The notes below the pieces were generated by a model, which ran no database searches, had not been told where the DNA came from, and was given only the letters and a program-made list of their open reading frames with translations. A program made the translations under genes and the position numbers. This document shows, piece by piece, positions 1 to 64,000 of a stretch of 64,000 nucleotides of DNA (position 1 is the first letter of the stretch; each line of letters begins with the position of its first letter). This stretch comes from Gammaproteobacteria bacterium (lineage in GTDB: Bacteria; Pseudomonadota; Gammaproteobacteria; Steroidobacterales; XN24): positions 124,001-188,000 of the forward strand of contig JAHEFR010000001.1 of assembly GCA_024640085.1 (NCBI GenBank), read 5' to 3'.

Positions 1-378
1 GACCAACTCTTCGCCAAGCTCACGCTCGAGGATCAGGAATACAGGCTTTACGAACAGATCTACCGGCATCTCGCCATCGACGCCCCGGTGCCGGACCTGG
101 TGGTGTACCTCCAGGCGCCTGTGGACGTGTTGATCGAACGGGTGCGCCGCCGGGGGCTCGATTACGAGATCAACATCCAGCCGGACTACCTCAGGCGATT
201 GAGCGAAGCCTATCTACAATTCTTCTATCGTTACGAGCGTTCGCCGCTATTGATCGTCAACGCGGAATCCATCGATCCGGTCAACAATCCTGGCGATTTC
301 AAGATGCTCCTGGACCGGATCATGACCGCCGGCCCTGGGAGGGAATTCTTCAATCCAGCCCCCTTCAGCGCGGACTGA
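1..378 (+). CDS. Deoxynucleoside kinase family protein (C-terminal part)
   Basis: The window opens inside this frame, so the N-terminal P-loop is not visible; 125 residues and the TGA stop remain. A VYLQAP segment is followed by an arginine-rich RVRRRG stretch and a helical tail (YLRRLSEAY), as in the lid and C-terminus of deoxyadenosine/deoxyguanosine kinases, which phosphorylate deoxynucleosides with ATP in the cytosol. It sits 67 nt upstream of panB in the same direction, an arrangement seen in other gammaproteobacteria where a dNK-type gene accompanies panB-panC. Substrate preference cannot be read from this fragment. A related thymidylate-kinase-like NMP kinase is the main alternative. 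Confidence 0.8.
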   Translation, partial: DQLFAKLTLEDQEYRLYEQIYRHLAIDAPVPDLVVYLQAPVDVLIERVRRRGLDYEINIQPDYLRRLSEAYLQFFYRYERSPLLIVNAESIDPVNNPGDFKMLLDRIMTAGPGREFFNPAPFSAD

Positions 379-445
379 GGGTGGCGTTGATGTTTGCGGG
401 AGGGTGGTCCATGCTCTTCCGCTTTGCTGTTGCGAGGGCGGAATC

Positions 446-1282
446 ATGAGCCTGTACGGCCATCTGCAGGAGCGCCGGCCCGACGAGAAGCCGGTGACCA
501 TCTCCACCCTTGCCCGAATGCGGGCCGAAAGCGTGCCGATCGCCTGCATCACCGCATACGATGCCAGTTTTGGCAATCTGGTGGACATCGCCGGTGTTGA
601 CGTCGTGCTGGTCGGGGATTCGCTCGGTATGGCGATCCAGGGCCACAGCACCACCGTGCCGGTCAGCATGGATGCCATGGTCTATCACGCCCGCTGTGTC
701 TCACGCGGACTGCAGCGACCCCTCCTCATCGCCGATATGCCCTTCGCCAGTTACGCGCTCCCGGAGATGGCATTCAACAATGCCGCGCGCCTGATGCAGG
801 AAGGCGGCGCGCAGATGGTCAAGCTTGAAGGCGGCATGGTGCAGGTGCGGACCGTCGAATTTCTGAGCACCCGGGATATCCCCGTGTGTGCGCACATCGG
901 CCTGACACCCCAGTCCGTGCACAAGCTGGGAGGATTCAAGGTCCAGGGCCGCGAAACCGGCGCGGCGGAGCGTATGGTCGACGAGGCGAAGGCCCTGGAG
1001 GAAGCGGGGGCAGACATCGTCCTGCTGGAGTGTGTCCCGTCGGACGTAGGCGCCGCCGTCAGGGCCGCCGTGGACGTGCCGGTCATCGGAATCGGGGCCG
1101 GGCCCAAGGTCGACGGCCAGATCCTCGTCCTGTACGACATCATCGGGCTGACGTCAGGGCGTAAACCGCGGTTCGTGCGTGACTACTCCGTGGAGACACA
1201 GAATCCGCTACAGGCCGTCCAGGCCTACGTGGCATCGGTCAAGGACGGCAGCTACCCGGCGCCGGAGCACTGCTTCAGCTGA
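446..1282 (+). CDS. panB: 3-methyl-2-oxobutanoate hydroxymethyltransferase PanB
   Basis: PanB transfers a hydroxymethyl group from 5,10-methylene-THF to 2-oxoisovalerate, giving ketopantoate, the first committed step of pantothenate/CoA synthesis in the cytosol. The 278-residue protein has the usual length. It shows ITAYD (35-39), the metal-binding VGDSLGM (56-62), IADMPF with its second acidic ligand, KLEGG, and the catalytic-Glu segment LLECVP. I chose the ATG at 446 because the family starts just before this point and GAGGGCGGA lies upstream. An in-frame GTG at 404 would add 14 residues with no family match. panC follows after 28 nt. Confidence 0.96.
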   Translation: MSLYGHLQERRPDEKPVTISTLARMRAESVPIACITAYDASFGNLVDIAGVDVVLVGDSLGMAIQGHSTTVPVSMDAMVYHARCVSRGLQRPLLIADMPFASYALPEMAFNNAARLMQEGGAQMVKLEGGMVQVRTVEFLSTRDIPVCAHIGLTPQSVHKLGGFKVQGRETGAAERMVDEAKALEEAGADIVLLECVPSDVGAAVRAAVDVPVIGIGAGPKVDGQILVLYDIIGLTSGRKPRFVRDYSVETQNPLQAVQAYVASVKDGSYPAPEHCFS

Positions 1283-1310
1283 GCCCTCAGGGTCCAGGCA
1301 ATCACCGACC

Positions 1311-2171
1311 ATGGAAGTCTTTGCCACGATCGAGGAGCTGAAGTCGGCCGTCAGGGCCTGGCGGCGGGAGGGCCAGGTCATCGGCTTCGTACCCACCATG
1401 GGCAACCTTCACGACGGACACCTGTCACTGATCAACGTCGCCCGGTCGCGGGCCGACCGGGTGGTAGCCAGCATCTTCGTCAATCCGCTGCAGTTCGGCG
1501 AAGGAGAGGATTTTTCGAGCTACCCGCGGACGGAGGATCGGGACAAGACATTGCTCGAGGAGAACGGTTGCGACGCCTTGTTCATGCCGGCGGTCAGGGA
1601 GTTGTATCCGGAGCGGGGCATGCCGGTCACCATCGTAGAGGTGCCCGAACTGTCAAACATCCTCTGTGGCGCACACCGGCCGGGGCATTTCCGTGGTGTC
1701 GCCACCGTTGTCGCGAAGCTCTTCAACCTGGTGGAGCCGGACCTGGCGGTGTTCGGCGAGAAGGACTATCAGCAGCTGGTGGTCATACGGCGCATGGTCG
1801 AGGACTTGTGTTTCCCGGTGGAGATCGTCGGCGCGCCCACCGGTCGCGAGGACGACGGGCTGGCCATGAGTTCCAGGAACCAGTATCTGACCGAGTCCGA
1901 GCGCAGGACCGCACCGGCCCTGCATCGGGAACTTGCCCGGGCAGCGGGGGCCATCGCAGATGGCGAGCAGGATTTCGGCAAGATCTGTGACCGGTCCCTG
2001 GCGGCCCTCTGGGAAGAGGGGCTGAAACCGGATTATTTCGAGATCAGGCGCGCTTCCGACCTGGCCGTTGCCGGCGAGGAGGACAGGCACCTCGTCGTGC
2101 TTGCCGCTGTCCGGCTTGGGCGGGCCAGATTGATCGACAACGAACGGATCGATCTGATCAACAGGAACTAG
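1311..2171 (+). CDS. panC: Pantoate--beta-alanine ligase PanC
   Basis: PanC makes pantothenate from pantoate, beta-alanine and ATP through a pantoyl-adenylate. The 286-residue protein carries the nucleotidyl-transferase HxGH signature (MGNLHDGHLS, near residue 30), FGEKDYQQL and MSSRN, all in the family order. The ATG at 1311 gives the canonical N-terminus (MEVFATIEEL); the frame is open further upstream, but that part overlaps panB and looks non-coding. It forms an operon with panB. Its last codons overlap the end of the convergent queG gene by 4 nt. Confidence 0.96.
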   Translation: MEVFATIEELKSAVRAWRREGQVIGFVPTMGNLHDGHLSLINVARSRADRVVASIFVNPLQFGEGEDFSSYPRTEDRDKTLLEENGCDALFMPAVRELYPERGMPVTIVEVPELSNILCGAHRPGHFRGVATVVAKLFNLVEPDLAVFGEKDYQQLVVIRRMVEDLCFPVEIVGAPTGREDDGLAMSSRNQYLTESERRTAPALHRELARAAGAIADGEQDFGKICDRSLAALWEEGLKPDYFEIRRASDLAVAGEEDRHLVVLAAVRLGRARLIDNERIDLINRN

Positions 2172-3268
2172 CCGCCTCCGTCCGACCTCCGCGGCCGCGC
2201 TTCCCCGTGACGGGCCAAGGCCCATTCCACGTGTTCGCGTACCACCGCCGACCGATGGTCGAGCCGCGCCTTGAGGGCGCTGACGATGGCCGGGCTGGTG
2301 GTCGCGTTGCCGAGCGCAACCGCCAGGTTCCGCAACCATCGCTCGTGCCCGATGCGGCGGATGGCGCTACCGGCTGTAAGTTCCAGGAACTCATCCTCGC
2401 TCCGGAGGAAGAGATCCACCAGCGCCGGGGCGTCCAGGCCATGGCGGGCGCGGAAGTCGGGTTCCGCGCTTAGTCGGGCGAACTTGTTCCAGGGACAGCA
2501 GAGCTGGCAGTCATCACAGCCGTAGACACGATTGCCCATGGCTGCCCTGAATTCCTCAGGGATGCTTCCCTCGTGCTCGATGGTGAGATAGGAGATGCAA
2601 CGGCGCGCATCCAGTTCCCACGGCGCCACGATCGCCGCCGTGGGGCACACGTCGATACAGGCACGGCAGGTGCCGCAATGCTCGCTGGCGGGCGCGTCTG
2701 CCGGCAGGGGCAGGTCGGTATAGATCTCGCCCAGGAAAAACCAGGAACCGGCGTCCCGGTTGATGAGATTCGTGTGCTTGCCGATCCATCCCAGGCCGGC
2801 ATTGCGGGCCAGCGCCTTCTCCAGAACCGGCGCACTATCGACAAAGGCCCGATAGGAGAACGGCCCCGCTGCCTCGACGATCCGGTCCGCCAGCCGCTGG
2901 AGCCGTCGCCGCATGACCTTGTGGTAATCGCGCCCCAATGCATATCGGGATATGTACGCGACCCGATCCTGTGCCAGCAAAGCCTCCGGGTCGGCAGCCC
3001 CCGGCGGCAAGTAGTCCATCCGCGCCGATATCACGGTTACTGTCCCTGGGAGCAGCTCGGCCGGGCGGCTGCGCCTGCGCCCGTGCCGGCTCATGTAATC
3101 CATGTCGCCGTGTCGGCCCCGGGCCAGCCAGGCTTCGAGTCGCGCCTCGTCGGCACCGAGATCGGTTCCGGCAAACCCGATCTGCTGGAAGCCGAGTTCG
3201 CTCCCCCAGACCCGGATCTGCTTCCCGAGTTCGCGCAACCGGGGTTCGCTGAGTTGTTCGTCGGCCAT
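2168..3268 (-). CDS. queG: Epoxyqueuosine reductase QueG
   Basis: QueG is the cobalamin-dependent iron-sulfur enzyme that reduces epoxyqueuosine to queuosine at the wobble base of tRNA. The 366-residue protein has two [4Fe-4S] motifs in order: CGTCRACIDVCP in the centre and CDDCQLCCPWNK after it. The N-terminal cobalamin-binding part (YARGRDYH-like, here YALGRDYHKV) is present, as is a HEAT-like C-terminal tail that binds tRNA. It is convergent with panC and divergent from nnr, with 47 nt between the two starts. Length and motifs are typical, with no sign of damage. Confidence 0.95.
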   Translation of the reverse strand: MADEQLSEPRLRELGKQIRVWGSELGFQQIGFAGTDLGADEARLEAWLARGRHGDMDYMSRHGRRRSRPAELLPGTVTVISARMDYLPPGAADPEALLAQDRVAYISRYALGRDYHKVMRRRLQRLADRIVEAAGPFSYRAFVDSAPVLEKALARNAGLGWIGKHTNLINRDAGSWFFLGEIYTDLPLPADAPASEHCGTCRACIDVCPTAAIVAPWELDARRCISYLTIEHEGSIPEEFRAAMGNRVYGCDDCQLCCPWNKFARLSAEPDFRARHGLDAPALVDLFLRSEDEFLELTAGSAIRRIGHERWLRNLAVALGNATTSPAIVSALKARLDHRSAVVREHVEWALARHGEARPRRSDGGG

Positions 3269-3302
3269 AGCCTGGATGCCGGTGGAATCCCGTTGCGACC
3301 AG

Positions 3303-3308
3303 TATAAT
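3303..3308 (+). promoter_or_regulatory. Candidate -10 element upstream of nnr
   Basis: A perfect TATAAT lies 8 nt before the nnr ATG in the 47-nt gap shared with queG. No good -35 is visible at 16-18 nt, and a start site here would leave almost no leader, so it could be a chance match or a near-leaderless promoter. Confidence 0.25.
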
Positions 3309-3315
3309 CCCGTAT

Positions 3316-4797
3316 ATGAGCGACCTCCCCGTAAGCCTGTACTCCCCGTCCCAGGTGCGGGAACTGGACCGCCGCGCGATCCAGGACCACGGGGTTCCGG
3401 GTTATACGCTGATGACTCGCGCGGGCGAATTCACCTATCGCGCCATACGCGAGCGATGGGGGAGCCGGCCTCTGGTGGTCGTGTGTGGCGCGGGCAACAA
3501 TGCCGGCGACGGATACGTCATCGCGCGTCTTGCTCTGGAAGCCGGCTGCCCCGCCCGGGTGGTCTATCTGGTCGAGCCAGATAACCTGAAGGGAGACGCC
3601 GCCCGGGCCGTTGCTGATTACGCCGAAGCCGGTGGCCAGTGGGAGGCATTCAACGGCAAGCTCTCGGGCGGCGAGGTTGCGACTGTCGATGCGCTGCTGG
3701 GCACAGGCCTGGATCGGCCGGTCAGCGGCCGCTTTGCCGACGCTGTTGCGGCCATCAATGCAGGTAGCGGGCCCGTCCTCGCGGTCGACGTGCCGAGTGG
3801 ACTGAACGCCGACACCGGGGCTGTCATGGGCACCGCGGTGCGGGCCGACGTCACCGCCACGTTCGTCGGTATGAAGTGCGGGCTGTTGACGGGGAAAGGG
3901 CCGGAGTTCTGTGGCGCCGTGCTCTACGATTCCCTCGGTGTCCCGCCAGAGGTCTTCGACGGCATGGAAGCCAAAGCGACCCGGTTGACCGCGAATGACG
4001 CGATTCGTGCCTTGGCGCCTCGACCTCGCGACGCCCACAAGGGCATCTCCGGCCACGTGTTGATCGTCGGCGGTGGCCCCGGGATGCCGGGTGCCGCCAG
4101 GCTGGCCGGCGACGCTGCCCTCCGGTCCGGAGCGGGCCTGGTCAGTGTCGCGACCCGGCCCGAGCATGTGGCGGCAGTTGCTGCGGGACGACCGGAACTG
4201 ATGTGCCGGGGCGTGGACGACGGTCCGGCCCTGGCGCCGCTGCTGGAACGGGCCACCGTGGTAGCAGTGGGTCCTGGCCTCGGCCAGACTCCGTGGGCGA
4301 AAGACCTGCTGAAGACCGTTCTGGCGTCGGCGTTGCCGGTGGTACTGGATGCTGACGCTCTCAATCTACTCGCCGGGTCGCCCACGGACCGCGGCAACTG
4401 GATCCTGACGCCGCATCCCGGCGAGGCCGCGCGTTTGCTCGGTCAGGACACGGCGTCGATCCAGGAAAACCGCTTCGGCGCAGTGAAGGAACTGGCCGCC
4501 AGGTACGCCGCCGTGGCCGTACTCAAGGGCGCCGGATCGCTGGTCTGTGATACGTACGGACACATCAGCCTGTGCGACGCGGGTAATCCGGGGATGGCCG
4601 TGGCGGGCATGGGGGACGTACTCACGGGCGTCATCGCCGGCCTGCTGGCTCAGACCCACGATCCCGAGACATCTGCGCGGGTGGGCGTGCTCTTGCACGC
4701 CATGGCGGGCGACGACGCCAGCCGCATCGGTGAGCGCGGCATGATGGCGAGCGACCTGTTGCCCTGGATCCGCCGACACGCCAATCCCCGGTCGTGA
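3316..4797 (+). CDS. nnr: Bifunctional NAD(P)H-hydrate epimerase / ADP-dependent dehydratase
   Basis: This fused YjeF protein repairs hydrated NAD(P)H. The N-terminal half epimerises R- and S-NAD(P)HX, and the C-terminal half dehydrates S-NAD(P)HX with ADP. In the 493 residues, the epimerase part shows GAGNNAGDGYVIAR near residue 58. The ribokinase-like dehydratase part shows HKGISGHVLIVGG, LDADALNLL, LTPHPGEAARL, VLKGAGSLV and the GMGDVLTGVIAG loop. The fused layout and length are the usual bacterial ones. The stop overlaps the start of tsaE (GTGA, 4 nt), indicating translational coupling. Confidence 0.95.
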   Translation: MSDLPVSLYSPSQVRELDRRAIQDHGVPGYTLMTRAGEFTYRAIRERWGSRPLVVVCGAGNNAGDGYVIARLALEAGCPARVVYLVEPDNLKGDAARAVADYAEAGGQWEAFNGKLSGGEVATVDALLGTGLDRPVSGRFADAVAAINAGSGPVLAVDVPSGLNADTGAVMGTAVRADVTATFVGMKCGLLTGKGPEFCGAVLYDSLGVPPEVFDGMEAKATRLTANDAIRALAPRPRDAHKGISGHVLIVGGGPGMPGAARLAGDAALRSGAGLVSVATRPEHVAAVAAGRPELMCRGVDDGPALAPLLERATVVAVGPGLGQTPWAKDLLKTVLASALPVVLDADALNLLAGSPTDRGNWILTPHPGEAARLLGQDTASIQENRFGAVKELAARYAAVAVLKGAGSLVCDTYGHISLCDAGNPGMAVAGMGDVLTGVIAGLLAQTHDPETSARVGVLLHAMAGDDASRIGERGMMASDLLPWIRRHANPRS

Positions 4798-5294
4798 ACG
4801 TGGAACTTCCGGAGTCCGCGGCCACCGAGCGCCTCGGCGGTCTGATCTCCAGGGCGGCGATGCGGGTCCCGGGCGGCTGGCTGATCACACTGGAAGGCGG
4901 GCTTGGGGCCGGCAAGACGACCCTGGCACGCGGATTTCTCAGGGCCCTGGGGTATGCCGGCCGGGTGCCGAGTCCTACCTACACCCTGATCGAGCCTTAC
5001 GAGGTCGCCGGGAGGCGTGTGCTCCATATCGACCTGTACCGGCTGTCGGACCCTGGGGAACTGGAGTTCCTGGGATTCCGCGATGCCCTCGCCGACGAGG
5101 CGACGGCGCTGATCGAATGGCCGGAGAGAGCCGCCGGCGCGCTGCCTGACCCGGATCTGCAAGTCCGTCTTGAGATCGCGGGCACGGGCCGGAGGGCCAG
5201 CGTCGAGGCCGGGAGTCCGCGCGGCAGCATACTCATCGAAAACCTTTCTCTCGATAACTCCGACGGCGATCGGCTAAACGTTCAAAGGCCCTAG
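4794..5294 (+). CDS. tsaE: tRNA threonylcarbamoyladenosine biosynthesis ATPase TsaE
   Basis: TsaE is the small ATPase that works with TsaB, TsaC and TsaD to make t6A37 on ANN-decoding tRNAs. The 166-residue protein has the Walker A GGLGAGKTTLARGF, the family segment PSPTYTLIEPY, HIDLYRL and IEWPERA. It starts at a GTG that overlaps the nnr stop by 4 nt. The pair nnr-tsaE followed by amiC and mutL is a conserved gammaproteobacterial order. Confidence 0.94.
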   Translation: MNVELPESAATERLGGLISRAAMRVPGGWLITLEGGLGAGKTTLARGFLRALGYAGRVPSPTYTLIEPYEVAGRRVLHIDLYRLSDPGELEFLGFRDALADEATALIEWPERAAGALPDPDLQVRLEIAGTGRRASVEAGSPRGSILIENLSLDNSDGDRLNVQRP

Positions 5295-5299
5295 AGACC

Positions 5300-5328
5300 T
5301 TGACAGGAACCGATCGTATCTCACTATT
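5300..5328 (+). promoter_or_regulatory. Candidate sigma70 promoter for amiC
   Basis: A perfect -35 TTGACA at 5300-5305 is followed after 17 nt by ACTATT (5323-5328), within the AT-richer run CACTATTTT. The site lies between tsaE and amiC, about 75 nt before the preferred amiC start. The -10 match is poor, so the call rests mainly on the -35 and the position. Confidence 0.4.
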
Positions 5329-5402
5329 TTCACGGGGAATATTGCAAGTCGATCGATAGTTTGGTTAAAGTGTCGGCGAGATATCGTCACGAACTGTCAG
5401 AA

Positions 5403-6734
5403 ATGCCTGGAAAAATGTTCAGGTTGGTGATTCTGGCGGTCGCCTTGCTGCCGGTTGGGGCAATCGCGGGGGCGGCGGCGGAAATCGAGGGGGTGCGGCT
5501 TGACGGCAACGTCGCAAACACCCGCCTCGTGGTCGAATTGACAACGCCTGTCAGCCACACCCTGTTCGCGCTGGAGAATCCACCGCGCATCGTTCTGGAT
5601 CTCCATCAAGCCCACGTCAGAGGTGATCGCCTGCAGGGTGTTACCGGGCACGGACCGGTGACCCGCGTGCGTTCGGCCAACCGGGATAACGGTGACGTCC
5701 GTATCGTCCTGGATCTGTCCTCCCCCACGAGGGCTCGCAGCTTCCTCGTCCCGCCCGACGGTCATCTCGGCCACCGGCTCGTGGTGGACCTCCCCGTCGG
5801 ACAGGCTAAGGGGGCGGGGGCACCTGCCAAGACGGTGGCGCCCGAGGGTCGGGATCTGGTGGTCGCCATCGACGCCGGGCACGGGGGCAAGGACCCCGGC
5901 GCCATGGGGCGTGGCGGAACCCGGGAGAAGGACGTGGTCCTGCAGATCGCGAAACGGTTGGCCGCGAGGATCGACGCCGAACCCGGGATGCGCGCTTACC
6001 TGACCCGGGACGGCGATTATTTCCTCGCGCTGAGACAGAGAATGGATCGGGCGCGGGCCCGCCGCGCCGACCTGTTCGTATCGATCCACGCGGATGCATT
6101 CAAGAACAGGAAAGCCCGGGGGTCGTCCGTCTACGTCCTTTCCACCAAGGGAGCTACCGATGAGGCGGCTCGCTGGCTGGCCGAGAAAGAGAACTCAGCC
6201 GATCTGGTCGGCGGCGTCACCCTGGACGACAAGGACCAGATGCTCGCCTCGGTATTGCTCGACCTGTCCCAATCGGCGGCCATCGACGCCAGCGCCCAGG
6301 TGGCCGACAGGGTGATCGGCTCACTCGCTACTGCGGGCCCGGTCCACCGAAAGGATGTCCAGCGTGCCGGGTTCCTGGTGCTCAAGTCGCCGGATATCCC
6401 GTCCATCCTGGTTGAGACGGCCTTCATATCGAATCCGTCCGAGGAGAAACTCCTGAAAAGCGGCAGGCATCAGGACCTGTTGGCCTCAGCCATCATGCAG
6501 GGTATCCGTGGCTATTTCCGCGACAATGCGCCTCCGGGCAGCCTGATTGCCATGCGTCAGAGTGTGCAGGCCGTCGACCCTGTCCAGCACGTAATCGCCC
6601 GGGGAGAGACCTTGTCGGGCATCGCGAGCCGATATCGCGTCGACCTCAACGATCTCAGGCAGCACAACGGCATCAAGGGAGACCGGATCCGGATCGGCCA
6701 GGTCCTGAGCATCCCTCGCGCCTCGGGGTCCTGA
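5403..6734 (+). CDS. amiC: N-acetylmuramoyl-L-alanine amidase (AmiC/AmiB type) with AMIN and LysM
   Basis: This periplasmic zinc amidase cleaves the amide between MurNAc and the stem peptide during septum splitting. Domains run in order: signal peptide (hydrophobic stretch [19 protein letters not shown]), AMIN domain, Amidase_3, and a C-terminal LysM ([16 protein letters not shown]). Catalytic/zinc residues are seen in [18 protein letters not shown] and ETAFISNP. The frame is open from a TTG at 5361, but the ATG at 5403 gives a normal signal peptide; ATG 5415 is also possible. It sits just upstream of mutL, as E. coli amiB does. Whether it is functionally AmiB or AmiC cannot be told. Confidence 0.92.
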
Positions 6735-6789
6735 GGCTCCGCCGGACTCGGCGGAATCACTCCGATTCCGGTATCCTGCGGATCGCATC

Positions 6790-8544
6790 ATGTCGATCCG
6801 CAAACTACCCGCCCAGCTCGTCAACCAGATCGCCGCAGGCGAGGTGGTCGAGCGGCCCGCGTCCGTACTCAAGGAGCTGTTGGAGAACAGCCTCGATGCC
6901 GGTGCCAGGAAGATCGAGATCGAAGTTGATGCGGGCGGACTGAAACTGTGCCGGGTCCGCGACGACGGCAGCGGCATCCCCAAGGACGAACTCGAAATCG
7001 CCCTGGACCGTCACGCCACCAGCAAGATCTCGTCGCTCGAGGATCTGGATCGGGTCGCCACCCTGGGGTTCCGCGGCGAGGCCTTGCCCAGCATCGCGTC
7101 CGTATCGCGGCTGGCCCTCACTTCCCGAGTGGAAGGCGTGGACTCGGGCTGGCGGGTCCGGGTCGAGGGCGGCCGCCCGGAAGCGGGCCAGCCTGCGCCC
7201 CATGCCCGGGGGACTACCGTCGAGGTCCGTGACCTGTTCTACAACACGCCCGCGCGACGCAAGTTCATGAAGACCGAAAGGACCGAGTTCGGACATCTGG
7301 ACAAGGTGGCCCGTCGAATCGCCCTGAGCCGATTCGATGTCGCTTTCCGGCTTGTCCACAACCAGCGGGCGGTAATGGACCTGCGGGCGGCCGCCGACCA
7401 GTCGGCCATGGATCGGCGTGTCAGGGAGGTCTGTGGCGGCGAGTTCGTCGATCAGTCGCTCTTCGTCGATCACCAGGCGTCCGGGATGAGGCTGTGGGGA
7501 TGGCTGGGCTTGCCGACATTCTCTCGCTCTCAGGCCGATCTGCAGTACTTCTACCTGAACGGTCGGATGGTCCGGGACAAGGTCGTCAGCCATGCCATCC
7601 GGTCCGCGTACGCCGATGTCCTCTACCACGGACGCCAGCCAGCCTACGTCTTGTACCTGGAGATGGACCCGGGTGGCGTGGACGTGAATGCCCATCCGAC
7701 CAAGCACGAGGTCAGGTTCAGGGATTCCCGTGCGGTACACGGCTTCCTGTCCAGCACCGTCGACCGGGCGATCGCCGAGACGCGGCCGCGCGAGGGCGGG
7801 GCGGGCTCTGCACGTCTCGCCGCGCCGCTGCCGACGGCCCCGGAAGCCCAGCAATCGATGGGTTTTCACGTGGCGGAACGTGGAGCCCTGGCCGCCTTTG
7901 CGGAGTTTGCCCGTCCTGCGCCAGGCGTGCCGGACGCGGTGCCGGACCCTGATGCCGGCGACTGGCCCCTGGGGACCGCCCTGTCCCAGCTCCACGGTGT
8001 CTACATCCTGGCTCAGAACCGCCAGGGACTGGTGCTGGTGGACATGCACGCGGCCCATGAGCGGATCGTCTACGAGCGTTTGAAGCAGGCCATGGGGGAG
8101 GGCGCCGTCCGCGCGCAGCCCCTGCTCGTGCCGGTGACGCTGCGGACCAGTCGGGCCGAGGCCGACCTGGCCGAGGCCCACGAGAGGGATCTCGGCCGGC
8201 TTGGCTTCGAGATCCGACGCACCGGACCGGAATCGTTATCCATCCGCAAGGCGCCGGCGATACTGGCCGACGCGGATGTGGAGACCCTGGTGCGTGACGT
8301 CCTGTCCGACTTCGCCAGCCACGGCCAGACGCGGAGAGTGGAAGAGACAGTCAATGGATTGCTGTCGACCATGGCTTGCCACGGTTCCGTGCGGGCAAAT
8401 CGCAGACTCACGATCCCGGAGATGAATGCTCTCTTGCGAGACATGGAACAAACGGAGCGCAGTGATCAGTGCAACCACGGGCGGCCGACCTGGACCCAGT
8501 TGAGATTGGACGAACTCGACCGACTGTTCCTGCGGGGCCGATGA
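6790..8544 (+). CDS. mutL: DNA mismatch repair protein MutL
   Basis: MutL links mismatch recognition by MutS to strand incision. The 584-residue protein has the GHKL ATPase motifs NSLDAGA, DDGSGI and [13 protein letters not shown] at the N-terminus. The C-terminal domain contains [19 protein letters not shown] and CNHGRPT. These resemble the DQHA(x)2E(x)4E, AC(H/R)xxxR and C(P/N)HGRP motifs of nicking MutL proteins, which E. coli MutL lacks. A MutH-independent endonuclease MutL is therefore likely. miaA starts 3 nt after the stop. Confidence 0.96.
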
Positions 8545-8547
8545 AGC

Positions 8548-9489
8548 ATGGCTGACCATGCGCCGGCGGTGGTGCTCCTGATGGGACCCACGGCATCCGG
8601 CAAGACCGATCTCGCCGTCCGGCTGCGCGACAGGCTGCCTGTCGATATCGTCAGCGTCGACTCGGCGATGGTCTATCGAGGCATGGACATCGGCACCGCC
8701 AAACCGGGGCCGGAAATTCTCGCGGCGCATCCCCACGCCCTGGTGAACATATGCGATCCGGCCGAGAGCTACTCGGCCGGCCGATTCCTCCGGGATGCCC
8801 GCCGCGAGATCGAACGCATCGTCGCGGCGGGGCGTGTGCCGTTGCTGGTCGGAGGAACCATGCTCTACTTCCGCACCCTCCAGCGGGGGATGGCGAACCT
8901 GCCGGAGGCCGCCCCGAAGATCCGGGCCGCGATCGACGCCCGGGCCCGGGAGGAGGGCTGGCCAGCGCTTCACCGGGAACTGGCCGAGGTCGACCCGGAG
9001 GCGGCGGCCCGGATCGAGCCCGCGGACGCCCAGCGAATCCAGCGCGCGTTGGAGGTATTCCAGATCAGTGGCCAGCCCCTGAGCCGTCTCCAGGCGAGGG
9101 ATACAGAAGAAGTCGTCCCGTGGCGCTTCCTCAAGATCGGTCTGTGGCCGGAAGACAGGCGCGCAATGAGGGAGCGGATTGGCCGCCGGTTTCGCGACAT
9201 GATGGATTCGGGTTTCGCGGAGGAGGTCAGAGCGCTGCGAAATCGGCCCGATCTGGGCCCCGGGGTGCCGTCCATGAGGGCTGTTGGCTATCGCCAGGTC
9301 TGGGCGTGGCTGGACGGTGAGAACAGCCGGGAGGAGGCGGTGGATCTCGCCATCACTGCCACCGCGAAACTGGCGAAAAGGCAGCTTACATGGATGCGTG
9401 CCGAGGCGAATCTGCGTCGATTCCCGGTCCCGGCCGGTAACCTGGAGGACGACGTGCTCGAGTACGTGAAGGCCCGTGACCTGACCTAA
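8548..9489 (+). CDS. miaA: tRNA dimethylallyltransferase MiaA
   Basis: MiaA prenylates A37 of tRNAs that read UNN codons, using dimethylallyl diphosphate. The 313 residues include the P-loop MGPTASGKTDLA at the N-terminus, then DSAMVYRGMDIGTAKP and the tRNA-contact segment VGGTMLYFRTL. Length is normal. It is nearly joined to mutL and is followed after 106 nt by hfq, as in E. coli and Pseudomonas. Confidence 0.96.
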   Translation: MADHAPAVVLLMGPTASGKTDLAVRLRDRLPVDIVSVDSAMVYRGMDIGTAKPGPEILAAHPHALVNICDPAESYSAGRFLRDARREIERIVAAGRVPLLVGGTMLYFRTLQRGMANLPEAAPKIRAAIDARAREEGWPALHRELAEVDPEAAARIEPADAQRIQRALEVFQISGQPLSRLQARDTEEVVPWRFLKIGLWPEDRRAMRERIGRRFRDMMDSGFAEEVRALRNRPDLGPGVPSMRAVGYRQVWAWLDGENSREEAVDLAITATAKLAKRQLTWMRAEANLRRFPVPAGNLEDDVLEYVKARDLT

Positions 9490-9498
9490 CCCCGGCTA

Positions 9499-9507
9499 TG
9501 CTAGAAT
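9499..9507 (+). promoter_or_regulatory. Candidate extended -10 promoter for hfq
   Basis: TGCTAGAAT (TG-n-TAGAAT) lies just after the miaA stop and about 90 nt before hfq. No convincing -35 is seen, which fits an extended -10 promoter. The same nonamer occurs upstream of rnr at 54328. Confidence 0.4.
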
Positions 9508-9595
9508 CGCTTTGGTGACAAAGCCCCCGGAGCCCGCTTCGGGTCGGCGGCGCATATTCTAAAAATACTAATCGCCTATCCGAAAGGAGACCCAG

Positions 9596-9847
9596 ATGGC
9601 CAGAGGGCAATCGCTCCAGGACCCTTTCCTCAACATTCTGCGCAAGGAAAAGGTGCCGGTGTCTATCTATCTGGTTAACGGAATCAAGCTTCAGGGCCAA
9701 ATCGAATCGTTTGATCAGTTCGTGGTGCTCCTGAAGAACAGCGTGAGCCAGATGGTCTACAAGCACGCCATCTCTACCGTCGTCCCCGCGCGCAACGTCA
9801 GGATCCCGCTGCAAGACGGTTCCGAGGCGGACGAAGACGAAAGTTGA
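9596..9847 (+). CDS. hfq: RNA chaperone Hfq
   Basis: Hfq is the hexameric Sm-like protein that pairs small RNAs with mRNAs. The 83-residue protein shows the N-terminal QSLQDPFLN, the Sm1 core ([19 protein letters not shown]) and the Sm2 YKHAIS motif that forms the uridine pocket. The C-terminus is short and acidic (EADEDES), unlike the longer enteric tail. A strong AAAGGAGA precedes the ATG. hflX follows after 22 nt. Confidence 0.98.
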
Positions 9848-9869
9848 CCGGGCCAACCCGGGAGGATAC

Positions 9870-11198
9870 TTGTTCGAACGCCCCAAGCTAGGCGAGCGCG
9901 CGATTCTCGTTCAGGCCGCTGTCGGCGGCCGGCTCGGCCAGGATCAGATCACAGAATTCGAAGAACTGGCGCGCTCCGCTGGCGCCCAGGCGTGCGCGAG
10001 CATTTACGGCAGCCGCCCGGCTCCTGACGCGCGCTTTTTCATCGGATCCGGCAAGGTCGAGGAACTCGGTCTGCTGGTCCGCGAACACGAAGCGGAGCTG
10101 GTGCTGTTCAACCACGAACTGTCTCCCAGCCAGGAGCGGAATCTCGAGCGCGAGCTGCAATGCCGTGTCCTCGATCGCACCGGCTTGATCCTGGACATCT
10201 TCTCCCAGCGGGCGCGGAGCTTCGAGGGCAAGCTCCAGGTCGAACTGGCCCAGCTCGAACACCTGTCCACCCGCCTGGTCCGCGGCTGGACCCACCTGGA
10301 GCGACAGAAAGGCGGAATCGGATTACGCGGTCCCGGCGAAACACAGCTGGAGACGGACAGACGCTTGCTGGGACAGCGCATCAAGCAACTGAATCGGAAG
10401 CTGGAGAAAGTCAGGCAGCAGCGGGAACAAGGTCGTCGCACCCGGCGGCGCGCCGAAGTGCCTACCGTGTCGCTGGTGGGATACACCAACGCCGGGAAGT
10501 CCACCCTTTTTAACCACCTCACCGAATCGGGGGTCTATGTGGCGGATCAGCTCTTCGCTACGCTCGATCCCACATTAAGGGGCGTGGATCTCGGAGAGGG
10601 CCGGCGAGTGGTCCTCGCCGATACCGTGGGGTTCGTCAGGGACCTGCCTCATGAACTGGTGGAGGCATTCCGCTCGACTCTGCAGGAGACCCGCGAGGCG
10701 GCCCTGCTGCTGCACGTGGTCGATGCGTCCGACCCGAATCGGCGGGACCGGATCGCGCAAGTCGAGCGCGTTATCGCCGAAATCGGGGCCGAGGACGTGC
10801 CGGAGATCGAGATTTTCAACAAGATCGATCTGATGGACGAGCAGCCACGGCTGCAACGTGACGAGACCGGCCGCCCGGTCCGGGTCTGGGTCTCCGCGGC
10901 GGACGGGCGGGGCCTGGACCTGGTGCTGCAGGCAGTGAGCGAATGCCTCGATGAAGATATCTGTCGGGGTCGGATCCGACTGGAGGCTTCCGAGGCCCGT
11001 TTCCGGGCTGCTCTCTACGAGGAGGGTGGCGTCGCCACCGAGGAACTGGACGGCGAGGGCGGTTGGCTGCTGGACGTGGCGCTGCCGAAAAGGCGGTTCC
11101 GGTCGCTGTGCCGGCGGGAACATATTGACCCGGGACGATTGCAGGTTCGTCCTTGTGCGACCCGGGATGGCTACCTACAATCGCGCACCGTGGCCTGA
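9870..11198 (+). CDS. hflX: GTPase HflX
   Basis: HflX is a ribosome-associated GTPase that splits stalled or heat-damaged 70S ribosomes. The 442 residues contain an N-terminal HflX domain with a helical linker (RQQREQGRRTRRR). The G domain follows: G1 GYTNAGKSTLFN, G3 DTVGFVRDLPHELVEAF, and G4 NKID. I chose the TTG at 9870 because GGAGG lies at 9861 and the protein begins as in homologues (LFERPKLGE). It belongs to the hfq-hflX-hflK-hflC run. Confidence 0.96.
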   Translation: MFERPKLGERAILVQAAVGGRLGQDQITEFEELARSAGAQACASIYGSRPAPDARFFIGSGKVEELGLLVREHEAELVLFNHELSPSQERNLERELQCRVLDRTGLILDIFSQRARSFEGKLQVELAQLEHLSTRLVRGWTHLERQKGGIGLRGPGETQLETDRRLLGQRIKQLNRKLEKVRQQREQGRRTRRRAEVPTVSLVGYTNAGKSTLFNHLTESGVYVADQLFATLDPTLRGVDLGEGRRVVLADTVGFVRDLPHELVEAFRSTLQETREAALLLHVVDASDPNRRDRIAQVERVIAEIGAEDVPEIEIFNKIDLMDEQPRLQRDETGRPVRVWVSAADGRGLDLVLQAVSECLDEDICRGRIRLEASEARFRAALYEEGGVATEELDGEGGWLLDVALPKRRFRSLCRREHIDPGRLQVRPCATRDGYLQSRTVA

Positions 11199-11226
11199 AG
11201 GCCCCGGAGCAATGGGAAATCTGAAA

Positions 11227-12387
11227 ATGGCCTGGAATGAAAAGGGCGGGGGCAACCCCTGGAACAGCGGCGGCGAGCAGGGTCCGCCGGATCTGGACAA
11301 GGTCGTCCGCGACCTGCAGCGTAAGCTCGGCAGGATTTTCGGCGGCCGGGGCGGCCGGGGCGGCCGGAGCAACGGTGGCGGCGGTGGCTCAGAATCGTCC
11401 TCGGCGGGGGCGGGCTTAGGCGTCATCGTCGCGGTCGCCGTGGTTATCTGGAGCCTGTCCGGAATCTACAAGGTGGACGAGGCCGAGCGAGGTGTCGTAA
11501 CCCAGTTCGGGCGCTATCATGCCACCACGCTGCCCGGTCTCCACTGGCACATTCCGTTCCCGATCCAGACCGTCGAGAAGGTCAACGTGGCGGTGGTGGA
11601 GCGTTACAAGCACTCCACCAGGATGTTGACCTCAGACGAGAATATCGTCGTCGTGGACACCGTCGTCCAGTACCGGCGCGAGAAGCCGGAGGACTACCTT
11701 TTCAACGTCAGGGACCCGGAGGGGACGTTGAGCGAGGTCAGCGAGAGCGCGATCCGAGAGATTGTCGGCACCTCCAACCTGGACTTTGTACTCACCGAGG
11801 GCCGGGCCGACATCGCCCAGCGGACCAAGGACCTGATTCAGTCCACGCTCGATGCTTACGGCACCGGTTTGCGCGTCACCTCGGTCAATCTCCTTGACGC
11901 AAATTTCCCCACCCAGGTGCAGGCGGCGGTGCAGGACGCTATCAAGGCCCGGGAGGACCGGGACCGGCTGGCCCTGGAAGCTCAGTCCTACGCCTACGAT
12001 ATCCTGCCAAGAGCTCGTGGTAACGCTGCCCGGCAGGTCCAGGATGCGGAGGCCTATCGTGCCCGGGTCGTGAATGATGCCCAGGGCGAGGCGTCCCGTT
12101 TCGAGGCGCTGCTGACCGAGTACGAGGCGGCGCCCGGGGTCACCCGCCAGCGCCTCTACCTGGAGACCATGGAGGACGTGCTCGGCTCGACCAACAAGGT
12201 ATTGCTCGACGCCAAGGCCAGCGGCAACGTGTTCTATCTACCCATCGACAAGCTCACGGGGTCCGGAAGTTCCGTCATCCGCGAGATGAGTAATCCGGAC
12301 GCCTCTACCGCCGACCGCCAATCGGCCGGGGACAAGCCGGAACGGCGATCGCGGGAGGACCTGAGGTCCCGGGGAGGACGGCAATGA
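11227..12387 (+). CDS. hflK: FtsH protease modulator HflK
   Basis: HflK is a single-pass inner-membrane SPFH protein that forms large cages with HflC around the FtsH protease. The N-terminus is glycine-rich, followed by a transmembrane segment (GVIVAVAVVIWSLSGIY), the SPFH core and a coiled-coil region rich in Arg and Ala. The ATG at 11227 gives the E. coli-like start MAWNEKGGGNPW. An ATG at 11212 would add five residues and is also possible. It overlaps hflC by 4 nt (ATGA). Confidence 0.94.
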   Translation: MAWNEKGGGNPWNSGGEQGPPDLDKVVRDLQRKLGRIFGGRGGRGGRSNGGGGGSESSSAGAGLGVIVAVAVVIWSLSGIYKVDEAERGVVTQFGRYHATTLPGLHWHIPFPIQTVEKVNVAVVERYKHSTRMLTSDENIVVVDTVVQYRREKPEDYLFNVRDPEGTLSEVSESAIREIVGTSNLDFVLTEGRADIAQRTKDLIQSTLDAYGTGLRVTSVNLLDANFPTQVQAAVQDAIKAREDRDRLALEAQSYAYDILPRARGNAARQVQDAEAYRARVVNDAQGEASRFEALLTEYEAAPGVTRQRLYLETMEDVLGSTNKVLLDAKASGNVFYLPIDKLTGSGSSVIREMSNPDASTADRQSAGDKPERRSREDLRSRGGRQ

Positions 12388-13262
12388 GCGGGCGAGCAAG
12401 TACCATCCTGGTTGTGCTGGCGCTGATCGTCGCCCTGGTCTCGGCATCGGTGTTCACGGTGGACGAGAGGGAATACGGGATCAAGCTGCGCTTCGGCGAA
12501 ATACTGCGTACTGACTTTGAGCCGGGGCTGCACTTCAAGATCCCGTTCGTGAACAATGTCGTGAAGTACGACGACCGGATCCTGACTCGCAACAATCCCA
12601 CCGAGGAGTTCCTTACTCAGGAGAAGAAGAACCTCAAGGTGGACTTCTACGTGAAGTGGCGCATCACCGATCCGGGGCAGTACTACCAGGCCGTGGGCGG
12701 TGACGAACTGATCGCTACCGGACGCCTGATCGAAATCATCAAGGACGGCATCCGGGCCGAGTTCGCTAAGCGGACCGTGCAGCAGGTCGTCACGGCGGAT
12801 CGCCGGGAGATCATGGACGACATGATGGTGAAGGCGGGAGCGACGGCCAGAGAACTCGGAATCGAGGTAGTGGATGTCCGGGTCAAGCGCCTGGACCTGC
12901 CCGACGAGGTCAGCGACTCGGTGTTCAACAGGATGCGGCAGGAGCGGGCCCGGATCGCAGCTCAGCTCCGGGCCGAGGGCGCGGAGACGGCGGAGAGAAT
13001 CCGCTCCGAGGCCGATCGTGACCGGACCATCATCCTCGCGGAGGCCTACAAGGCGTCCGAGGAGATCAGGGGATCGGGAGATGCGGACGCCGCAAACGTG
13101 TACGCGCAGGCCCACGAGAAGAATGCCGAGTTCTATGCGTTCTACAGGAGCCTGCAGGCGTACCGGCGTTCCCTGGGGGCGGAAGGCGACGTCTTCGTTC
13201 TCGGGCCCGACAGTGATTACTTCCGCTACCTGAACTCCCCGGAGCGCGACGCCGGGAACTGA
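12384..13262 (+). CDS. hflC: FtsH protease modulator HflC
   Basis: HflC is the partner of HflK in the periplasm-facing FtsH regulatory complex. The 292-residue protein has an N-terminal membrane anchor (ILVVLALIVALVSASVFTV), the SPFH segment VDEREYGIKLRFGE, and the typical RILTRNNPTEEFLT. A long charged coiled coil precedes the C-terminus. Start and stop are coupled to hflK by a 4-nt overlap. Confidence 0.96.
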   Translation: MSGRASTILVVLALIVALVSASVFTVDEREYGIKLRFGEILRTDFEPGLHFKIPFVNNVVKYDDRILTRNNPTEEFLTQEKKNLKVDFYVKWRITDPGQYYQAVGGDELIATGRLIEIIKDGIRAEFAKRTVQQVVTADRREIMDDMMVKAGATARELGIEVVDVRVKRLDLPDEVSDSVFNRMRQERARIAAQLRAEGAETAERIRSEADRDRTIILAEAYKASEEIRGSGDADAANVYAQAHEKNAEFYAFYRSLQAYRRSLGAEGDVFVLGPDSDYFRYLNSPERDAGN

Positions 13263-14810
<1,548 letters not shown>

Positions 14811-14817
14811 TCGGACC

Positions 14818-16428
14818 CTAGTCGTACCCGAGTCTCGAGACCAGGGGCGCAAGCGTCTCCCTGATCGGTTCGAGCTGTTCCTCGTAGCGCCGCCATCGTC
14901 CGATCGAGGATCGATACAGGGGCCGCGATACTTGTCGGTAACTCGGGGTATCGATCTTGCTGCCCTCGATTCGCGAGCGATAATCGAGGACCGCCGGATC
15001 CCAATCCAGGCCCATGAATCCAATCAGGTCACGGAGATTGGGGGCGGGGTCCGTGACTAGGTCCTCGTACCTTACCCGCAGGTGCCGGATGGGTAGCCGG
15101 TCCAGGCTGTCCAGGGCCAGTTCCATGACGGCGACGTAATATTCGGCGGTGAGTTCCAGGTCCAGGAAATGGGCCATGGCCGTGTTGAGCTCGAAACGCT
15201 GCATGAAGCAGCTCAGACAGACATCGCGAGGATCGCGGATGACGAAAATCACCCGCGCGTCCGGGAACACGGCCGAGATCACCGGCAGGAAGATCGAGTG
15301 CAACGGGAGCTTGTCCAATACCACGGGAGAACGGCCGGCCCCAGCGTCTGCGACCCGGCGGCGATAGGCGTCAACGTAGCCCGATCGGACCGCCTCGGTG
15401 ATGTGCCGCAGACGGTCCAGCCCGCCGTGAGCCAGGACGAAGTCCCGCTGTGCGTCTGCCAGCGTCTCCTGCTCCTCGATGCTCTCCACGGCCGGGTGGG
15501 CCGACAACATACGGTCGAGTAGCGTCGTCCCCGACCGGGGAAATCCCAGCAGGAAGAAGGGTCCTTCCGTTTCGGGTTCTGGCGTCCCGACAGCGTGATC
15601 AGCCAGGCGGTCGATCGCGGTGGCCAGCCGTCGGACGGCATCCAGGGAGTACGGGCCTGCGTCAATCTGGTAGGCGGCTTCTGCGGTCCGCGCCTGGATC
15701 CGGTTCGCCGCCGCATACTGCGCGAAGGCCTCGTCGGGCAGGTCGAGCGCGTCGAGGGAGTCCGCCAGCCGACTGCGCACGATGGCCTCGTTGGTCGTGC
15801 CTAGGGTGCCATCCTCAATCATGGATTCCAGCCGCTCCCTCGCAGATTGGTGACGGCCCAGCCGCCCGTCCACCTGTGCCGCGGTCAACCGCGCCACGAC
15901 ATTTGCAGGGTCCAGGGCCAGGGCGCGACCCGCTGCTTCCCCGGCGAGCTGCAGCTGGTTCAGGCGCTCCCGGATCTGAGCGAGGTTGGACCACGCATCG
16001 GCGAATCCCGGATCGAGAGCAAGGGTCCTCTCGTAGCAGGACACCGCCGCGTGAAGATCGCGCTGCTGCTCCTTGGTCAGGGCCAGGGTGTACCACGCAG
16101 GGGCGAAACCCGGCACCCGCTTCAGGCAGCCGCGCAACCACCGCTCGGCGGCCGGGAGATCGCCGGTCTCCATACAGGCCATGGCCAGGCTGTTCAACAG
16201 CCTCGGGCTGCCGGGCCGGAGCTCGTTGGCGCGCAGCAGCAGCTCCCTGGCGGCCTCCGCGTCTCCGGCCATTCCCCGGAGGACACCCAGCATGCCCAGC
16301 GCCTCTGGCTGCTCTGGATGCGCCTCGAGTATCGACTCGCACTCGCGGGCCGCTGTTCCGTTCTCGCCGGCCTGAAGGTGCCTCGTGGCCACGGCCAGTC
16401 GGTGCCGAATCGTCTCGTCTGGTGTCAC
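14818..16428 (-). CDS. TPR-repeat sulfotransferase
   Basis: This 536-residue protein has about ten helical tetratricopeptide-type repeats in its first half (for example PEALGMLGVLRGMAGDAEAA) and a PAPS-dependent sulfotransferase domain in its second half. The 5'-phosphosulfate loop is GFPRSGTTLLDRML, and the 3'-phosphate motif is IRDPRDVCLSC. The start is a GTG at 16428, with GGGAG 9 nt upstream; the open frame continues to 16803 but that part overlaps the oppositely directed gene at 16564. The acceptor is unknown. It is a different subtype from the four short sulfotransferases further along. It is convergent with purA, ending 8 nt from it. Confidence 0.88.
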   Translation of the reverse strand: MTPDETIRHRLAVATRHLQAGENGTAARECESILEAHPEQPEALGMLGVLRGMAGDAEAARELLLRANELRPGSPRLLNSLAMACMETGDLPAAERWLRGCLKRVPGFAPAWYTLALTKEQQRDLHAAVSCYERTLALDPGFADAWSNLAQIRERLNQLQLAGEAAGRALALDPANVVARLTAAQVDGRLGRHQSARERLESMIEDGTLGTTNEAIVRSRLADSLDALDLPDEAFAQYAAANRIQARTAEAAYQIDAGPYSLDAVRRLATAIDRLADHAVGTPEPETEGPFFLLGFPRSGTTLLDRMLSAHPAVESIEEQETLADAQRDFVLAHGGLDRLRHITEAVRSGYVDAYRRRVADAGAGRSPVVLDKLPLHSIFLPVISAVFPDARVIFVIRDPRDVCLSCFMQRFELNTAMAHFLDLELTAEYYVAVMELALDSLDRLPIRHLRVRYEDLVTDPAPNLRDLIGFMGLDWDPAVLDYRSRIEGSKIDTPSYRQVSRPLYRSSIGRWRRYEEQLEPIRETLAPLVSRLGYD

Positions 16429-16563
16429 GCCATGCCGCTCCCTGGCCGCAATGTAGCAGACCGCCCGGAGCCGGGCGAAACATTTGGTCGTCTCCGGTTG
16501 CTGGCCGGAACGGAGCGCGGTATGGTCGTGCGACATTTCCACCCGCATGTACTCATCCGGAAC

Positions 16564-16866
16564 ATGAAGTCGTCGAGTCGCGATTATCGAAGGCTGCTCC
16601 TCCAGCGGTTCAGCGGCCTGCTGGCGATGAGTCTTCTTCTGTCGCAGATCGCCCTCGCGCAACACGATCCCCTCCATGATCCCGGAAAGGGTGGGAGCCC
16701 GTGCGCGATCTGCATGGCCGGTCATCTTGCGGTGGCCCCACCCGCGGCGGCAGTCAAGCTCCTCCAGGCTGCGCCTGACTGTTTGGTCGCGGCGCATTGC
16801 CACGATCCCGTCACCCGACGACCCGTCGTCACTCCGCTCGCGCGGGCGCCACCCGGCCAGTCCTGA
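16564..16866 (+). CDS. DUF2946-like secreted metal-binding protein
   Basis: This 100-residue protein has a basic N-terminus and a hydrophobic signal segment (LLAMSLLLSQIALAQ). A CAICMAGH motif (C47, C50, H54) follows, and it ends in LARAPPGQS. The Cys-x2-Cys...His pattern and the C-terminal RAPP are what I remember of the DUF2946 family, often found next to metal-transport genes. It heads the zinc cluster (porin, znuA, znuB), so a periplasmic or membrane role in metal handling is likely but unproven. An ATG at 16522 is an alternative start. It is divergent from the TPR-sulfotransferase gene. Confidence 0.65.
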   Translation: MKSSSRDYRRLLLQRFSGLLAMSLLLSQIALAQHDPLHDPGKGGSPCAICMAGHLAVAPPAAAVKLLQAAPDCLVAAHCHDPVTRRPVVTPLARAPPGQS

Positions 16867-16945
16867 TCCAACGAGCCCCAGGGGATGAGCGGCCGCTGCC
16901 GCTTGCCCGGCGTTGTCGCATCAGATCCGGAAGGAGCGTGCCCGC

Positions 16946-18148
16946 ATGTCAGTCTACAGATATTTCCTGTCAACGGTGGCGGGTATCGTCGCCCTTACCT
17001 CCGTCTCTCCGGTGCTCGCCCAGGGCGTGATATCGGGCAATGAGTTCAATCCGGCAATCAGCCTGATACTGGACGGGCAGTTCTCTCGCTATTCGAACGA
17101 CGTCGACGATTACCAGATCTCCGGATTTCTCCGGGACGAGGCTGCCGCGCCTGCGCCGGAAGGGTTCTCCCTGGGCGAAACGGAGCTGACAGCCAGTGCT
17201 AATGTCGACGATTGGTTCTACGGCTTCGCCGACATCGTCTACGAGGACAGCGAAGACGAGACCGAGGTTGAACTGGAGGAGGCCTACTTCGACACCCTGG
17301 CGCTACCGGCCGGCTGGGCCGTGAAGGGGGGGAAATTCCTCTCCGCCGTCGGCTATCACAATGCATTCCATCCTCACAGTTGGGACTTCGCCGACGAGCC
17401 TCTCGCATACCGGGCCATGCTCGGCGGCGCTTTTGACGACGTGGGCGCACAGGTCCGATGGCTGGCGCCGACGCTGCTCTTCCTGCAACTCGGGACCGAA
17501 GGATTCCGGGGCGCGAGTTTTCCCGCCTCTGGCGCGGCCAATGACGGCGCGGGAGCCTGGTCTGTGTTCGCCAAGGTCGGTGGCGACGTTGGAACCAGTA
17601 ATAGCTGGAAGGCCGGGATCTCCTGGCTGAACTACAAAGTCGACGACTGGAATCAGGATCTGGATGACGGCGAACTGTCGTTGAACGGCGACGGTGACGT
17701 CGTGATCGGCGAGCTGGTCTGGAAATGGGCGCCGGGAGGAAACGCCTACAACCGGAACCTGAAATTCCAGGCTGAGTATCTCCATCGTGAGGAAAACGGT
17801 GATGCGGACATCCTCACCGGGGACGTGGCGAGCGCCGGCCGCTACGACATCAAGCAGGACGGTCTGTATGCCCAGGCCGTGTATCAATGGCGCCGTGGCT
17901 GGAGAGTTGGTATCCGTTATGACTGGCTGTCGGCAGACAATAACGTCGACGCGCTGCAGGTCCCGACCCCCCTCGACGGCGACGACAGGGATCCGGAGAG
18001 GTTCACGGTGATGGTCGACTACGCCCACACGGAGTTCAGCCGTCTGCGCCTCCAGGCCTGCCGTGACGACTCCTCGGATGACAGCGACACCCAGGTCGTA
18101 CTTCAGTACGTATTGAGTCTCGGGCCCCATGGCGCCCATCAGTTCTGA
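16946..18148 (+). CDS. Outer-membrane beta-barrel protein of the zinc cluster
   Basis: This 400-residue protein has a signal peptide ending near ALTSVSPVLA-QG. The mature part consists of alternating amphipathic stretches typical of a porin-type beta-barrel, with many Asp/Glu in the loops. A strong AAGGAG precedes ATG 16946. It has no TonB plug or TonB box, so it is not a TonB-dependent receptor. Its place between a DUF2946-like gene and znuA-znuB suggests it lets zinc, or a zinc complex, cross the outer membrane. The C-terminus ends in Phe (HQF), as is usual for BAM substrates. The function is inferred from context. Confidence 0.72.
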   Translation: MSVYRYFLSTVAGIVALTSVSPVLAQGVISGNEFNPAISLILDGQFSRYSNDVDDYQISGFLRDEAAAPAPEGFSLGETELTASANVDDWFYGFADIVYEDSEDETEVELEEAYFDTLALPAGWAVKGGKFLSAVGYHNAFHPHSWDFADEPLAYRAMLGGAFDDVGAQVRWLAPTLLFLQLGTEGFRGASFPASGAANDGAGAWSVFAKVGGDVGTSNSWKAGISWLNYKVDDWNQDLDDGELSLNGDGDVVIGELVWKWAPGGNAYNRNLKFQAEYLHREENGDADILTGDVASAGRYDIKQDGLYAQAVYQWRRGWRVGIRYDWLSADNNVDALQVPTPLDGDDRDPERFTVMVDYAHTEFSRLRLQACRDDSSDDSDTQVVLQYVLSLGPHGAHQF

Positions 18149-18157
18149 GGGTCTCCC

Positions 18158-19057
18158 GTGAATAAGAGCAAATTGGTGTTACTCATCGCCCTGGCCTGGC
18201 TGCCGTTGAGAGCATCGGCCCTGGAGGTTTTCGCCTGCGAGCCGGAGTGGGCGGCCCTGGCCTCTGAATTGGGCGGAGATCGTGTCAGCGTCTATTCCGC
18301 CGTCACCGGGCGCCAGGACGTGCATGTCGTGCAGGCCAGGCCTAGCCTTATCGCCAGATTCCGCCAGGCCGACCTGGTGATCTGCACCGGGGCCTCGCTC
18401 GAGTCGGGATGGCTGCCGGTCCTGTTGCGGCAGGGCGGAAACCCGGCGGCTCAGCCAGGCAAACCCGGATTTCTCGAGGCGGCGACTTTCGTGCCGATGC
18501 TGGACAAACCGGTCAGCCTCGACCGGGCCCAGGGGGAGCTTCACCCCATGGGGAATCCCCACATCCAGATCGATCCGAGAAATATTCGCCTGGTGGCGAC
18601 GGCGCTTACCGGACGTCTTGTCCAGCTCGATCCGGCTGGTGCGGATAGCTACACCGACCGCGGGCAGGATTTCCAGACCCGCTGGACGGCTGCGATCGCG
18701 GGCTGGGAAGCGCGTGGCGCTTCCCTCAGGGGCATGAAGGTGGTGACGCAGCACCGTAGCTGGACGTATCTGGAGAACTGGCTCGGTCTCGACGAGGTTG
18801 CCAATCTTGAGCCGAAGCCCGGTATCGAGCCCAGCACCAGCCATCTTGCGTCCCTGCTCTCCACCGTCGAGGGCGAGGACGTGGCGTGGATCATCCGCTC
18901 CTGTTACCAGAGCCCGCGGGCGTCCGAGTGGCTGTCAGCCCGGACCGGCATACCCGCCGAGGTCCTGCCTCACACGGTGGGCAGCGTCGATGACGTCAAC
19001 ACCCTGTTCGAACTGTTCGACGTCATCCTGGACCGGCTGGGAGCACCCCGGCAGTGA
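18158..19057 (+). CDS. znuA: Zinc ABC transporter substrate-binding protein (ZnuA-like)
   Basis: This periplasmic cluster A-I binding protein is 299 residues long, with a signal peptide ending after RASA. Candidate ligands are H56 (QDVHVV), H135 (GNPHIQ; H129 is nearby) and H199 (TQHRSW), plus a C-terminal acidic residue in VDDVNTLFE. The His-rich loop found in many ZnuA proteins is missing. It starts at a GTG 9 nt after the porin gene and overlaps the permease gene by 4 nt. Manganese cannot be excluded, but three His favour zinc. Confidence 0.85.
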   Translation: MNKSKLVLLIALAWLPLRASALEVFACEPEWAALASELGGDRVSVYSAVTGRQDVHVVQARPSLIARFRQADLVICTGASLESGWLPVLLRQGGNPAAQPGKPGFLEAATFVPMLDKPVSLDRAQGELHPMGNPHIQIDPRNIRLVATALTGRLVQLDPAGADSYTDRGQDFQTRWTAAIAGWEARGASLRGMKVVTQHRSWTYLENWLGLDEVANLEPKPGIEPSTSHLASLLSTVEGEDVAWIIRSCYQSPRASEWLSARTGIPAEVLPHTVGSVDDVNTLFELFDVILDRLGAPRQ

Positions 19058-19809
19058 ACCTGGAGACCCTCGATATCACGATCCTCGGACCGGGTTTCAT
19101 CGCCGGACTGATCGTCCTCGCGACCCACGTGCCGATGGGCCGCCAGGTGCTGAAACGGGGAATCATCTTCATCGATCTGGCGGTGGCCCAGGCCGCCGGA
19201 CTGGGTGCGATTACTGCCGGTGTCATGGGCTGGGATCCTCACGGGATCGGAGCCCAGGCGGCGGCGGTCATGGCAGCCATGGTCGCGGCCATCTTCCTTA
19301 CCTGGACCGAGTCCCGGTATGCGGAAGTCCAGGAGGCGATTATTGGCGTGCTGTTCATCCTGGCGGCCACAGCCGGGATCCTCGTGCTCGCCAACCATCC
19401 GAAGGGAGGGGAAGAATTGAAGGACCTGCTGACCGGGCAGATCCTGTGGGTGGATTTGGCGCGTCTCGGTCCGGCCGCCGCCGTGACCGCCGCAGTGCTG
19501 GGAGCCTGGTTCCTCGCCCGGCACCGCCTGGGCCGGGCGGGCTTCTATGTGCTGTTCGCCCTCAGCGTGACCGTGTCGGTCCAGCTGGTCGGTGTCTACC
19601 TGGTGTTTGCCAGCCTCATCCTGCCGGCCCTGGCGGTGCGCCGGGCCCGCCCTGTTGCGGGGCTGTGGGCAGGCTACGCAGTCGGCGCATCGGGCTATGC
19701 TTTGGGGCTGGTTACCTCGGGTGTCTGGGATCTGCCCGCCGGGCCGATCATTGTCTGGTCCCTGGCCGCGGTTTCGTTCGGGGCGGCGATGGTGTGGTCG
19801 AGGGTCTGA
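19054..19809 (+). CDS. znuB: Zinc ABC transporter permease (ZnuB-like)
   Basis: This 251-residue polytopic protein has about eight hydrophobic segments and belongs to the ABC-3 permease family. It contains the family features HVPMGRQVLKRGIIFIDLAVAQ near the start and VGVYLVFASLILPALA towards the end. It overlaps the binding-protein gene by 4 nt (GTGA). No ATPase gene follows: downstream comes an AT-rich gap and a gene on the other strand, so an ATPase must be encoded elsewhere. Confidence 0.87.
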   Translation: MNLETLDITILGPGFIAGLIVLATHVPMGRQVLKRGIIFIDLAVAQAAGLGAITAGVMGWDPHGIGAQAAAVMAAMVAAIFLTWTESRYAEVQEAIIGVLFILAATAGILVLANHPKGGEELKDLLTGQILWVDLARLGPAAAVTAAVLGAWFLARHRLGRAGFYVLFALSVTVSVQLVGVYLVFASLILPALAVRRARPVAGLWAGYAVGASGYALGLVTSGVWDLPAGPIIVWSLAAVSFGAAMVWSRV

Positions 19810-19871
19810 AGTCTAATTTAGAACAAATATTAACAAATCAATATAACCTATTGTATTAAAAATTATTTATC
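19810..19871. other. AT-rich intergenic island
   Basis: About 60 nt after the znuB stop are strongly AT-rich (ATATTAACAAAT, then ATTAAAAATTATT) in an otherwise mid-60s GC region. It separates znuB from the convergent DUF3422 gene. No clear hairpin is visible. It may be a transcription end region or a remnant of something transferred; I cannot assign a function. Confidence 0.5.
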
Positions 19872-21218
19872 TCAATCCTCTGTCCTGATATGCCGCCGTA
19901 TCCGGCGGGTCATCCACCACACGCCGGCGACAACGAAGGGGACGGATATTCCGGCCGCCAGCGTGGGTCTGACTGGCACGCCGTAGGAGGCTGCTGCGTC
20001 GAGGGCGACCTTGATCAGGCCGACGGTGTAATAGCTGATGGCGGCCACCGACAGGCCTTCGACGGTCTGCTGGAGACGCAGCTGGAGCCGGGCCCGGCGA
20101 TTCATTTCCGCCAGGACCTGGAGATTCTGGGATTCGATGGCAACGTCCACTTTTGCCTGCAGGAGATCGGTCGCGCGATCGATTCGGCGGGACAGGCTTT
20201 CCAGCTGATCCTCCACCGACTGACAGGTGCGGATCGCAGGCCCGAGACGCCGTTCCAGAAACTTTCCGATTGTGGACATACCGGAGAATTTAATCTCGCG
20301 GAGGTCGTCCAGTCTCCGGGTGACCAGATCGTAGTAGGCACGAGTTGCCGCGAAGCGTTGATTGGTCGTGGACCGGTAGCGTTCGACTTCCGCGGCAAGA
20401 GAGGTGAGTTCATCCAGGAGGCGTCGCTCCGTTGAGACATCGCCCAGGCCTCCGAACTCGTCCATGACGTCGGCAAGCTGACGGTCGAGCCGCGCCGCCC
20501 GCGGCCCGATGTCTTTCGCGTCCGGCAGCCCCAGCAGTGCCATGGTCCGGTAGGCCTCCAGCTCCAGCAGCCGCTGCAGCGTCCGTCCCGACTGGAACTC
20601 GCTCAGACCGGTGTTGCAGATGAGGATCCTGCCGAACCCGTCGCCATGCAGGCGCAGCGTCGTAAAAATCCGGGCCCGCTCATCGACGATCCTGCTACCG
20701 AACAGCGTCTGACCCTCGAACCAGCGTGACAGCTCTGGCCCGAACGGGTCCGGTCCCTCGGTTCTCAGCATCGTCACGTGGACGCCGGCGATCAGGACCC
20801 CCGGAGTAGATGCCAGCCAATCCTCCGGCACGATGTCCGCAGCGGTTTCCGCGAACGGCGGATCGCAGGATCCTGGCCTGAGGAAGGTGTACGAGGAAAA
20901 TTCGGTATGCCGTTCCCAGCGCAGCTCGAAGCCGCCCATCTCCTGGTAGTAACAGCTTGCTTCAGGGTCGGGGAGATTGGCACCACAGCGACGGGCCAGG
21001 CGGGAGACGTGGTCGAAGGCAGCGTCGACGGCGCAGTCCCGGTCCTGGAACACCATGCTCGAGGCTCTGACCGGCGGGCGTATCAGGGGGGACGGGCGGG
21101 CATGGATCTCCTGGTAGAGAAGATGCCGGTGCGGATGCAATTCTACGCGGCCCACCAGGGACCGTCGGCGCGCTTCCTGGCCGGCCGTGGTCGCATCTCT
21201 GGTGTCGTGGCCGCTCAT
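19872..21218 (-). CDS. DUF3422 family protein
   Basis: This 448-residue protein has the N-terminal signature HLLYQEIHARPSP, a long central region predicted to be mostly helical, and two C-terminal hydrophobic segments (LSVAAISYYTVGLIKVAL and AAGISVPFVVAGVWW) split by PVRP. This is the layout of the DUF3422 family, membrane proteins of unknown function. ATG 21218 is preferred because GGGGAGGG precedes it; the open frame runs to 21356 but would overlap the divergent cyclase gene. Nothing in the neighbourhood explains its job. Confidence 0.82.
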   Translation of the reverse strand: MSGHDTRDATTAGQEARRRSLVGRVELHPHRHLLYQEIHARPSPLIRPPVRASSMVFQDRDCAVDAAFDHVSRLARRCGANLPDPEASCYYQEMGGFELRWERHTEFSSYTFLRPGSCDPPFAETAADIVPEDWLASTPGVLIAGVHVTMLRTEGPDPFGPELSRWFEGQTLFGSRIVDERARIFTTLRLHGDGFGRILICNTGLSEFQSGRTLQRLLELEAYRTMALLGLPDAKDIGPRAARLDRQLADVMDEFGGLGDVSTERRLLDELTSLAAEVERYRSTTNQRFAATRAYYDLVTRRLDDLREIKFSGMSTIGKFLERRLGPAIRTCQSVEDQLESLSRRIDRATDLLQAKVDVAIESQNLQVLAEMNRRARLQLRLQQTVEGLSVAAISYYTVGLIKVALDAAASYGVPVRPTLAAGISVPFVVAGVWWMTRRIRRHIRTED

Positions 21219-21339
21219 GTCGAACCCTCCCCAATGAAGCAACACAAGAATATGCCATGCCGCGGCTCCTTGCCGACCCGCCATCCGCAACACGGGCTGT
21301 CCATGTTCAGCGCAGACCTGCCTAGGTAGAATCCGACGG

Positions 21340-23466
21340 ATGAGCCCTGCCGACAAACGACAGCGCCCGGACGAGGCCTCGCTGGATGGCGAACTGGACG
21401 CGCTGGTCGAGTACCTGGCGCGCCGCTACCACGCCGGCGCCGGCGGGTCGGTCGTCCTCTGGGAGCAGCTGCCTGACGCCGAGCGAAAGGTGTTCCTGTC
21501 CCGAGCGCGGCAGACCCTGGTCGCCATCCACGCCGGCGGGTACCGGATCACGCATTCACCTGAGGTCGTGGACGAGGGGGCCCCGGCGGGTCTCGCGTCG
21601 GACCCGGATGCCCTGAAACTCCGGATCGCGGAGGCCGAGCATTTCCTCCACGCGGGCGAACCATTGCTGGCTTTCAACGAAGTCCAGCTGGGTCTGGAGT
21701 CATGGCCAGAGAGTGTTCGCCTGAGACAGCTCCAGGGGCTGGCACTGGCACGGAGTGGGGCGACCCGGCGCGCCAATGCCGTGCTGCAGGCGCTTGCCGA
21801 CGAAGGGGTGAGCGATGGCGAGACCCTGGGTCTGCTGGCCCGCACCCACAAGGACATCGGCCTTTCGGCCCTGGATCCCCGGGACAAGCTCGTGCACCTG
21901 ACGGCGGCTTTCCGGATCTACGACAAGGCCTATCGCGATTCGGCCGAGCGTGGCCGGATGGAGGATGCCTATTACACCGGCATCAATGCCGCCACCCTGG
22001 CCCTGCTGCTCAACGATGAGGCCAGAAGCCGGCGTCTGGCGACGGAGGTCAGGGCATTATGCCTACAGGAGCTGGAGAAGCAGGTCTCCGACGACGCCGC
22101 CTACTGGCTGCAGGCGACCCTGGGGGAGGCGGCCCTTATTCTCGGTGAACTGGGCCATGCCCGTTCCGCCTACGAGCAGGCCGCGGGCCTGGCCGGCCAC
22201 CGCTACGGGGATCTGGCCTCCACCCGGCGCCAGGCCAAACTGCTGCTGACCCATCGGGGCGAGCACGCCGAGTGGCTGGGGGCCGCGCTGGCGACTCCAC
22301 CAGTCCTCGTGTTCACCGGGCATATGATCGATGCGCCTGGCCGCGGCACGCCACGATTTCCGCCAGAGCTGGAGGAGCGGGTCGCGATTTCCGTCCGCGA
22401 CACCATCGATTCGATTCAGCCCCTGGCCGCCTACGGTTCGGCTGCCTGCGGTAGCGACATCCTTTGCCTGGAGGCGGTGATGGAACTCGGGGGCGAGACC
22501 CACATCGTTCTGCCGTTCCCGCCGGCGGCTTTCCGCGAAGTCAGCGTGGACTTCGCCGGGAGGGGCGACTGGGGACGCCGATTCGAACGCGTGATCGAGG
22601 CGGCGGAAAGTGTCACAGTCGCCAGTGATCACCGCGCCTCCGGCAGCGTCTCGGCCTTCGAGTACGCCAATCTCATCCTGACGGGCATGGGCAGCCTGAG
22701 GGCGGAGGGCCTGGGGGCAGATGTCGTCGGGCTGGCCGTATGGGATGGGCAGCCTGGCGACGGAGGGGGCGGCACCGGGTCTGCCGTGGAGCTGTGGCGA
22801 CAGCGCGGATACCCGGTGGAGCACGTGCATCCAGGGATCCCGTCCGGACATGAGGGAGCGCCCCTGACGTCCTGCGCCGAGGACACGGGTGACGGGTTGC
22901 CTGTCAATGGATTCCGTCATGAGATCAAGGCCATGCTGTTTGCCGACGCTGTGGGCTACAGCAAGCTGACCGAGGACCAGATACCCATCTTCATATCCAA
23001 TTTCCTCGGTTCCGTGGGACGGCTGAGCAAGCGAAGCGACCATCGACCCATCCACTCCGAAACCGCTGGCGACGGCCTGTACATGGTCTTCTGCAGCGTC
23101 GCCGACGCCGGGCGCTACGCCCTGGCCCTGAGCGAGCTGGTGCATTCCGTGGACTGGGTTGGGGAAGGGCTGCCCGCCGATCTGGACCTGCGCATCGCCC
23201 TCCATTGCGGACCGATTTTCTGCGGGACCGATCCCGTCACCGGCCGGCCTCTCTACACGGGCCCGCATACGAGCAGGACCGCCCGAATCGAGCCGATCAC
23301 GCCTCCGGGCCAGGTCTACGCCAGCGGAGCCTTCGCCGCAGTCGCCGCGGCGGCCGGAGCCGAGGGCTTCGAGTTCCGTTATGTCGGTCGAACCCAGCTG
23401 GCCAAGAAATACGGGTCGCTGCCCCTGTTCCACGTCAGGAGCGCGGCGTTTCCACAGACGACTTGA
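21340..23466 (+). CDS. TPR / SLOG-like / class III nucleotide cyclase fusion
   Basis: This 708-residue cytosolic protein has three parts. Residues about 80-320 are alpha-helical repeats resembling the TRAFs-binding (DUF4071) region seen in other bacterial signalling proteins. Residues about 323-470 look like a SLOG-type Rossmann domain: a GHMIDAP start, then AAYGSAACGSDILCLEA and THIVLPFPP. Residues about 530-700 form a class III cyclase: FADAVGYS with metal Asp536, SETAGDGL with Asp578, the Gly-rich LHCGPIF, and RTARIEP with the transition-state Arg. Glu574 replaces the Lys usual in adenylate cyclases, which hints at guanylate or altered specificity; the usual Asn is Ser. TAGAAT lies 8 nt before the start. 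Confidence 0.8.
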   Translation: MSPADKRQRPDEASLDGELDALVEYLARRYHAGAGGSVVLWEQLPDAERKVFLSRARQTLVAIHAGGYRITHSPEVVDEGAPAGLASDPDALKLRIAEAEHFLHAGEPLLAFNEVQLGLESWPESVRLRQLQGLALARSGATRRANAVLQALADEGVSDGETLGLLARTHKDIGLSALDPRDKLVHLTAAFRIYDKAYRDSAERGRMEDAYYTGINAATLALLLNDEARSRRLATEVRALCLQELEKQVSDDAAYWLQATLGEAALILGELGHARSAYEQAAGLAGHRYGDLASTRRQAKLLLTHRGEHAEWLGAALATPPVLVFTGHMIDAPGRGTPRFPPELEERVAISVRDTIDSIQPLAAYGSAACGSDILCLEAVMELGGETHIVLPFPPAAFREVSVDFAGRGDWGRRFERVIEAAESVTVASDHRASGSVSAFEYANLILTGMGSLRAEGLGADVVGLAVWDGQPGDGGGGTGSAVELWRQRGYPVEHVHPGIPSGHEGAPLTSCAEDTGDGLPVNGFRHEIKAMLFADAVGYSKLTEDQIPIFISNFLGSVGRLSKRSDHRPIHSETAGDGLYMVFCSVADAGRYALALSELVHSVDWVGEGLPADLDLRIALHCGPIFCGTDPVTGRPLYTGPHTSRTARIEPITPPGQVYASGAFAAVAAAAGAEGFEFRYVGRTQLAKKYGSLPLFHVRSAAFPQTT

Positions 23467-23479
23467 ACCGAAGCCTGGC

Positions 23480-23902
23480 CTATCGCGAGAGAGCTTCGGT
23501 TCGGATCGCCGCTCCGTACCCGAGAGCGTCGAAGAAATCCTGGTAGGCCTCCGGGTCCTCCACCAGTTCGCCGTAGAAATAGGCGCAGGCGCGCACCGAG
23601 TACTGTTCCGCGCCCATGGGGCGGACCATGACTACCAGTTGTAACCGCCGTCCGGACACGTACTTGGTGCCATAGGCAAGCCCCAGCGGAGGCTCGGTAT
23701 CGTCCACGACGAACTCCAGGTCCTGCATGGCCGACATTACGCTCCGCAGCAGCGTCAGCTCGTCGCCGGCCTGCCACTGGCGCGTCTGGATTTCGCGCTG
23801 CCGGGCATAATCCCCCGGCAGGGTCATGACCGTTTCCGGCCCCGCGCCGGCATGGGCCAGGCAGGACAGCCCGAGGGTCAGCAGGACGATCAGCGTTTTC
23901 AT
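23480..23902 (-). CDS. Small secreted protein, paralogue of the upstream lipoproteins
   Basis: This 140-residue protein has a signal peptide (MKTLIVLLTLGLSCLAHA). The mature part shares a pattern with the next two genes upstream: QDLEF, a glycine-containing turn, a beta strand ending VVMVRP, and DPEAYQDFFDAL near the end. I do not recognise a named family. It overlaps the previous gene by 4 nt (ATGA), so the set is translated as one operon. It has no lipobox Cys at the right place, unlike the 24919 and 25416 genes. It lies 13 nt from the convergent cyclase gene. Confidence 0.7.
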   Translation of the reverse strand: MKTLIVLLTLGLSCLAHAGAGPETVMTLPGDYARQREIQTRQWQAGDELTLLRSVMSAMQDLEFVVDDTEPPLGLAYGTKYVSGRRLQLVVMVRPMGAEQYSVRACAYFYGELVEDPEAYQDFFDALGYGAAIRTEALSR

Positions 23903-24498
23903 AGCTGCTGCTGTTCGTAGAACAGGCTGGTGCCGAGCAGATCGAAGAACCGCTGAAATATGTCGGGGTCGTGGATGGGCTCCATCCGGGTGGTATTGCC
24001 GTCGGTGTTGAAGACTTCTCGCTGGAGGGTCAGCCGGACACGGAAGCCGTCTTCGCCGCCCGTGCGCTCGGGCATGATCAGCAGGCTGGCCCGCACTTCC
24101 TGCTCCTCGTCCCAGGCGGGTGGGCCCTGTCCGGCCATCAGGCCGATAGCGATGTAGCCAACGACCTGGACGGGATTCACCGCAGAGCCCCGCTTGGACG
24201 CCATCACGAGACCGACCTCGGCGTGGGTGCGACGCACGGTAAAGCCCAGATCCTGCAGGGCTGTGCCCGAGGCGGCCAGCAAGCGCTGTTCAGTGACGTC
24301 GGAGAATCGTCGGGTCTCGGTTGCCCGCCATGTGGGCGCGTCTTCGTCCAGTTCAAGGTAGTCATGGGCGGGCCACAGACCCTGGCAGCCCACCATGGCC
24401 ATGACGACGAGGACCATGCCCCCGGCGCGGCTGCCCCGGGCGAAGGAGCCTGGTGTCCTCGTCGATTCCCCCACCCTGCTGCGGATCGCGGCGGGCAT
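23899..24498 (-). CDS. Putative envelope protein, second paralogue of the set
   Basis: From ATG 24498 this is a 199-residue protein with a long basic N-terminus before a hydrophobic segment and AMVGC, a weak lipobox. ATG 24417 would give a short, conventional lipoprotein signal (172 residues). The mature part shares QDLGF near its start and DPDIFQRFFDLLGTSLF near its end with its neighbours, with an inserted segment (GYIAIGLMAGQ) in between. Function unknown. It is coupled to the gene on each side. Confidence 0.65.
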   Translation of the reverse strand: MPAAIRSRVGESTRTPGSFARGSRAGGMVLVVMAMVGCQGLWPAHDYLELDEDAPTWRATETRRFSDVTEQRLLAASGTALQDLGFTVRRTHAEVGLVMASKRGSAVNPVQVVGYIAIGLMAGQGPPAWDEEQEVRASLLIMPERTGGEDGFRVRLTLQREVFNTDGNTTRMEPIHDPDIFQRFFDLLGTSLFYEQQQL

Positions 24499-24499
24499 A

Positions 24500-24919
24500 T
24501 CAATTCACCCGGCCCGCCGAGATGAATGACGACTGCTGCAGAGAGTTGAAGAAGGTCTGATAGACCTCCGGGTCGTCGATACGCTGGTCGCCCCGCTGAG
24601 CGTTTGCGCGGACCAGGACGGCGTCCTCACCCCTGGGGCGGACGGTGACGGTGAGGGTCACGAGGCCGTCCCGGGATCGTTTGCCGGTGACCGAACCGAG
24701 CCCGGCGTCCGCATTTTCGACCAGGAACCCGAGGTCCTGAAGCGTGTCGATGATATCCCTCATGACGTCGACCTCGTTGGTCGACTCGAAGACCCGGGAC
24801 TGGTAGCTGCGCAACTCGAGCTGACTCTCGTCAGTATCGAAGATAGCCTTCTGTGGCGCCGCCGCGCAGCCGGTGGCGAGCAGTACCACCACCGCCAGCG
24901 TGATTCGCATTCTTGCCAT
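24500..24919 (-). CDS. Putative lipoprotein, first paralogue of the set
   Basis: This 139-residue protein has a clear lipoprotein signal (VVLLATGC). The mature domain begins with a variable stretch, then DTLQDLGFLV, TVTVRPRG and DPEVYQTFFNSLQQSSF. The last motif is shared with the two genes downstream, showing that the three arose by duplication. I chose ATG 24919 because GGAGGC sits 9 nt upstream; the open frame extends further but has no coding character. No function is assigned. Confidence 0.7.
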   Translation of the reverse strand: MARMRITLAVVVLLATGCAAAPQKAIFDTDESQLELRSYQSRVFESTNEVDVMRDIIDTLQDLGFLVENADAGLGSVTGKRSRDGLVTLTVTVRPRGEDAVLVRANAQRGDQRIDDPEVYQTFFNSLQQSSFISAGRVN

Positions 24920-24963
24920 GACGGTTATGCCTCCGGTCCCAATGAGCGGTGAATGAGCGGCGA

Positions 24964-25416
24964 TCAGAATCGAGAGGTGCGATACGAGAAGTCCCGTACC
25001 GCGCCGATGTCGTCGAATCGGACCACCACCGTCAGTGTGCGCTGGGAGCTGCTCGATGCGCCGGATTTGGCGCCGAAAAGGCCGCCGGCCCCGCCGCCGG
25101 CTCCGCCGCTGGCTCCTCCGGCCCCGCCCAGCACGCCAATGGAGCTGTCCGAATAGACGCGATCGGTCGATATCCGGTCGTACACCCAGACCTCCCGACG
25201 GTCCTCGTCCGTGGACACGATGTTGGGCGAACCCAGGGTCTCGAGGACCTGGGCTGCGCTCATCCCCACCCTGATCCCGCTCTGGACCGAGCCCACAGTC
25301 AGCTCGTCCTGCTGGTTGGCCATGGTCCGGGCTTCCGCGATGTCCTCCCTGTGCTGGGCCGCGGTGCAACCGGATGCAATAGCGCCAGCAAGTATCAAAA
25401 CTGCCACATACCGCAT
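24964..25416 (-). CDS. Lipoprotein with SmpA/OmlA-like fold and Gly-Ala-rich segment
   Basis: This 150-residue protein has a good lipobox (AIASGC) and a GGAGG site before ATG 25416. The part IRVGMSAAQVLETLGSPNIV with VWVYD is the pattern of the small SmpA/OmlA (BamE-like) domain. A Gly/Ala/Ser-rich linker (GGAGGASGGAGGGAGG) and a final strand (LTVVVRFDDIGAV) follow. It is first in the four-gene operon. The true BamE is shorter and lacks the Gly-rich segment, so this is probably a different member of the superfamily. Confidence 0.72.
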   Translation of the reverse strand: MRYVAVLILAGAIASGCTAAQHREDIAEARTMANQQDELTVGSVQSGIRVGMSAAQVLETLGSPNIVSTDEDRREVWVYDRISTDRVYSDSSIGVLGGAGGASGGAGGGAGGLFGAKSGASSSSQRTLTVVVRFDDIGAVRDFSYRTSRF

Positions 25417-25662
25417 GTCTCGTTCCTCCCGTTCATGTCACACGTCGTCCCTGTCCCGGAGCATCGATCCACTCTCCGTCTCAGGGCTAAGTGTCCGCCC
25501 CGGGGGCTTACCGGGGACTTACAGGTGGGATACAACTGGATTTCAGGATTAGCGTCCCAATCCCGCCCGGCCGCGCTCCCGGAGAGGTACAATGCAGGCC
25601 GCCCCGGGGGTCGCTCCGCCGGGGCCTTCTTTTCGGAACTTGCACTTGCCCCCTTGCCTTTC

Positions 25663-26622
25663 ATGAGCCGCCTAGTCCTCATCGCCAACTCGAATGCTGG
25701 CCGGAACCGCAGCCGCCCCGGGGTCATCAGGGCGCTGATGCGGGACATCGGCGCGACCTGCCTCGAGGCCGACGACTTGCCAACCATCCGGCAGGCAACC
25801 CGGGAGGCGATGGAGATGGGGCCGGAGGTGCTGGCCGTCAATGCCGGGGACGGCACCGTCCACGGCGTGCTGACGGAGCTGATGCGCCTGGATCGGCCGC
25901 CGCCGGACCTGGCCCTGGTGCCTGGCGGCACCACCAACATGACCGCCAACGATATCAACGCCAATGAGCCCCTCGAGTCCTCCCTGCGGAAGCTGGGCGA
26001 ACTCAGCAAGTGGCCTGCAGAGAGGCGCAGCCGCGTCGGGCGGCCGCTGCTGAAAGTGAGCGGCGCCGGCGACGGGCCCCAGTTCGGTTTCTTCCTGGGC
26101 GCCGGGGTCGTGCTGGACGGCATGGAGCACTTCCGCAAGAAGATCGGCTCCCATGGCCTGCGCGGTGAGCTGGCGGCCGGGATTTCACTGCTGCGGGGCC
26201 TGTTCGGGATGGCGCGTGGCGACAGCGCCTGGACCGCCGGCCGGAGCGCCGCATTCTCGCTGGACGGGGAGGGCTCGCCTCACGACCGTCAAGTCCTTCT
26301 GGTGGCGACGTCCCTGGAGCGGCTACTTCTGGGTCTGAGACCCTGGTGGGGGGAAGGCCAGGGCGCCATCCATCTCACCTCCGTCCGTCGCCGGCCGGCT
26401 GCGCTGATTCGCCGTGCCCCGTCGCTCCTTTATGGCAGGCGGCACTCGAAGATGTCCGTGTCGGAGGGCTATTATTCCAGCAATGTGGACGCGTTCGATC
26501 TGTTTCCGGACAGCGCCTTCGCGCTCGATGGGGAGATCTTCCAGGTGGCTCCGGGGCAATCGGTACGGGTCGAGGCAACCGCACCGCTCCCGTTTCTCAA
26601 TCTCGGTGCGCCGGGGGCCTGA
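25663..26622 (+). CDS. Diacylglycerol-kinase-family lipid kinase (ceramide kinase-like candidate)
   Basis: This 319-residue protein has the DAGK catalytic-domain signatures: NSNAGRNRS near the start, the nucleotide loop VNAGDGTVHG (59-68) and PGGTTNMTAND (88-98). Such kinases phosphorylate lipids such as diacylglycerol, sphingosine or ceramide with ATP. It is convergent with the GNAT-type gene, with 5 nt between the stops, and lies at the edge of the lipid island. A Caulobacter DAGK-family enzyme is, as I recall, a ceramide kinase for anionic sphingolipids, which makes ceramide a reasonable guess here. The frame is open far upstream, but family similarity starts at ATG 25663. Confidence 0.82.
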   Translation: MSRLVLIANSNAGRNRSRPGVIRALMRDIGATCLEADDLPTIRQATREAMEMGPEVLAVNAGDGTVHGVLTELMRLDRPPPDLALVPGGTTNMTANDINANEPLESSLRKLGELSKWPAERRSRVGRPLLKVSGAGDGPQFGFFLGAGVVLDGMEHFRKKIGSHGLRGELAAGISLLRGLFGMARGDSAWTAGRSAAFSLDGEGSPHDRQVLLVATSLERLLLGLRPWWGEGQGAIHLTSVRRRPAALIRRAPSLLYGRRHSKMSVSEGYYSSNVDAFDLFPDSAFALDGEIFQVAPGQSVRVEATAPLPFLNLGAPGA

Positions 26623-26627
26623 GCCGC

Positions 26628-27749
26628 TCAGGACAACGTCAGGCGGAAGACCCGGGACCGCCGCGAACTGACTCTGGGAAAGCGCGACCACAGCTGGTGG
26701 ACTCTGGTATTGGTCTCGAGTTCGTGATTGGTCTCGACGAACCTGACCCCCCGGGCCCGCAGGGTGTCGAACATGTCGGCCAGACCGATGGCAGTGAGGA
26801 TGCCTGTCGGCACGCCTCGCCGCGAGCCGGCGAGCAGAAAATCCACCGCCGTCGGCTGCCGGTAATCCTTCAGGATGTGCAGGAATCCGAAGGGCAGGAG
26901 CCTGCCATTAGCCTTCTGGAAACCACGGCTCAGGTTCGGCATGCCGACCAGGAACGCAGCCAGTTCGTCGTCCTTCGAGTAAAGCAGCTTGACGAAATGA
27001 GGGTCGAGAAAGCTGAAATACTTGTCCGCGTAATAGTCCATCTGCCGGCGGGTCAGCGGAACGACGCCATACAGGGGTTCGAACGCTTCCTCCAGGACGT
27101 CCCAGAGAGCGTCCAGATGCCCTTTCAATTCCTTGCCGGACCGGCAGGTCAGTACCCGGTAGTCCTGGTAGCCGCCGTAGCGCTTCTTAACCTGGTCGAC
27201 GAAGGGGATCTCGTCCGGGACGGCAATGCGATAAATGAGATAGTCGGCGTCCTTCTGGAACCCGTAGGCCTCGAGGAGTCTCTGGTAATAGGGGTGGTTG
27301 TAGCAGCCGCTAATGGTCGGCACATGCTCGAAACCTTCGATGAGGAGACCCTCCACATCCAGGTCAGAGAAACCGTGGGGGCCGGTCATTTCAACGCATC
27401 CCTCGCGGATGAGCCAGTCCCGGACTGAATCCAGCAGGAGATCGCAGACCGCCCTGTCGTCAGTGGTCTCGAACCATCCGAACCGGCCCCGCTTGCGGCC
27501 GAGTTTCTGCTCCTCGAGAGAGTTGATGATCCCGCAGATACGCCCGACCGGTTGGCCGTCCTTCATGGCGAGCAGCAACCTGACCCGGCTGACTTCGAAA
27601 ACGGGGTTCTTGCCTGGGTCGAAATAGGCGATCTCGTCCCGGAACAGTTGCGGAACGTAACTGGTATTGCCCCGATAGTGGCCATAGGGGAAAGCCACCC
27701 AGCGCCTCAGGTCCCGGCGATTCTCGATCTCGAGTAATTCGAGGCTCAT
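26628..27749 (-). CDS. GNAT-fold protein resembling bacterial ceramide synthase
   Basis: This 373-residue protein starts with the family segment FPYGHYRGNTSYVPQLFRDE and continues with PGKNPVFE and DGQPVGRICGIIN, a GNAT acetyl-CoA-binding-type core. The central FGWFET and the HPYYQRLLEAYGF region also match. This is the pattern I remember for the GNAT-like proteins often mislabelled dATP pyrophosphohydrolase, which include the bacterial ceramide synthase (bCerS) of Caulobacter. That enzyme would N-acylate a sphingoid base. The match is by eye, and a different N-acyltransferase role is possible. It is the last gene of the minus-strand run beginning at 30424, about 100 nt after the oxygenase gene. 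Confidence 0.72.
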   Translation of the reverse strand: MSLELLEIENRRDLRRWVAFPYGHYRGNTSYVPQLFRDEIAYFDPGKNPVFEVSRVRLLLAMKDGQPVGRICGIINSLEEQKLGRKRGRFGWFETTDDRAVCDLLLDSVRDWLIREGCVEMTGPHGFSDLDVEGLLIEGFEHVPTISGCYNHPYYQRLLEAYGFQKDADYLIYRIAVPDEIPFVDQVKKRYGGYQDYRVLTCRSGKELKGHLDALWDVLEEAFEPLYGVVPLTRRQMDYYADKYFSFLDPHFVKLLYSKDDELAAFLVGMPNLSRGFQKANGRLLPFGFLHILKDYRQPTAVDFLLAGSRRGVPTGILTAIGLADMFDTLRARGVRFVETNHELETNTRVHQLWSRFPRVSSRRSRVFRLTLS

Positions 27750-27845
27750 GGATTCTCGGGTGTCCTCATAAGGGCAGGGGAGGGATCGGCGCTCGCGAGC
27801 AGCCCAATCGATCCGGTGTCCGGGCCCGCGGGTATCTCCAGAGGC

Positions 27846-28571
27846 TCAGTAGAACTTCACCTTCTTGCCGATGACCCGGTCGCGGAGTTTCCAGTAAAGA
27901 TTGTCGGGGCTTACCACTATGATGAACAGCCGCCGCATGCGGCCCTCGGGGCACTTGATCTCCCTGACCGCGTGCCAGGCATGGTCGGTGCGTTCGAAGA
28001 TCAGGCTGTAGTTGCCGATGGAGCGGGCCGGTATCTCGGCGACGAAATCCTCGTAGCCAGGCGCGCTCTTGAAATCGAGCCTGCCGCCGTCGTCGAGCAC
28101 CAGGGTATCGCCCCCCCAGGCCGGATCCCATTCGCCTTCTGCGTTGAAGTAGAACAGGTGGGACCCGTGCTCGCGTTTCGAGTCGGTGTGGGGTGACACG
28201 GAGCAGCCATTGGGCGTGTAGTGCCAGTGGAAGCGGAACTCCACCTTCTTGCCCCCCATCAGCCTGGCCACGGCCCGCCGGTACCTGTCGCTGCGGAGTT
28301 CGGCGATGAAGTCCTGCCAGGGCGCGGGGACATCGATTTCCGGGGTCCACTCCAGGGCATAGCGGTCATGGGGTTCCTGGCCGGCAAGGCGCCGGTATCC
28401 GAAGATTTTTTCGAACATCGAGATGTCCGGCATGTTGTCCAGGAGCCGCTGGTATCCGTCAGCCGTGATCAGCCCCTCGGGGTTCGCGTAGGGGAAGGGC
28501 ATAGTAGATCTGAACGCCTTCGGATCGATGGCTTCCAGCTTTTCGAAATCCAGGTAGCGATTCATGATCAT
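27846..28571 (-). CDS. Fe(II)/2-oxoglutarate-dependent oxygenase-like protein
   Basis: This 241-residue protein has a double-stranded beta-helix pattern with the iron motif SPHTDS (H128, D130), a distal His in DHAWHAV (H197 or H200), and an Arg 13-17 residues later (RMRR) that would bind 2-oxoglutarate. Such enzymes hydroxylate small molecules, lipids or proteins. ATG 28571 or 28565 are both possible starts. It is one base from the glycosyltransferase-like gene upstream and so lies in the same operon. In this context hydroxylation of a lipid or sugar is plausible; the substrate is not shown. Confidence 0.75.
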   Translation of the reverse strand: MIMNRYLDFEKLEAIDPKAFRSTMPFPYANPEGLITADGYQRLLDNMPDISMFEKIFGYRRLAGQEPHDRYALEWTPEIDVPAPWQDFIAELRSDRYRRAVARLMGGKKVEFRFHWHYTPNGCSVSPHTDSKREHGSHLFYFNAEGEWDPAWGGDTLVLDDGGRLDFKSAPGYEDFVAEIPARSIGNYSLIFERTDHAWHAVREIKCPEGRMRRLFIIVVSPDNLYWKLRDRVIGKKVKFY

Positions 28572-29477
28572 CTATGCCGCCAGGGGTGGGGTTCGATCGA
28601 CGAGTTCGAGTGCATCGTGCCGCACGTGATTGTGCTTCATTTCGTCGCGTACCGTGGCCTCGTCGATGACGCCCTTCTCCAGGCACTCCCGCAGCAGGCC
28701 GAAGAAGAACTTCTCCTGATTGGGGTCCGGGTGGGGCTTGTAGCGGCCGAGCAGGCCGTACTCGCCGAAGACCTTGACGCGCAGTTCGTTCAGCCGGCCC
28801 AGCATCGGATATTTGCGGAGTTTGTCGGCCGGAACGAAGTCCACGGGTAGCCCGCTCTTCCAGGGCTGGGTCCGCCGCTTGGTGTTGTGCAACAGCTTGG
28901 TCTTCTCTGTCAGGTGGTCGAAGTCGTTCCATTCGTCTTCCAGATAGCCCACATTCTCCCGCGGCTCGTCACGGAGGACGATCCAGTCCTTGTAGTCGCG
29001 CTTGAACTCGAACATCTCTCCGAATTCCTTCTCAGGCTCCCAGTGTCGCAGCCTGGCGCAGTCCAGCAGCATCACGCTGGTCGCGATCTGCCAGGCCTTC
29101 TCCGACTTGTCGGATCGGTGACGGCCCATGACGGCCTTGCCGCCCATGTCCCGCGTGAGCAGTTCATGGATATCTCCGACAGCAAATATGTCGGGGTCGA
29201 TCACGACAGCGCGCCCCTGGTGGCCCATCAGCTTCGGTGGCATGAACCTTAGCGGCGTGAACGATTGCAGGTCCGACATATGCCATATCCGGGTCGCTCC
29301 GCCTCGCAGGAAAGGCTGGCCCTCACGCTCGTGCAGGAAGGGGAAGTCCTTCACGTGCATAATCTCTACACTGAAATCGCCCCCGTGGGCCGAGTTCCGC
29401 TTTAATGAATAGGCCGACACCAGTGCGCCGAGCCACTGCCGTTCATTGGTCTGGATGAAAACTTTCATGTCCATCAC
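28572..29477 (-). CDS. GT8-like glycosyltransferase, paralogue 1
   Basis: This 301-residue protein resembles the GT-A fold of GT8/glycogenin-type enzymes. The N-terminal strand is followed by LVSAYSLKRNS, a DPD metal motif (94-96 in VVIDPDIF), the invariant MPPKLMGHQGRAV just before it, and LLHNTKRRTQPW (from about 195), which resembles the HxGxxKPW element. It has two paralogues in the window (39867 and 52265) that share all these blocks and the C-terminal HNHVRHDALEL. Donor and acceptor are unknown. It overlaps the upstream sulfotransferase gene by 4 nt. Confidence 0.78.
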   Translation of the reverse strand: MMDMKVFIQTNERQWLGALVSAYSLKRNSAHGGDFSVEIMHVKDFPFLHEREGQPFLRGGATRIWHMSDLQSFTPLRFMPPKLMGHQGRAVVIDPDIFAVGDIHELLTRDMGGKAVMGRHRSDKSEKAWQIATSVMLLDCARLRHWEPEKEFGEMFEFKRDYKDWIVLRDEPRENVGYLEDEWNDFDHLTEKTKLLHNTKRRTQPWKSGLPVDFVPADKLRKYPMLGRLNELRVKVFGEYGLLGRYKPHPDPNQEKFFFGLLRECLEKGVIDEATVRDEMKHNHVRHDALELVDRTPPLAA

Positions 29478-30424
29478 GCAGCACTCCCTGCATCCAACAT
29501 CGGTCCCGGCGAGGATTCCTTGCTGGTGTATCCGTAGGCGGGCAGCAGACGCTCGTCGACCATGCCGTCGATGACCGCGATTTGCTCGTCGTCGAAATAG
29601 TCCCGGTAGCCACCGACTTTCGCCTTGCGAACCTTGTAGGTATTGGGATCGCTGGTGTCACGGGCCTGCACCCGGCTGCCGCTGCGCCAGAAATAGTTCT
29701 GCGACTCCATCTTGCGCATGTTCTCGACCGTGGCGAATTCCACGGCGCCCTGGACGGCTTCTCTGTCGACGTCCTCGCCGAGAAACCCCATCAACCGGGC
29801 GAGCTGCGCTTCGGTGTCCGAGCGGAGATCTTCGTATCTCACTACCAGGATATTGTCGAAGTTCTCCAGTTCCCGGATCCAGCCGTTCATGTAGTCGATG
29901 ATCCTCGGCAGGCCCTGGTTTCGATCCATGACGAAATCGTAGATGGAAATGTCCGCCTCGTGATCCGGATACTTGTTGAGGGCCTTCTTGTAGGGCCGCA
30001 TGCGGAATTTCCACTGGAAAAACTGGGAGACGGCCACATCTTGCGGCTTGCGCACCAGCAGCACCGTCCTGTGTCGGTAGAAGTCCTCTCTGGAGCCCGG
30101 ATTTCCGAGATAGGCGCGCAGGTAATTGTCGTGCGTGAAGAAGATCTTTGGCACGCGCCGGTCGAGCTTATGGAAGTTGTCGAAGCCCATAATGATGCGG
30201 TCCGGGAGCTTGCGGGCCAGTTGGTAGTAGCGGGAGATCATCACCCGCACCCAGGTCCGGCCACTCTTGCCGTAGGAGGCGAATACGTAGTCGCACCGCT
30301 GGAACTTCCAGTTATCCTCGCGGCCGCGTCGCCAGCGCTCCAGGGCGAGGCCTTTCTCCTCGCTCACGAACAGGGACGCCAGGCGTACCAGCCACTTGGT
30401 AATCCGTTTTGCAACGATGTGCAT
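29474..30424 (-). CDS. Short PAPS-dependent sulfotransferase, paralogue 1
   Basis: This 316-residue protein has the 5'-phosphosulfate loop YGKSGRTW (51-58) and the 3'-phosphate motif VRKPQDVAVSQFFQW (R124, S132). YEDLRSD and KVGGYRDYF near the end match the C-terminal PAPS-binding GxxGxxK/KVG region of Sulfotransfer_1 enzymes. These transfer sulfate from PAPS to hydroxyls of glycans or lipids, usually in the cytosol. It overlaps the GT8-like gene, so both are probably used on one substrate. Three similar genes lie at 48187, 51281 and 53215. Confidence 0.86.
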   Translation of the reverse strand: MHIVAKRITKWLVRLASLFVSEEKGLALERWRRGREDNWKFQRCDYVFASYGKSGRTWVRVMISRYYQLARKLPDRIIMGFDNFHKLDRRVPKIFFTHDNYLRAYLGNPGSREDFYRHRTVLLVRKPQDVAVSQFFQWKFRMRPYKKALNKYPDHEADISIYDFVMDRNQGLPRIIDYMNGWIRELENFDNILVVRYEDLRSDTEAQLARLMGFLGEDVDREAVQGAVEFATVENMRKMESQNYFWRSGSRVQARDTSDPNTYKVRKAKVGGYRDYFDDEQIAVIDGMVDERLLPAYGYTSKESSPGPMLDAGSAA

Positions 30425-30593
30425 CGGATGTCTCCGGGGGCATCGTTAAAACGCGTATTTTACCAATAGTTTCCGGTCAACGTACGGGCGGAGAGATGCT
30501 GGCGCCGGTCCGCTTCCGGATGCCCAGCGGCGGCTTTCGGGCTACCGGGCCGGTCACGAGTGGCCCACGAACGTCTGGGGCTTCACGAGCCTC

Positions 30594-30599
30594 TATAAT
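30594..30599 (+). promoter_or_regulatory. Candidate -10 of the FkbM gene
   Basis: A perfect TATAAT lies 35 nt before the FkbM start in the 209-nt gap shared with the divergent sulfotransferase gene. The -35 position does not match well, so confidence is low. Confidence 0.35.
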
Positions 30600-30633
30600 T
30601 GGTCGATTGACGTTACCGATCAGGCAGCCCGAG

Positions 30634-31308
30634 ATGAAAAAAGTCGGCGATTTCTGGGTCCCGGACATCGACCTCCGGCGCTGGGCCAAGTGGGGAAAGA
30701 TGCGGCGCAAGACCCTGGAATACTACGGTGAAGGCGCCGGGGCCAAGATTGACGATATTCGGGAGGCCCTGTCGCTCTTCGAAGGCGGCCGGGTGGCCAT
30801 CGACGGCGGGGCCAACGTCGGCGCCTATACCCGTGTCATGGTGGAGCGATTCGAGACCGTGCACGCCTTCGAGCCGGCGCCGGATACCTTCGAGGCCCTG
30901 GAAAGGAATATCCACGACTGGGGCCTGGCCGATCGCGTCCACCTTTACCCGATGGCGCTGTCTGACAAGGAGGATATGGTCAGCCTCCAGGGCAAGTTCG
31001 CCCACCGGTCCGTCACGAGGCGGATCGTCGGCAAGGGAGATATCAGGGCCGTGCCCATCGATGCGCTGGAGCTTCCGGAACTCGATTTCCTGAAGCTGGA
31101 TCTGGAGGGCCACGAATACAGGGCCCTTCTCGGGGCCAGAGAAACCCTTATCCGAACGCGGCCCTACGTCCTTTTCGAGGACAAGGAACACAAGGCCGGG
31201 CTATACGGAGACGTCGAGGGATCACACAACTTTCTCAAGTCCCTCGGCGCCAGCCTCGTCCAATGCATTGGCAAAAACAAGTTCGACTGGCTTTACGAAT
31301 TCAGGTAA
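30634..31308 (+). CDS. FkbM-family SAM-dependent methyltransferase
   Basis: This 224-residue protein has the SAM-binding motif VAIDGGANVGAYT (residues 55-66), then EPAPDTFEALERNI and, near the C-terminus, LKLDLEGHE, characteristic of FkbM methyltransferases that O-methylate sugars or lipids. ATG 30634 is chosen because the family starts here; the frame is open further upstream without similarity. It stands alone between a minus-strand operon and a broken gene. Methylation of a glycan on the island's lipid is a guess from context. Confidence 0.85.
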   Translation: MKKVGDFWVPDIDLRRWAKWGKMRRKTLEYYGEGAGAKIDDIREALSLFEGGRVAIDGGANVGAYTRVMVERFETVHAFEPAPDTFEALERNIHDWGLADRVHLYPMALSDKEDMVSLQGKFAHRSVTRRIVGKGDIRAVPIDALELPELDFLKLDLEGHEYRALLGARETLIRTRPYVLFEDKEHKAGLYGDVEGSHNFLKSLGASLVQCIGKNKFDWLYEFR

Positions 31309-31442
31309 GGCCGGCGAATCGGGCTGGGATCGTGCATGTAAGTGGGCCGTGCCTTGTGAACCCCGTGCCGGGCAGCAGCAGCCGGAGGGACAACGCCCGA
31401 ACAAGGCCCATGACGCGGAGATCCGCGGCCGGGCGAGTATTC

Positions 31443-31844
31443 TCAGATCCCGGGCTCTGAAAGTGGATTCGAGGTCCCCGACGGACCCGCGGCCGGGTCG
31501 CATTGGCCTTCCCGCAGGAGTCGGCCTTCCACCCAACCGGTGACGCCCTGAAATTCGATCCTGCACCAGCGTGGATTCTCCTCCAGCCGAGCCGCTCTTT
31601 CGGGTTCCGGCAATCCCTGGTACTCCTACAGGGACAGTCCACCCTTGCATCCCAGGTTCCTGATGCAGGTTCCGCCCGAGGGAATCTCGCCGATTGCCTC
31701 GGCCCGTGGCCCGGGTTCGGCGCGGATGGTCACCGCGCTATGGCAACCTGTGTCGGGGATCTGCCAGAAGTCCGGTCCGTCGGCGGTGGACCATGCGGCT
31801 GAGGCAATCAGCAGCAGCGCCGGAATCAGGGAGTATCGTCGCAA
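31443..31844 (-). pseudogene. Secreted SH3b-domain protein interrupted by an in-frame TAG
   Basis: A TTG start at 31844 with AAGGA 7 nt upstream gives a signal peptide (LIPALLLIASAAW) and then the start of a bacterial SH3 domain (VTIRAEPGPRAEAIGEIPSG). At 31626-31628 the frame meets TAG, directly after CKGGLSL. Read through, it continues with EYQGLPEPERAARLEENP and RWCRIEFQGVTGWVEGRL to TGA at 31443, which is the expected rest of such SH3 proteins. No frameshift is needed; a single nonsense codon breaks it. It could be a recent pseudogene or a sequencing error; a suppressed stop is less likely. Confidence 0.68.
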
Positions 31845-31883
31845 GGTTTCGTCCTTTCGTCCGCCCGTCGGATTGCCAGGCGC

Positions 31884-31979
31884 TCGGCCCGTCGCACAGT
31901 CAGACCCTTCCCCTGATGCCCTGGCGCTGAGGTAATTCCCACGGGAGATCGGAATGGTGCCGAGGAGAGGACTTGAACC
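31884..31979. repeat. 96-bp direct repeat, copy A (contains a tRNA-Leu 3' fragment)
   Basis: These 96 bp match 32082-32177 at 94 of 96 positions. The last 27 bp (31953-31979) are a second copy of the 3' end of the tRNA-Leu gene, including the CCA end and part of the T-arm, and the sequence then diverges. The copies are 198 bp apart, start to start. Confidence 0.85.
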
Positions 31980-32081
31980 AATCGCGCTCCGGTGCCCATC
32001 TTCGGAGGCGGCAATCCGGGCGCGATTCGGGCGGCGTGGTAGATCGTGAGGTGCCATCGCAGGCTGGAGGTTGTCCTCTCA

Positions 32082-32152
32082 TCGGCCCGTCGCACAGTCA
32101 GACCCTTCCCCTGATGCCCTGGCGCTGAGGTAATTCACACGGGAGATCGGAG

Positions 32153-32177
<25 letters not shown>
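32082..32177. repeat. 96-bp direct repeat, copy B (overlaps the tRNA-Leu gene)
   Basis: This is the second copy. Its last 25 bp are the 3' end of the intact tRNA-Leu gene at 32153-32239; the rest is the flank downstream of that gene. Two mismatches separate it from copy A. A repeat that starts inside a tRNA gene is what integrase attachment sites look like, but the segment between the copies (102 bp) has no genes. Confidence 0.85.
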
Positions 32178-32239
<62 letters not shown>

Positions 32240-32283
32240 ATGAGGATCCGGCGCCCCGGGGCGCCGCGGAGAGGTGCGGAAGG

Positions 32284-33228
32284 TTACTTTCCCTCCGGAC
32301 CCCTGTCAATCGGGTCTCTGGAGGGCATTTTGTCGGCCAGGGTTACGCGTTTGAGCTCGAATTCGACCTTACCGAAGAAATCCACTTTCCCCCTGAGTTC
32401 CAGCGGGACCCGACTCGCAGGATCGAGGTAAACCTCCAGATCCTTGAGGCCGAGTAGCTCGAACTCCTCGCCCTTCTCCGGGTTCAGGGATCGGGCCCGG
32501 ATGGAAATGCGGATCGCGGAGGTCTTGCCCGTGTATCGTTCCGTCCGGGCACCATTCACAGAGAAGTAATCCACGCGGACTTCGGCCGGCTTCTGACCGA
32601 TCAACTCGACCAGGTGAACTTCGTCGCTGGCCAGCGCCAGTATGCTCACCCGGTCACCGGGGCGGGCGATGCTCGACGTTGCTGCCAGGTAGATCAACGA
32701 GGTGGCCTCGGCGATGGCCCCAGGTTCCGCCGAAGGCGGATAGCGATAGGTTTCCTCCGATCGCTCGCTCCAGCGGTCGGGTTGCAGATTGTCCTCGCCG
32801 GACCGCGGCCGCCTTGTCATGCGCAGTATGTGATCGTCGTCGAAGCGATAGATCCGGTGCTTCGGTCGGTTGCCGGTCCTGATCGAAGTCCGCTGCAGCG
32901 CTGCGCCATTCCCGGGGTCCATCAGCAATTCCACTTCATTGCGTCGCCCCAGGCCATCTGTGACGAAGCGGAGGGCCGTAATCCTGTCCAGATGCTCTGA
33001 TTCGCGGGCAGTCATCGGGGTGACGAGGCGGGACGCGGCGGATGCGCCGGACAGATCCTCCAGGGTCATGGCCACGTCCATGGTGATAAGGAGTTTGGAA
33101 GCGGACATCTCGATGCCGGACCAACGGATCCGATCTGGATCGAAAACCGGATCGGCCGCGCGGACCGGGCCAGACAGGCCCGTCATGGTCGTCAGCAAGA
33201 TCAGGAATGAAAGCAGGGACTTTCGCAT
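32284..33228 (-). CDS. Hypothetical periplasmic protein, DUF3108-like pattern
   Basis: The ATG at 33228 gives a 314-residue protein with a signal peptide (MRKSLLSFLILLTTMTGLSG). Mostly beta-strand sequence follows, including TSLIYLAATSSIARPGD, VRVDYFSVNG and DLEVYLDPASRVPLELRGKVDF. The last two resemble DUF3108, a periplasmic beta-barrel-like fold of unknown function. An earlier ATG at 33252 is possible. It lies between the tRNA and the SDR gene on the same strand as the latter. A lipid-carrying role would suit the context but is speculative. Confidence 0.62.
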   Translation of the reverse strand: MRKSLLSFLILLTTMTGLSGPVRAADPVFDPDRIRWSGIEMSASKLLITMDVAMTLEDLSGASAASRLVTPMTARESEHLDRITALRFVTDGLGRRNEVELLMDPGNGAALQRTSIRTGNRPKHRIYRFDDDHILRMTRRPRSGEDNLQPDRWSERSEETYRYPPSAEPGAIAEATSLIYLAATSSIARPGDRVSILALASDEVHLVELIGQKPAEVRVDYFSVNGARTERYTGKTSAIRISIRARSLNPEKGEEFELLGLKDLEVYLDPASRVPLELRGKVDFFGKVEFELKRVTLADKMPSRDPIDRGPEGK

Positions 33229-33412
33229 CGGCTGGGCTGCCTTGGACTGCAAGCGGATTCCCCGGCGATTGCACCGGAACCGGGGCCGACGGTCAATCTG
33301 GGGTCAATCCCGTCAACTTCTGTTTGCGATCTGGACATCAGGTGATGAGACAGATCCGGATATCGTTCGTTCGACCTCGGCGCCCGATCTGCGCGGCAGT
33401 GCCCGGCAGCAT

Positions 33413-34342
33413 TCAATCCTGCCAGCCCGGTGTCCTCGCCAGGCCCTCCGTCAGTCGACAGGCGGGCTGCCACCCCGGGAGCACCGCTGCCGGACTGCCG
33501 CGACAGACCCAATCCGGATGGCGGAGTTCCCGCAGTTTGCCGAGACTGAACATCGGCGAGTAGCCGATAACGAGGCCCGCTAGCGTGTTAAGGGTCGCCG
33601 GGATCCCGAGGAGGGCGGCCGGCATCCTGATCTGCCGAACCGGCCGGCCGGTGATGGTCTCAACTGCCCGGCAGACGTCGTTCCAGCCGTATCCGCCCGG
33701 CGTGCCGTCGTCAATCTCGAGCATGCCCGGTTCTGCCGCAGGACTCGTTGCCCACGTGACCACGGCGTCGGCGAGGTCCTCGACGTAGATGAGGGAGAAC
33801 CGGGCGTCCGGAGAACCGAAAACCGGCGCCACGCCCCGGGCCATTGAGCGGAACAACGGGAGCATTTCTCGATCTCCCGGGCCATAGACGGCAGGCGGTC
33901 GAAAGATCGTGACCGCCATGGTCCCCGCATTGCCATGGACGGTCTCTTCGCCTTGTCGCTTGCTGGCCGCATAGGGCGAAAGGTCCGGCTCCCGCGCGGC
34001 CAGGGACGAAATCAGCAGAAAACGCCGGACACCAGCGTCCCTCGCCTCCATCGCGCAGACCCCGGCGGCATCGGCATTGACACGGTCGAATTGCGCACGG
34101 GTTACGCCACGGACCACGCCGGCGCAGTGGATCACGGAAGACGCCCCCGTCACTAGTCTGGCCAGCGCCGATCGATCGGCCAGGGAGCCCTCGACGACCT
34201 CGGTGGAGGGGGGCAGGGCCGGGAGCTTCTGCGGATTGCGGACAAGCAACCTGGTTGCCATCCCTTCCCGCTGAAGCCGGTGAAGGATGTGGAGACCGAC
34301 GAAACCCGTGGCTCCGGTCAGCGCGACCAGGTTGGAGGTCAT
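33413..34342 (-). CDS. Extended SDR / NAD-dependent epimerase (ceramide reductase-like candidate)
   Basis: This 309-residue protein has the Rossmann motif GATGFVG (10-16), the catalytic YAASK (Y124, K128) with S112/S113 in LLISSLA, and FRPPAVYGPGD after it, as in extended SDRs that use NAD(P). It follows the acyl ligase gene in the same direction. In Caulobacter a similar reductase (CerR) reduces the 3-keto group in ceramide synthesis, and I suggest that role here because the other ceramide-type genes are also present. Sugar-epimerase or 3-beta-hydroxysteroid-dehydrogenase-like roles are alternatives. ATG 34342 is chosen for similarity. Confidence 0.78.
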   Translation of the reverse strand: MTSNLVALTGATGFVGLHILHRLQREGMATRLLVRNPQKLPALPPSTEVVEGSLADRSALARLVTGASSVIHCAGVVRGVTRAQFDRVNADAAGVCAMEARDAGVRRFLLISSLAAREPDLSPYAASKRQGEETVHGNAGTMAVTIFRPPAVYGPGDREMLPLFRSMARGVAPVFGSPDARFSLIYVEDLADAVVTWATSPAAEPGMLEIDDGTPGGYGWNDVCRAVETITGRPVRQIRMPAALLGIPATLNTLAGLVIGYSPMFSLGKLRELRHPDWVCRGSPAAVLPGWQPACRLTEGLARTPGWQD

Positions 34343-34395
34343 GAGCGGAGCCGGGCCAACCGCGTCCGGCCCGGGCAATTTCCGGATGCGCAAAC

Positions 34396-34425
34396 GCAGC
34401 GGGGCACCGACTGGTGCCCCGCTGC
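34396..34425 (-). terminator. Stem-loop after the acyl ligase gene
   Basis: A perfect 13-bp stem (GCAGCGGGGCACC and its complement) with a 4-nt loop lies about 27 nt past the ligase stop. Only a short GTTT follows on the minus strand, so it may terminate weakly, or it may be a processing site that limits expression of the SDR gene downstream. Confidence 0.5.
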
Positions 34426-34451
34426 TGATACTGACTGGCTGGGTTCCTGAA

Positions 34452-36209
34452 TCAGACCGCAGCCCTCTCCAGGTCCACCATGTCCGACTTCGATGACGCC
34501 GGCAGCTGGTCTATGTAATTCTGCCTCGCCTTGGAGCGGGAAAGCTTGCCGGATGAAGTCCTCGGCAGGAAATGCGCCGGGACCAGCTGAACCTGGCACT
34601 GGACGCCCAGTTCCTTGCTGACCAGTCGTTCCAGGCGCTGGATGAGGCTGCGCCTTCGCGACTCGTTCCGGATACGGCATTGCACGACAAGCACCGGGAC
34701 CTCCGAGCCGTCCGGGGCTGGTGCGGAGAACGCCAGCGCGTCTCCGGTCCGCACCTCGGGCTGCTGTTCGGCCAGGTATTCCAGGTCCTGAGGCCAGATA
34801 TTGCGTCCGTTGATGATGATCATGTCCTTCTCGCGACCGGTGATGACCAGCCGGGAGCCGATCCGATATCCCACATCACCGGTATTGAGCCAGCCGTCGG
34901 CGGACAGTGTCTGAGCAGTGATCTCCGGCTCGTTGAAATATCCGGACATGACACTGGGTCCACGGACAAAAATGGTACCGGCGCAGCGCTCGGGCAGGGC
35001 GCGCCCTCCCGTGTTCCGGATCTCGACCTCGTAGTCCGGAAGCGGCTGACCGCAATGCACGAAGGACCTTGCCCGGCCGGAATCGTCCGCATTGTAGATG
35101 GGCAGGGCCTCCCCGGCGTTGGAGAGATGCTCGATATCGATGACGTCCTCCTGCACCGGCTCGTCAAGGGACGAGAAACTGATGGCCAGTGAGCACTCCG
35201 CCATGCCATAGCAGGGTAGGAAGGCGTCCTCGCGGAAACCGCTGGGGGCGAGCGCCTCGGCGAAGGCATGCAGCACGTCGGCGCGGATCATTTCCGCGCC
35301 CACGCCGGCGATGCGCCAGTTGCTGAGGTCGTACTTGACCGGGTCGCCCTCGCGCAGGCGCCGGGCGCACAATTCGTAACCGAACGGCGGGCCGAAGGAG
35401 ATCGTGCAGCGGGTGCGGGTGAGAAGTTCCAGCCACAACCGCGGACGCATAGCGAACTCCCGCGTACCGAGGTAGTCGACAGAAGTCTGGCTGGCCACCG
35501 GTGTCAAAACGAGGCCGATCAGCCCCATGTCATGATAGAACGGCAGCCAGGAGAAGAATCGGTCTTCTGGGCCGACCTTGATGCCGTGCTTGACGATCCC
35601 CTTCAGGTTCTCGAGAACGGCTTTCTCTGTGATCAGGACGCCACGGGGGAAGCGCGTGCTCCCCGATGTGTACTGGATGTAGGCGATCTCCTCGCCCCTC
35701 AAGGGCTCGAACTCAACCTCGGCTTCGGGCAGGCGCGCGAACTCCTCGGGTGTACCGCAGAACTTCAGATCCAGTCCCTCCGCCGCGCCGGCGAAGTAGC
35801 TCTCGTATCCGGAAGGGGCAACCAGCATCGAGGCGGCAGAATTTTCCAGCAGACCGTGCAGCTGATCTACATAGGCGCTGCGGCTGCCGAGCGTGATCGC
35901 TGCGGTCAGCGGAACAGGCACGACGCCGGCGTACTGGCAGGCGAAGAAGAACACCAGAAATTCCGGCGTGGTCTCCGCGACCAACGCGACTCTCGAGCCT
36001 CGCTCCAGGCCGAGCGCGCGCATGCGACGAGCGGTGGCCATGGCCTGGCTACGCATCTCCGAGTACGGTAAGACCGACTGCAGGTTGCCGCGACCATCGT
36101 AGAAGTTCGCTCCCGCTTCGCCCTGGGCCGCATAGTCGAGCGCATCCGCAAGGCCGGCGAAATCCGCTGGCCTGAGTGGCTGTTTTCTATCCGTAGGTGT
36201 CGGGACCAT
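34452..36209 (-). CDS. Fatty acyl-AMP ligase / acyl-ACP synthetase
   Basis: This 585-residue ANL-family enzyme activates a fatty acid with ATP. It has the P-loop YIQYTSGSTRFPRG, then WLPFYHDMGLIG (the FAAL-type motif), SFGPPFGYELCARR, YGMAECSLA, WLNTGDVGY and GREKDMIIINGRNIWPQD. It ends SSGKLSRSKARQNY, with the A10 lysine. The FYHDMGL block is typical of FAAL and AasR-type enzymes that pass the acyl group to a carrier protein. Such an enzyme loads the ACP for serine palmitoyltransferase in Caulobacter. ATG 36209 follows AGGAGG; an earlier start at 36293 is possible. Confidence 0.88.
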   Translation of the reverse strand: MVPTPTDRKQPLRPADFAGLADALDYAAQGEAGANFYDGRGNLQSVLPYSEMRSQAMATARRMRALGLERGSRVALVAETTPEFLVFFFACQYAGVVPVPLTAAITLGSRSAYVDQLHGLLENSAASMLVAPSGYESYFAGAAEGLDLKFCGTPEEFARLPEAEVEFEPLRGEEIAYIQYTSGSTRFPRGVLITEKAVLENLKGIVKHGIKVGPEDRFFSWLPFYHDMGLIGLVLTPVASQTSVDYLGTREFAMRPRLWLELLTRTRCTISFGPPFGYELCARRLREGDPVKYDLSNWRIAGVGAEMIRADVLHAFAEALAPSGFREDAFLPCYGMAECSLAISFSSLDEPVQEDVIDIEHLSNAGEALPIYNADDSGRARSFVHCGQPLPDYEVEIRNTGGRALPERCAGTIFVRGPSVMSGYFNEPEITAQTLSADGWLNTGDVGYRIGSRLVITGREKDMIIINGRNIWPQDLEYLAEQQPEVRTGDALAFSAPAPDGSEVPVLVVQCRIRNESRRRSLIQRLERLVSKELGVQCQVQLVPAHFLPRTSSGKLSRSKARQNYIDQLPASSKSDMVDLERAAV

Positions 36210-36982
36210 ACCCTCGAATACCTCCTGCTCTACCAAACGCTCGCGTAATCTCTTCAACACGAAATGCGCATGCAATCCTATTCCGCCCCGCATTGCCGGG
36301 GTTGGAAAATTCCGTCGCTATACGTTGTTTCGCGTCCGAACGCTGCACTGACCCTGTCCCGTGGGGACGCGACGTAACACTCTGAAAAAAGTGCTATTTC
36401 CACGTCCGGGACCATGCAAGTCAGAGTGCGGATGACGCAAGCGCTCCCTGAGTTCCTAGTTAACCGTTTGCCTTGCGGCGTGGCTCGCCACGCCGGCCAA
36501 ATCCGATCCTGTGCCTTAAGTTAGCCGCATAATGCCCTGTTTCGCAACGCCTAAGTTGCTATTCGCCTGAATTCTTTCCGCCGGGGCCTTTACACGCCTG
36601 GCCATAAAATCGGCTTCCAGGCCGCGCCGCCAACCTGGGGCCGTGGGCAGTTATCCGCGCAATTTTACCTAACCTAGCTGCCGATGAAAGGGGAATTTTC
36701 ATATTTCACTCAAATACGTTTTGCGGTGCACCCAAAAACCGCGAATCCGATAAGACGAAATGACAGTCAAAATCCCTCGCCTATCCGATGCGAGGGAGCT
36801 GGTGGGGAAGGGTAACGGGGCGGACGACAATTCGGGCGCAGCGCCGCGCGATCGGCAACGGTCTTGCGTTGTCCTGCCCGGTCACACAGGATGCGCCTGT
36901 CGCTGCGTTCGGGTGGTCGTGGCGACACGACACGTTTGCTGACGGCGGCCCCGCGGAGCAGCCGGAACAGGATCGATATCCG
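36210..36982. other. Large divergent non-coding region
   Basis: About 770 nt lie between the acyl ligase (minus) and NTP-transferase (plus) genes. No open frame has coding character. Composition is more AT-rich than the surroundings near 36660-36730. Two hairpins are visible: GGCGTGG-CTCG-CCACGCC at 36477-36494, and CCCTCGC/GCGAGGG with a 9-nt loop at 36774-36796. It probably holds the divergent promoters and perhaps a regulatory RNA or leader; none can be named. Confidence 0.6.
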
Positions 36983-37837
36983 ATGGAAAACACATGTTTC
37001 GATGCCATGGTTCTCGCCGGCAGCCGCGGCCCCGGTGACCCGGTGGCCAGTCATGCCGGGATGGTCAGCAAGGCTATGGTTCCGGTCGCCGGCACGCCAA
37101 TGTTGCTCAGAGTCTTGTCCGCGGTAGAAAGCTGCCCGCGGGTGGCTCGGATTGTCGTGGTCGGGCTCGCCGAAGATGCCCGCCGGGATCCGATTATCGA
37201 AAGGAGTCTGGCCGGGAAGCCGTATGGGTTTCATCCTGGAGCAGGATCCCCGGCCGCCAGCGTCGCGGGTGCGCTGGACGACATGCCCGGCGATCGTCCA
37301 ATCCTGGTGACCACTGCGGACCACGCGCTGCTGCGGCCGGATATCGTCGAATACTTCCTGGGTGCCGCTGAAGGGACAGGGGCGGATGCGGTGGTCGGCC
37401 TGGTGCCTTTCGAGCGTGTCGCCGCCATTTCCGGACAGACACGACGCACGGTGACAAGGTTGCGCGACGGGGCGGTCTGCGGCTGCAATCTGTTTGCCTT
37501 CCTGACTGCCCAGGGCCGCGATGTAGTCACGTTCTGGCAGCAAATGGAGCGGCACCGGAAGCATCCAGCGCGGATCGCACGCATGCTCGGAGCGAAGACC
37601 CTGCTGAAGTTTGTCTTCCGGCGCCTGACTCTGGCAGGCGCCATGGACCGGCTATCCAAGCTCGGCGGCGCCCGTGTCGGCGCGGTCCTGCTGCCGTTCG
37701 GCGAGGCGGCAATCGACGTGGACACGCCAGCCGATCTCGCCGTGGTGGAATCACTGGCCGGGAACCTGGGCCCTCAGTCGCCGGGCAAGGGATTCCAGTC
37801 CGGATCCCGCCTGAATCCGCCGACTTCGGGATCATAG
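36983..37837 (+). CDS. MobA-like NTP transferase
   Basis: This 284-residue protein has the nucleotidyltransferase start MVLAGSRG (9-16), K30 in KAMVPVAGTPML, and TTADHALLRPD as the metal site. This is the fold that activates phosphorylated compounds with CTP or GTP (MobA, IspD, GlmU types). It lies with a metallophosphoesterase and a second nucleotidyltransferase. In the anionic-sphingolipid genes of Caulobacter, as I recall them, an NTP transferase-type gene takes part in head-group formation, and a similar role is possible. The frame is open to 36788. Its last 64 nt overlap the convergent phosphoesterase gene. Confidence 0.78.
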   Translation: MENTCFDAMVLAGSRGPGDPVASHAGMVSKAMVPVAGTPMLLRVLSAVESCPRVARIVVVGLAEDARRDPIIERSLAGKPYGFHPGAGSPAASVAGALDDMPGDRPILVTTADHALLRPDIVEYFLGAAEGTGADAVVGLVPFERVAAISGQTRRTVTRLRDGAVCGCNLFAFLTAQGRDVVTFWQQMERHRKHPARIARMLGAKTLLKFVFRRLTLAGAMDRLSKLGGARVGAVLLPFGEAAIDVDTPADLAVVESLAGNLGPQSPGKGFQSGSRLNPPTSGS

Positions 37838-38724
37838 CGACGGCTTTCATGGACTAGCCCGAAGTACCCGTCGGGACGCGGCGTCACGGTCCAGAGCGAA
37901 TAGCGCGAGACCTGCGCGGCGGCCTCCTCGGTCGAGGACGCGGACGCCAGCCCGACGACCGGTACTGCTTCGCCGTCGGGGCCCTGGAGACGGTGGCTGG
38001 TGATCCTGTGGGTGTGCCCGTGGAGCACCAGTTCGGCGCCGTGGCGCCGGATGAGCGTCTGTACAGCGTCCGCGTCCAGCAACCGCTTGCGCCACTTGTA
38101 CGCACCCGGGATCGGCGGATGGTGGATGATCATCACCCGGAAGAGTCCGCGCCGCCGTGTGGATTCGAGGAGATCGGCAAGACGGGCAAGCTGATCGTCT
38201 CCCAGACGACCGGTAGCCAGCAGGGGTGGCGTGGGCACGGCCGACGACAGCCCGATGAAAGCCACCGGTCCGCGCACCCTGAGGGAAGGGAAACAGACAG
38301 GCCCGTCGTTGGTATCGGCATCGGATGCCATGAACCGGGCCCACAGCCCGACCGTGTCCTCCCAGGGGGCTGCGACCAGGCGGTCGTGGTTTCCGGGGAC
38401 CAGGCTGACCCGTTCGGCGGGGGCCAGGTTCAGCAACCAGTCCAGGGCGTCGCGGCACTCCCGCGGGAGGCCCAGGTTTGTGAGATCGCCGGAAATGGCC
38501 AGGTGATCCGCATCGGCGGTCTTCAGGTCCTCCACTAATGCCGCAAGGACAACGGGATCGTGCAAGAACCTGCGCCGCCGCCGCCATGACACGTAGCTCA
38601 GTATCCGTTTGTTACAGAGTTCGCTTACGGCCGCGACCCTCGGATCGGTCAGATGGGCATCAGTAAGGTGAGCGAACCTGAGCGGTTCGCCGATCTCGAT
38701 CGCGGATGTCCTGTCGTTGCGCAT
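37774..38724 (-). CDS. Calcineurin-like metallophosphoesterase
   Basis: This 316-residue protein has the full metal-binding set: LTDAHLTD (D22, H24), SGDLTN (D80), GNHD (N112, H113), HHPP and HGHTH. The family covers phosphatases and phosphodiesterases, including UDP-diacylglucosamine and lipid phosphatases. No signal peptide is seen, so it is cytosolic. The overlap with the NTP-transferase gene (64 nt, opposite strands) shows tight packing. The substrate is unknown; removal of phosphate from a lipid or nucleotide precursor in the island pathway is possible. ATG 38724 is preferred; the frame upstream overlaps the divergent gene. Confidence 0.85.
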   Translation of the reverse strand: MRNDRTSAIEIGEPLRFAHLTDAHLTDPRVAAVSELCNKRILSYVSWRRRRRFLHDPVVLAALVEDLKTADADHLAISGDLTNLGLPRECRDALDWLLNLAPAERVSLVPGNHDRLVAAPWEDTVGLWARFMASDADTNDGPVCFPSLRVRGPVAFIGLSSAVPTPPLLATGRLGDDQLARLADLLESTRRRGLFRVMIIHHPPIPGAYKWRKRLLDADAVQTLIRRHGAELVLHGHTHRITSHRLQGPDGEAVPVVGLASASSTEEAAAQVSRYSLWTVTPRPDGYFGLVHESRRYDPEVGGFRRDPDWNPLPGD

Positions 38725-38761
38725 GGGCGCTGCCACGGGATTCAGTCGGGGGGCGCAAGTA

Positions 38762-38767
38762 TATAAT
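38762..38767 (+). promoter_or_regulatory. Candidate -10 of the TAM41-like gene
   Basis: TATAAT lies about 46 nt before the start of the nucleotidyltransferase-like gene, in the divergent gap with the phosphoesterase gene. The nearest -35-like TTCAGT is 15 nt away, so the match is partial. Confidence 0.35.
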
Positions 38768-38812
38768 GCGGCCGATCCGGTGGGCCTTTCCCGCCCCAGA
38801 CGTGGCTCTCCC

Positions 38813-39754
38813 ATGGACCGTCTCGATCGCATCATCCACGACCGCCTGACGGAGCCCGTCCCGGACGCGATCCGGGTGCTCACCGGTGAGATGCAGCGAC
38901 GCTTCGGCGAGTCCGTGATGGCCGTCGTTTTCTATGGGTCGTGCCTCAGGAAACGGGATCCCCTCGATGGTGTGGCCGACCTCTATGTCATCGTATCGTC
39001 CTATCGGCAAGCGTATCCGACTCGGAGGGCCGCGTTACTGGCGGCGATCCTGCCGCCGACCGTCGGTTACGTGGAGCTGGATTCTCCCGCCGGCCAGGTC
39101 CGGGCGAAATTCGCCGTGATCAGCATGCGGGATTTTCGCCGCGGTACCTGCGGGCAATGGTTCCACTCCTATCTGTGGGGCCGTTTCGCCCAACCTTGCG
39201 CCCTGGCTTTTGCTCGTACCGACGCTGACGAGCAGGCGGTAGTGACGTGTATGACGGGGGCCTGCAGGACACTGATGAGGCGGACGTCGGCGCTGACACC
39301 CGTGCCCGCCGACGTCGAGGGATTGTGGATCAACGCCCTGGAACTCAGCTATCGCACCGAACTCAGGCCCGAGTCTACCGGCCGCGCCCGTGAACTGGTC
39401 GAGTCGAATCTAGGCTATTACAGCGACATTTCGACGGCACTGGCCCCCGAACTGGGCATGGCCGTGGTCGAGGGCGAGGGTGGACGCCAGGTCTTCTCGA
39501 TCGTCGTCTCCCCCTGGCGCGTGGCGGTGGCCCGATTCGCGTGGCGGGTGCGCCGCGTCAGCGGCAAGCTGCTCAGCCCGGCGCGCTGGCTGAAGGCACT
39601 GGTGACTTTCGAGGGAGGGCTCGATTACGCCGCATGGAAGCTCGAGCGACATAGTGGCACTCGCGTCGAGGTACCCGATCGGGTCCGACGGCGGCCGTGG
39701 CTCCATATCTGGGGAGAGCTGTGGCGCCTGTATCGACGGGGTGTCCTTCGGTGA
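38813..39754 (+). CDS. TAM41-like nucleotidyltransferase (possible CDP-lipid synthase)
   Basis: This 313-residue protein shows a polymerase-beta-type nucleotidyltransferase site: VVFYGSCL (G42, S43) and VADLYVIV with D56. Further on, RAKFAVISMRDF followed by SYLWGRFAQPC recalls the KYGVV...LYIAGRLHKPV pattern of TAM41/Mmp37, the mitochondrial-type phosphatidate cytidylyltransferase. If this holds, it could make CDP-diacylglycerol or, in this setting, a CDP-activated sphingolipid. The family match is by eye and needs a profile search. It lies divergent to the phosphoesterase gene and upstream of a GT8-like gene. Confidence 0.62.
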   Translation: MDRLDRIIHDRLTEPVPDAIRVLTGEMQRRFGESVMAVVFYGSCLRKRDPLDGVADLYVIVSSYRQAYPTRRAALLAAILPPTVGYVELDSPAGQVRAKFAVISMRDFRRGTCGQWFHSYLWGRFAQPCALAFARTDADEQAVVTCMTGACRTLMRRTSALTPVPADVEGLWINALELSYRTELRPESTGRARELVESNLGYYSDISTALAPELGMAVVEGEGGRQVFSIVVSPWRVAVARFAWRVRRVSGKLLSPARWLKALVTFEGGLDYAAWKLERHSGTRVEVPDRVRRRPWLHIWGELWRLYRRGVLR

Positions 39755-39866
39755 GCTCAGGAAGGATAGGGGCTGTCGGGTCGCGTCGCGCCGCCCGTTG
39801 AGGCGATAATACGCAGATCAGACCGTGCCGCGATTCACATCGCCAGCACGAAGCATTTGAATCACC

Positions 39867-40817
39867 ATGGGGGATCCCATCGTGGACTACTGTGTATTCA
39901 TCCACACCAACCACAAGCAGATTACAGGTGCGTTGGTGGCCCAGTACGCGCTCAAGCGGAACTCGGTCAATGCTGACAAGTTCGATGTCCGGATCATCGA
40001 CACCGCCGACTATCCCTGGCTCCAGGAGCACGAGGGAAAGATGTATCTCCGTGACGGCGTCAAACGGGTATGGCTCAACGACGACTTGCAGTCATTCACG
40101 CCGTTGAGATTCATGCCGCCCAAGCTCATGGGTTATCAGGGTCGGGCGGTGGTCATCGATCCCGATATCTTCGCGGTTGGCGATGTGTGGGAGTTGCTGA
40201 CCCGCGACATGCAGGGCAAGTCGATCATGTGCCGAATGCGCTCCGGACCGAAGGGCTACATCGACAAATGCATGGCCAGCAGTGTGATGCTCATGGACTG
40301 CGCCAGGCTCACGCACTGGGACGCTGAGCGGGATTTCCGGGAGATGTTCGAGTTCAGGCGCGATTACCAGCCCTGGATATGTCTGAAGCTGGAGGATCGG
40401 GACTCTATCGGATTTTTCGAGGACGAGTGGAATGATTTCGACCGACTGACCCGGCGTACGAAGATGCTCCACAACACCCGCCGCAGGACCCAGCCCTGGA
40501 AGACCGGACTACCGACCGACTGGCGTCCGGCGGAACGATTCCGGATGTTCCCGCCTGCGGCCTGGGTGATGAGGGCCCGGCGGCACCTTTTCGGTGAATA
40601 CGCATTCCTCGGCAACTACAAGCGCCATCCCGACCCCAACCAGGAGAGGTTTTTCTTTGGGCTTCTCCGGGAGTGCGTGGAGAACGGAATCGTTACCGAG
40701 GAGATGATTCGGCACGAGATGGCGCACAATCATGTGCGTCACGATGCCATGGAACTCATCGAACGGACGCCGCCGCTGGCGCCCGCGCCGAATCCGCCGA
40801 TGGAGTTGCCCGCCTGA
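39867..40817 (+). CDS. GT8-like glycosyltransferase, paralogue 2
   Basis: This 316-residue protein has VVIDPDIF (DPD metal motif), LQSFTPLRFMPPKLMGYQGRA upstream of it, and MLHNTRRRTQPWKTGLP, then HNHVRHDAMEL at the end. These blocks are shared almost word for word with the 28572 and 52265 genes. It is cytosolic and lacks membrane segments. It is not paired with a sulfotransferase gene here; it precedes an ELM1-family gene on the opposite strand (15 nt between stops). Confidence 0.78.
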   Translation: MGDPIVDYCVFIHTNHKQITGALVAQYALKRNSVNADKFDVRIIDTADYPWLQEHEGKMYLRDGVKRVWLNDDLQSFTPLRFMPPKLMGYQGRAVVIDPDIFAVGDVWELLTRDMQGKSIMCRMRSGPKGYIDKCMASSVMLMDCARLTHWDAERDFREMFEFRRDYQPWICLKLEDRDSIGFFEDEWNDFDRLTRRTKMLHNTRRRTQPWKTGLPTDWRPAERFRMFPPAAWVMRARRHLFGEYAFLGNYKRHPDPNQERFFFGLLRECVENGIVTEEMIRHEMAHNHVRHDAMELIERTPPLAPAPNPPMELPA

Positions 40818-40832
40818 GAGGGTGCGACCGAC

Positions 40833-41936
40833 TCAGTCTGTTCCGGCATCGGCCTCGCCGAGCAATGACAGCACCCGACGGGCCGCCTTTCCGGCGTCCG
40901 GCACGGGCGGCGGTTCCCGATCCGGAAAAGTCTGCCCCAGCCACACCGCGCGGCCGGTCTTGATCAGTGCCTGGTGCAACCTGCCCACATCGCGGCGCAT
41001 CCGGATGGGTGCGAATCGCTGGGCCAGGTGGTGCGTGATCGCCTTGTAGCGGAGCGCGTTGCCGAGCCTGGTGATCGCCTTCGAGCCACCGTTGTCGTCC
41101 ATGTCGAAAATGTAAACCGGTCGCCGGGTGGCGCAGGCCTCGGTCAGCATGGACATGCTCTCGCCGGTGACCACGAAGCGATCTGCCGTCGCCAGGAACG
41201 CCAGGTAAGGGTTGGCTGCCGCGCCGGGCTCCCATTCGAACAGGAAGTGGGGTGACCGGACGACCGCAGCCATTTCCGTGGCAGCGTGCGCAGGGGTCCG
41301 AGCGCTGGTGGTGATCATGAGCGACCCCCCGAGGCCAGACGCCAGCGCGTCGGTTTCGAGCCCCAGGCGTCTGGCCTTGGCCCGATCGAGATGGAATCCG
41401 CCGGATTCCCCGCCGACGAGGACGGCAATCCGCGGGTGGGGCAGGTTTTCGAGGCGGGACGACCACTCGGCGGCCGCCTGCTCCAGCCTTTCCGGACGGA
41501 TCCGGTGAAGCGGCAGATCGAAGCTCATCACGTTTGGGAATCCCGCCAGGTGGTACTGGGGCGTCGTGATCACCAGGTCGAAACGCTCAGGCCGGGCCCA
41601 GGGCCGGCCGATGTGGACCAGGTGCACCGGGTGGTCGGACTGGCGCTGTATCCATCGGGCCACTGGTTCGTTGCGTCGTCCGGCTGTGACGACCAGGCGA
41701 GGCCAGGGAGGCCGGAGCGCAGCGCGGCAGTCGTGGCGCAGGCCGTGAATGTTGGGGCCGAGCAGCAGATTGGTGAGCAACTCGGTCGAGCGATAGGCCA
41801 GGTGCTTGCCGACGTAGGGCAGCCCCAGGGATTCCGCCACCGAGATGACCTGATTGTTGTCCCCGGCCTTGTACCCGAGCAGCAGCCAGATCGGCGCCGC
41901 GTCATCGACCGTAGCGTGAATGACAGGCGGATTCAT
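40833..41936 (-). CDS. ELM1-family protein, paralogue 1
   Basis: This 367-residue protein has the family blocks GYKAGDNNQV, VTAGRRNEPVARWI, VHIGRPWA, DLVITTPQY, VLVGGESGG, TTSARTP, and VVTGESMSMLTEA followed by RPVYIF. The family is named after the plant mitochondrial fission factor ELM1, but the bacterial members look like GT-B glycosyltransferases: two Rossmann-like halves, with the last block resembling a nucleotide-sugar site. Its function in bacteria is not established. It is convergent with the GT8-like gene and divergent from the ABC transporter gene. Confidence 0.82.
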   Translation of the reverse strand: MNPPVIHATVDDAAPIWLLLGYKAGDNNQVISVAESLGLPYVGKHLAYRSTELLTNLLLGPNIHGLRHDCRAALRPPWPRLVVTAGRRNEPVARWIQRQSDHPVHLVHIGRPWARPERFDLVITTPQYHLAGFPNVMSFDLPLHRIRPERLEQAAAEWSSRLENLPHPRIAVLVGGESGGFHLDRAKARRLGLETDALASGLGGSLMITTSARTPAHAATEMAAVVRSPHFLFEWEPGAAANPYLAFLATADRFVVTGESMSMLTEACATRRPVYIFDMDDNGGSKAITRLGNALRYKAITHHLAQRFAPIRMRRDVGRLHQALIKTGRAVWLGQTFPDREPPPVPDAGKAARRVLSLLGEADAGTD

Positions 41937-42011
41937 GGATGATATTGCGCTTTGTGCCCGCTGCAGCCCCGGCCATGCTACATCACAGCGCGGCGGCGAG
42001 CCGCCAGGGGT

Positions 42012-42017
42012 TATAAT
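42012..42017 (+). promoter_or_regulatory. Candidate -10 of the ABC transporter gene
   Basis: TATAAT occurs 148 nt before the preferred start. No -35 is clear, and the leader would be long, so this is tentative. Confidence 0.3.
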
Positions 42018-42164
42018 TCTGCTCGCCCTCGGCCGGCTCAGAGTGCCGACAGGCTGCCGAAAACAAGGGCTTCCCGGCGACCGGCCGGACGCGGGCCGGA
42101 TCGTTTGCGGAGCCTCGTCGGCACCGACCTGGACGACTTTTCCACAGCAGGCGGACTACGAAGC

Positions 42165-43889
42165 ATGATCCTTGTGACCTTTACCCGGGCTTACCCCTGG
42201 CAGAGCCTGCTGATGGTGGTAGCCCTGCTCCTCGCCGGGTTGGCCGAAGGCTCCAGCCTGTCTGTGCTGCTGCCGATTTTGAGCCTCGCCGTCGACTCCG
42301 GCGCCGACCCTGCGAGACAGCCGGAATTCGCCCGCTACGTCACCGATCTTCTCGGCCGGGTAGGTGTGACCCCGGACATCGCCAATCTGTTGGTGGTGGC
42401 CGTCGTCGGCATTGCCCTGAAGAGCGTCCTGCTCCTGGCCGCCGAGCGGCAGGTGGGTTACACCAAGGCCCGCGTGACCACGGACCTGCGTCTGCGCCTG
42501 CTCCGGGCGGTTATGACGAGCCGTTGGCACTACTTCGTCCACCAACCCGTTGGGCGGCTGACCAACAGCATGGCGACGGAGGCCTGGCGGGCGTCGATCG
42601 CCTACGAATTCGGCGTAGGCATCCTCGCCTACGGTATCCAGGCCGTCATCTACGGCACCGTAGCGTTCATGGTGTCGTGGCAGGCGACCCTAGCGTCCCT
42701 CGGTGCGGGTCTGGTCATCCTGTTCGTCTCCCACTTCCTGGTGAAGATGACCCGCAAGGCCGGCAAGCGTCAGACGGTCCTGCTCAAGTCGCTGCTGTCG
42801 CGAATGACGGACACGCTGCACTCGGTGAAGACCCTCAAGGCCATGGGCAGGGAGGGGTTGGCGGACGGGGTTCTGCAGACGGAGACGAGCCGCCTGAACC
42901 GGGCGCTGGAGAAAGAGGTCTTCAGCAAGGCCATGCTGACGGCGGCGCAGGAGCCGATGTTTGCCATCGTCATCGCCACCGGCATGTTCATACTGCTGGA
43001 GCGGTGGGGGATGCCCATCGCCGAGGTGCTGGTGCTGGTGCTGGTCCTGACACGGGTGCTGGCCCACCTGGGCAAGATCCAGAAGCACTACCAGAAGATG
43101 GTGGCGGCGGAGAGTGCCTACTGGTCGATGCTGGAGGCCGTCGACGAGGCCGATGCCCAACGGGAGGAGTATCGCGGCGCGGCCGCGCCTCACCTCGAGC
43201 GCGAGGTTGTTCTGGACCAGGTGAGCTTCAGCTACGAAGGCGCGCCGATCCTCAAGGACGTGGACCTGCGCATCCCCGCCGGCGGCCTGACCACCATCAT
43301 CGGCCGCTCAGGATCCGGCAAAACCACCATCCTCGACCTGATCGCGGGCCTGCACGCCCCAGAGAGCGGAGAGGTGCGAATCGACGGGGTGTCGCTCGGC
43401 AAGGTCAATCTTCACGACTGGCGACGGCAGATCGGCTACGCTCCCCAGGACACGATCCTGCTCCACGACAGCATCCTGAATAACGTCACGCTCGGTGATC
43501 CGGAACTCAGCGAAGAGGACGCCCGGCAGGCCTTGATCAAGGCCGACGCCTGGGATTTCGTAGCGGAGATGCCCCAGGGTATGCAGACCAGCGTGGGGGA
43601 ACGCGGCGCCCGCGTCTCGGCCGGCCAGCGGCAGCGCATCATGCTGGCGCGGGCTCTTGCCCATGATCCGCGAATCCTGATTCTCGATGAGGCGACAAGC
43701 GCCCTTGACAGTGAGAGTGAGGCGGAAATCTGCAAGACACTCAAGGCACTGTCGAAGGACATCACCATCGTCGCGGTATCCCACCAGCCGGCACTGGCCG
43801 GTTACTCGGATCGGGTCTACCGAATGGAGGGTGGCAAGGTCCTCGGTCCTGAATCGCCGAGCCCGGATTCCCGAACCGCCGCTGGCTGA
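42165..43889 (+). CDS. ABC-type half-transporter (MsbA-like lipid flippase candidate)
   Basis: This 574-residue protein has an N-terminal membrane domain of about six helices and a C-terminal ATPase: Walker A GRSGSGKTT (from about residue 380), signature VSAGQRQR (484; LSGGQ is the norm), Walker B LILDEATSALD, and the H-loop VAVSHQP. Half-transporters of this kind (MsbA, PglK, lipid A or lipid-linked sugar flippases) work as homodimers. It is the only transporter in the island, and it could flip the product across the inner membrane. ATG 42165 follows a poor ribosome site; nothing coding-like is seen in the frame before it. Confidence 0.85.
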   Translation: MILVTFTRAYPWQSLLMVVALLLAGLAEGSSLSVLLPILSLAVDSGADPARQPEFARYVTDLLGRVGVTPDIANLLVVAVVGIALKSVLLLAAERQVGYTKARVTTDLRLRLLRAVMTSRWHYFVHQPVGRLTNSMATEAWRASIAYEFGVGILAYGIQAVIYGTVAFMVSWQATLASLGAGLVILFVSHFLVKMTRKAGKRQTVLLKSLLSRMTDTLHSVKTLKAMGREGLADGVLQTETSRLNRALEKEVFSKAMLTAAQEPMFAIVIATGMFILLERWGMPIAEVLVLVLVLTRVLAHLGKIQKHYQKMVAAESAYWSMLEAVDEADAQREEYRGAAAPHLEREVVLDQVSFSYEGAPILKDVDLRIPAGGLTTIIGRSGSGKTTILDLIAGLHAPESGEVRIDGVSLGKVNLHDWRRQIGYAPQDTILLHDSILNNVTLGDPELSEEDARQALIKADAWDFVAEMPQGMQTSVGERGARVSAGQRQRIMLARALAHDPRILILDEATSALDSESEAEICKTLKALSKDITIVAVSHQPALAGYSDRVYRMEGGKVLGPESPSPDSRTAAG

Positions 43890-43902
43890 CCTGCGCGGCG
43901 CC

Positions 43903-45105
43903 TCAGACCGCGGTGCCGGCGGCGCGCCGCTCGGACAGCAAAGACGCGAAAGCCCCGATGATCCTGTCCACCTGCTCGGTAGTGTGGGCTGCACTCATGC
44001 TGCAACGTAACAGGCAGCTGGTGCTGGGAGTGGCGGGGGGAATAACGAGGTTGACGTAGATGCCTTCATCGAGGAGTTGATGCCACCACGACACTGCCTT
44101 CGTCGTGTCGTCCACGAATACGGCCACCACTGGTCCAGGTTGCGGACCAAGTCGGAATCCGGCCCGGGTGAGTCCGTCATAGAGACGGCGGGAGTTGTCC
44201 CACAATTTGTCCCGGAGTTCCGGCCGCTGGCGGATCAGCCCGAGGGCGGCTCGCGTCGATGCGACCACCGAAGGCGTAGGCGAGGCGGTGAAGATGTAGG
44301 ACCGGGCCGTCATGCGGACGAGTTCGAGTTCCGGCAGATTGCTGACGCAGAATCCGCCGATGGAACCGAGACTCTTGCTGAAGGTGCCGACGACGAAGTC
44401 GATCCGGTCCTCGAGATCCAGGGCCTCCGCCAGGCCGCGGCCGCCGTTTCCGAAGACACCCATGGAGTGGGCTTCGTCCAGCAGCAGGCACGCGCCGTAC
44501 TCGTCCTTGATCGCGACAATATCCGCGAGGGGGGACTGGTCACCCAGCATGCTGTACAGGCCCTCGGCCACCACCAGGGTATTTCGGCTGCGGTCGCCGA
44601 GGCGGCGCAGCCGTTTCTCAAGGTCGGCAGGATCGTTATGGCGGAAGCGGATGACCTCGGCCCCGCTCAGACGACAGCCGTCGTAGATGCTGGCATGAGA
44701 GTCGGCGTCGATCAGCAGGACGTCCTCGCGGCCTGCCAGGCTGGATACCATCCCCATGGTTGCCAGGAAACCGGTTGTGAATACCAGCGCATACTCCCGG
44801 CCGAAAAATTCTGCCAGATCCTTTTCCAGAGCGGCGTGAGCGGCGTAGGTGCCGTTTGCCATCCGCGACCCGGTGGTGCCGGTACCCTCCTCGGTCAGGG
44901 CATTTCGACCGGCCTCGATGCATTCCGGAGCGAAGGTGAGACCGAGGTAATTATTGGTGCCGGCCAGGATAGTCCTGCGCCCCTGCACGATCCCCTCCGT
45001 GGGTGAGAGGATCCGCTCCGTCACCACGCCGAAAGGCAGGGTGCCGTGCTGCAGCAGTTCGTCCCGGAGCCGGGCAAAGGCCGAGAACTTGTCCAGCAGA
45101 CTCAT
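43903..45105 (-). CDS. spt: Alpha-oxoamine synthase, serine palmitoyltransferase-like
   Basis: This 400-residue PLP enzyme of the AOS family has GTNNYLGL, DADSHASIYDG (H137 stacks on PLP), LLLDEAHSMG (D210, H213), and the PLP lysine K244 in TFSKSLGSIGG. The family includes BioF, Kbl, ALA synthase, SulA and serine palmitoyltransferase (SPT). Its gene overlaps the acyl carrier protein gene by 4 nt, as is typical for SPT and other ACP-fed enzymes; BioF or Kbl would not be placed here. SPT condenses serine with an acyl thioester to 3-ketosphinganine, the first sphingolipid step. A cysteate-using (sulfonolipid) version is an alternative. Confidence 0.82.
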   Translation of the reverse strand: MSLLDKFSAFARLRDELLQHGTLPFGVVTERILSPTEGIVQGRRTILAGTNNYLGLTFAPECIEAGRNALTEEGTGTTGSRMANGTYAAHAALEKDLAEFFGREYALVFTTGFLATMGMVSSLAGREDVLLIDADSHASIYDGCRLSGAEVIRFRHNDPADLEKRLRRLGDRSRNTLVVAEGLYSMLGDQSPLADIVAIKDEYGACLLLDEAHSMGVFGNGGRGLAEALDLEDRIDFVVGTFSKSLGSIGGFCVSNLPELELVRMTARSYIFTASPTPSVVASTRAALGLIRQRPELRDKLWDNSRRLYDGLTRAGFRLGPQPGPVVAVFVDDTTKAVSWWHQLLDEGIYVNLVIPPATPSTSCLLRCSMSAAHTTEQVDRIIGAFASLLSERRAAGTAV

Positions 45106-45356
45106 GCGCCGGACTCGCCCGTGACCGTGACCAGCATCCTTGCGAAATCGCCGACCGTCTGTAGTTCCGGAAGTTGATTCAGGGGGAGGCTGATGTCCAG
45201 GGCATCCTCTACCTCCACAACCAGTTCCAGCATCTGGAGGGATCCCAGTCCCAGATCTCCTGCCAGCGCGTCCTTCTCGCCTGCCGTCTGCCCGGGCTCC
45301 AGGTGTTCTCCTAGGATCTGGCGGACGAGCTTCAGACAATCGTCATAAGTCGCCAT
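45102..45356 (-). CDS. Acyl carrier protein for the synthase
   Basis: This 84-residue acidic protein has the phosphopantetheine site DLGLGSLQML (S39; DSL in housekeeping ACP, here GSL) and a helix ending VVEVEDALDISLP. It is not the fatty-acid synthase AcpP. The stop overlaps the start of the alpha-oxoamine synthase gene, so the two are co-translated. In Caulobacter a similar dedicated ACP delivers acyl groups to serine palmitoyltransferase. The acyl ligase at 34452 would be its loader. Confidence 0.88.
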   Translation of the reverse strand: MATYDDCLKLVRQILGEHLEPGQTAGEKDALAGDLGLGSLQMLELVVEVEDALDISLPLNQLPELQTVGDFARMLVTVTGESGA

Positions 45357-45513
45357 TTATCTGTACCGTCAGTTTCGCGCGCCGTGCATCTTTTTCGCTG
45401 TTTTGCGCGGGGCAGGCCGGGGTCCCATCGAGTCCCCCGCCCCGAGGCCGCACCGCGCGCCGAACGTATGTTACCTCGGATGTCCGTGCGGGGTGAATCT
45501 CGATCCGGGAATC

Positions 45514-45542
45514 GGCGGGCCCGCGGGTTGGGCGGGCCCGCC
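45514..45542 (-). terminator. GC-rich stem-loop between ELM1 gene 2 and the ACP gene
   Basis: An 11-bp perfect stem (GGCGGGCCCGC with its complement) and a 7-nt loop lie about 23 nt after the ELM1 stop and about 160 nt before the ACP start. No T-run follows, so it is a hairpin of uncertain terminator strength. Confidence 0.4.
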
Positions 45543-45564
45543 GGAGGCCCCGGGGAGTGGTCGC

Positions 45565-46677
45565 TTATGGACCCGGCCCCGTAGTCTTGTTGGCGGGGAC
45601 CGGAGCCGCCATCAGACCCCGCACGCGCTCGACTGCGCGTTCCAGATCGCCCGTGGGCATCCTGGTACGACGAGGCAATGCGCCTCCCATCCATGCCACC
45701 TGGCCGTTGTCGAGGAGCCGGTCGTGAAACAGGCTCAGATCCCGGGTCAGCCGCCGGTGACCGAATCGCATCAGTCCCCGGTACAGTAAGGCGCCCAGGC
45801 GGAAGTCATCCGAGTGACCGGGACCGGAATCGAACATATGGACCGGCTTGCCGGTCGCTATCGCCTCGGACAACATGGAGACGCTGTCGCAGGTGACGAT
45901 CAGGTCGTCCGACACGGCGAGGATGCCGTAGTAGGGGTTGGTTTCCGAGTCCGGCGTCCAGCCATAAACGTAGGCGGGGCAATCAAGCGTGGCGCCCACG
46001 GCTTCGGTCGCGGCCGGGGACGTCCTGGCGCTGGTTGTTACTAACAGTGACCCGCCGCTCCGGTTCACCATCCGGTTCGCCTCGGCAGCCAGCCGCGCAG
46101 CGGTCCCAGGGCCGAGCGTGTAGGGTCCGCTGCTGCCGCCTATCAGCAGACCCGTGTAAGGGCGTGGCAGATGGCTGAAGGCGGGCGCCCAGCGTTCCGC
46201 CGCGGCCGCCAGCGTGTCCACGCCGACCCTGTGCAGGGTCCCGGTATTCTGGAGGATGTTCGCCTTTTCTGGCAGGCGATACTGCGGGGTTGTTATCACA
46301 AGATCGAATCGCTCGTACGAGGCCCATGGGCGGCCCACGTGGACGAGTCGGCAGCGTTCGCCGGCGCTTTGCCTGATCCACCGGGCGATCGGTTCGTTAC
46401 GCATGCCGGCCGAGATCACGAGATCCGGCCACGGCGGTTCCAGGGCGCCAGACATGCGCCGATCGATTCCGGTCAGGCTGGTGGCCATGAACAGGCCGGG
46501 AACGAAATCCCAGGGCCGGAGACTGAGGTCCTTGATCACGTACGGCCAGCCCAGTGCCTCGGCCAGCGCCAGCATCTGGGTGCGCTCACCGGCCCGGTAT
46601 CCCGAAACGACCCATACCAGCGGGGCGGCGGCGGACGCCGACGGTGGGTCCCTTGCTTGATCGTGGCTCTGGTCCAT
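45565..46677 (-). CDS. ELM1-family protein, paralogue 2
   Basis: This 370-residue protein shares the family blocks with the 40833 gene: GYRAGERTQM, ISAGMRNEPIARWI, VHVGRPWA, DLVITTPQY, LIGGSSGPY, TTSARTS, and VTCDSVSMLSEA followed by KPVHMFD. The GESMSM of paralogue 1 is CDSVSM here. It lies upstream of the ACP-synthase genes on the same strand. Predicted to be a GT-B-type transferase of unknown donor and acceptor. Confidence 0.82.
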   Translation of the reverse strand: MDQSHDQARDPPSASAAAPLVWVVSGYRAGERTQMLALAEALGWPYVIKDLSLRPWDFVPGLFMATSLTGIDRRMSGALEPPWPDLVISAGMRNEPIARWIRQSAGERCRLVHVGRPWASYERFDLVITTPQYRLPEKANILQNTGTLHRVGVDTLAAAAERWAPAFSHLPRPYTGLLIGGSSGPYTLGPGTAARLAAEANRMVNRSGGSLLVTTSARTSPAATEAVGATLDCPAYVYGWTPDSETNPYYGILAVSDDLIVTCDSVSMLSEAIATGKPVHMFDSGPGHSDDFRLGALLYRGLMRFGHRRLTRDLSLFHDRLLDNGQVAWMGGALPRRTRMPTGDLERAVERVRGLMAAPVPANKTTGPGP

Positions 46678-46940
46678 CGCCGTCCGTGTCGTTGTCTGGG
46701 GTCACGCCAACCTTCGGTCCCGGGAGCGGGGCGCGCAAGGGATTGTATTCCATGGGCCCTGCGACCCCCACCCACGCGCTTCCATTCGGCGGGCGGCGCG
46801 GAGACAATCGGGGGTCATGGTGGATCGAATTCCGGACTTTTCCCGTCGCGCTTCCGTGATTCCCCGGCCGGGCGATGGGGTGATCGGTCAGATTCTGGCC
46901 GCACGGCGGGCATGGCCAGGTTCGACAAGGGACGCCTGAC

Positions 46941-47891
46941 ATGGCCCGTCTGTTACTGGGGAATTCGTTACGCAGGGTCGCCGTCCGCTTCCCCATCATC
47001 CAGCGCATGCTCTGGCTGATAGAAGCTGGGTTCCTCGGGTTGCTGTTGTGGCTGACCAGTATTCTCCCCGCTGACATCGCCACGGCCGCTGGCAAACGGA
47101 TACTCATGTGGGTCGGCCCGCGACAGGCCAAACACAGGAAGATCGAGGAGAACCTCGGGCTGGCTTTCCCCGACAAGACACCCGGGGAAATCCGTGCCCT
47201 GGCCAGGGCGGTATGGGGGAACGTCGGCGCGCTGCTGGCAGAATACGGGCACCTGGACGATATCTGCAGGCGCGGCCCGGACGAGCGCCTGGAGACCCGT
47301 GTCCTCGGTGACATCGAGGCGTTCAGGCAGGATGGCAGGGCAGGCATATTTGTCGCGGCGCATCTCGCCAACTGGGAACTCTGCGCGCCCGCCGTCCGGC
47401 GGTACACGCCGTCAGTTACCGGTATTTATACCCCGTTGCAGAACCCGTGGCTGGATCGGATGCTGTCGAAACGCCGAGAAGCCCTTGGGTGCCGGCTGAT
47501 AAAGCGGGACGAGAGCATGCGCACCCTGATCAGGGAGCTCCATGAGGGTCGCTCGATCGGCATGATAATCGACCAGCGCGTGGATAGCGGCCAGCCGATC
47601 CCGATGTTCGGGATCGAGAAGATGACGACCATTGTCCCGGCCCGCCTGGCATTGCGGCACGATTACGAGCTGATACCGATCCGCGCGGAGCGACTCGAGG
47701 GGGCCCGATTCCGGGCCACCTTCTATCCCCCGGTCCAGCCAGACGATCCGGACGCGTCGGAAATCGACCAGGCGATCCAGATGACGGCCAAGATCAATGC
47801 CTTGTTCGAGGAGTGGATCCGGGAGCGGCCACAGGACTGGTTCTGTTCGAAGCGGCGCTTCCCCAAGGACGCCGTCCCGGCACGCCACTGA
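46941..47891 (+). CDS. LpxL/HtrB-type lysophospholipid acyltransferase
   Basis: This 316-residue protein has an N-terminal hydrophobic stretch (FLGLLLWLTSILPADIA), the catalytic HLANWE (H141, E146, HxxxxE/D as in LpxL), and IDQRVDSGQPI with FG. LpxL-family enzymes add acyl groups to the Kdo2-lipid A precursor at the inner membrane. Its position inside the lipid island makes a role in acylating the island's product possible, but it could also be an ordinary late lipid A acyltransferase. It overlaps no neighbour; a gap of 295 nt follows. Confidence 0.85.
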   Translation: MARLLLGNSLRRVAVRFPIIQRMLWLIEAGFLGLLLWLTSILPADIATAAGKRILMWVGPRQAKHRKIEENLGLAFPDKTPGEIRALARAVWGNVGALLAEYGHLDDICRRGPDERLETRVLGDIEAFRQDGRAGIFVAAHLANWELCAPAVRRYTPSVTGIYTPLQNPWLDRMLSKRREALGCRLIKRDESMRTLIRELHEGRSIGMIIDQRVDSGQPIPMFGIEKMTTIVPARLALRHDYELIPIRAERLEGARFRATFYPPVQPDDPDASEIDQAIQMTAKINALFEEWIRERPQDWFCSKRRFPKDAVPARH

Positions 47892-48186
47892 CGGGCGAGA
47901 GCCAATCAACGGCGCCCTGAATAAGCGGCCACGGCCGGATTCCGGTGTGACAAAGGGGGACAGCCTGCCTCATAATTACCGGCTGGTTCCCCTGGATGGC
48001 GGACGCGTACCGCATTTTCGGGGGTGGTTCTGCCAGCGGTCGGCCCCATCGGCGATCGGTCCCACGGCGAGCGGCTCCACCAGCGGGTGGCATTATTGGC
48101 AGGTTGCTTCAAGTCCATGCCGGAACCCACACCGGGCCCGGCCCCGGCGGACGCGGCGCTCCGGCCTTCCACGACGGAATATCCCC

Positions 48187-49152
48187 ATGATCGCGATCAG
48201 TGACGGCGTCAAGAAATGGTCGATCCTGCTGCCGACCTACCTGCTTCCGGCGGCACCCCGCGTGGCGCTACGGCGGCGTTACCTGGCCCGCCTGGAACTG
48301 GCGAAGGCCAAGCGCGCGCAGATGCTGATCATCGGTCACCCGAAGAGCGGCAACACCTGGCTGAAGGTCATGATCTCGCGGCTATTCCAGGTCAGGTTCG
48401 ACCTGCCGGCGTCCCGGTTGATCAATACGGACGAACTGGCGTTGAAGCATCCGGAGATACCCCGGCTCGCAGCCAGCAATGGCTTCTATAGCTACGAGGG
48501 CGTCGTCGGGGACGCGTTGGCGCCGGATGCCCCGGATTCCGAGCTGCGTCATAAACCTGTGCTGTTCATCGCGCGGCATCCCTGTGATATCGCCGTATCG
48601 TGGTTCTTCCAGTTCACCAAACGGCAGTCGAAGCACAAGCAGGAACTGATCAATCACTTCATCGATCACCCGATCGACCGCAGGACAATTGAGATGTGGG
48701 ACTTTGTTCGGCACAGCGACATCGGGCTGCCGTTCCTGGTTGAGTATCTGAACACCTGGGCGCGCAATGTGGAGCACCTGGAGCGAGGCATGATCCTGCG
48801 GTACGAGGATCTGCGCGCCAGGCCCGCAGAGAATCTCAGACGGGCTGTCGATCTCATGGGTTGCGAGTTCTCCAACGAAGAGATAGACGAGGCCGTACGT
48901 TTCGGCTCCTTCGACAACCTCAGGAAACTGGAGACTGGCGGTTTCTTCCGACAGGGTGGCATGACGCTGCGCAATCCGGATGACCCGAATACGTTCAAGG
49001 TCCGCCGAGGTAAGGTGGGTGGCTACAAGGATTACTTCACACCGGAGCAGGCCGAAGAACTGGAGGAGATCGTGCGCGTGCGCCTGTCGCCCTCCCTCGG
49101 ATACACGACCGCCGGGCCGGAGCGTTCGGAGACGGCCGCAGTCGGCGCCTGA
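48187..49152 (+). CDS. Short PAPS-dependent sulfotransferase, paralogue 2
   Basis: This 321-residue protein has HPKSGNTW (51-58) as the phosphosulfate loop, ARHPCDIAVSWFFQF (R130, S138), YEDLRARP, and KVGGYKDYF near the end. It is a more diverged member of the set of four: it has HPKSGN where the others have (F/W/Y)GKSGR. ATG 48187 is preferred because the upstream in-frame sequence overlaps a low-complexity area. It ends directly against the next ELM1 gene (stop 49152, start 49153), so the two are almost certainly co-transcribed. Confidence 0.85.
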   Translation: MIAISDGVKKWSILLPTYLLPAAPRVALRRRYLARLELAKAKRAQMLIIGHPKSGNTWLKVMISRLFQVRFDLPASRLINTDELALKHPEIPRLAASNGFYSYEGVVGDALAPDAPDSELRHKPVLFIARHPCDIAVSWFFQFTKRQSKHKQELINHFIDHPIDRRTIEMWDFVRHSDIGLPFLVEYLNTWARNVEHLERGMILRYEDLRARPAENLRRAVDLMGCEFSNEEIDEAVRFGSFDNLRKLETGGFFRQGGMTLRNPDDPNTFKVRRGKVGGYKDYFTPEQAEELEEIVRVRLSPSLGYTTAGPERSETAAVGA

Positions 49153-50331
49153 ATGTCAGCGCCGGCACGACCGACACCCACCGGCGCCGGCATCTCGGAC
49201 GCGGCCCGGCAGGCGGACGTGAACACCGGCGACCCGCCCAGAATCTGGATGGTCGTGGGCGACCGGCTCGGGGATAACTCCCAGGTGGAGAACCTGGTCT
49301 CCGGCCTCGGGCTCCCCTGCGAGCGGCGCTACGTCCGCGTCGAGGCTCCCTGGGTAAAGGGCAAGCCCAAAGTCATCCCGTCACTGCACCATATCGATCT
49401 CGAGACGTCCGATCCGCTTGAGCCGCCCTGGCCGGACATGGTGATTACCGTGGGCCGGCGCCTGTCCATGGTGGCGCTCTGGATACAGCAGCAATCCGCC
49501 GGGCGCACAAAGCTGGTGCTGGTGGGTAAGCCTTCAGGATCCCACAAACCGTTCTCGCTGATCGTAATCAGCGCCGAGGTCCAGATTGCGCCTCGCCCCA
49601 ATGTGATGCGCATATCCCTGCCATTGTTGAAGATAGATCGGGACCGAATCGATGCGGCCGTCGGCGAGTGGAGGGAAAGGCTGGCCCCATTACCCCGACC
49701 CCTTATCGGCATCCTCGTGGGCGGTCCGACGAATCCGTTCGTATTCAATCGAGGCGTATGTCAGCGTCTGCTCAGAATCGCGTGGGAGGTGGCCGAGACA
49801 GACGGCGGCACGCCGTACGTGACCACGAGCCCGCGGACGCCCCCGCGGGTGGTCGAGGCGCTCCGGGAAGGGCTGCCTCCGGAGGCCCGATTCTTCGAAT
49901 GGCGCCGTGGCGCCGAGGACAATCCCTACCAGGCGCTGCTGGGTCTCGCCGATGGGTTCGTGGTCACCGGCGACAGCATCTCCATGATTGTGGAGGTGGC
50001 GAAGCTCCGCAAGCCGCTCGCCATCTTCTCCTTGCCGTACGGCCTGCTCCACAAAGTGGACCGAATCCGCCGCGTTGGCGCCCGCTGGCTCTACCAGCCG
50101 GACGGTGCCGGCATGGACGGTTTCCGGCGCGTCCTGCGCCGAGCCGGTGGAGCGCTGGGCCTGCTGCCGCGGACACGGGATTTCACCGCCATTCACGATC
50201 TGCTATTCGATCGGGGACTGGCGGTGCCCGCCGGGTCCCCACTGGCTGAGCCTCGGGGCGAAGTGCCGAACGACCTAGAAGCGGTCGCGGAGCGGGTGCG
50301 GTCCTTGCTGGACGATCCGGGGAGAGTTTGA
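49153..50331 (+). CDS. ELM1-family protein, paralogue 3
   Basis: This 392-residue protein is the most diverged of the three. It retains GDRLGDNSQV, VGRRLSM, LIVISAEVQ, ILVGGPTNPF, TTSPRTP, and VVTGDSISMIVEVA with KPLAIF. The start directly follows the sulfotransferase stop. The pairing of an ELM1-type protein with a sulfotransferase suggests they act in sequence, with a sugar added and then sulfated, if ELM1 proteins are glycosyltransferases. Confidence 0.8.
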   Translation: MSAPARPTPTGAGISDAARQADVNTGDPPRIWMVVGDRLGDNSQVENLVSGLGLPCERRYVRVEAPWVKGKPKVIPSLHHIDLETSDPLEPPWPDMVITVGRRLSMVALWIQQQSAGRTKLVLVGKPSGSHKPFSLIVISAEVQIAPRPNVMRISLPLLKIDRDRIDAAVGEWRERLAPLPRPLIGILVGGPTNPFVFNRGVCQRLLRIAWEVAETDGGTPYVTTSPRTPPRVVEALREGLPPEARFFEWRRGAEDNPYQALLGLADGFVVTGDSISMIVEVAKLRKPLAIFSLPYGLLHKVDRIRRVGARWLYQPDGAGMDGFRRVLRRAGGALGLLPRTRDFTAIHDLLFDRGLAVPAGSPLAEPRGEVPNDLEAVAERVRSLLDDPGRV

Positions 50332-50335
50332 GCGG

Positions 50336-50974
50336 TCAGCCGCCCGGATGGATCAGGCGCAGCGCCTTCTTGACCGTCCGCGTGCCCAATCGGTCGATCC
50401 GCTGTTTCCACTGGGACAACCGACCGGACTTCAGATAGTTCATCTGAACCATCCGGCGCTCGCCTACGAAAGGCTTGTGGCCGTGGAAGGAGTGATCAGT
50501 GCGACGGAACGCAAGCAGCGTGCCACCAAGTGGCGGGACTTCCGCCGCATAGTCCTCGATATCGGAGTCCGACCGAAGCATCCGGAGCTGCCCTTCCTGA
50601 TTGGTCCAGTCCACGTTGAAGTACACCAGGATCGTGATGATCTTGCTGGGATGATCGGTGTGTATATTGCCGTCGCTTCGTTCGCAAAACTTGCGAACAG
50701 TCAGGGTGGTTGGGCACTCGGACAAGTCCAGGTCGAACTTGCGGCCTATGTGGTCTGCGAGGTCGGGTCCCTCGAGTTCCTCGAGAAAGTGCCGGAATCG
50801 TGGGCCAAAACTGGTGTCCTCGGGGTTCAGGTTTCCGGGGCGATCGATGGCTGGATAGTCATCGTTGATCGGCGCCAGATCGCCAGGTCGGACACACCCT
50901 GGCACGACCAGATAATCGAAGGGATCGCGTTGTAACGGCGTAGCGTCAATGGCGTCCAGATCGAGCACGCTCAT
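50336..50974 (-). CDS. Fe(II)/2-oxoglutarate oxygenase-like protein, second type
   Basis: This 212-residue protein has IHTDHPSK (H105, D107), a distal His in RRTDHSFHGH (H161 or H164), and R173 or R174 in GERRMVQMNYL, the expected HxD...H...R set. Its sequence differs strongly from the 27846 enzyme, so the two are not a simple duplicate pair. Convergent with the ELM1 gene (stops 5 nt apart). ATG 50974 is chosen with AAGGA 7 nt upstream. Candidate role: hydroxylation of a lipid chain or sugar of the island product. Confidence 0.72.
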   Translation of the reverse strand: MSVLDLDAIDATPLQRDPFDYLVVPGCVRPGDLAPINDDYPAIDRPGNLNPEDTSFGPRFRHFLEELEGPDLADHIGRKFDLDLSECPTTLTVRKFCERSDGNIHTDHPSKIITILVYFNVDWTNQEGQLRMLRSDSDIEDYAAEVPPLGGTLLAFRRTDHSFHGHKPFVGERRMVQMNYLKSGRLSQWKQRIDRLGTRTVKKALRLIHPGG

Positions 50975-51280
50975 GGATAGGTCCTTGAGGGCGGTCCGCC
51001 CTGTCGGTAGGGATGTGAAAAGGTTACCGGGAATGGGTCCGGATCGCCACCCGGATCGCGGCGCCACGTGGCCCCGGAGAAGCGCTGGCGCGGGGGCCGG
51101 CACCCCACCGGGGCAGCGGCTCCCTGCGGCACGATTCAAGCCCCAACGTGGTATCCTTGCGGCCCCCGGAGTACGGTGCCGGCGGGGGACACGCCAGGGC
51201 CGCTCTGGGCGGGCCCCAGCCCGGATTCCCGGTGAGTCGGGAGCGTACTTCGCAACTCTGGTTTCATAGGACATCCAGCC
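50975..51280. other. Divergent spacer between oxygenase and sulfotransferase genes
   Basis: This 306-nt GC-rich spacer has no credible gene. A weak TG-G-TATCCT element at 51149-51157 could be an extended -10 for the plus-strand sulfotransferase gene. Nothing else recognisable was found. Confidence 0.4.
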
Positions 51281-52234
51281 GTGTGGGAAGCCCTGTCCAG
51301 GCACGCGATCCTCGCGTTGCTTTTCTTCCTTCCATATCCGCGACGCAAGGCCATCGACCGCCGTTTACGCGGACGCGGGGAGTACCGGAAGCTTCACCGG
51401 GCGGACTGGCTGCTGGTTTCCTGGGGGAAGAGCGGGCGGACCTGGCTCAGGGTCATGTTGTCCCGCATCTATCAGCTGCAGTTCGACCTGCCTGACTATC
51501 ACATGCTGGATTTTGACAATCTCCACAACATGGACAAGCGGGCCCCCCGGATCTTCTTCACGCACGGCAACTACCTCCGGGATTACACCGGGCATGGTTA
51601 CGACACCAAAATCGACTTCATGGGCAAGAAGATCGTCTTCCTGGTGCGGGACCCCCGTGACGTGGCTGTTTCCCAGTACTTCCAATGGCGTTACCGGATG
51701 AGGCCCAGCAAAAAGCGCCTCAACGATTATCCGCCCCATGGTGAGGATCTCTCGGTCTTCGATTTCGTCATGGACCCGGAACAGGGTCTGCCCAGGGTTA
51801 TCAGCTATTTCAATGCCTGGCTGGAATGGGTCCCCAGGCTGGGCGATGTTCTCGTGATCCGGTACGAGGACATGCGCAGCGAACCGGGGGCAGTCTTGGC
51901 CCGGGTACTGGAATTTACCGGGACGCCGGGTACCGAGGACCAGATCCGCGATGCAGTGGATTTCGCCGCTTTCGACAATCTGAAGAAGATGGAGGAGAAG
52001 CGCTCCTTCCCGTTGTGGCGGACGGGCCTGAGACTGACGCCGGGTCAAAAGGGGAATCCCGACTCATACAAGGTGCGCAGGGCGAAGGTCGGCGGGTACC
52101 GGGACTATTTCACCGACCGAGAGGTCGAGTGTATCGACGCCATGGTGGACGCTGAACTCGCGCCGGAACTTGGTTACGGTCATGGGGCCGCAACGGCCAA
52201 ACCAGGGGAACCCGAAGTCAGGCAGTTCCGGTAA
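51281..52234 (+). CDS. Short PAPS-dependent sulfotransferase, paralogue 3
   Basis: This 317-residue protein (GTG start) has WGKSGRTW (48-55), VRDPRDVAVSQYFQW (R123, S131), IRYEDMRSEP, and KVGGYRDYF. It is close to the paralogues at 29474 and 53215 in length and block order. It faces the GT8-like gene at 52265 (convergent, stops 30 nt apart). The substrate is unknown. Confidence 0.86.
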   Translation: MWEALSRHAILALLFFLPYPRRKAIDRRLRGRGEYRKLHRADWLLVSWGKSGRTWLRVMLSRIYQLQFDLPDYHMLDFDNLHNMDKRAPRIFFTHGNYLRDYTGHGYDTKIDFMGKKIVFLVRDPRDVAVSQYFQWRYRMRPSKKRLNDYPPHGEDLSVFDFVMDPEQGLPRVISYFNAWLEWVPRLGDVLVIRYEDMRSEPGAVLARVLEFTGTPGTEDQIRDAVDFAAFDNLKKMEEKRSFPLWRTGLRLTPGQKGNPDSYKVRRAKVGGYRDYFTDREVECIDAMVDAELAPELGYGHGAATAKPGEPEVRQFR

Positions 52235-52264
52235 GGCTCCTTTCCCGGCGCGGGGACAGGTCGA

Positions 52265-53176
52265 TCAGGCTGCCAGCGGGGGCGTTCGTCCAAGTACCTC
52301 AAGCGCGTCGTGACGGATGTGGTTCTTGCTCATCTCGTCCCGCAGCCGATCCTCGTCGATGACTCCATTCTCCAGGCACTCTCCCAGCAGCCCGAAGAAG
52401 AACTGTTCCTGTTTCGGGTCCGGATGTCTTTGATAATGCCCGGCGAAGCGGTACTCACCGAAAAGGGCGCGCCGGGCCCTGCGGATCCAATGGCGCGGCG
52501 GAAACAGTCGGAATGTGTCCGCCGGCCTGTAATCGACCGGCAGGCCCGTCTTCCAGGGCTGAGTCTTGCGCTTGGTGTTATGGAGCAACCGGGTGTTCTC
52601 ATCCAGGTGGTCAAAATCGTTCCACTCGTTGCCGAACAGACCGATCGTGCTTCGGTCCTCAAGCTTCAGGGAAATCCAATCCATGTAATCCCGGCGCAAC
52701 TCGAACATCTCGGCGAACTGTTCCTCCACCCGCCAGTGGGTCAGCTGGCTGCAATCGAGCAACATGACGCTTGAGGCCAGCGCGCCGCGTCTGCCTTTCG
52801 AGCCAGATTTTGGCCTGCACATCAGTGCCTTACCGTCCATATCCCTGGCCAGGAGTTCCCAGACATCGCCGGCGGCGAACACGTCCGGATCGATTATCAG
52901 GGCCCTGCCCTGGTAGCCCATCAACTGGGGAGGCATGAATCTCAAGGGGGTAAAGGACTGGAGATCGTCGTTGAGCCACGGACGCCGCTCGCCGTCCCGG
53001 AGATAGAGCTGCCCTTCGCGTGCGTGCATGAAGGCCTGGTCCCGGGTATGGATGAAGTGCACGTCGAAGCGGTCGGCGTGGCTGCTGTTTCGCTTTAGCG
53101 AGTAACGCGACACGAGGGCCCCGAGCATCTGCCGGTCGTTGGTATGTATGAAGACGCAGGGTTTGCTTGCTTCCAT
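52265..53176 (-). CDS. GT8-like glycosyltransferase, paralogue 3
   Basis: This 303-residue protein shares all the blocks of the other two: RYSLKRNS, LQSFTPLRFMPPQLMGYQGRA, IIDPDVFAAGD (DPD motif), LLHNTKRKTQPWKTG and KNHIRHDALEV at the end. It lies 38 nt downstream of the sulfotransferase gene at 53215, and the 28572/29474 pair has the same order, so the glycosyltransferase-sulfotransferase module is duplicated. Confidence 0.78.
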   Translation of the reverse strand: MEASKPCVFIHTNDRQMLGALVSRYSLKRNSSHADRFDVHFIHTRDQAFMHAREGQLYLRDGERRPWLNDDLQSFTPLRFMPPQLMGYQGRALIIDPDVFAAGDVWELLARDMDGKALMCRPKSGSKGRRGALASSVMLLDCSQLTHWRVEEQFAEMFELRRDYMDWISLKLEDRSTIGLFGNEWNDFDHLDENTRLLHNTKRKTQPWKTGLPVDYRPADTFRLFPPRHWIRRARRALFGEYRFAGHYQRHPDPKQEQFFFGLLGECLENGVIDEDRLRDEMSKNHIRHDALEVLGRTPPLAA

Positions 53177-53214
53177 CTCGGTATCTCTGACTAGGCCGTT
53201 GATAGACGTTCGTT

Positions 53215-54165
53215 TCAGGCGGAGAGGATCTCGGCGGTCGGCCGCGGGCCCGCCGCCCGCGTGGTGTACCCGAACAGCGGCGACAGCCTGGCATCGAGCA
53301 ATGCCTCTATTTCCGCCACCTGGCGGTCATCGAAATAATCCCGGTAGCCGCCGACCTTTGCCCTGCGCACCTTGTATGAGTCAGGGTTCATCCGGTCGCG
53401 CGGTTTCATGCGCCCTCCGCTGAGCCAGAAACTGCCCTTCTGCTCCATCTTTCGCATGTTCTCTACCGAGCCGAACTCGACGGCGTCCCCGATTTCGGCA
53501 TCACTTGCCGATGTTCCGATGAAAGCCAGGATAGTGCCGAGGGTGCCGCCAGGATCCGCCCGAAGATCCTCGTAACGGACCAGGAGGGAGTCCTCCATAT
53601 CGGGAATATCCCGGGCCCAGAGGTTCATGAAGTCGATCGCCCGCACGAGGCCTGACTTCGGATCCATCACGAAGTCGAACAAATCTACGTCGCCGCTTCG
53701 CTCTGGGAACTCCAGCAGGTCGATCTTGCTCGGCTTCATTCGGTGCTTCCACTGGAAGAATTGGGAGACCGTCACGTCGGCAGGATGACGAACCAGCAGG
53801 ACTACCTTGCGTTCGCCGTAATCCGACTTGACGTCGCTGCTGCCGGTGTAGTCCCGGACGTAGTTATCGTGAGTAAAGAAGACTACCGGGATCGCCGGAT
53901 TCTTGCGGTGAAGATTGTCGAATGAAAGCAGGCTGTCCGTCGCCAGATTGTGCTTGACCTGGTAGACCCGCGACAGCATCACGCGTAGCCAGGTGCGGCC
54001 GCTCTTGCCGAAAGAGACGATGGTGCAGTCGGCGCGCCGCACCTTGCGGAACTGCTCCCGGCCACGATGCTTACGCTCGATGGCGATACGGCGCTCGCGG
54101 GGCAGGAAGAACACGGATCGCGTCACCACGAACCGGGATAGCTTCTTGATTACTGTGTGATACAT
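53215..54165 (-). CDS. Short PAPS-dependent sulfotransferase, paralogue 4
   Basis: This 316-residue protein has FGKSGRTW (52-59), VRHPADVTVSQFFQW (R126, S134), VRYEDLRAD, and KVGGYRDYF. It is most like the 29474 paralogue: same length, same partner order with a GT8-like gene. It is the last gene of the island before rnr. Confidence 0.86.
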   Translation of the reverse strand: MYHTVIKKLSRFVVTRSVFFLPRERRIAIERKHRGREQFRKVRRADCTIVSFGKSGRTWLRVMLSRVYQVKHNLATDSLLSFDNLHRKNPAIPVVFFTHDNYVRDYTGSSDVKSDYGERKVVLLVRHPADVTVSQFFQWKHRMKPSKIDLLEFPERSGDVDLFDFVMDPKSGLVRAIDFMNLWARDIPDMEDSLLVRYEDLRADPGGTLGTILAFIGTSASDAEIGDAVEFGSVENMRKMEQKGSFWLSGGRMKPRDRMNPDSYKVRRAKVGGYRDYFDDRQVAEIEALLDARLSPLFGYTTRAAGPRPTAEILSA

Positions 54166-54495
54166 CGCTGGGTGATCTCTCGGCCCTGAGGCAGGTATGC
54201 CAGGCCGATGTCCTGGCCCGTCCCGTCTGGTGCCGTCGTACGCCGGGAAATGGCATGTCTAGATCCCGTAATTACACTATTTGTGGCCGTCAGACTCAAT
54301 CTCCGGCAGCCCCGCTCCCGGCGGGACTGCTAGAATTGGCGGCATGAAGGGTCGCTCGGCGTCGCCAACGAGAGAGACCAGATCGATCCTGTGCTCGCGC
54401 CCCGCTAAGCGGTGATCCAGCCGCCGCGGCCTCCCGGCTGGTCCGCATCCCGCGGCGTCGCCCCGCCACCCGGCATCGCCACGATCGGAGAATCG
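54166..54495 (+). other. Non-coding region before rnr
   Basis: This 330-nt region marks the island's right edge and ends at the rnr ribosome-binding site. No gene of its own is visible. It holds the candidate extended -10 listed at 54328-54336, so the rnr leader would be about 160 nt. Confidence 0.5.
54328..54336 (+). promoter_or_regulatory. Candidate extended -10 for rnr-rlmB
   Basis: TGCTAGAAT (TG-n-TAGAAT) about 160 nt before the rnr ATG. It is identical to the element before hfq at 9499-9507. A -35 is not clear, which fits an extended -10 promoter. Confidence 0.4.
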
Positions 54496-56724
54496 ATGAA
54501 CAAGAAAGGGTCACGTCGAAGGCGACGGTCCGAGGCGTCAACAGGAACTCGCCCCACCTCCCATCGATTCGAGATTCCGAGTCGGCAGCGCGTACTCGAA
54601 GTTCTTGGCGCGAGCGATGGTCCGGTTTCGGAGAAACGGCTGATGTCCAGCCTGGGCCTGCCTTCGAAGAAACAACAGACGGCGATGAACGCGAGGCTGC
54701 AGGCCATGATCCGGGACGGTCAGATCCTGGTGAACCGGAATGGACGGTTTTGCCTGGTCGAGCGTATGCCCCTGGTGACCGGTCGGGTGATCGGTCATCG
54801 GGACGGCTACGGGTTCCTGGTGCCGGACGACGGGTCCGACGATATATTCCTGGCGCCGCGGCAGATGCGGGAGGCCATGCACGGGGATCGGCTCGCTGTG
54901 CGCATCAAGGGCCGCGATCACCGCGGCCGCCCGGAGGGATCGATCGTCGAGGTGCTGGAGAGGAACACCAGCGAGGTGGTGGGCCGCTACGTCCGTGAAA
55001 GCGGCATCGGTTTCGTGGTGCCGGACAATTCCCGGTTGATCCACAGCGTGGCGATCCCGCCGCGAAAATCCGCCGGGGCGGAGCCCGGTCAGATCGTCGT
55101 CGCCCGTTTGACCGAACATCCCGGTAAGGACACTCAGCCGGTGGGCGAGGTGATCGAGGTCCTCGGTGCCGCCGATGCGCCAAATATTGAGACCGAGGTG
55201 GCCATCCGAGCCCACGGCATCCCGTTCCAGTGGGATCCGGATGCGCTGGCTGAAGCGGAGCGTCTGGGGAGCCGGGTGCTCCCCGGCGACAAGCGGGACC
55301 GGGAGGATCTGAGAGAAATCCCCCTGGTGACAATCGATGGCGCAGATGCGAAAGATTTCGACGACGCGGTATTCGCAGAGCGGGCCGGCATGGGCTGGCG
55401 GCTGATCGTCGCCATCGCGGACGTATCGCATTATGTAAAGCCCGACGGAGCCCTCGACACGAGCGCCCGGGAGCGGGGCACTTCCGTGTATTTTCCACGG
55501 CGGGTTGTACCGATGCTGCCGGAGAGCCTGTCTAACGGGCTCTGTTCACTGAACCCGCGCGTGGACCGGCTGTGCATGGCGTGCGAGATGCACGTGAACG
55601 ACCAGGGCAAGGTCACAGTGTCGCGTTTTCTGCGTGGTGTCATGCGCTCTCATGCGCGGCTCATCTACGACGAAGTGGCCGTGGCGCTTGAGGACCGAGA
55701 GTCGACGGAGGCCCGGCGCCTGGCCAGTCTGATGCCCCGGCTGGAGGCCCTGAGGGATGTCTACCGCGTGTTAGCCGCCGCCCGCCGTCGCCGGGGCGCT
55801 ATCGAATTCGAGATTCCCGAGGTCACATTCGCATTCGACAGGCGGCAACGCATCGCCCGGGTAGTGCCGAGAATGCGCAACGATGCCCACCGGGTCATCG
55901 AGGAGTGCATGATTGCCGCCAACGTGGAGGCAGCCCGTTTCCTGAAACGTCACCGGGTGCCGACCCTCTATCGGGCGCACGCCGGCCCGGAGGAGGACAG
56001 GCTGGAAGACCTGGCGGCGTTTCTGGAGGCCTACGGCATCCGCTTGCCGCGCCGCGACCGTATCGAACCGGCCCACTACAATCGGATCGTTGATCAGATC
56101 AAGGGCCGGCCGGACGAGGCTCTGATCGAGGTCGTCCTGCTGCGTTCGCTTCCGCGGGCTGTTTACCAGCCTGAGAACAGCGGTCATTTCGGGTTGGCTC
56201 TCCCGGAATACGCCCACTTCACATCCCCTATCCGTCGCTATCCCGATCTGCTGGTGCACCGGGCTATCCGCCATATCCTGGGCGGCGGCGGGGCGCGCGA
56301 TTTCCTCTACGACCGGGCGATGATGGAGCGATTGGGGAGCCACTGTTCTTCCACCGAGCGCCGGGCTGACGACGCGACCCGGGAGGCCCTGGATTGGCTC
56401 AAGTGCGAGTTCATGCAGGACAAGATCGGCGAGGTGTTCGAGGCGGTGGTGACCGGCGTCGTGGATTTCGGCCTGTTCGTGCAGATCGCGGATCTGCAAG
56501 TAGAGGGGCTGGTGCACGTCAGCGGATTGGGGAGTGAATACTTCCGCAGGGACACGGTGCATCACCGGCTCGTCGGCGAGCGGAGTGGCCAGAGCTGGCA
56601 ACTCGCGGACACGGTCCGGGTCCGGGTCGTGAGAGTGAACCTGGAGGACAAGAAAATCGATTTCGAGATGGCGGACGCCGACGCGGACAAGCGCCCTGGC
56701 GGCCGCCGGAGACGCAGGCGATGA
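54496..56724 (+). CDS. rnr: Ribonuclease R
   Basis: RNase R is the 3'-5' exoribonuclease that degrades structured RNA and matures tmRNA. The 742 residues hold an N-terminal helix-turn-helix, two cold-shock domains, the RNB catalytic core (TIDGADAKDFDDAV with the metal Asp residues), an S1 domain (FEAVVTGVVDFGLFVQI) and a basic tail. ATG 54496 (MNKKGSRRRRR) follows CGGAG; the frame is open a further 84 nt upstream. It overlaps rlmB by 4 nt. Confidence 0.96.
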   Translation: MNKKGSRRRRRSEASTGTRPTSHRFEIPSRQRVLEVLGASDGPVSEKRLMSSLGLPSKKQQTAMNARLQAMIRDGQILVNRNGRFCLVERMPLVTGRVIGHRDGYGFLVPDDGSDDIFLAPRQMREAMHGDRLAVRIKGRDHRGRPEGSIVEVLERNTSEVVGRYVRESGIGFVVPDNSRLIHSVAIPPRKSAGAEPGQIVVARLTEHPGKDTQPVGEVIEVLGAADAPNIETEVAIRAHGIPFQWDPDALAEAERLGSRVLPGDKRDREDLREIPLVTIDGADAKDFDDAVFAERAGMGWRLIVAIADVSHYVKPDGALDTSARERGTSVYFPRRVVPMLPESLSNGLCSLNPRVDRLCMACEMHVNDQGKVTVSRFLRGVMRSHARLIYDEVAVALEDRESTEARRLASLMPRLEALRDVYRVLAAARRRRGAIEFEIPEVTFAFDRRQRIARVVPRMRNDAHRVIEECMIAANVEAARFLKRHRVPTLYRAHAGPEEDRLEDLAAFLEAYGIRLPRRDRIEPAHYNRIVDQIKGRPDEALIEVVLLRSLPRAVYQPENSGHFGLALPEYAHFTSPIRRYPDLLVHRAIRHILGGGGARDFLYDRAMMERLGSHCSSTERRADDATREALDWLKCEFMQDKIGEVFEAVVTGVVDFGLFVQIADLQVEGLVHVSGLGSEYFRRDTVHHRLVGERSGQSWQLADTVRVRVVRVNLEDKKIDFEMADADADKRPGGRRRRRR

Positions 56725-57521
56725 AACGCCGGGGTCCCAGGAACGAACCCCGGGCCCTTGTCTACGGTATCCACCCGGTCCGGCATCTTGTGAAGAATTT
56801 CCCGGATCGGGTCGTCGAATTGCTGGTGTCCGAAGAGCGGGCAGACCAGCGTCTGGCCGCAATCCGGGACATGGCGGAAGGAGGCGGGATCCATCCGGTG
56901 CCAGTTTCCAGGCAGGACCTGGATCAGCGCGTCGATGGGGCTGCCCACCAGGGCGTCGTCGCGGTCATGCAGCCGCGACCGGCGGGTAACGAGAATGATC
57001 TGGCCGAGATCCTCGACAGGCGGGTCGAACCCCTGCTGCTGGTTCTGGACGGCGTCCAGGACCCGCACAATCTGGGCGCCTGCCTGAGAACGGCCGACGC
57101 CACTGGTGTCGACGCCGTCATCGCTCCGCGGGACCGGGCGGCCGGATTGACGTCCACCGTGCGCAAGGTGGCCAGTGGCGCATCCGAGACCGTCCCATTT
57201 TTTCAGGTGACCAATCTCGCCCGCACCATGCGGGACCTGGGCGAGCGGCGGATCCTGCGCGTGGGAGCCGACGGCGAGGCGCAAACCAGCCTGTTCGCGG
57301 CCGATCTGAATGGTCCCCTGGCGATCGTCATGGGTGCTGAGGGCAGGGGCCTCAGGCGGTTGACCCGGGAGCACTGCGACCTTCTTGTCAGTCTGCCGAT
57401 GCTGGGCGTGGTGGAAAGCCTGAATGTCTCCGTCGCCACCGGTGTATGCCTCTACACGGCGTTGTCCCGGCGATCGGCCGACCCCGCCCGGCGCCTTGCC
57501 TCGGCCGAGGTCCTTGAGTAG
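56721..57521 (+). CDS. rlmB: 23S rRNA (guanosine-2'-O-)-methyltransferase RlmB
   Basis: RlmB is the SPOUT enzyme that methylates G2251 of 23S rRNA. The 266-residue protein has an N-terminal substrate-binding part (YGIHPVRHL) and the knotted SAM domain with QDPHNLGACLRTADATG, MGAEGRGLRRLTREHCD, and the C-terminal SLPMLGVVESLNVSVATG. Start coupled to rnr by 4 nt. Confidence 0.95.
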   Translation: MKRRGPRNEPRALVYGIHPVRHLVKNFPDRVVELLVSEERADQRLAAIRDMAEGGGIHPVPVSRQDLDQRVDGAAHQGVVAVMQPRPAGNENDLAEILDRRVEPLLLVLDGVQDPHNLGACLRTADATGVDAVIAPRDRAAGLTSTVRKVASGASETVPFFQVTNLARTMRDLGERRILRVGADGEAQTSLFAADLNGPLAIVMGAEGRGLRRLTREHCDLLVSLPMLGVVESLNVSVATGVCLYTALSRRSADPARRLASAEVLE

Positions 57522-57534
57522 AATCTCGCGCCCG

Positions 57535-57557
57535 GCCCGCAAAGGGCTTTGTTTATT
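57535..57557 (+). terminator. Weak stem-loop and T-rich run in the rlmB-rpsF spacer
   Basis: GCCC-GCAAA-GGGC (57535-57547) is followed by TTTGTTTATTT. The stem is only 4 bp. It may end rlmB transcripts or be part of the S6 leader; a TAGAAT at 57519-57524 could start the ribosomal operon. Both are weak. Confidence 0.3.
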
Positions 57558-57614
57558 TCTCCTTGCCACACCGCGATCGACGTAGACGGGTGGCTTTATC
57601 CGAGAGGAGCCAAC

Positions 57615-58130
57615 ATGCGTCATTACGAAATCGTATTCCTGGTCCACCCGGACCAGAGTGAGCAGGTGCCCGGCATGGTCGAGCGTTATCGCGCCATGGT
57701 AGAGGGCAACGGCGGCAAGATTCACCGCGAAGAAGACTGGGGTCGCCGGCAGCTTGCCTTCCCGATCTCCAAGATCCACAAGGCTCACTACATCCTCCTG
57801 AACATCGAGTGCGACAAGGCCGCCCTTGACGAACTGCTCGGAGCGTTCCGTTTCAATGACGCGGTGCTTCGGCATCTGGTCATCAACAGGAACCGCGCCA
57901 TTACCGTTGCCTCTCCGATGGCCAAGACCAGTGAGAGCGAGGACCGGCCGACTTCACGGCGAGATGACGACAGGGGCGACGCCCGGGGTTCGACATCGAG
58001 CGCTCCTAGCGACGACGATTCCGTTGCCAAGTCAGACGACGACTCCGACGACGACTCCGACAATGACACCGGGGACGAATCCGCCGACGACGCAGACACA
58101 ACGGAAGAAGCCGCCAAGGCCTCGGCCTGA
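57615..58130 (+). CDS. rpsF: 30S ribosomal protein S6 with long acidic tail
   Basis: S6 binds S18 in the 30S platform. Residues 1-100 are a normal S6 ([36 protein letters not shown]). After this come about 65 residues rich in Asp, Ser and Thr (for example [12 protein letters not shown]), ending AKASA. E. coli S6 carries only a short tail modified by RimK, so the 171-residue length is unusual. GAGAGGA precedes ATG 57615. priB is not between rpsF and rpsR. Confidence 0.95.
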
Positions 58131-58162
58131 GATCGGCCCCGCACCAGAGAGGAACAATAGTC

Positions 58163-58387
58163 ATGGCACGTTTTTTTCGACGACGAAAGTTCTGCCGGTT
58201 CACTGCCGACGGCGTGGATGAGATCGATTACAAGGATCTCGTGACGCTCAAAAACTACATCACAGAAACCGGGAAGATCGTACCGAGCCGAATCACCGGC
58301 ACGAAGACGAACTATCAGCGCCAGCTTGCGCAGGCGATCAAGCGGGCCCGTTACCTGGCTTTGCTGCCCTATACCGATCGGCACTGA
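58163..58387 (+). CDS. rpsR: 30S ribosomal protein S18
   Basis: The 74-residue protein starts [13 protein letters not shown] and contains [21 protein letters not shown], as expected of S18. It binds S6 on the small subunit. The single Cys (FCRF) may be a remnant of zinc-binding versions. It lies 32 nt after rpsF. Confidence 0.97.
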
Positions 58388-58419
58388 GGCGGCCGGCGCC
58401 TGCGGGTCGCTGGAACGGC

Positions 58420-59289
58420 GTGAAGCAATTTGCCGAGTGGGTCACCCGGAGGGCTTATAGGGCTGGAATCATCGCTGCGGCTCTGGCCCTCGTGCCGTTA
58501 CTCGGCGTAGCCGGGTCCGGGCTTCTGGTCCTGACCAGCCTGCGTCGCGGCAGCGGTGCTGCCTGGCTGGCGGCGGCGATCGCAACCCTGGTGCTGCTGG
58601 TAGCGTCGGCGGCCGGCGGGGCTGGAGTTCTGGCGGCGGCATTGGCCGGGCTGGTGTTCTGGGCGCCGGCGGTAGGGCTGGCGGAGATGCTGAAACGTAC
58701 CGGCTCGCTCAGCGTCACGATGCAGGTGGCGATGACAGCGAGTCTGGTGCTGGCGGTCCTCTGGTCGCTGGCGTCCGGAAGCGGGTTGTCTGAGAACCTC
58801 GGGCGGCAGCTGACGCCCTGGCTGGCGGCCCGGGGGTTCGATTCCGAGACCATCCAGTCGCTGTTGCTGCTGGTGCCCGGGACCATGGCCATGACCTTGT
58901 TGATCGCCGCTCTGGCCGGGCTGTTTCTGGGGATGTGGTGGCATTCGGCCATGTCGACTCCTGGTGCCCTGGGGCAGGCATTCAGGGGCCTGAGGCTCGG
59001 CAGGGTCTTCGGCTGGCTCGGGCTGGCGGTGCTTGTCGGAGGCATTGCGACGGGGCAGACGATATTCGCCAACCTCATGGTAGTCGTGCTGTTCTCGTTC
59101 GCCTTGCAGGGCCTCGCCCTGGTCCATGCGTTCAGCGCGGCCCGGGGATGGCCTTCGGGCGTCCTGGCCTTGGTGTACGTCATGCTCTTGTTCGGCATGA
59201 GCGTGGTGGCCCCGCTGCTGGCGGTGGTTGGCATGGTGGACAATTGGCTGAATTTTCGGGGCAGACTCGCCGGTCCGCCCCGCGGTTGA
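58420..59289 (+). CDS. DUF2232 membrane protein
   Basis: This 289-residue protein has about eight hydrophobic segments and no known motif of enzymes. Its place between rpsR and rplI, its length and the C-terminal segment ([19 protein letters not shown]) match the DUF2232 family often found there. Function unknown. The GTG start at 58420 follows rpsR by 32 nt. Confidence 0.83.
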
Positions 59290-59342
59290 ATCAAGACACG
59301 GCGCCCGGGTCCACGACTGGACGCCAAACAGAGGATGAAACG

Positions 59343-59792
59343 ATGGAAGTAATACTGCTGGAACAGGTCGAAAATCTCGGCGGTATCGGCGACAAGGTCA
59401 AGGTCAAGTCCGGCTACGGCAGGAACTACCTGATACCGCAGGGCAAGGCGACGCCCGCGACAGCCGATAACCTCGCCAAGTTCGAGGCGCGGCGCGCCGA
59501 GCTCGAGGCCCGGGCCGCGGCCGAGTTGAACCAGGCCGGCGAGCGTGCCGCCAAGGTCAGGGAACTCAAGCTGGTGATTCGCGCCAAGTCAGGCTCGGAA
59601 GGCAAGCTATTCGGTTCCATCGGTACGGTTGACATCGCCGAGGCAGCGGCCGCCGTCGGCGTGGAGTTGGCTCGCAGCGAGATCCGGCTGCAGGAGGGGC
59701 CGATCCGTGTGGTCGGCGAACACACCGTCGAAGTGCATTTGCACACAGACGTCAACGTCGAGATACCGGTCGTCATCGAAGCCGAGGAATAG
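59343..59792 (+). CDS. rplI: 50S ribosomal protein L9
   Basis: The 149-residue protein starts [22 protein letters not shown] and has the NYLIPQGKA motif, a long central helix ([17 protein letters not shown]) and the C-terminal domain [19 protein letters not shown]9 sits at the base of the L1 stalk. Fourth gene of the ribosomal run. Confidence 0.97.
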
Positions 59793-59869
59793 TCCGGACC
59801 GATTACCCGGGTCCCGTCGTCGGCCTATGGTATCGTCGAGACCTGAAGTGTTGAGGACGGGGTCGTCGC

Positions 59870-61267
59870 GTGGCGGGAGCAGCTAAAAAGAGCAAGGCGA
59901 CGTTTTCTGGTGCGGAAGGCATCAGGACGCCGCCGCACTCGACCGAAGCGGAGCAGTCTGTCCTCGGTGGGTTGATGCTGGACAATCGGGCCTGGGATCG
60001 GGTCGCCGATATTGTTGTATCGGAAGACTTCTATCGGCGGGACCATCAGCTCATCTTCGGCGCCATCGGGGATCTGGCCGATCGCGTGCAGCCCTGTGAT
60101 GCGGTGACGGTTTCCGAATTTCTCGAACGCCGCAACGAACTCGACGACGCCGGCGGGCTGGCCTACCTCGGGCAACTTGCCAAGGACACTCCGAGCGCCG
60201 CCAATATCGTCGCCTACGCCGAGATCGTGCGCGAGCGGTCGATGCTGAGATCGCTGATCCGCGTCGGCGGCGAGATCGCCGCCAGCGCTTTCAGCCCGGA
60301 CGGGCGCGACGCCGGCGACCTGGTCGACGACGCCGAGCGCCGGGTCTTCGAGATCGCCGAGCGGGGCCAGCGCAGCGGGTCCGGTTTCGTCCACCTCAAA
60401 AAGATCCTGCCGGGGACCATCGACCGGCTGGACGAACTCCAGAACTCGGAGGGACATATCACCGGTCTCCCCACCGGGTTTGATGACCTGGACCGGATGA
60501 CCGCCGGTTTCCAGGGCGGTGACCTGGTGATCGTCGCCGGCAGGCCCTCCATGGGCAAGACCAGCCTCGCCATGAACATCGCTGAGCACGCCGCCATCAG
60601 CGCCGCCGTGCCGGTGGCGATCTTCAGTATGGAAATGTCCGCCGAGCAGCTGTCGTTCCGGATGATCTCGTCCCTCGGGCGGGTCAACCAGTCGCATCTC
60701 CGGACGGGCAATTTCTCCGACGAGGATTGGCATCGGATCAACGCCGCGGTGAGTCTCATGTCCGAGGCAAGGATCTTCATCGACGATACTCCAGCCCTGA
60801 ATCCGACAGAGGTCCGGGCGCGCTGCCGGCGTCTCGCCCGGGAACACGGACTCGGCCTGATCGTGCTCGATTACCTGCAGCTGATGCAGGTTGCGGGAAC
60901 TGTCGAGAACCGGGCCACGGAGATCTCGCAAATTTCCCGCTCGCTCAAGGCCCTGGCGAAGGAGCTCTCGGTGCCCATTATCGCCTTGTCCCAGCTCAAC
61001 CGAAGCGTCGAGCAGCGTAACGATAAGCGGCCCGTCATGTCGGACCTGCGGGAGTCCGGTGCCATCGAGCAGGATGCGGATGTGATCGCCTTCATCTACC
61101 GGGACGAGGTCTACAACAAGGAGACCATGCGCAAGGGCATCGCGGATATCATCATCGCCAAGCAGCGCAACGGCCCCATCGGTGAAGTTCCGCTGACATT
61201 CCTGGGCGAGTACACCAAGTTTGAGAACTTCGTTCCGGACAACTTTGGAGACGAGGCCTTCGGGTGA
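59870..61267 (+). CDS. dnaB: Replicative DNA helicase DnaB
   Basis: DnaB is the hexameric 5'-3' replicative helicase. The 465 residues have the N-terminal dimer domain (EAEQSVLGGLML), Walker A AGRPSMGKTSLAMNIAEH, FSMEMSAEQLSFRM, LIVLDYLQLMQV (Walker B) and the H4 motif around LSQLNRSVEQR with DLRESGAIEQDAD. The start is a GTG at 59870, 77 nt after rplI. It overlaps alr by 4 nt. No intein is present. Confidence 0.97.
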   Translation: MAGAAKKSKATFSGAEGIRTPPHSTEAEQSVLGGLMLDNRAWDRVADIVVSEDFYRRDHQLIFGAIGDLADRVQPCDAVTVSEFLERRNELDDAGGLAYLGQLAKDTPSAANIVAYAEIVRERSMLRSLIRVGGEIAASAFSPDGRDAGDLVDDAERRVFEIAERGQRSGSGFVHLKKILPGTIDRLDELQNSEGHITGLPTGFDDLDRMTAGFQGGDLVIVAGRPSMGKTSLAMNIAEHAAISAAVPVAIFSMEMSAEQLSFRMISSLGRVNQSHLRTGNFSDEDWHRINAAVSLMSEARIFIDDTPALNPTEVRARCRRLAREHGLGLIVLDYLQLMQVAGTVENRATEISQISRSLKALAKELSVPIIALSQLNRSVEQRNDKRPVMSDLRESGAIEQDADVIAFIYRDEVYNKETMRKGIADIIIAKQRNGPIGEVPLTFLGEYTKFENFVPDNFGDEAFG

Positions 61268-62340
61268 ACCGCGCCGCCCGCGCAACCATAGATACGGCAG
61301 CCCTACGTGCCAATCTGGCGGCCGCCAGAAAGGCCGCCGACGGCGCGCGGGTGATGGCGGTGCTCAAGGCGAACGCCTACGGCCATGGCCTCATCCCTAC
61401 GGCGCGGGCGTTGGTGGACGCTGATGCTTTCGCGGTCGCGCGGATGGAAGAGGCAGCCGAGATCAGGCGGGCCGGGTTGGACCGGAGGCTGATCCTACTG
61501 GAAGGAGTGTTCCACTCCGAGCAGATGAGACTGGCGGCGCAACTGGACGCCGAACTGGTCGTTCATTCCGTCGAGCAGATAGAAATGCTCGAGCACTACG
61601 ACGGCAGCCATCGGTTCCCGGTGTGGCTCAAGATCGACACGGGCATGAACCGGCTTGGCTTTGCGCCGGGATCGGCGGGGGATCTCGCGTCGCGCCTCGC
61701 GGCCTGCACATCGGTCGGGGGACAGCCGCGGCTGATGACCCATCTTGCCAGCGCCGATGTGAGCGCCGATCCTGTGACGACAGAGCAGATCCAGCGGTTT
61801 GCCATGGTGACTGAGGCCGTGGAGGGAGAGCGAACGGTGGCGAACTCGGCGGGCCTGCTGGCCTGGCCCGAAAGCCGATTCGACTGGGTGAGGCCGGGCA
61901 TCATGCTCTATGGCGTGTCACCCTTCGAAGGCCGTTCCGGGGAGGAACTCGGACTGCGCCCGGTCATGAGCCTGGCATCCGAACTCATCGCCATCAAGAC
62001 AGTTCCTGCGGGCGGGCGTGTCGGCTACGGTGGCATTTGGACGGCTTCCCGGGATACGCGCATCGGCGTGGCCGCCATCGGCTACGGGGATGGCTATACG
62101 AGGCACCTCGGTAGCGGGACCCGTGTGATGGTGAGGGATCACCCTGCCAGCCTTGTGGGCCGGGTCTCCATGGACCTGATCACTATCGACCTGGATCAAG
62201 TGCCCGAGGCACGGGTAGGCGACGAAGTGCTGCTTTGGGGCGGAGCCCTTCCGGTCGAGCGGCTGGCCAGAGCGGCCGGGACGATTCCCTATGAACTGCT
62301 ATGTGGTGTTACCCAACGGGTGGCCATGCGCGTCGTATAG
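61264..62340 (+). CDS. alr: Alanine racemase
   Basis: Alr converts L- to D-alanine for peptidoglycan using PLP. The 358-residue protein has the PLP lysine in MAVLKANAYGHGL, and the catalytic tyrosine in GGRVGYGGIW, then AIGYGDGYTR. GTG start overlaps the dnaB stop by 4 nt. Length is normal. Either a constitutive Alr or a DadX is possible. Confidence 0.95.
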   Translation: MNRAARATIDTAALRANLAAARKAADGARVMAVLKANAYGHGLIPTARALVDADAFAVARMEEAAEIRRAGLDRRLILLEGVFHSEQMRLAAQLDAELVVHSVEQIEMLEHYDGSHRFPVWLKIDTGMNRLGFAPGSAGDLASRLAACTSVGGQPRLMTHLASADVSADPVTTEQIQRFAMVTEAVEGERTVANSAGLLAWPESRFDWVRPGIMLYGVSPFEGRSGEELGLRPVMSLASELIAIKTVPAGGRVGYGGIWTASRDTRIGVAAIGYGDGYTRHLGSGTRVMVRDHPASLVGRVSMDLITIDLDQVPEARVGDEVLLWGGALPVERLARAAGTIPYELLCGVTQRVAMRVV

Positions 62341-62362
62341 GACTCGGCCGGAAGCGCGTCGG

Positions 62363-63061
62363 TCAGTCCGTAAAGAACCCCATCTTCACGCCCGCAAGTT
62401 CGATGACGTCACTGTCTTCAAGTCGCCGGGCATTGCCGCCCAGGATATCGCCGTTGACGGTGGGGGATGTGTCTGTACCTTGCCCTGACACCTGCACGAT
62501 GTAGTAGCCATCGGATCGACGGGTTATCGCCACGACCTGGCCGCCCGCGCGACCGAGTGTGGTGAGGGCCTTGACGAGTTCGAGTTCGCGTCCCGCGAAT
62601 TGCCCGGTAAGGACCTGCAACCTGGCGACCCGCATTGGCACTCCGGTTGACCCGCTTTTCCCGCCCGCCGCTTCCTCGACGGCTGCCCGGGCATGGGACA
62701 GGGCAACCTCGTTCTGGGTGCGGGGGTTGATCACCATTGTCTTTTCGAATTCTTCGTTGGCGGCGTCGTCGGCGTTTTCGTCGGCGAACTTGATCTGATG
62801 CTGGCCGATGGTGATGACGTCCCCGTGCTGCAGGGCGTGCTTCTTGATAAGCCTGCCGTTGACGTAGGTGCCGTTGGTACTGTTGAGATCCTCCAGGAAC
62901 GAGTCGTTGAGGATATTGATGATCAGGGAATGGTGGCCACTGACGGCGGGATTGTCGATTCGCACGTCGTTATCGGGGAGCCGGCCCACCGTGTACCGCT
63001 CCTTGGTCATGTTGTACTCGGCGAGTACCTGGCCATCCAGACTGAGAATGAGTCGCGACAT
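62363..63061 (-). CDS. Protein with two FHA-type domains
   Basis: The 232-residue protein has a clear N-terminal FHA domain: YTVGRLPDNDVRIDNPAVSGHHS and LEDLNSTNGTYVNGRLI, which binds phosphothreonine. The C-terminal third (LTTLGRAGGQVVAITRRSDGYYI and TVNGDI) looks like a second, degenerate FHA. It lies 11 nt after the PP2C gene in the same direction, so it is part of a Ser/Thr phosphorylation module. It is convergent with alr. Confidence 0.88.
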   Translation of the reverse strand: MSRLILSLDGQVLAEYNMTKERYTVGRLPDNDVRIDNPAVSGHHSLIINILNDSFLEDLNSTNGTYVNGRLIKKHALQHGDVITIGQHQIKFADENADDAANEEFEKTMVINPRTQNEVALSHARAAVEEAAGGKSGSTGVPMRVARLQVLTGQFAGRELELVKALTTLGRAGGQVVAITRRSDGYYIVQVSGQGTDTSPTVNGDILGGNARRLEDSDVIELAGVKMGFFTD

Positions 63062-63072
63062 CTTCGTCCCGC

Positions 63073-63921
63073 TTATCGGATAAGGCTCTTGATGCGGTCT
63101 ACGAGCCCTGGTTTCTCCGCAAACGAACTCTTGACCTCGGCCAGCGATACAGTGACGTTGTCACGACCGCCATTCTCGTTCGCAAGCTCGATCAGTTGTT
63201 CAGCTACGGTCTGAAGATTAGCACTAAAAGTACTGATAGTTAAATGAATATCTTCATCTTCCACCATGTCTGTCAGGCCGTCCGAGCAGAGCAGGAAGAT
63301 GTCCCCCGGCAGAACGGTCCCTTCCTGGACCTCGACCTCCACAGTGGACTCCACGCCCAGGGCGCGGGTGACGTAATTGCGATTAGTCGAGCGTTGAGCT
63401 TCCTCCGGCGAGTAGAAACCCCGATCTACCAGTTCCTGAAGTAGCGAGTGATCGAGGGTGAGCTGCTCCAGTCGATCGTCTCGATGGCGATAGGCACGGG
63501 CATCGCCGACATGAGCGATGGAGACCTTATCGTCATAAAACAGACAGGCCGCGAAGGTCGTCCCCATGCCCTTGCATTGCGGCTGGCTCTGGGCCGTCTG
63601 CCAGATGATCTTGTTGGCGCGGCTGACAGCATTCCGCAGAGTGATGCTCTGCCTGAGCAGACCGGATTCCGAATCGACCTCGCCGCGTGCTTCCCGGGCC
63701 ACGCCATCGCGCACCAGATTCATGACGGTCTTTATGGCAAGTTCCGATGCAACTTCGCCGGCGTTGTAACCCCCCATTCCGTCCGCCACGGCGACCAGCC
63801 CGATATCCATGTCGGCGGCCGAGGCGTCCTCGTTGTGGTCCCTGATCCGGCCGGTGTCCGTATGATGGACGACGTTGATCTTGCCCCTCAGGCTTTGGCT
63901 GCCGCCGGGTTTCCCATTCAT
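63073..63921 (-). CDS. PP2C-family serine/threonine phosphatase
   Basis: This 282-residue protein has the metal-site motifs of PP2C: RDHNEDASAAD, VADGMGGYNAGEVAS, GTTFAACLF, SIAHVGDARAYRH, and LLCSDGLTDMV. It dephosphorylates Ser/Thr targets, presumably of the kinase that precedes it; its start overlaps the kinase stop by 4 nt (ATGA). ATG 63921 (MNGKPGG) is preferred to an earlier in-frame start at 63942. Confidence 0.93.
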   Translation of the reverse strand: MNGKPGGSQSLRGKINVVHHTDTGRIRDHNEDASAADMDIGLVAVADGMGGYNAGEVASELAIKTVMNLVRDGVAREARGEVDSESGLLRQSITLRNAVSRANKIIWQTAQSQPQCKGMGTTFAACLFYDDKVSIAHVGDARAYRHRDDRLEQLTLDHSLLQELVDRGFYSPEEAQRSTNRNYVTRALGVESTVEVEVQEGTVLPGDIFLLCSDGLTDMVEDEDIHLTISTFSANLQTVAEQLIELANENGGRDNVTVSLAEVKSSFAEKPGLVDRIKSLIR

Positions 63922-64000
63922 GCGGTCATCGTCCTGGCACACCCCCTCAGCACGGCTGCCATCTGGGCGCCGTCGGTGAACCGGTCCTCCGGTCGCTTCT
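63918..64000 (-). CDS. Ser/Thr protein kinase (C-terminal end only)
   Basis: Only the last 27 codons are in the window. They read KRPEDRFTDGAQMAAVLRG, the typical end of the kinase domain (ARDP-type Pro-x-x-Arg-Phe helix), followed by the stop TGA at 63918. The stop overlaps the PP2C start. The kinase, phosphatase and FHA genes form a Hanks-type regulatory cluster. The identity rests on a short C-terminal helix and context. Confidence 0.65.
   Translation of the reverse strand, partial: KRPEDRFTDGAQMAAVLRGCARTMTA

Follow-up and report, generated by a model that had tools for sequence, protein, structure and literature searches.

Which signal would be read, and which nucleotide would be made, by a protein that carries helical repeats, a SLOG-like Rossmann domain and a class III cyclase in a single chain? 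The question is raised by one gene in the window, as we call the whole 64,000-nucleotide stretch of gammaproteobacterial DNA analysed here. The gene is one uninterrupted open reading frame of 708 codons (Table 1), whose full-length product gave an AlphaFold model with a pLDDT of 89.5 and a pTM of 0.84. Its three-part fusion had been proposed in a preliminary description made from the letters of the DNA, and was borne out by Pfam matches to TPR-S and PF00211 and by Foldseek. Taken together, the order of the domains and the conservation of the pocket residues are most naturally read as those of a ligand-gated cyclase. A literature search found no paper uniting TPR-S, SLOG and cyclase; an earlier description is possible, as the papers reportedly most relevant to SLOG and TPR-S, by Burroughs, Aravind and colleagues (2015, 2020), lay outside that search.

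Table 1. Features of the gene and its product, in positions of the window.
Feature	Residues	Positions	Strand	Description or basis
Whole gene	708 aa	21340..23466	+	Degenerate RyR region, TPR-S, SLOG, class III cyclase; ORF and full-length AlphaFold model
RyR domain remnant	39-71	21454..21552	+	Pfam RyR E 0.27; alignment with relatives
TPR helical region	89-316	21604..22287	+	Pfam TPR-S and helices in AlphaFold model
Pfam TPR-S PF20308	120-221	21697-22002	+	E 1.9e-15
SLOG domain	318-496	22291..22827	+	Family conservation, AlphaFold model, Foldseek
Class III nucleotidyl cyclase domain	525-703	22912..23448	+	Pfam, profile, Foldseek, model
First metal-binding Asp	Asp536	22945..22947	+	Kept in 95/96 aligned sequences
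First base-specifying position	Glu574	23059..23061	+	Lys in adenylyl, Glu in guanylyl cyclases
Second metal-binding Asp	Asp578	23071..23073	+	Kept in 95/96 aligned sequences
Second base-specifying position	Leu638	23251..23253	+	Asp in adenylyl cyclases; Cys, Ser, Thr, Gly, others in guanylyl cyclases
Transition-state Asn position	Ser645	23272..23274	+	Family: Ser 49, Asn 22, Thr 11
Transition-state Arg	Arg649	23284..23286	+	Kept in 94/96 aligned sequences

Domain architecture

The output domain was identified by profile comparison. PF00211 (Guanylate_cyc) matched residues 531–688 barely above its curated cut-off (22.0 vs 21.9 bits). A profile of 15 full-architecture relatives matched guanylyl and adenylyl cyclase structures, the best being the guanylyl cyclase 3et6 (E 3.9e-17), which removed doubt over the cyclase identity, and a Foldseek search with the cyclase model returned Rv1900c (TMt 0.83) and Cya2. 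The helical repeats of the earlier reading were recovered as TPR-S PF20308 at 57.8 bits, above the curated cut-off of 27.6, and Pfam found this domain in all 57 sampled family members. When the same 15-protein profile was compared with structures, the TPR part resembled the regulatory region of ASK1/MAP3K5 (5ulm, E 2.2e-6). The likeness to that region and to other TPR-S proteins is that of a helical sensor module; the window protein differs from ASK1/MAP3K5 in having a cyclase, not a protein kinase, as its output.

An RyR-type N-terminal domain had been overlooked in the preliminary description. Pfam detected it at the N terminus of 27 of the 57 sampled members, with E-values down to 2.4e-27. 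The copy in the window protein is degenerate, scoring 11.9 bits with PF02026, below the curated cut-off of 27.4, and the alignment shows that it lacks the central EGWxxGxxRDDxxKxHP loop of its relatives. A C-terminal second RyR-like stretch was seen in the product of a gene upstream of a Rubripirellula cyclase (L098:3523-5100).

Active site and probable product

Both metal-binding aspartates and the transition-state arginine, which the preliminary description had reported as kept, are near-invariant in a 96-sequence alignment, and this points to selection for catalysis. The alignment also upheld its Glu574 in place of Lys and its Ser, at residue 645, in place of Asn. When the protein is aligned with Chlamydomonas sGC beta (3et6), ETAGD pairs with ETIGD, Leu638 with Cys and Ser645 with Asn. 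The protein is like other class III cyclases (Cya2, CyaB, Rv1900c, CYG12/sGC) in its fold, metal Asp pair and Arg, and like Cya2, RhGC and sGC in the Glu at the base position; it differs from class III cyclases in its TPR-S and SLOG fusion and in Leu638, Ser645 and Ala576.

Glu574 is not an error, since two near relatives share it. ETAGD recurs in L156, from a genome of the same genus (66% across the C-terminal half, the gene being incomplete owing to a run of N), and in L154, from a genome of the same family (53% over the full length). A further relative, L155, reads ETWGD, again with Glu at 574. In pattern-free searches, position 574 was Glu in nine proteins, Asn in nine, Asp in one and Lys in none (n = 19, window protein included). 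Among the wider family members read, Asn was the commonest residue, Glu recurred and Lys was absent, although residue counts at 574–578 from this alignment-scan sample of 80 loci are biased by its having been picked with the pattern [NE][TS]WGD. A quick tree, which predates the addition of L154–L157, placed at least four changes at this position and three separate Glu groups, Glu having arisen three times or more. In an HMM alignment, the base position of the genome's four remaining cyclases is occupied by Gln, Asp, Asp and Lys. With Asn, Gln and Asp at equivalent sites in family and genome, a residue other than Lys is therefore ordinary. The preliminary description had correctly seen Glu574, but the absence of Lys from the family members read, the recurrence of Glu and the Gln, Asp and Lys of the genome's other cyclases weaken any view of it as unusual. 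Ser in place of Asn is likewise common in the family.

What Glu implies is more specific. Guanylyl cyclases are usually marked by Glu where adenylyl cyclases have Lys (PMC4215837, PMC4886424), and the Glu at the base position of RhGC contacts guanine N1/N2 (PMC7384201). By analogy with these enzymes, Glu specifically, unlike a mere non-Lys residue, points to GTP, and the product of the window protein is probably cGMP. The earlier suggestion of cGMP therefore remains plausible from the guanylyl mark, and the alternative offered with it, an unusual nucleotide, found no positive support.

It is somewhat unlikely, but deserves weight, that the enzyme is instead an adenylyl or broad-specificity cyclase, in which Glu574 and Leu638 do not set a preference for GTP and which yields either cAMP or several products mixed. 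The variability of position 574, with Asn usual in the family and Gln, Asp or Lys in the other cyclases of the genome, would be in keeping with this. So would the second base site. Glu574 fits the published first site, but Leu638 lies outside the published second-site guanylyl set of Cys/Ser/Thr/His/Ala/Gly (PMC4215837); its side chain is unable to hydrogen-bond a base, and the Leu, Met (L154) or Lys found there among near relatives are atypical for guanylyl cyclases. Changes at base-specifying sites, moreover, often lower activity rather than convert specificity (PMC4215837). What favours a guanylyl cyclase nonetheless is the identity of the residue, as Glu specifically is the guanylyl mark (PMC4886424) and is kept across the host's own bacterial family.

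We give a small chance to the cyclase domain being inactive, with the protein serving as a nucleotide-binding scaffold or receptor. Ser645 at the transition-state Asn position would fit this, as would the unusual Ala576, where the family has a near-invariant Trp, and decay does happen in the family, since the metal Asp is gone from one relative (L052). The near-invariance of the metal Asp pair and Arg speaks against it, and known cyclases can do without the Asn: Rv1900c has His at that position (PMC4886424). The L052 protein (L052:1459-3084) lacks the GD motif as well and keeps its TPR and SLOG parts, and can be described as a natural pseudo-cyclase.

Family breadth and gene neighbourhoods

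The family is widespread across many phyla, a point missed in the preliminary description. A plain single-protein scan of genome contigs found no relatives; an alignment scan found the family, with 362 loci encoding relatives, the best 80 of which belong to Cyanobacteriota, Verrucomicrobiota, Acidobacteriota, Planctomycetota, Myxococcota, Thermodesulfobacteriota, Pseudomonadota, Chloroflexota and others. Three loci titled 'Bordetella parapertussis' (L125, L138, L141) come from metagenome bins, and these names may be wrong because their cyclases group with other Pseudomonadota bins. Neither NCBIfam nor PADLOC has a name for the family. PADLOC left the window protein unmatched, its PycC model included, and seven members of the 57-protein family set matched PycC weakly (best 3.4e-7); membership of a defence system by PADLOC was rejected on this basis.

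Neighbourhoods were examined at 95 loci, with TIR genes called by a TIR profile. Of 51 directly downstream genes on the same strand 14 encoded a TIR protein, whereas none of the 39 on the opposite strand did (Fisher p 2e-4), and at positions 3–5 on either side the figure was no more than 2 of 325. The TIR count is slightly inflated by L135, L140 and L143, which are nearly identical; counting them once gives a p of 9e-4. Beyond these 14, Pfam identified an additional same-strand downstream TIR at L102. TIR genes were also found among the upstream same-strand genes (6/50). In L154, the closest relative over the full length, a TIR-TPR gene precedes the cyclase gene by ~2 kb, both being on one strand. 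The TIR-linked loci are scattered over several tree branches. Among the downstream partners scanned, Pfam recognised a TIR domain in seven; the scanned partners carry TPR, WD40, BioY-like or FGE-sulfatase domains, and none has a cNMP-binding domain.

Other kinds of neighbour were seen as well. DUF4062-type partners occur at L002 and L080 (Pfam) and at L084 (by likeness to L080). In two Glu-type relatives a STAS-domain gene stands immediately before the cyclase gene on the same strand, at a distance of 4 bases (L037:1087-1446, L043:553-918; Pfam E 7.6e-21 for the L037 copy). At L041, L042 and L046 the gene upstream of the cyclase encodes an unnamed protein of 149–184 aa, and the one scanned had no Pfam match.

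The window gene itself has a different setting: neither a TIR gene nor another effector was found adjoining it. A DUF3422 gene lies upstream in divergent orientation, lipoprotein-like genes lie downstream in convergent orientation, and the neighbours also include ZnuA/ZnuB-like and porin-like genes. Three genes farther downstream are common to the same-genus genome, where they stand beside that genome's own cyclase copy, and by this partial synteny the gene looks like a resident chromosomal gene, not a defence-island cassette. A defence-island setting was rejected given this neighbour list, a gene GC near that of the neighbouring genes and the partly kept synteny. In the host genome a single TIR_2 gene was found, on another contig; the genome also encodes ~10 cNMP-binding proteins, which are candidate receptors. 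Adjacent to the cyclase gene, consecutive minus-strand ORFs (23480-25416) encode small lipoprotein-like proteins that share an 'LQDLxF.V' stretch; the first two have no Pfam match, and the cluster looks paralogous.

The recurrent cyclase-TIR pairs of the relatives recall Pycsar (PycC with PycTIR or PycTM), which likewise has a class III cyclase, and they raise a slim chance that the protein is a pyrimidine cyclase of a Pycsar-like defence, with cCMP or cUMP as its signal to an effector of the TIR or membrane type; the weak PycC matches in relatives lean the same way. PycTIR, however, carries a cNMP-binding domain (PMC11224242), and the scanned TIR partners, having none, are unlike PycTIR receptors. 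The window protein further differs from Pycsar in its large N-terminal sensor and in receiving no PADLOC call. The layout does not fit that of Pycsar, with the PycC model unmatched and no cNMP-binding effector adjacent. For reference, the UTP/CTP residues of the PycC clades are Y50/D94/R97, F100/R142/Q144 and F60/K104/F109 (PMC11224242).

The SLOG domain as a candidate sensor

No SLOG model in Pfam matched the window protein or the 57-member family set, and structure was therefore used instead. An AlphaFold model of residues 316–496 built from 65 sequences reached a pLDDT of 90 and a pTM of 0.87. Searched against the PDB with Foldseek, it matched YpsA best (2nx2, E 1.4e-7, TM 0.66), then DprA (7e-6), Moco carrier protein (2e-4) and ShosA, all with E <0.001, and TRPM2 and LOG (LOG with AMP, E 1.6e-3) came close behind ShosA. 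All six are proteins that we take to belong to the SLOG superfamily. A SLOG-type Rossmann fold for residues 316–496 is supported by this model, with G327, G371, D373, E378, P392, W411, G449 and W486 conserved; the earlier SLOG assignment thus stands on fold, and sequence libraries did not corroborate it. The predicted fold is what the domain has in common with YpsA, DprA, LOG and Moco carrier proteins; the lack of a Pfam match and an incomplete LOG catalytic motif set it apart.

A GGT motif lies at residues 477–479, near the domain end, but the LOG motif PGGxGTxxE is not kept: the window protein reads GGGGTGSA, with Ala482 at the Glu position. This makes a binding role likelier than LOG-type catalysis. 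That the SLOG domain is an enzyme beside the cyclase (a LOG-like nucleotide phosphoribohydrolase) and not a sensor, as the GGT motif and the LOG structures among the Foldseek matches might suggest, has scarcely any probability given the broken motif and a nearest structure that is YpsA, not LOG. Within the scanned loci, L005, L007, L008 and L009 hold short ORFs of scarcely more than the SLOG domain ('FSGHMID...') that lack a cyclase, and L004 and L010 join a SLOG domain to TPR-S behind a different N-terminal domain.

A binding role has a precedent in Thoeris, where the enzyme attached to a SLOG domain is activated once the SLOG pocket has bound a cADPR isomer produced by a TIR protein (PMC11204291). 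Like ThsA (SIR2-SLOG), the window protein has SLOG attached to an output enzyme, and many relatives have a TIR gene next door; it differs in that its output is a class III cyclase where ThsA has a SIR2 NADase, and in having no TIR neighbour. Nor does the layout fit that of Thoeris, which pairs a SIR2-SLOG or TM-macro ThsA with a ThsB TIR gene: Pfam matched neither a SIR2 nor a macro domain in the window protein, and no TIR gene adjoins it.

A possible nucleotide relay

The reading we favour, with confidence that is about even, is that of a soluble ligand-gated cyclase whose TPR-S/SLOG part senses a nucleotide, perhaps one made by a TIR protein, and relays it, here probably as cGMP. The sensor part, comprising the TPR-S superhelix and SLOG and, in many relatives, RyR, would bind a small nucleotide-derived ligand. 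Binding would rearrange the C-terminal cyclase domains, which would have to pair as a homodimer for activity, and so switch cyclic nucleotide synthesis on or off. With Glu574, the most probable substrate of the window protein and its closest relatives would be GTP, and their most probable product cGMP. The simplest use of the gene pairing would be a relay: an NAD-derived signal made by TIR would be detected by SLOG/TPR-S and amplified by the cyclase in the form of a cyclic mononucleotide, which would then act on receptors elsewhere in the cell. We infer this TIR-to-cyclase relay from gene adjacency in relatives, the window gene having no TIR neighbour of its own; a role in defence may follow.

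More speculatively, and in our view unlikely, the family may be an undescribed two-step system in which a TIR's NAD-derived nucleotide is received by RyR/TPR-S/SLOG and answered by the cyclase with a second signal, a cyclic mononucleotide that would differ between Asn-type and Glu-type members. Since natural relatives divide into Asn and Glu types at the base-specifying residue, they allow cyclase specificity to be tested directly.

The family spans many phyla, yet the current defence-gene library does not call it. Nucleotide signalling is already known to use TIR modules, SLOG modules and class III cyclases individually; a receptor-cyclase that could turn one nucleotide signal into another would, if true, link the Thoeris-like and Pycsar-like worlds.

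Follow-up and report, generated by a model that had tools for sequence, protein, structure and literature searches.

BamC (NlpB, PF06804) and BamE (SmpA/OmlA, PF04355), two helper lipoproteins of BAM, are the described proteins that come closest to the locus considered here. BamC is an outer-membrane lipoprotein encoded by one gene, and each chain carries two helix-grip domains behind a long disordered N-terminal region, which is its BamD-binding part. The helix-grip fold is common; for example, START/Bet v 1-like proteins bind lipid or other hydrophobic ligands, and Flpp3 of Francisella is a small single-domain lipoprotein. According to the portions of a 2012 survey that are drawn on here, the first BamC domain starts at residue 101, BamC is absent from Alpha-, Delta- and Epsilonproteobacteria, and BamF, found in Caulobacter, is a different BAM lipoprotein where BamC is missing, with a predicted architecture very unlike that of BamC and a predicted restriction to Alphaproteobacteria (PMC3359395). 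By this description, BamF can be set beside the present cassette, which is missing from the family catalogues searched and appears, as far as its domains are recognized or modeled, to be built on the folds of two BAM helper lipoproteins.

The locus lies in a window of 64 kb (the whole stretch of DNA that was analysed), in which ORF calling placed four minus-strand genes in one run in the order E, S', L, S'' (Table 1), with GC at third codon positions of 0.79–0.82. A preliminary description had proposed that the run is an operon for small envelope proteins, with three paralogues among them, behind a SmpA/OmlA-like gene; this is borne out by the PF04355 match of E and by BLASTP and profile searches, in which S' matches S'' at E = 2e-19 and L at E = 6e-9, S'' matches L at E = 1e-5, and a profile of the three returns S', L and S'' as its sole matches in their own genome at E up to 10. 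The three are therefore true paralogues, beyond chance. The tight packing described for the whole run holds between the paralogues, where S' and L are 1 nt apart and L and S'' share a 4-nt ATGA overlap, but not from E to S', which are separated by 44 nt. The motifs described as common to all three are each exact in two: QDLGF is exact in two and reads QDLEF in S'', VRP is missing from L, and DPxxYQxFF is exact in two and reads DPDIFQRFF in L. A promoter scan found no sigma-70-like site, and the terminator count of 2 is near the chance expectation (1.0, sd 0.9).

Table 1. Features of the four-gene run, with positions in the 64-kb window.
Feature	Position	Strand	Basis
E: BamE-domain (SmpA/OmlA-like) putative lipoprotein, 150 aa, lipobox ASGC (Cys17)	24964..25416	-	PF04355, ORF
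Gly/Ala-rich insert within the BamE domain of E, ~residues 93-119	25060..25140	-	sequence reading
Ser-Arg-Phe codons, C-terminus of E	24967..24975	-	terminal Phe invariant among relatives
S': short paralogue, predicted helix-grip lipoprotein, 139 aa (counted from the ATG at 24919), lipobox ATGC (Cys18)	24500..24919	-	BLASTP, profile, AlphaFold2, Foldseek
L: long paralogue, 199 aa, lipobox MVGC (Cys38)	23899..24498	-	BLASTP, profile, AlphaFold2, Foldseek
Hydrophobic helix insert of L, model residues 109-122	24133..24174	-	AlphaFold2 model, long-form alignment
S'': second short paralogue, 140 aa, degenerate lipobox LGLSC (Cys14)	23480..23902	-	BLASTP, profile

Around the run, the gene at 21340-23466 (+), convergent on the end of the operon, encodes 708 aa that include a TPR-S domain and a guanylate/adenylate cyclase catalytic domain, the latter at 22.0 bits against a cut-off of 21.9, and a DUF3422 protein (E=3.7e-156) is encoded at 19872-21356 (-). 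A diacylglycerol-kinase-type gene starts divergently from the run. The genes at 26628-30424 (-) encode a sulfotransferase, a 2OG-Fe(II) oxygenase-like protein (below cut-off) and two proteins without a Pfam match, and are possibly, at a guess, a glycan or cell-surface modification set.

The cassette products are probably lipid-anchored, judging from their N-terminal sequences. In the alignments, the column of the lipid-anchor Cys is filled in 58 of 58 short-form and 56 of 56 long-form rows, and a lipobox-like sequence precedes it in 55 and 53 of these, respectively; none of the 58 short and 56 long rows has an Asp at +2 after the Cys, and 71 of 79 E partners carry a lipobox Cys by pattern. The preliminary description had one of the genes losing its lipobox, a statement that is not supported: S'' keeps the Cys of this fully occupied column; its lipobox is weak, and with an AHA/G site right after the Cys, ordinary signal-peptidase cleavage stays possible.

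No Pfam or NCBIfam model covers the paralogue domain in the short (58) and long (56) rows, which include the window copies, in agreement with the earlier statement that the shared domain has no named family, and no profile in these libraries assigned it to a known domain of unrelated function. Matches to MksE, OscA, DUF4995, DUF4136, DUF6491, lipo_SCO4651 and others were rejected as weak, each occurring in at most 5 of the scanned relatives and mostly in 1; the best in each library were the lipid-attachment model LPAM_1 (5.8e-4, in 3 of 56 rows) and the lipoprotein model lipo_SCO4651 (3.7e-5, in 1 of 58 rows). A sequence search of the PDB was uninformative (best E 0.39 and 0.096), PADLOC matched none of the four window proteins, no viral contig encoded an S' relative, and no phage record matched the one short relative used as query. 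Among the window proteins, E alone had matches in PHROGs (phrog_3135, function unknown, at 3.4e-7), and similar lipoproteins may thus also occur among phage proteins. A literature search, mostly at abstract level, found no description of such a cassette.

Fold prediction had been named in the preliminary description as a check on the shared domain, and AlphaFold2 models of S' and L (pLDDT 89.9 and 88.0) are both helix-grip, with BamC as their best PDB match; this assignment is well supported as a prediction. S' is modeled as a helix, a strand, a helix, four strands and a long C-terminal helix, and L shows the same topology with the additional helix of Table 1. The first 13 Foldseek rows for S' (best E 1.3e-6) and the first 12 for L (best E 5.5e-5) are BamC or BAM-complex chains C/D, with TM-scores by query length of just 0.26–0.46 for these rows. 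The match to BamC is mainly a match of fold, and VIA places other helix-grip proteins at a similar level: Z for S' is 10.5 with Flpp3, 9.7 with a Bet v 1-like plant protein, 9.6 with the BamC N-domain (2laf) and 9.4 with Chk1 KA1, and Z for L is 9.1 with Chk1 KA1 and 8.4 with the BamC N-domain (2laf). Since AMPK/Chk1 KA1, Bet v 1-like proteins and Flpp3 are tied with BamC or score above it, descent from BamC is not settled by the fold. Flpp3, the best VIA match of S', superposes on it over 93 residues at 2.7 Å (9nlt) and 97 residues at 2.8 Å (6pny), but the two are only 7–9% identical.

The E protein is a BamE-domain lipoprotein barely above the PF04355 cut-off of 23.2 bits (E=1.7e-5, 24.9 bits), and in the genome search it is marginal, at 22.6 bits, or 23.3 bits with its neighbours in frame. 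A separate canonical BamE gene on contig C69 of the same genome scores 86.3 bits; hence, E is not the housekeeping BamE. It differs from BamE in its Gly-rich insert, its fixed C-terminal S-x-F and its tie to the cassette. The equivalent of the insert in 79 partners has a median length of 31 and a median Gly fraction of 0.20, and all 89 distinct E-like proteins, counting that of the window, have a terminal Phe, 87 of them with Ser at -3. Canonical BamE proteins of relatives end in Phe in 2 of 17 cases (17 of 27 loci parsed) and have varied tails. An outer-membrane beta-signal has alternating residues before its C-terminal Phe; this explanation of the terminal Phe of E was dropped because the preceding residues do not alternate.

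Beyond the window, the three-paralogue profile matched 155 stretches in GTDB species genomes, of which 82 encode relatives and 80 were kept as loci; gene order was read in a set of 90 loci after removal of duplicates, with 10 of 232 distinct rows dropped for want of the anchor motif. Elsewhere the genes form a self-contained cassette, as a rule with the BamE-like gene (E) first, followed by the long (L) and then the short one (S). The order long-short is found in 48 of the 90 loci and doubled sets occur as LSSS (13) and LSLS (9), although long and short were assigned by length, so that some short genes occupy the long-gene place without the insert; a short gene stands alone in 10 loci, in 8 of them merely because the long row was dropped. 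Among 133 pairs of adjacent family genes, 59 share a 4-nt overlap (NTGA), and the remaining pairs comprise 31 in over-extended ORFs, 21 with gaps of 0–60 nt and 22 with longer gaps.

Of 101 locus records (those that overlap within a genome being counted separately), 87 have an E-like gene on the same strand within 400 nt. The E-like gene of the window lies just past this limit, as do those of the three window copies (L001-L003) and of L029, a neighbouring ORF having been read too long. A six-frame search found pieces of an E-like gene in L063 and L098 and none in L048 and L067, where there is room for one; the family genes come first at a contig end in L027, L032, L059 and L068, and L100 has no E-like match in its less than 500 upstream bases. 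Among 18 further stretches, ten were read for gene order, and an E-like gene adjoins the family genes in eight of these. No E-like gene, by six-frame search either, was found in L146, where the contig end is reached, or beside the divergent family member of L152 (E=3.3e-13).

Several larger arrangements were also seen. In a 2-Mb genome (L148, 4569-7458), five family genes on both strands surround one BamE-like gene, the largest set seen. Rhodospirillales-type loci (L049, L056, L076, L085, L086 and others) carry L-S-E-L-S double cassettes, with E in the middle where this was read (L049, L089); Roseomonas-type loci have a second long-position gene without the insert, and two gammaproteobacterial loci (L078, L091) have the order long-short-long. 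Clustering of 575 neighbouring ORFs from 79 loci gave no widely recurring neighbour and no link to a pathway. The largest cluster, of a short-chain-dehydrogenase type by our own sequence reading, covers 8 of the 79 loci, and the five-locus clusters are largely from related betaproteobacterial bins.

In the 36 loci that carry a single copy of each gene, pairwise distances are correlated between L and S (r=0.91), L and E (0.61) and S and E (0.57), with 0 of 999 permutations each. This correlation of L with S, together with the lipid-anchor Cys, the hydrophobic helix of L and the terminal Phe of E, suggests that the proteins form a complex, with L paired to S and with the E tail either buried or recognised. 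The explanation preferred here, to which an even chance is given, is an accessory outer-membrane lipoprotein complex that would work like BamE and BamC without being BamC. All cassette products would be anchored by lipid in the inner leaflet of the outer membrane, with E contributing a BamE domain and L and S each contributing a single predicted helix-grip domain like the BamC N-domain. The L and S proteins, often translationally coupled and co-evolving, would be a fixed pair to which E binds in one complex, and both the invariant terminal Phe of E and the hydrophobic stretch inserted in L may serve as contact or membrane-facing elements. The work of such a complex would be accessory to the assembly or maintenance of outer-membrane proteins, comparable to that of the BamE and BamC accessory subunits; the tie of the cassette to Omp85 or BAM, taken as a step by itself, is speculative and rather doubtful.

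Alternatively, the proteins could form a stand-alone outer-membrane lipoprotein complex outside barrel assembly, in which the helix-grip domains would bind lipid or another hydrophobic ligand and the inserts of L and E would dip into the membrane. The equal standing of Bet v 1-like proteins and Flpp3 with BamC in VIA would suit such a complex, as would the strongly hydrophobic L helix (mean 12-residue hydropathy above 1.6 in 51 of the 55 rows parsed out of 56) and the insert of E, which is Gly-rich and mildly hydrophobic. However, Foldseek, which also uses sequence, puts BamC chains first for both models, and the partner is nearly always a BamE-domain protein; a ligand-binding complex of this kind is considered rather unlikely.

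How the cassette relates to BamC itself was assessed with a set of 30 BamC sequences, namely that of E. coli and those of 29 class loci (30 were fetched, and L122 was excluded). With full-length profiles, hhalign gave nothing significant (probabilities of 7% and 32%, the latter resting on the signal peptide). Trimmed profiles scored 25.1 (L) and 23.8 (S) against the BamC N-domain at probabilities of 14–15%; these scores were reached by 0 of 60 column shuffles (maxima 18.8 for L and 18.4 for S), reversed profiles gave 13.2 (L) and 7.9 (S), and against the BamC C-domain the observed scores were reached by 11 of 60 (L) and 4 of 60 (S) shuffles. A permissive alignment of L and BamC spans 121 columns at 6% identity, and most aligned class BamC rows carry, by our own reading, extra sequence that is absent in E. 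coli roughly at the place of the L insert. Distant kinship of L and S with the BamC N-domain is thus likely but unproven. PF06804 matches none of the window proteins, the 58 short and 56 long relatives or the own genome; moreover, the S' and L models hold one helix-grip domain each (S'' is of similar size to S'), only ~12-25 residues separate the lipid Cys from the fold, and two separate paired genes stand where BamC has one. For want of a profile match, a second domain and a long N-terminal region, the cassette proteins are, by these tests, not BamC.

These comparisons also bear on the possibility that the cassette is an alternative accessory module of the BamC/BamE type, belonging to BAM itself or to another Omp85 and replacing BamC where it is missing. 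The presence of two BAM-lipoprotein folds within one cassette would fit this. The own genome has four Omp85-family matches. Of 39 genomes in the own order, counting the own genome, 0 have PF06804 above cut-off (two have N-terminal hits below it), against 66 of 114 in the class. Record titles place many of the 80 loci in Alphaproteobacteria, so that the cassette occurs in lineages from which BamC is reported missing in the portions of the survey cited above (PMC3359395). On the other hand, the cassette is present in only 9 of the 39 own-order genomes, and the other 30 have neither it nor PF06804, which indicates that the cassette is not a general stand-in for BamC; four of the five class genomes with the cassette are without PF06804, but one (G070) has both, too few for a test. 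With the long disordered N-terminal segment of BamC missing and no recurring neighbour in the clustering, replacement of BamC is judged improbable. The same low standing is given to a mobile module in which the BamC helix-grip domain, as an L/S pair with a dedicated BamE paralogue in lineages believed to lack BamC, would dock on an Omp85 machine as an accessory subcomplex that the C-terminal Phe of E holds together.

The cassette is scattered and rare. By record titles and NCBI ranks, loci occur in Alpha-, Beta- and Gammaproteobacteria, Thermodesulfobacteriota, Myxococcota and Planctomycetota, and further loci in Verrucomicrobiota, Acidobacteriota, Omnitrophota, Fusobacteriota and one Bacteroidota bin, although many are metagenome bins and single odd phyla may be misbinned. 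Matches were found in 10 of 59 relatives, in 5 of 114 class genomes and in at least 10 of 299 phylum genomes (up to 13 candidates per genome scored), the own genome being included in each case; given this rarity, the cassette is dispensable in general. Three records are plasmids, namely two Azospirillum megaplasmids with relatives and an 8-kb circular plasmid, whose record gives Acinetobacter baumannii and a paper mill as source, with an intact E-L-S (L101, 4892-6277); a RelE/ParE-type gene and a SulP transporter are neighbours of the latter cassette. A mobile surface or exclusion/competition trait, with lipoproteins blocking the entry of phage, plasmids or toxins, would explain this patchy spread over several phyla and the plasmid copies, but it is very improbable, as PADLOC gave no match for the four window proteins, phage records none for one short relative and viral contigs none for S', no defence-like neighbour recurs, and the 21 alphaproteobacterial rows need just 2 tree changes, which is more like vertical spread.

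In the tree, both short copies of the window are long branches without starred support, and S'' is fast-evolving, with an end branch of 5.95 (median 0.51). In the one sampled genome of the same genus, a plain E-L-S stands, by our own reading, amid other genes, and the extra short copy in the window therefore looks locally changed. The run E, S', L, S'' may thus be a locally rearranged copy of the usual E-L-S cassette, within an explanation that, taken whole, could as readily fail as hold.

Accessory BAM lipoproteins vary by lineage, and BamE-type and BamC-fold lipoproteins joined in one cassette, both in some of the lineages reported to lack BamC and in other phyla, would reveal how subunits of this kind originate and move. 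The cassette offers three small, easily tested domains, and should the link to BAM not hold, it would still be a lipoprotein cassette that is seen in several phyla and that the catalogues searched do not list.
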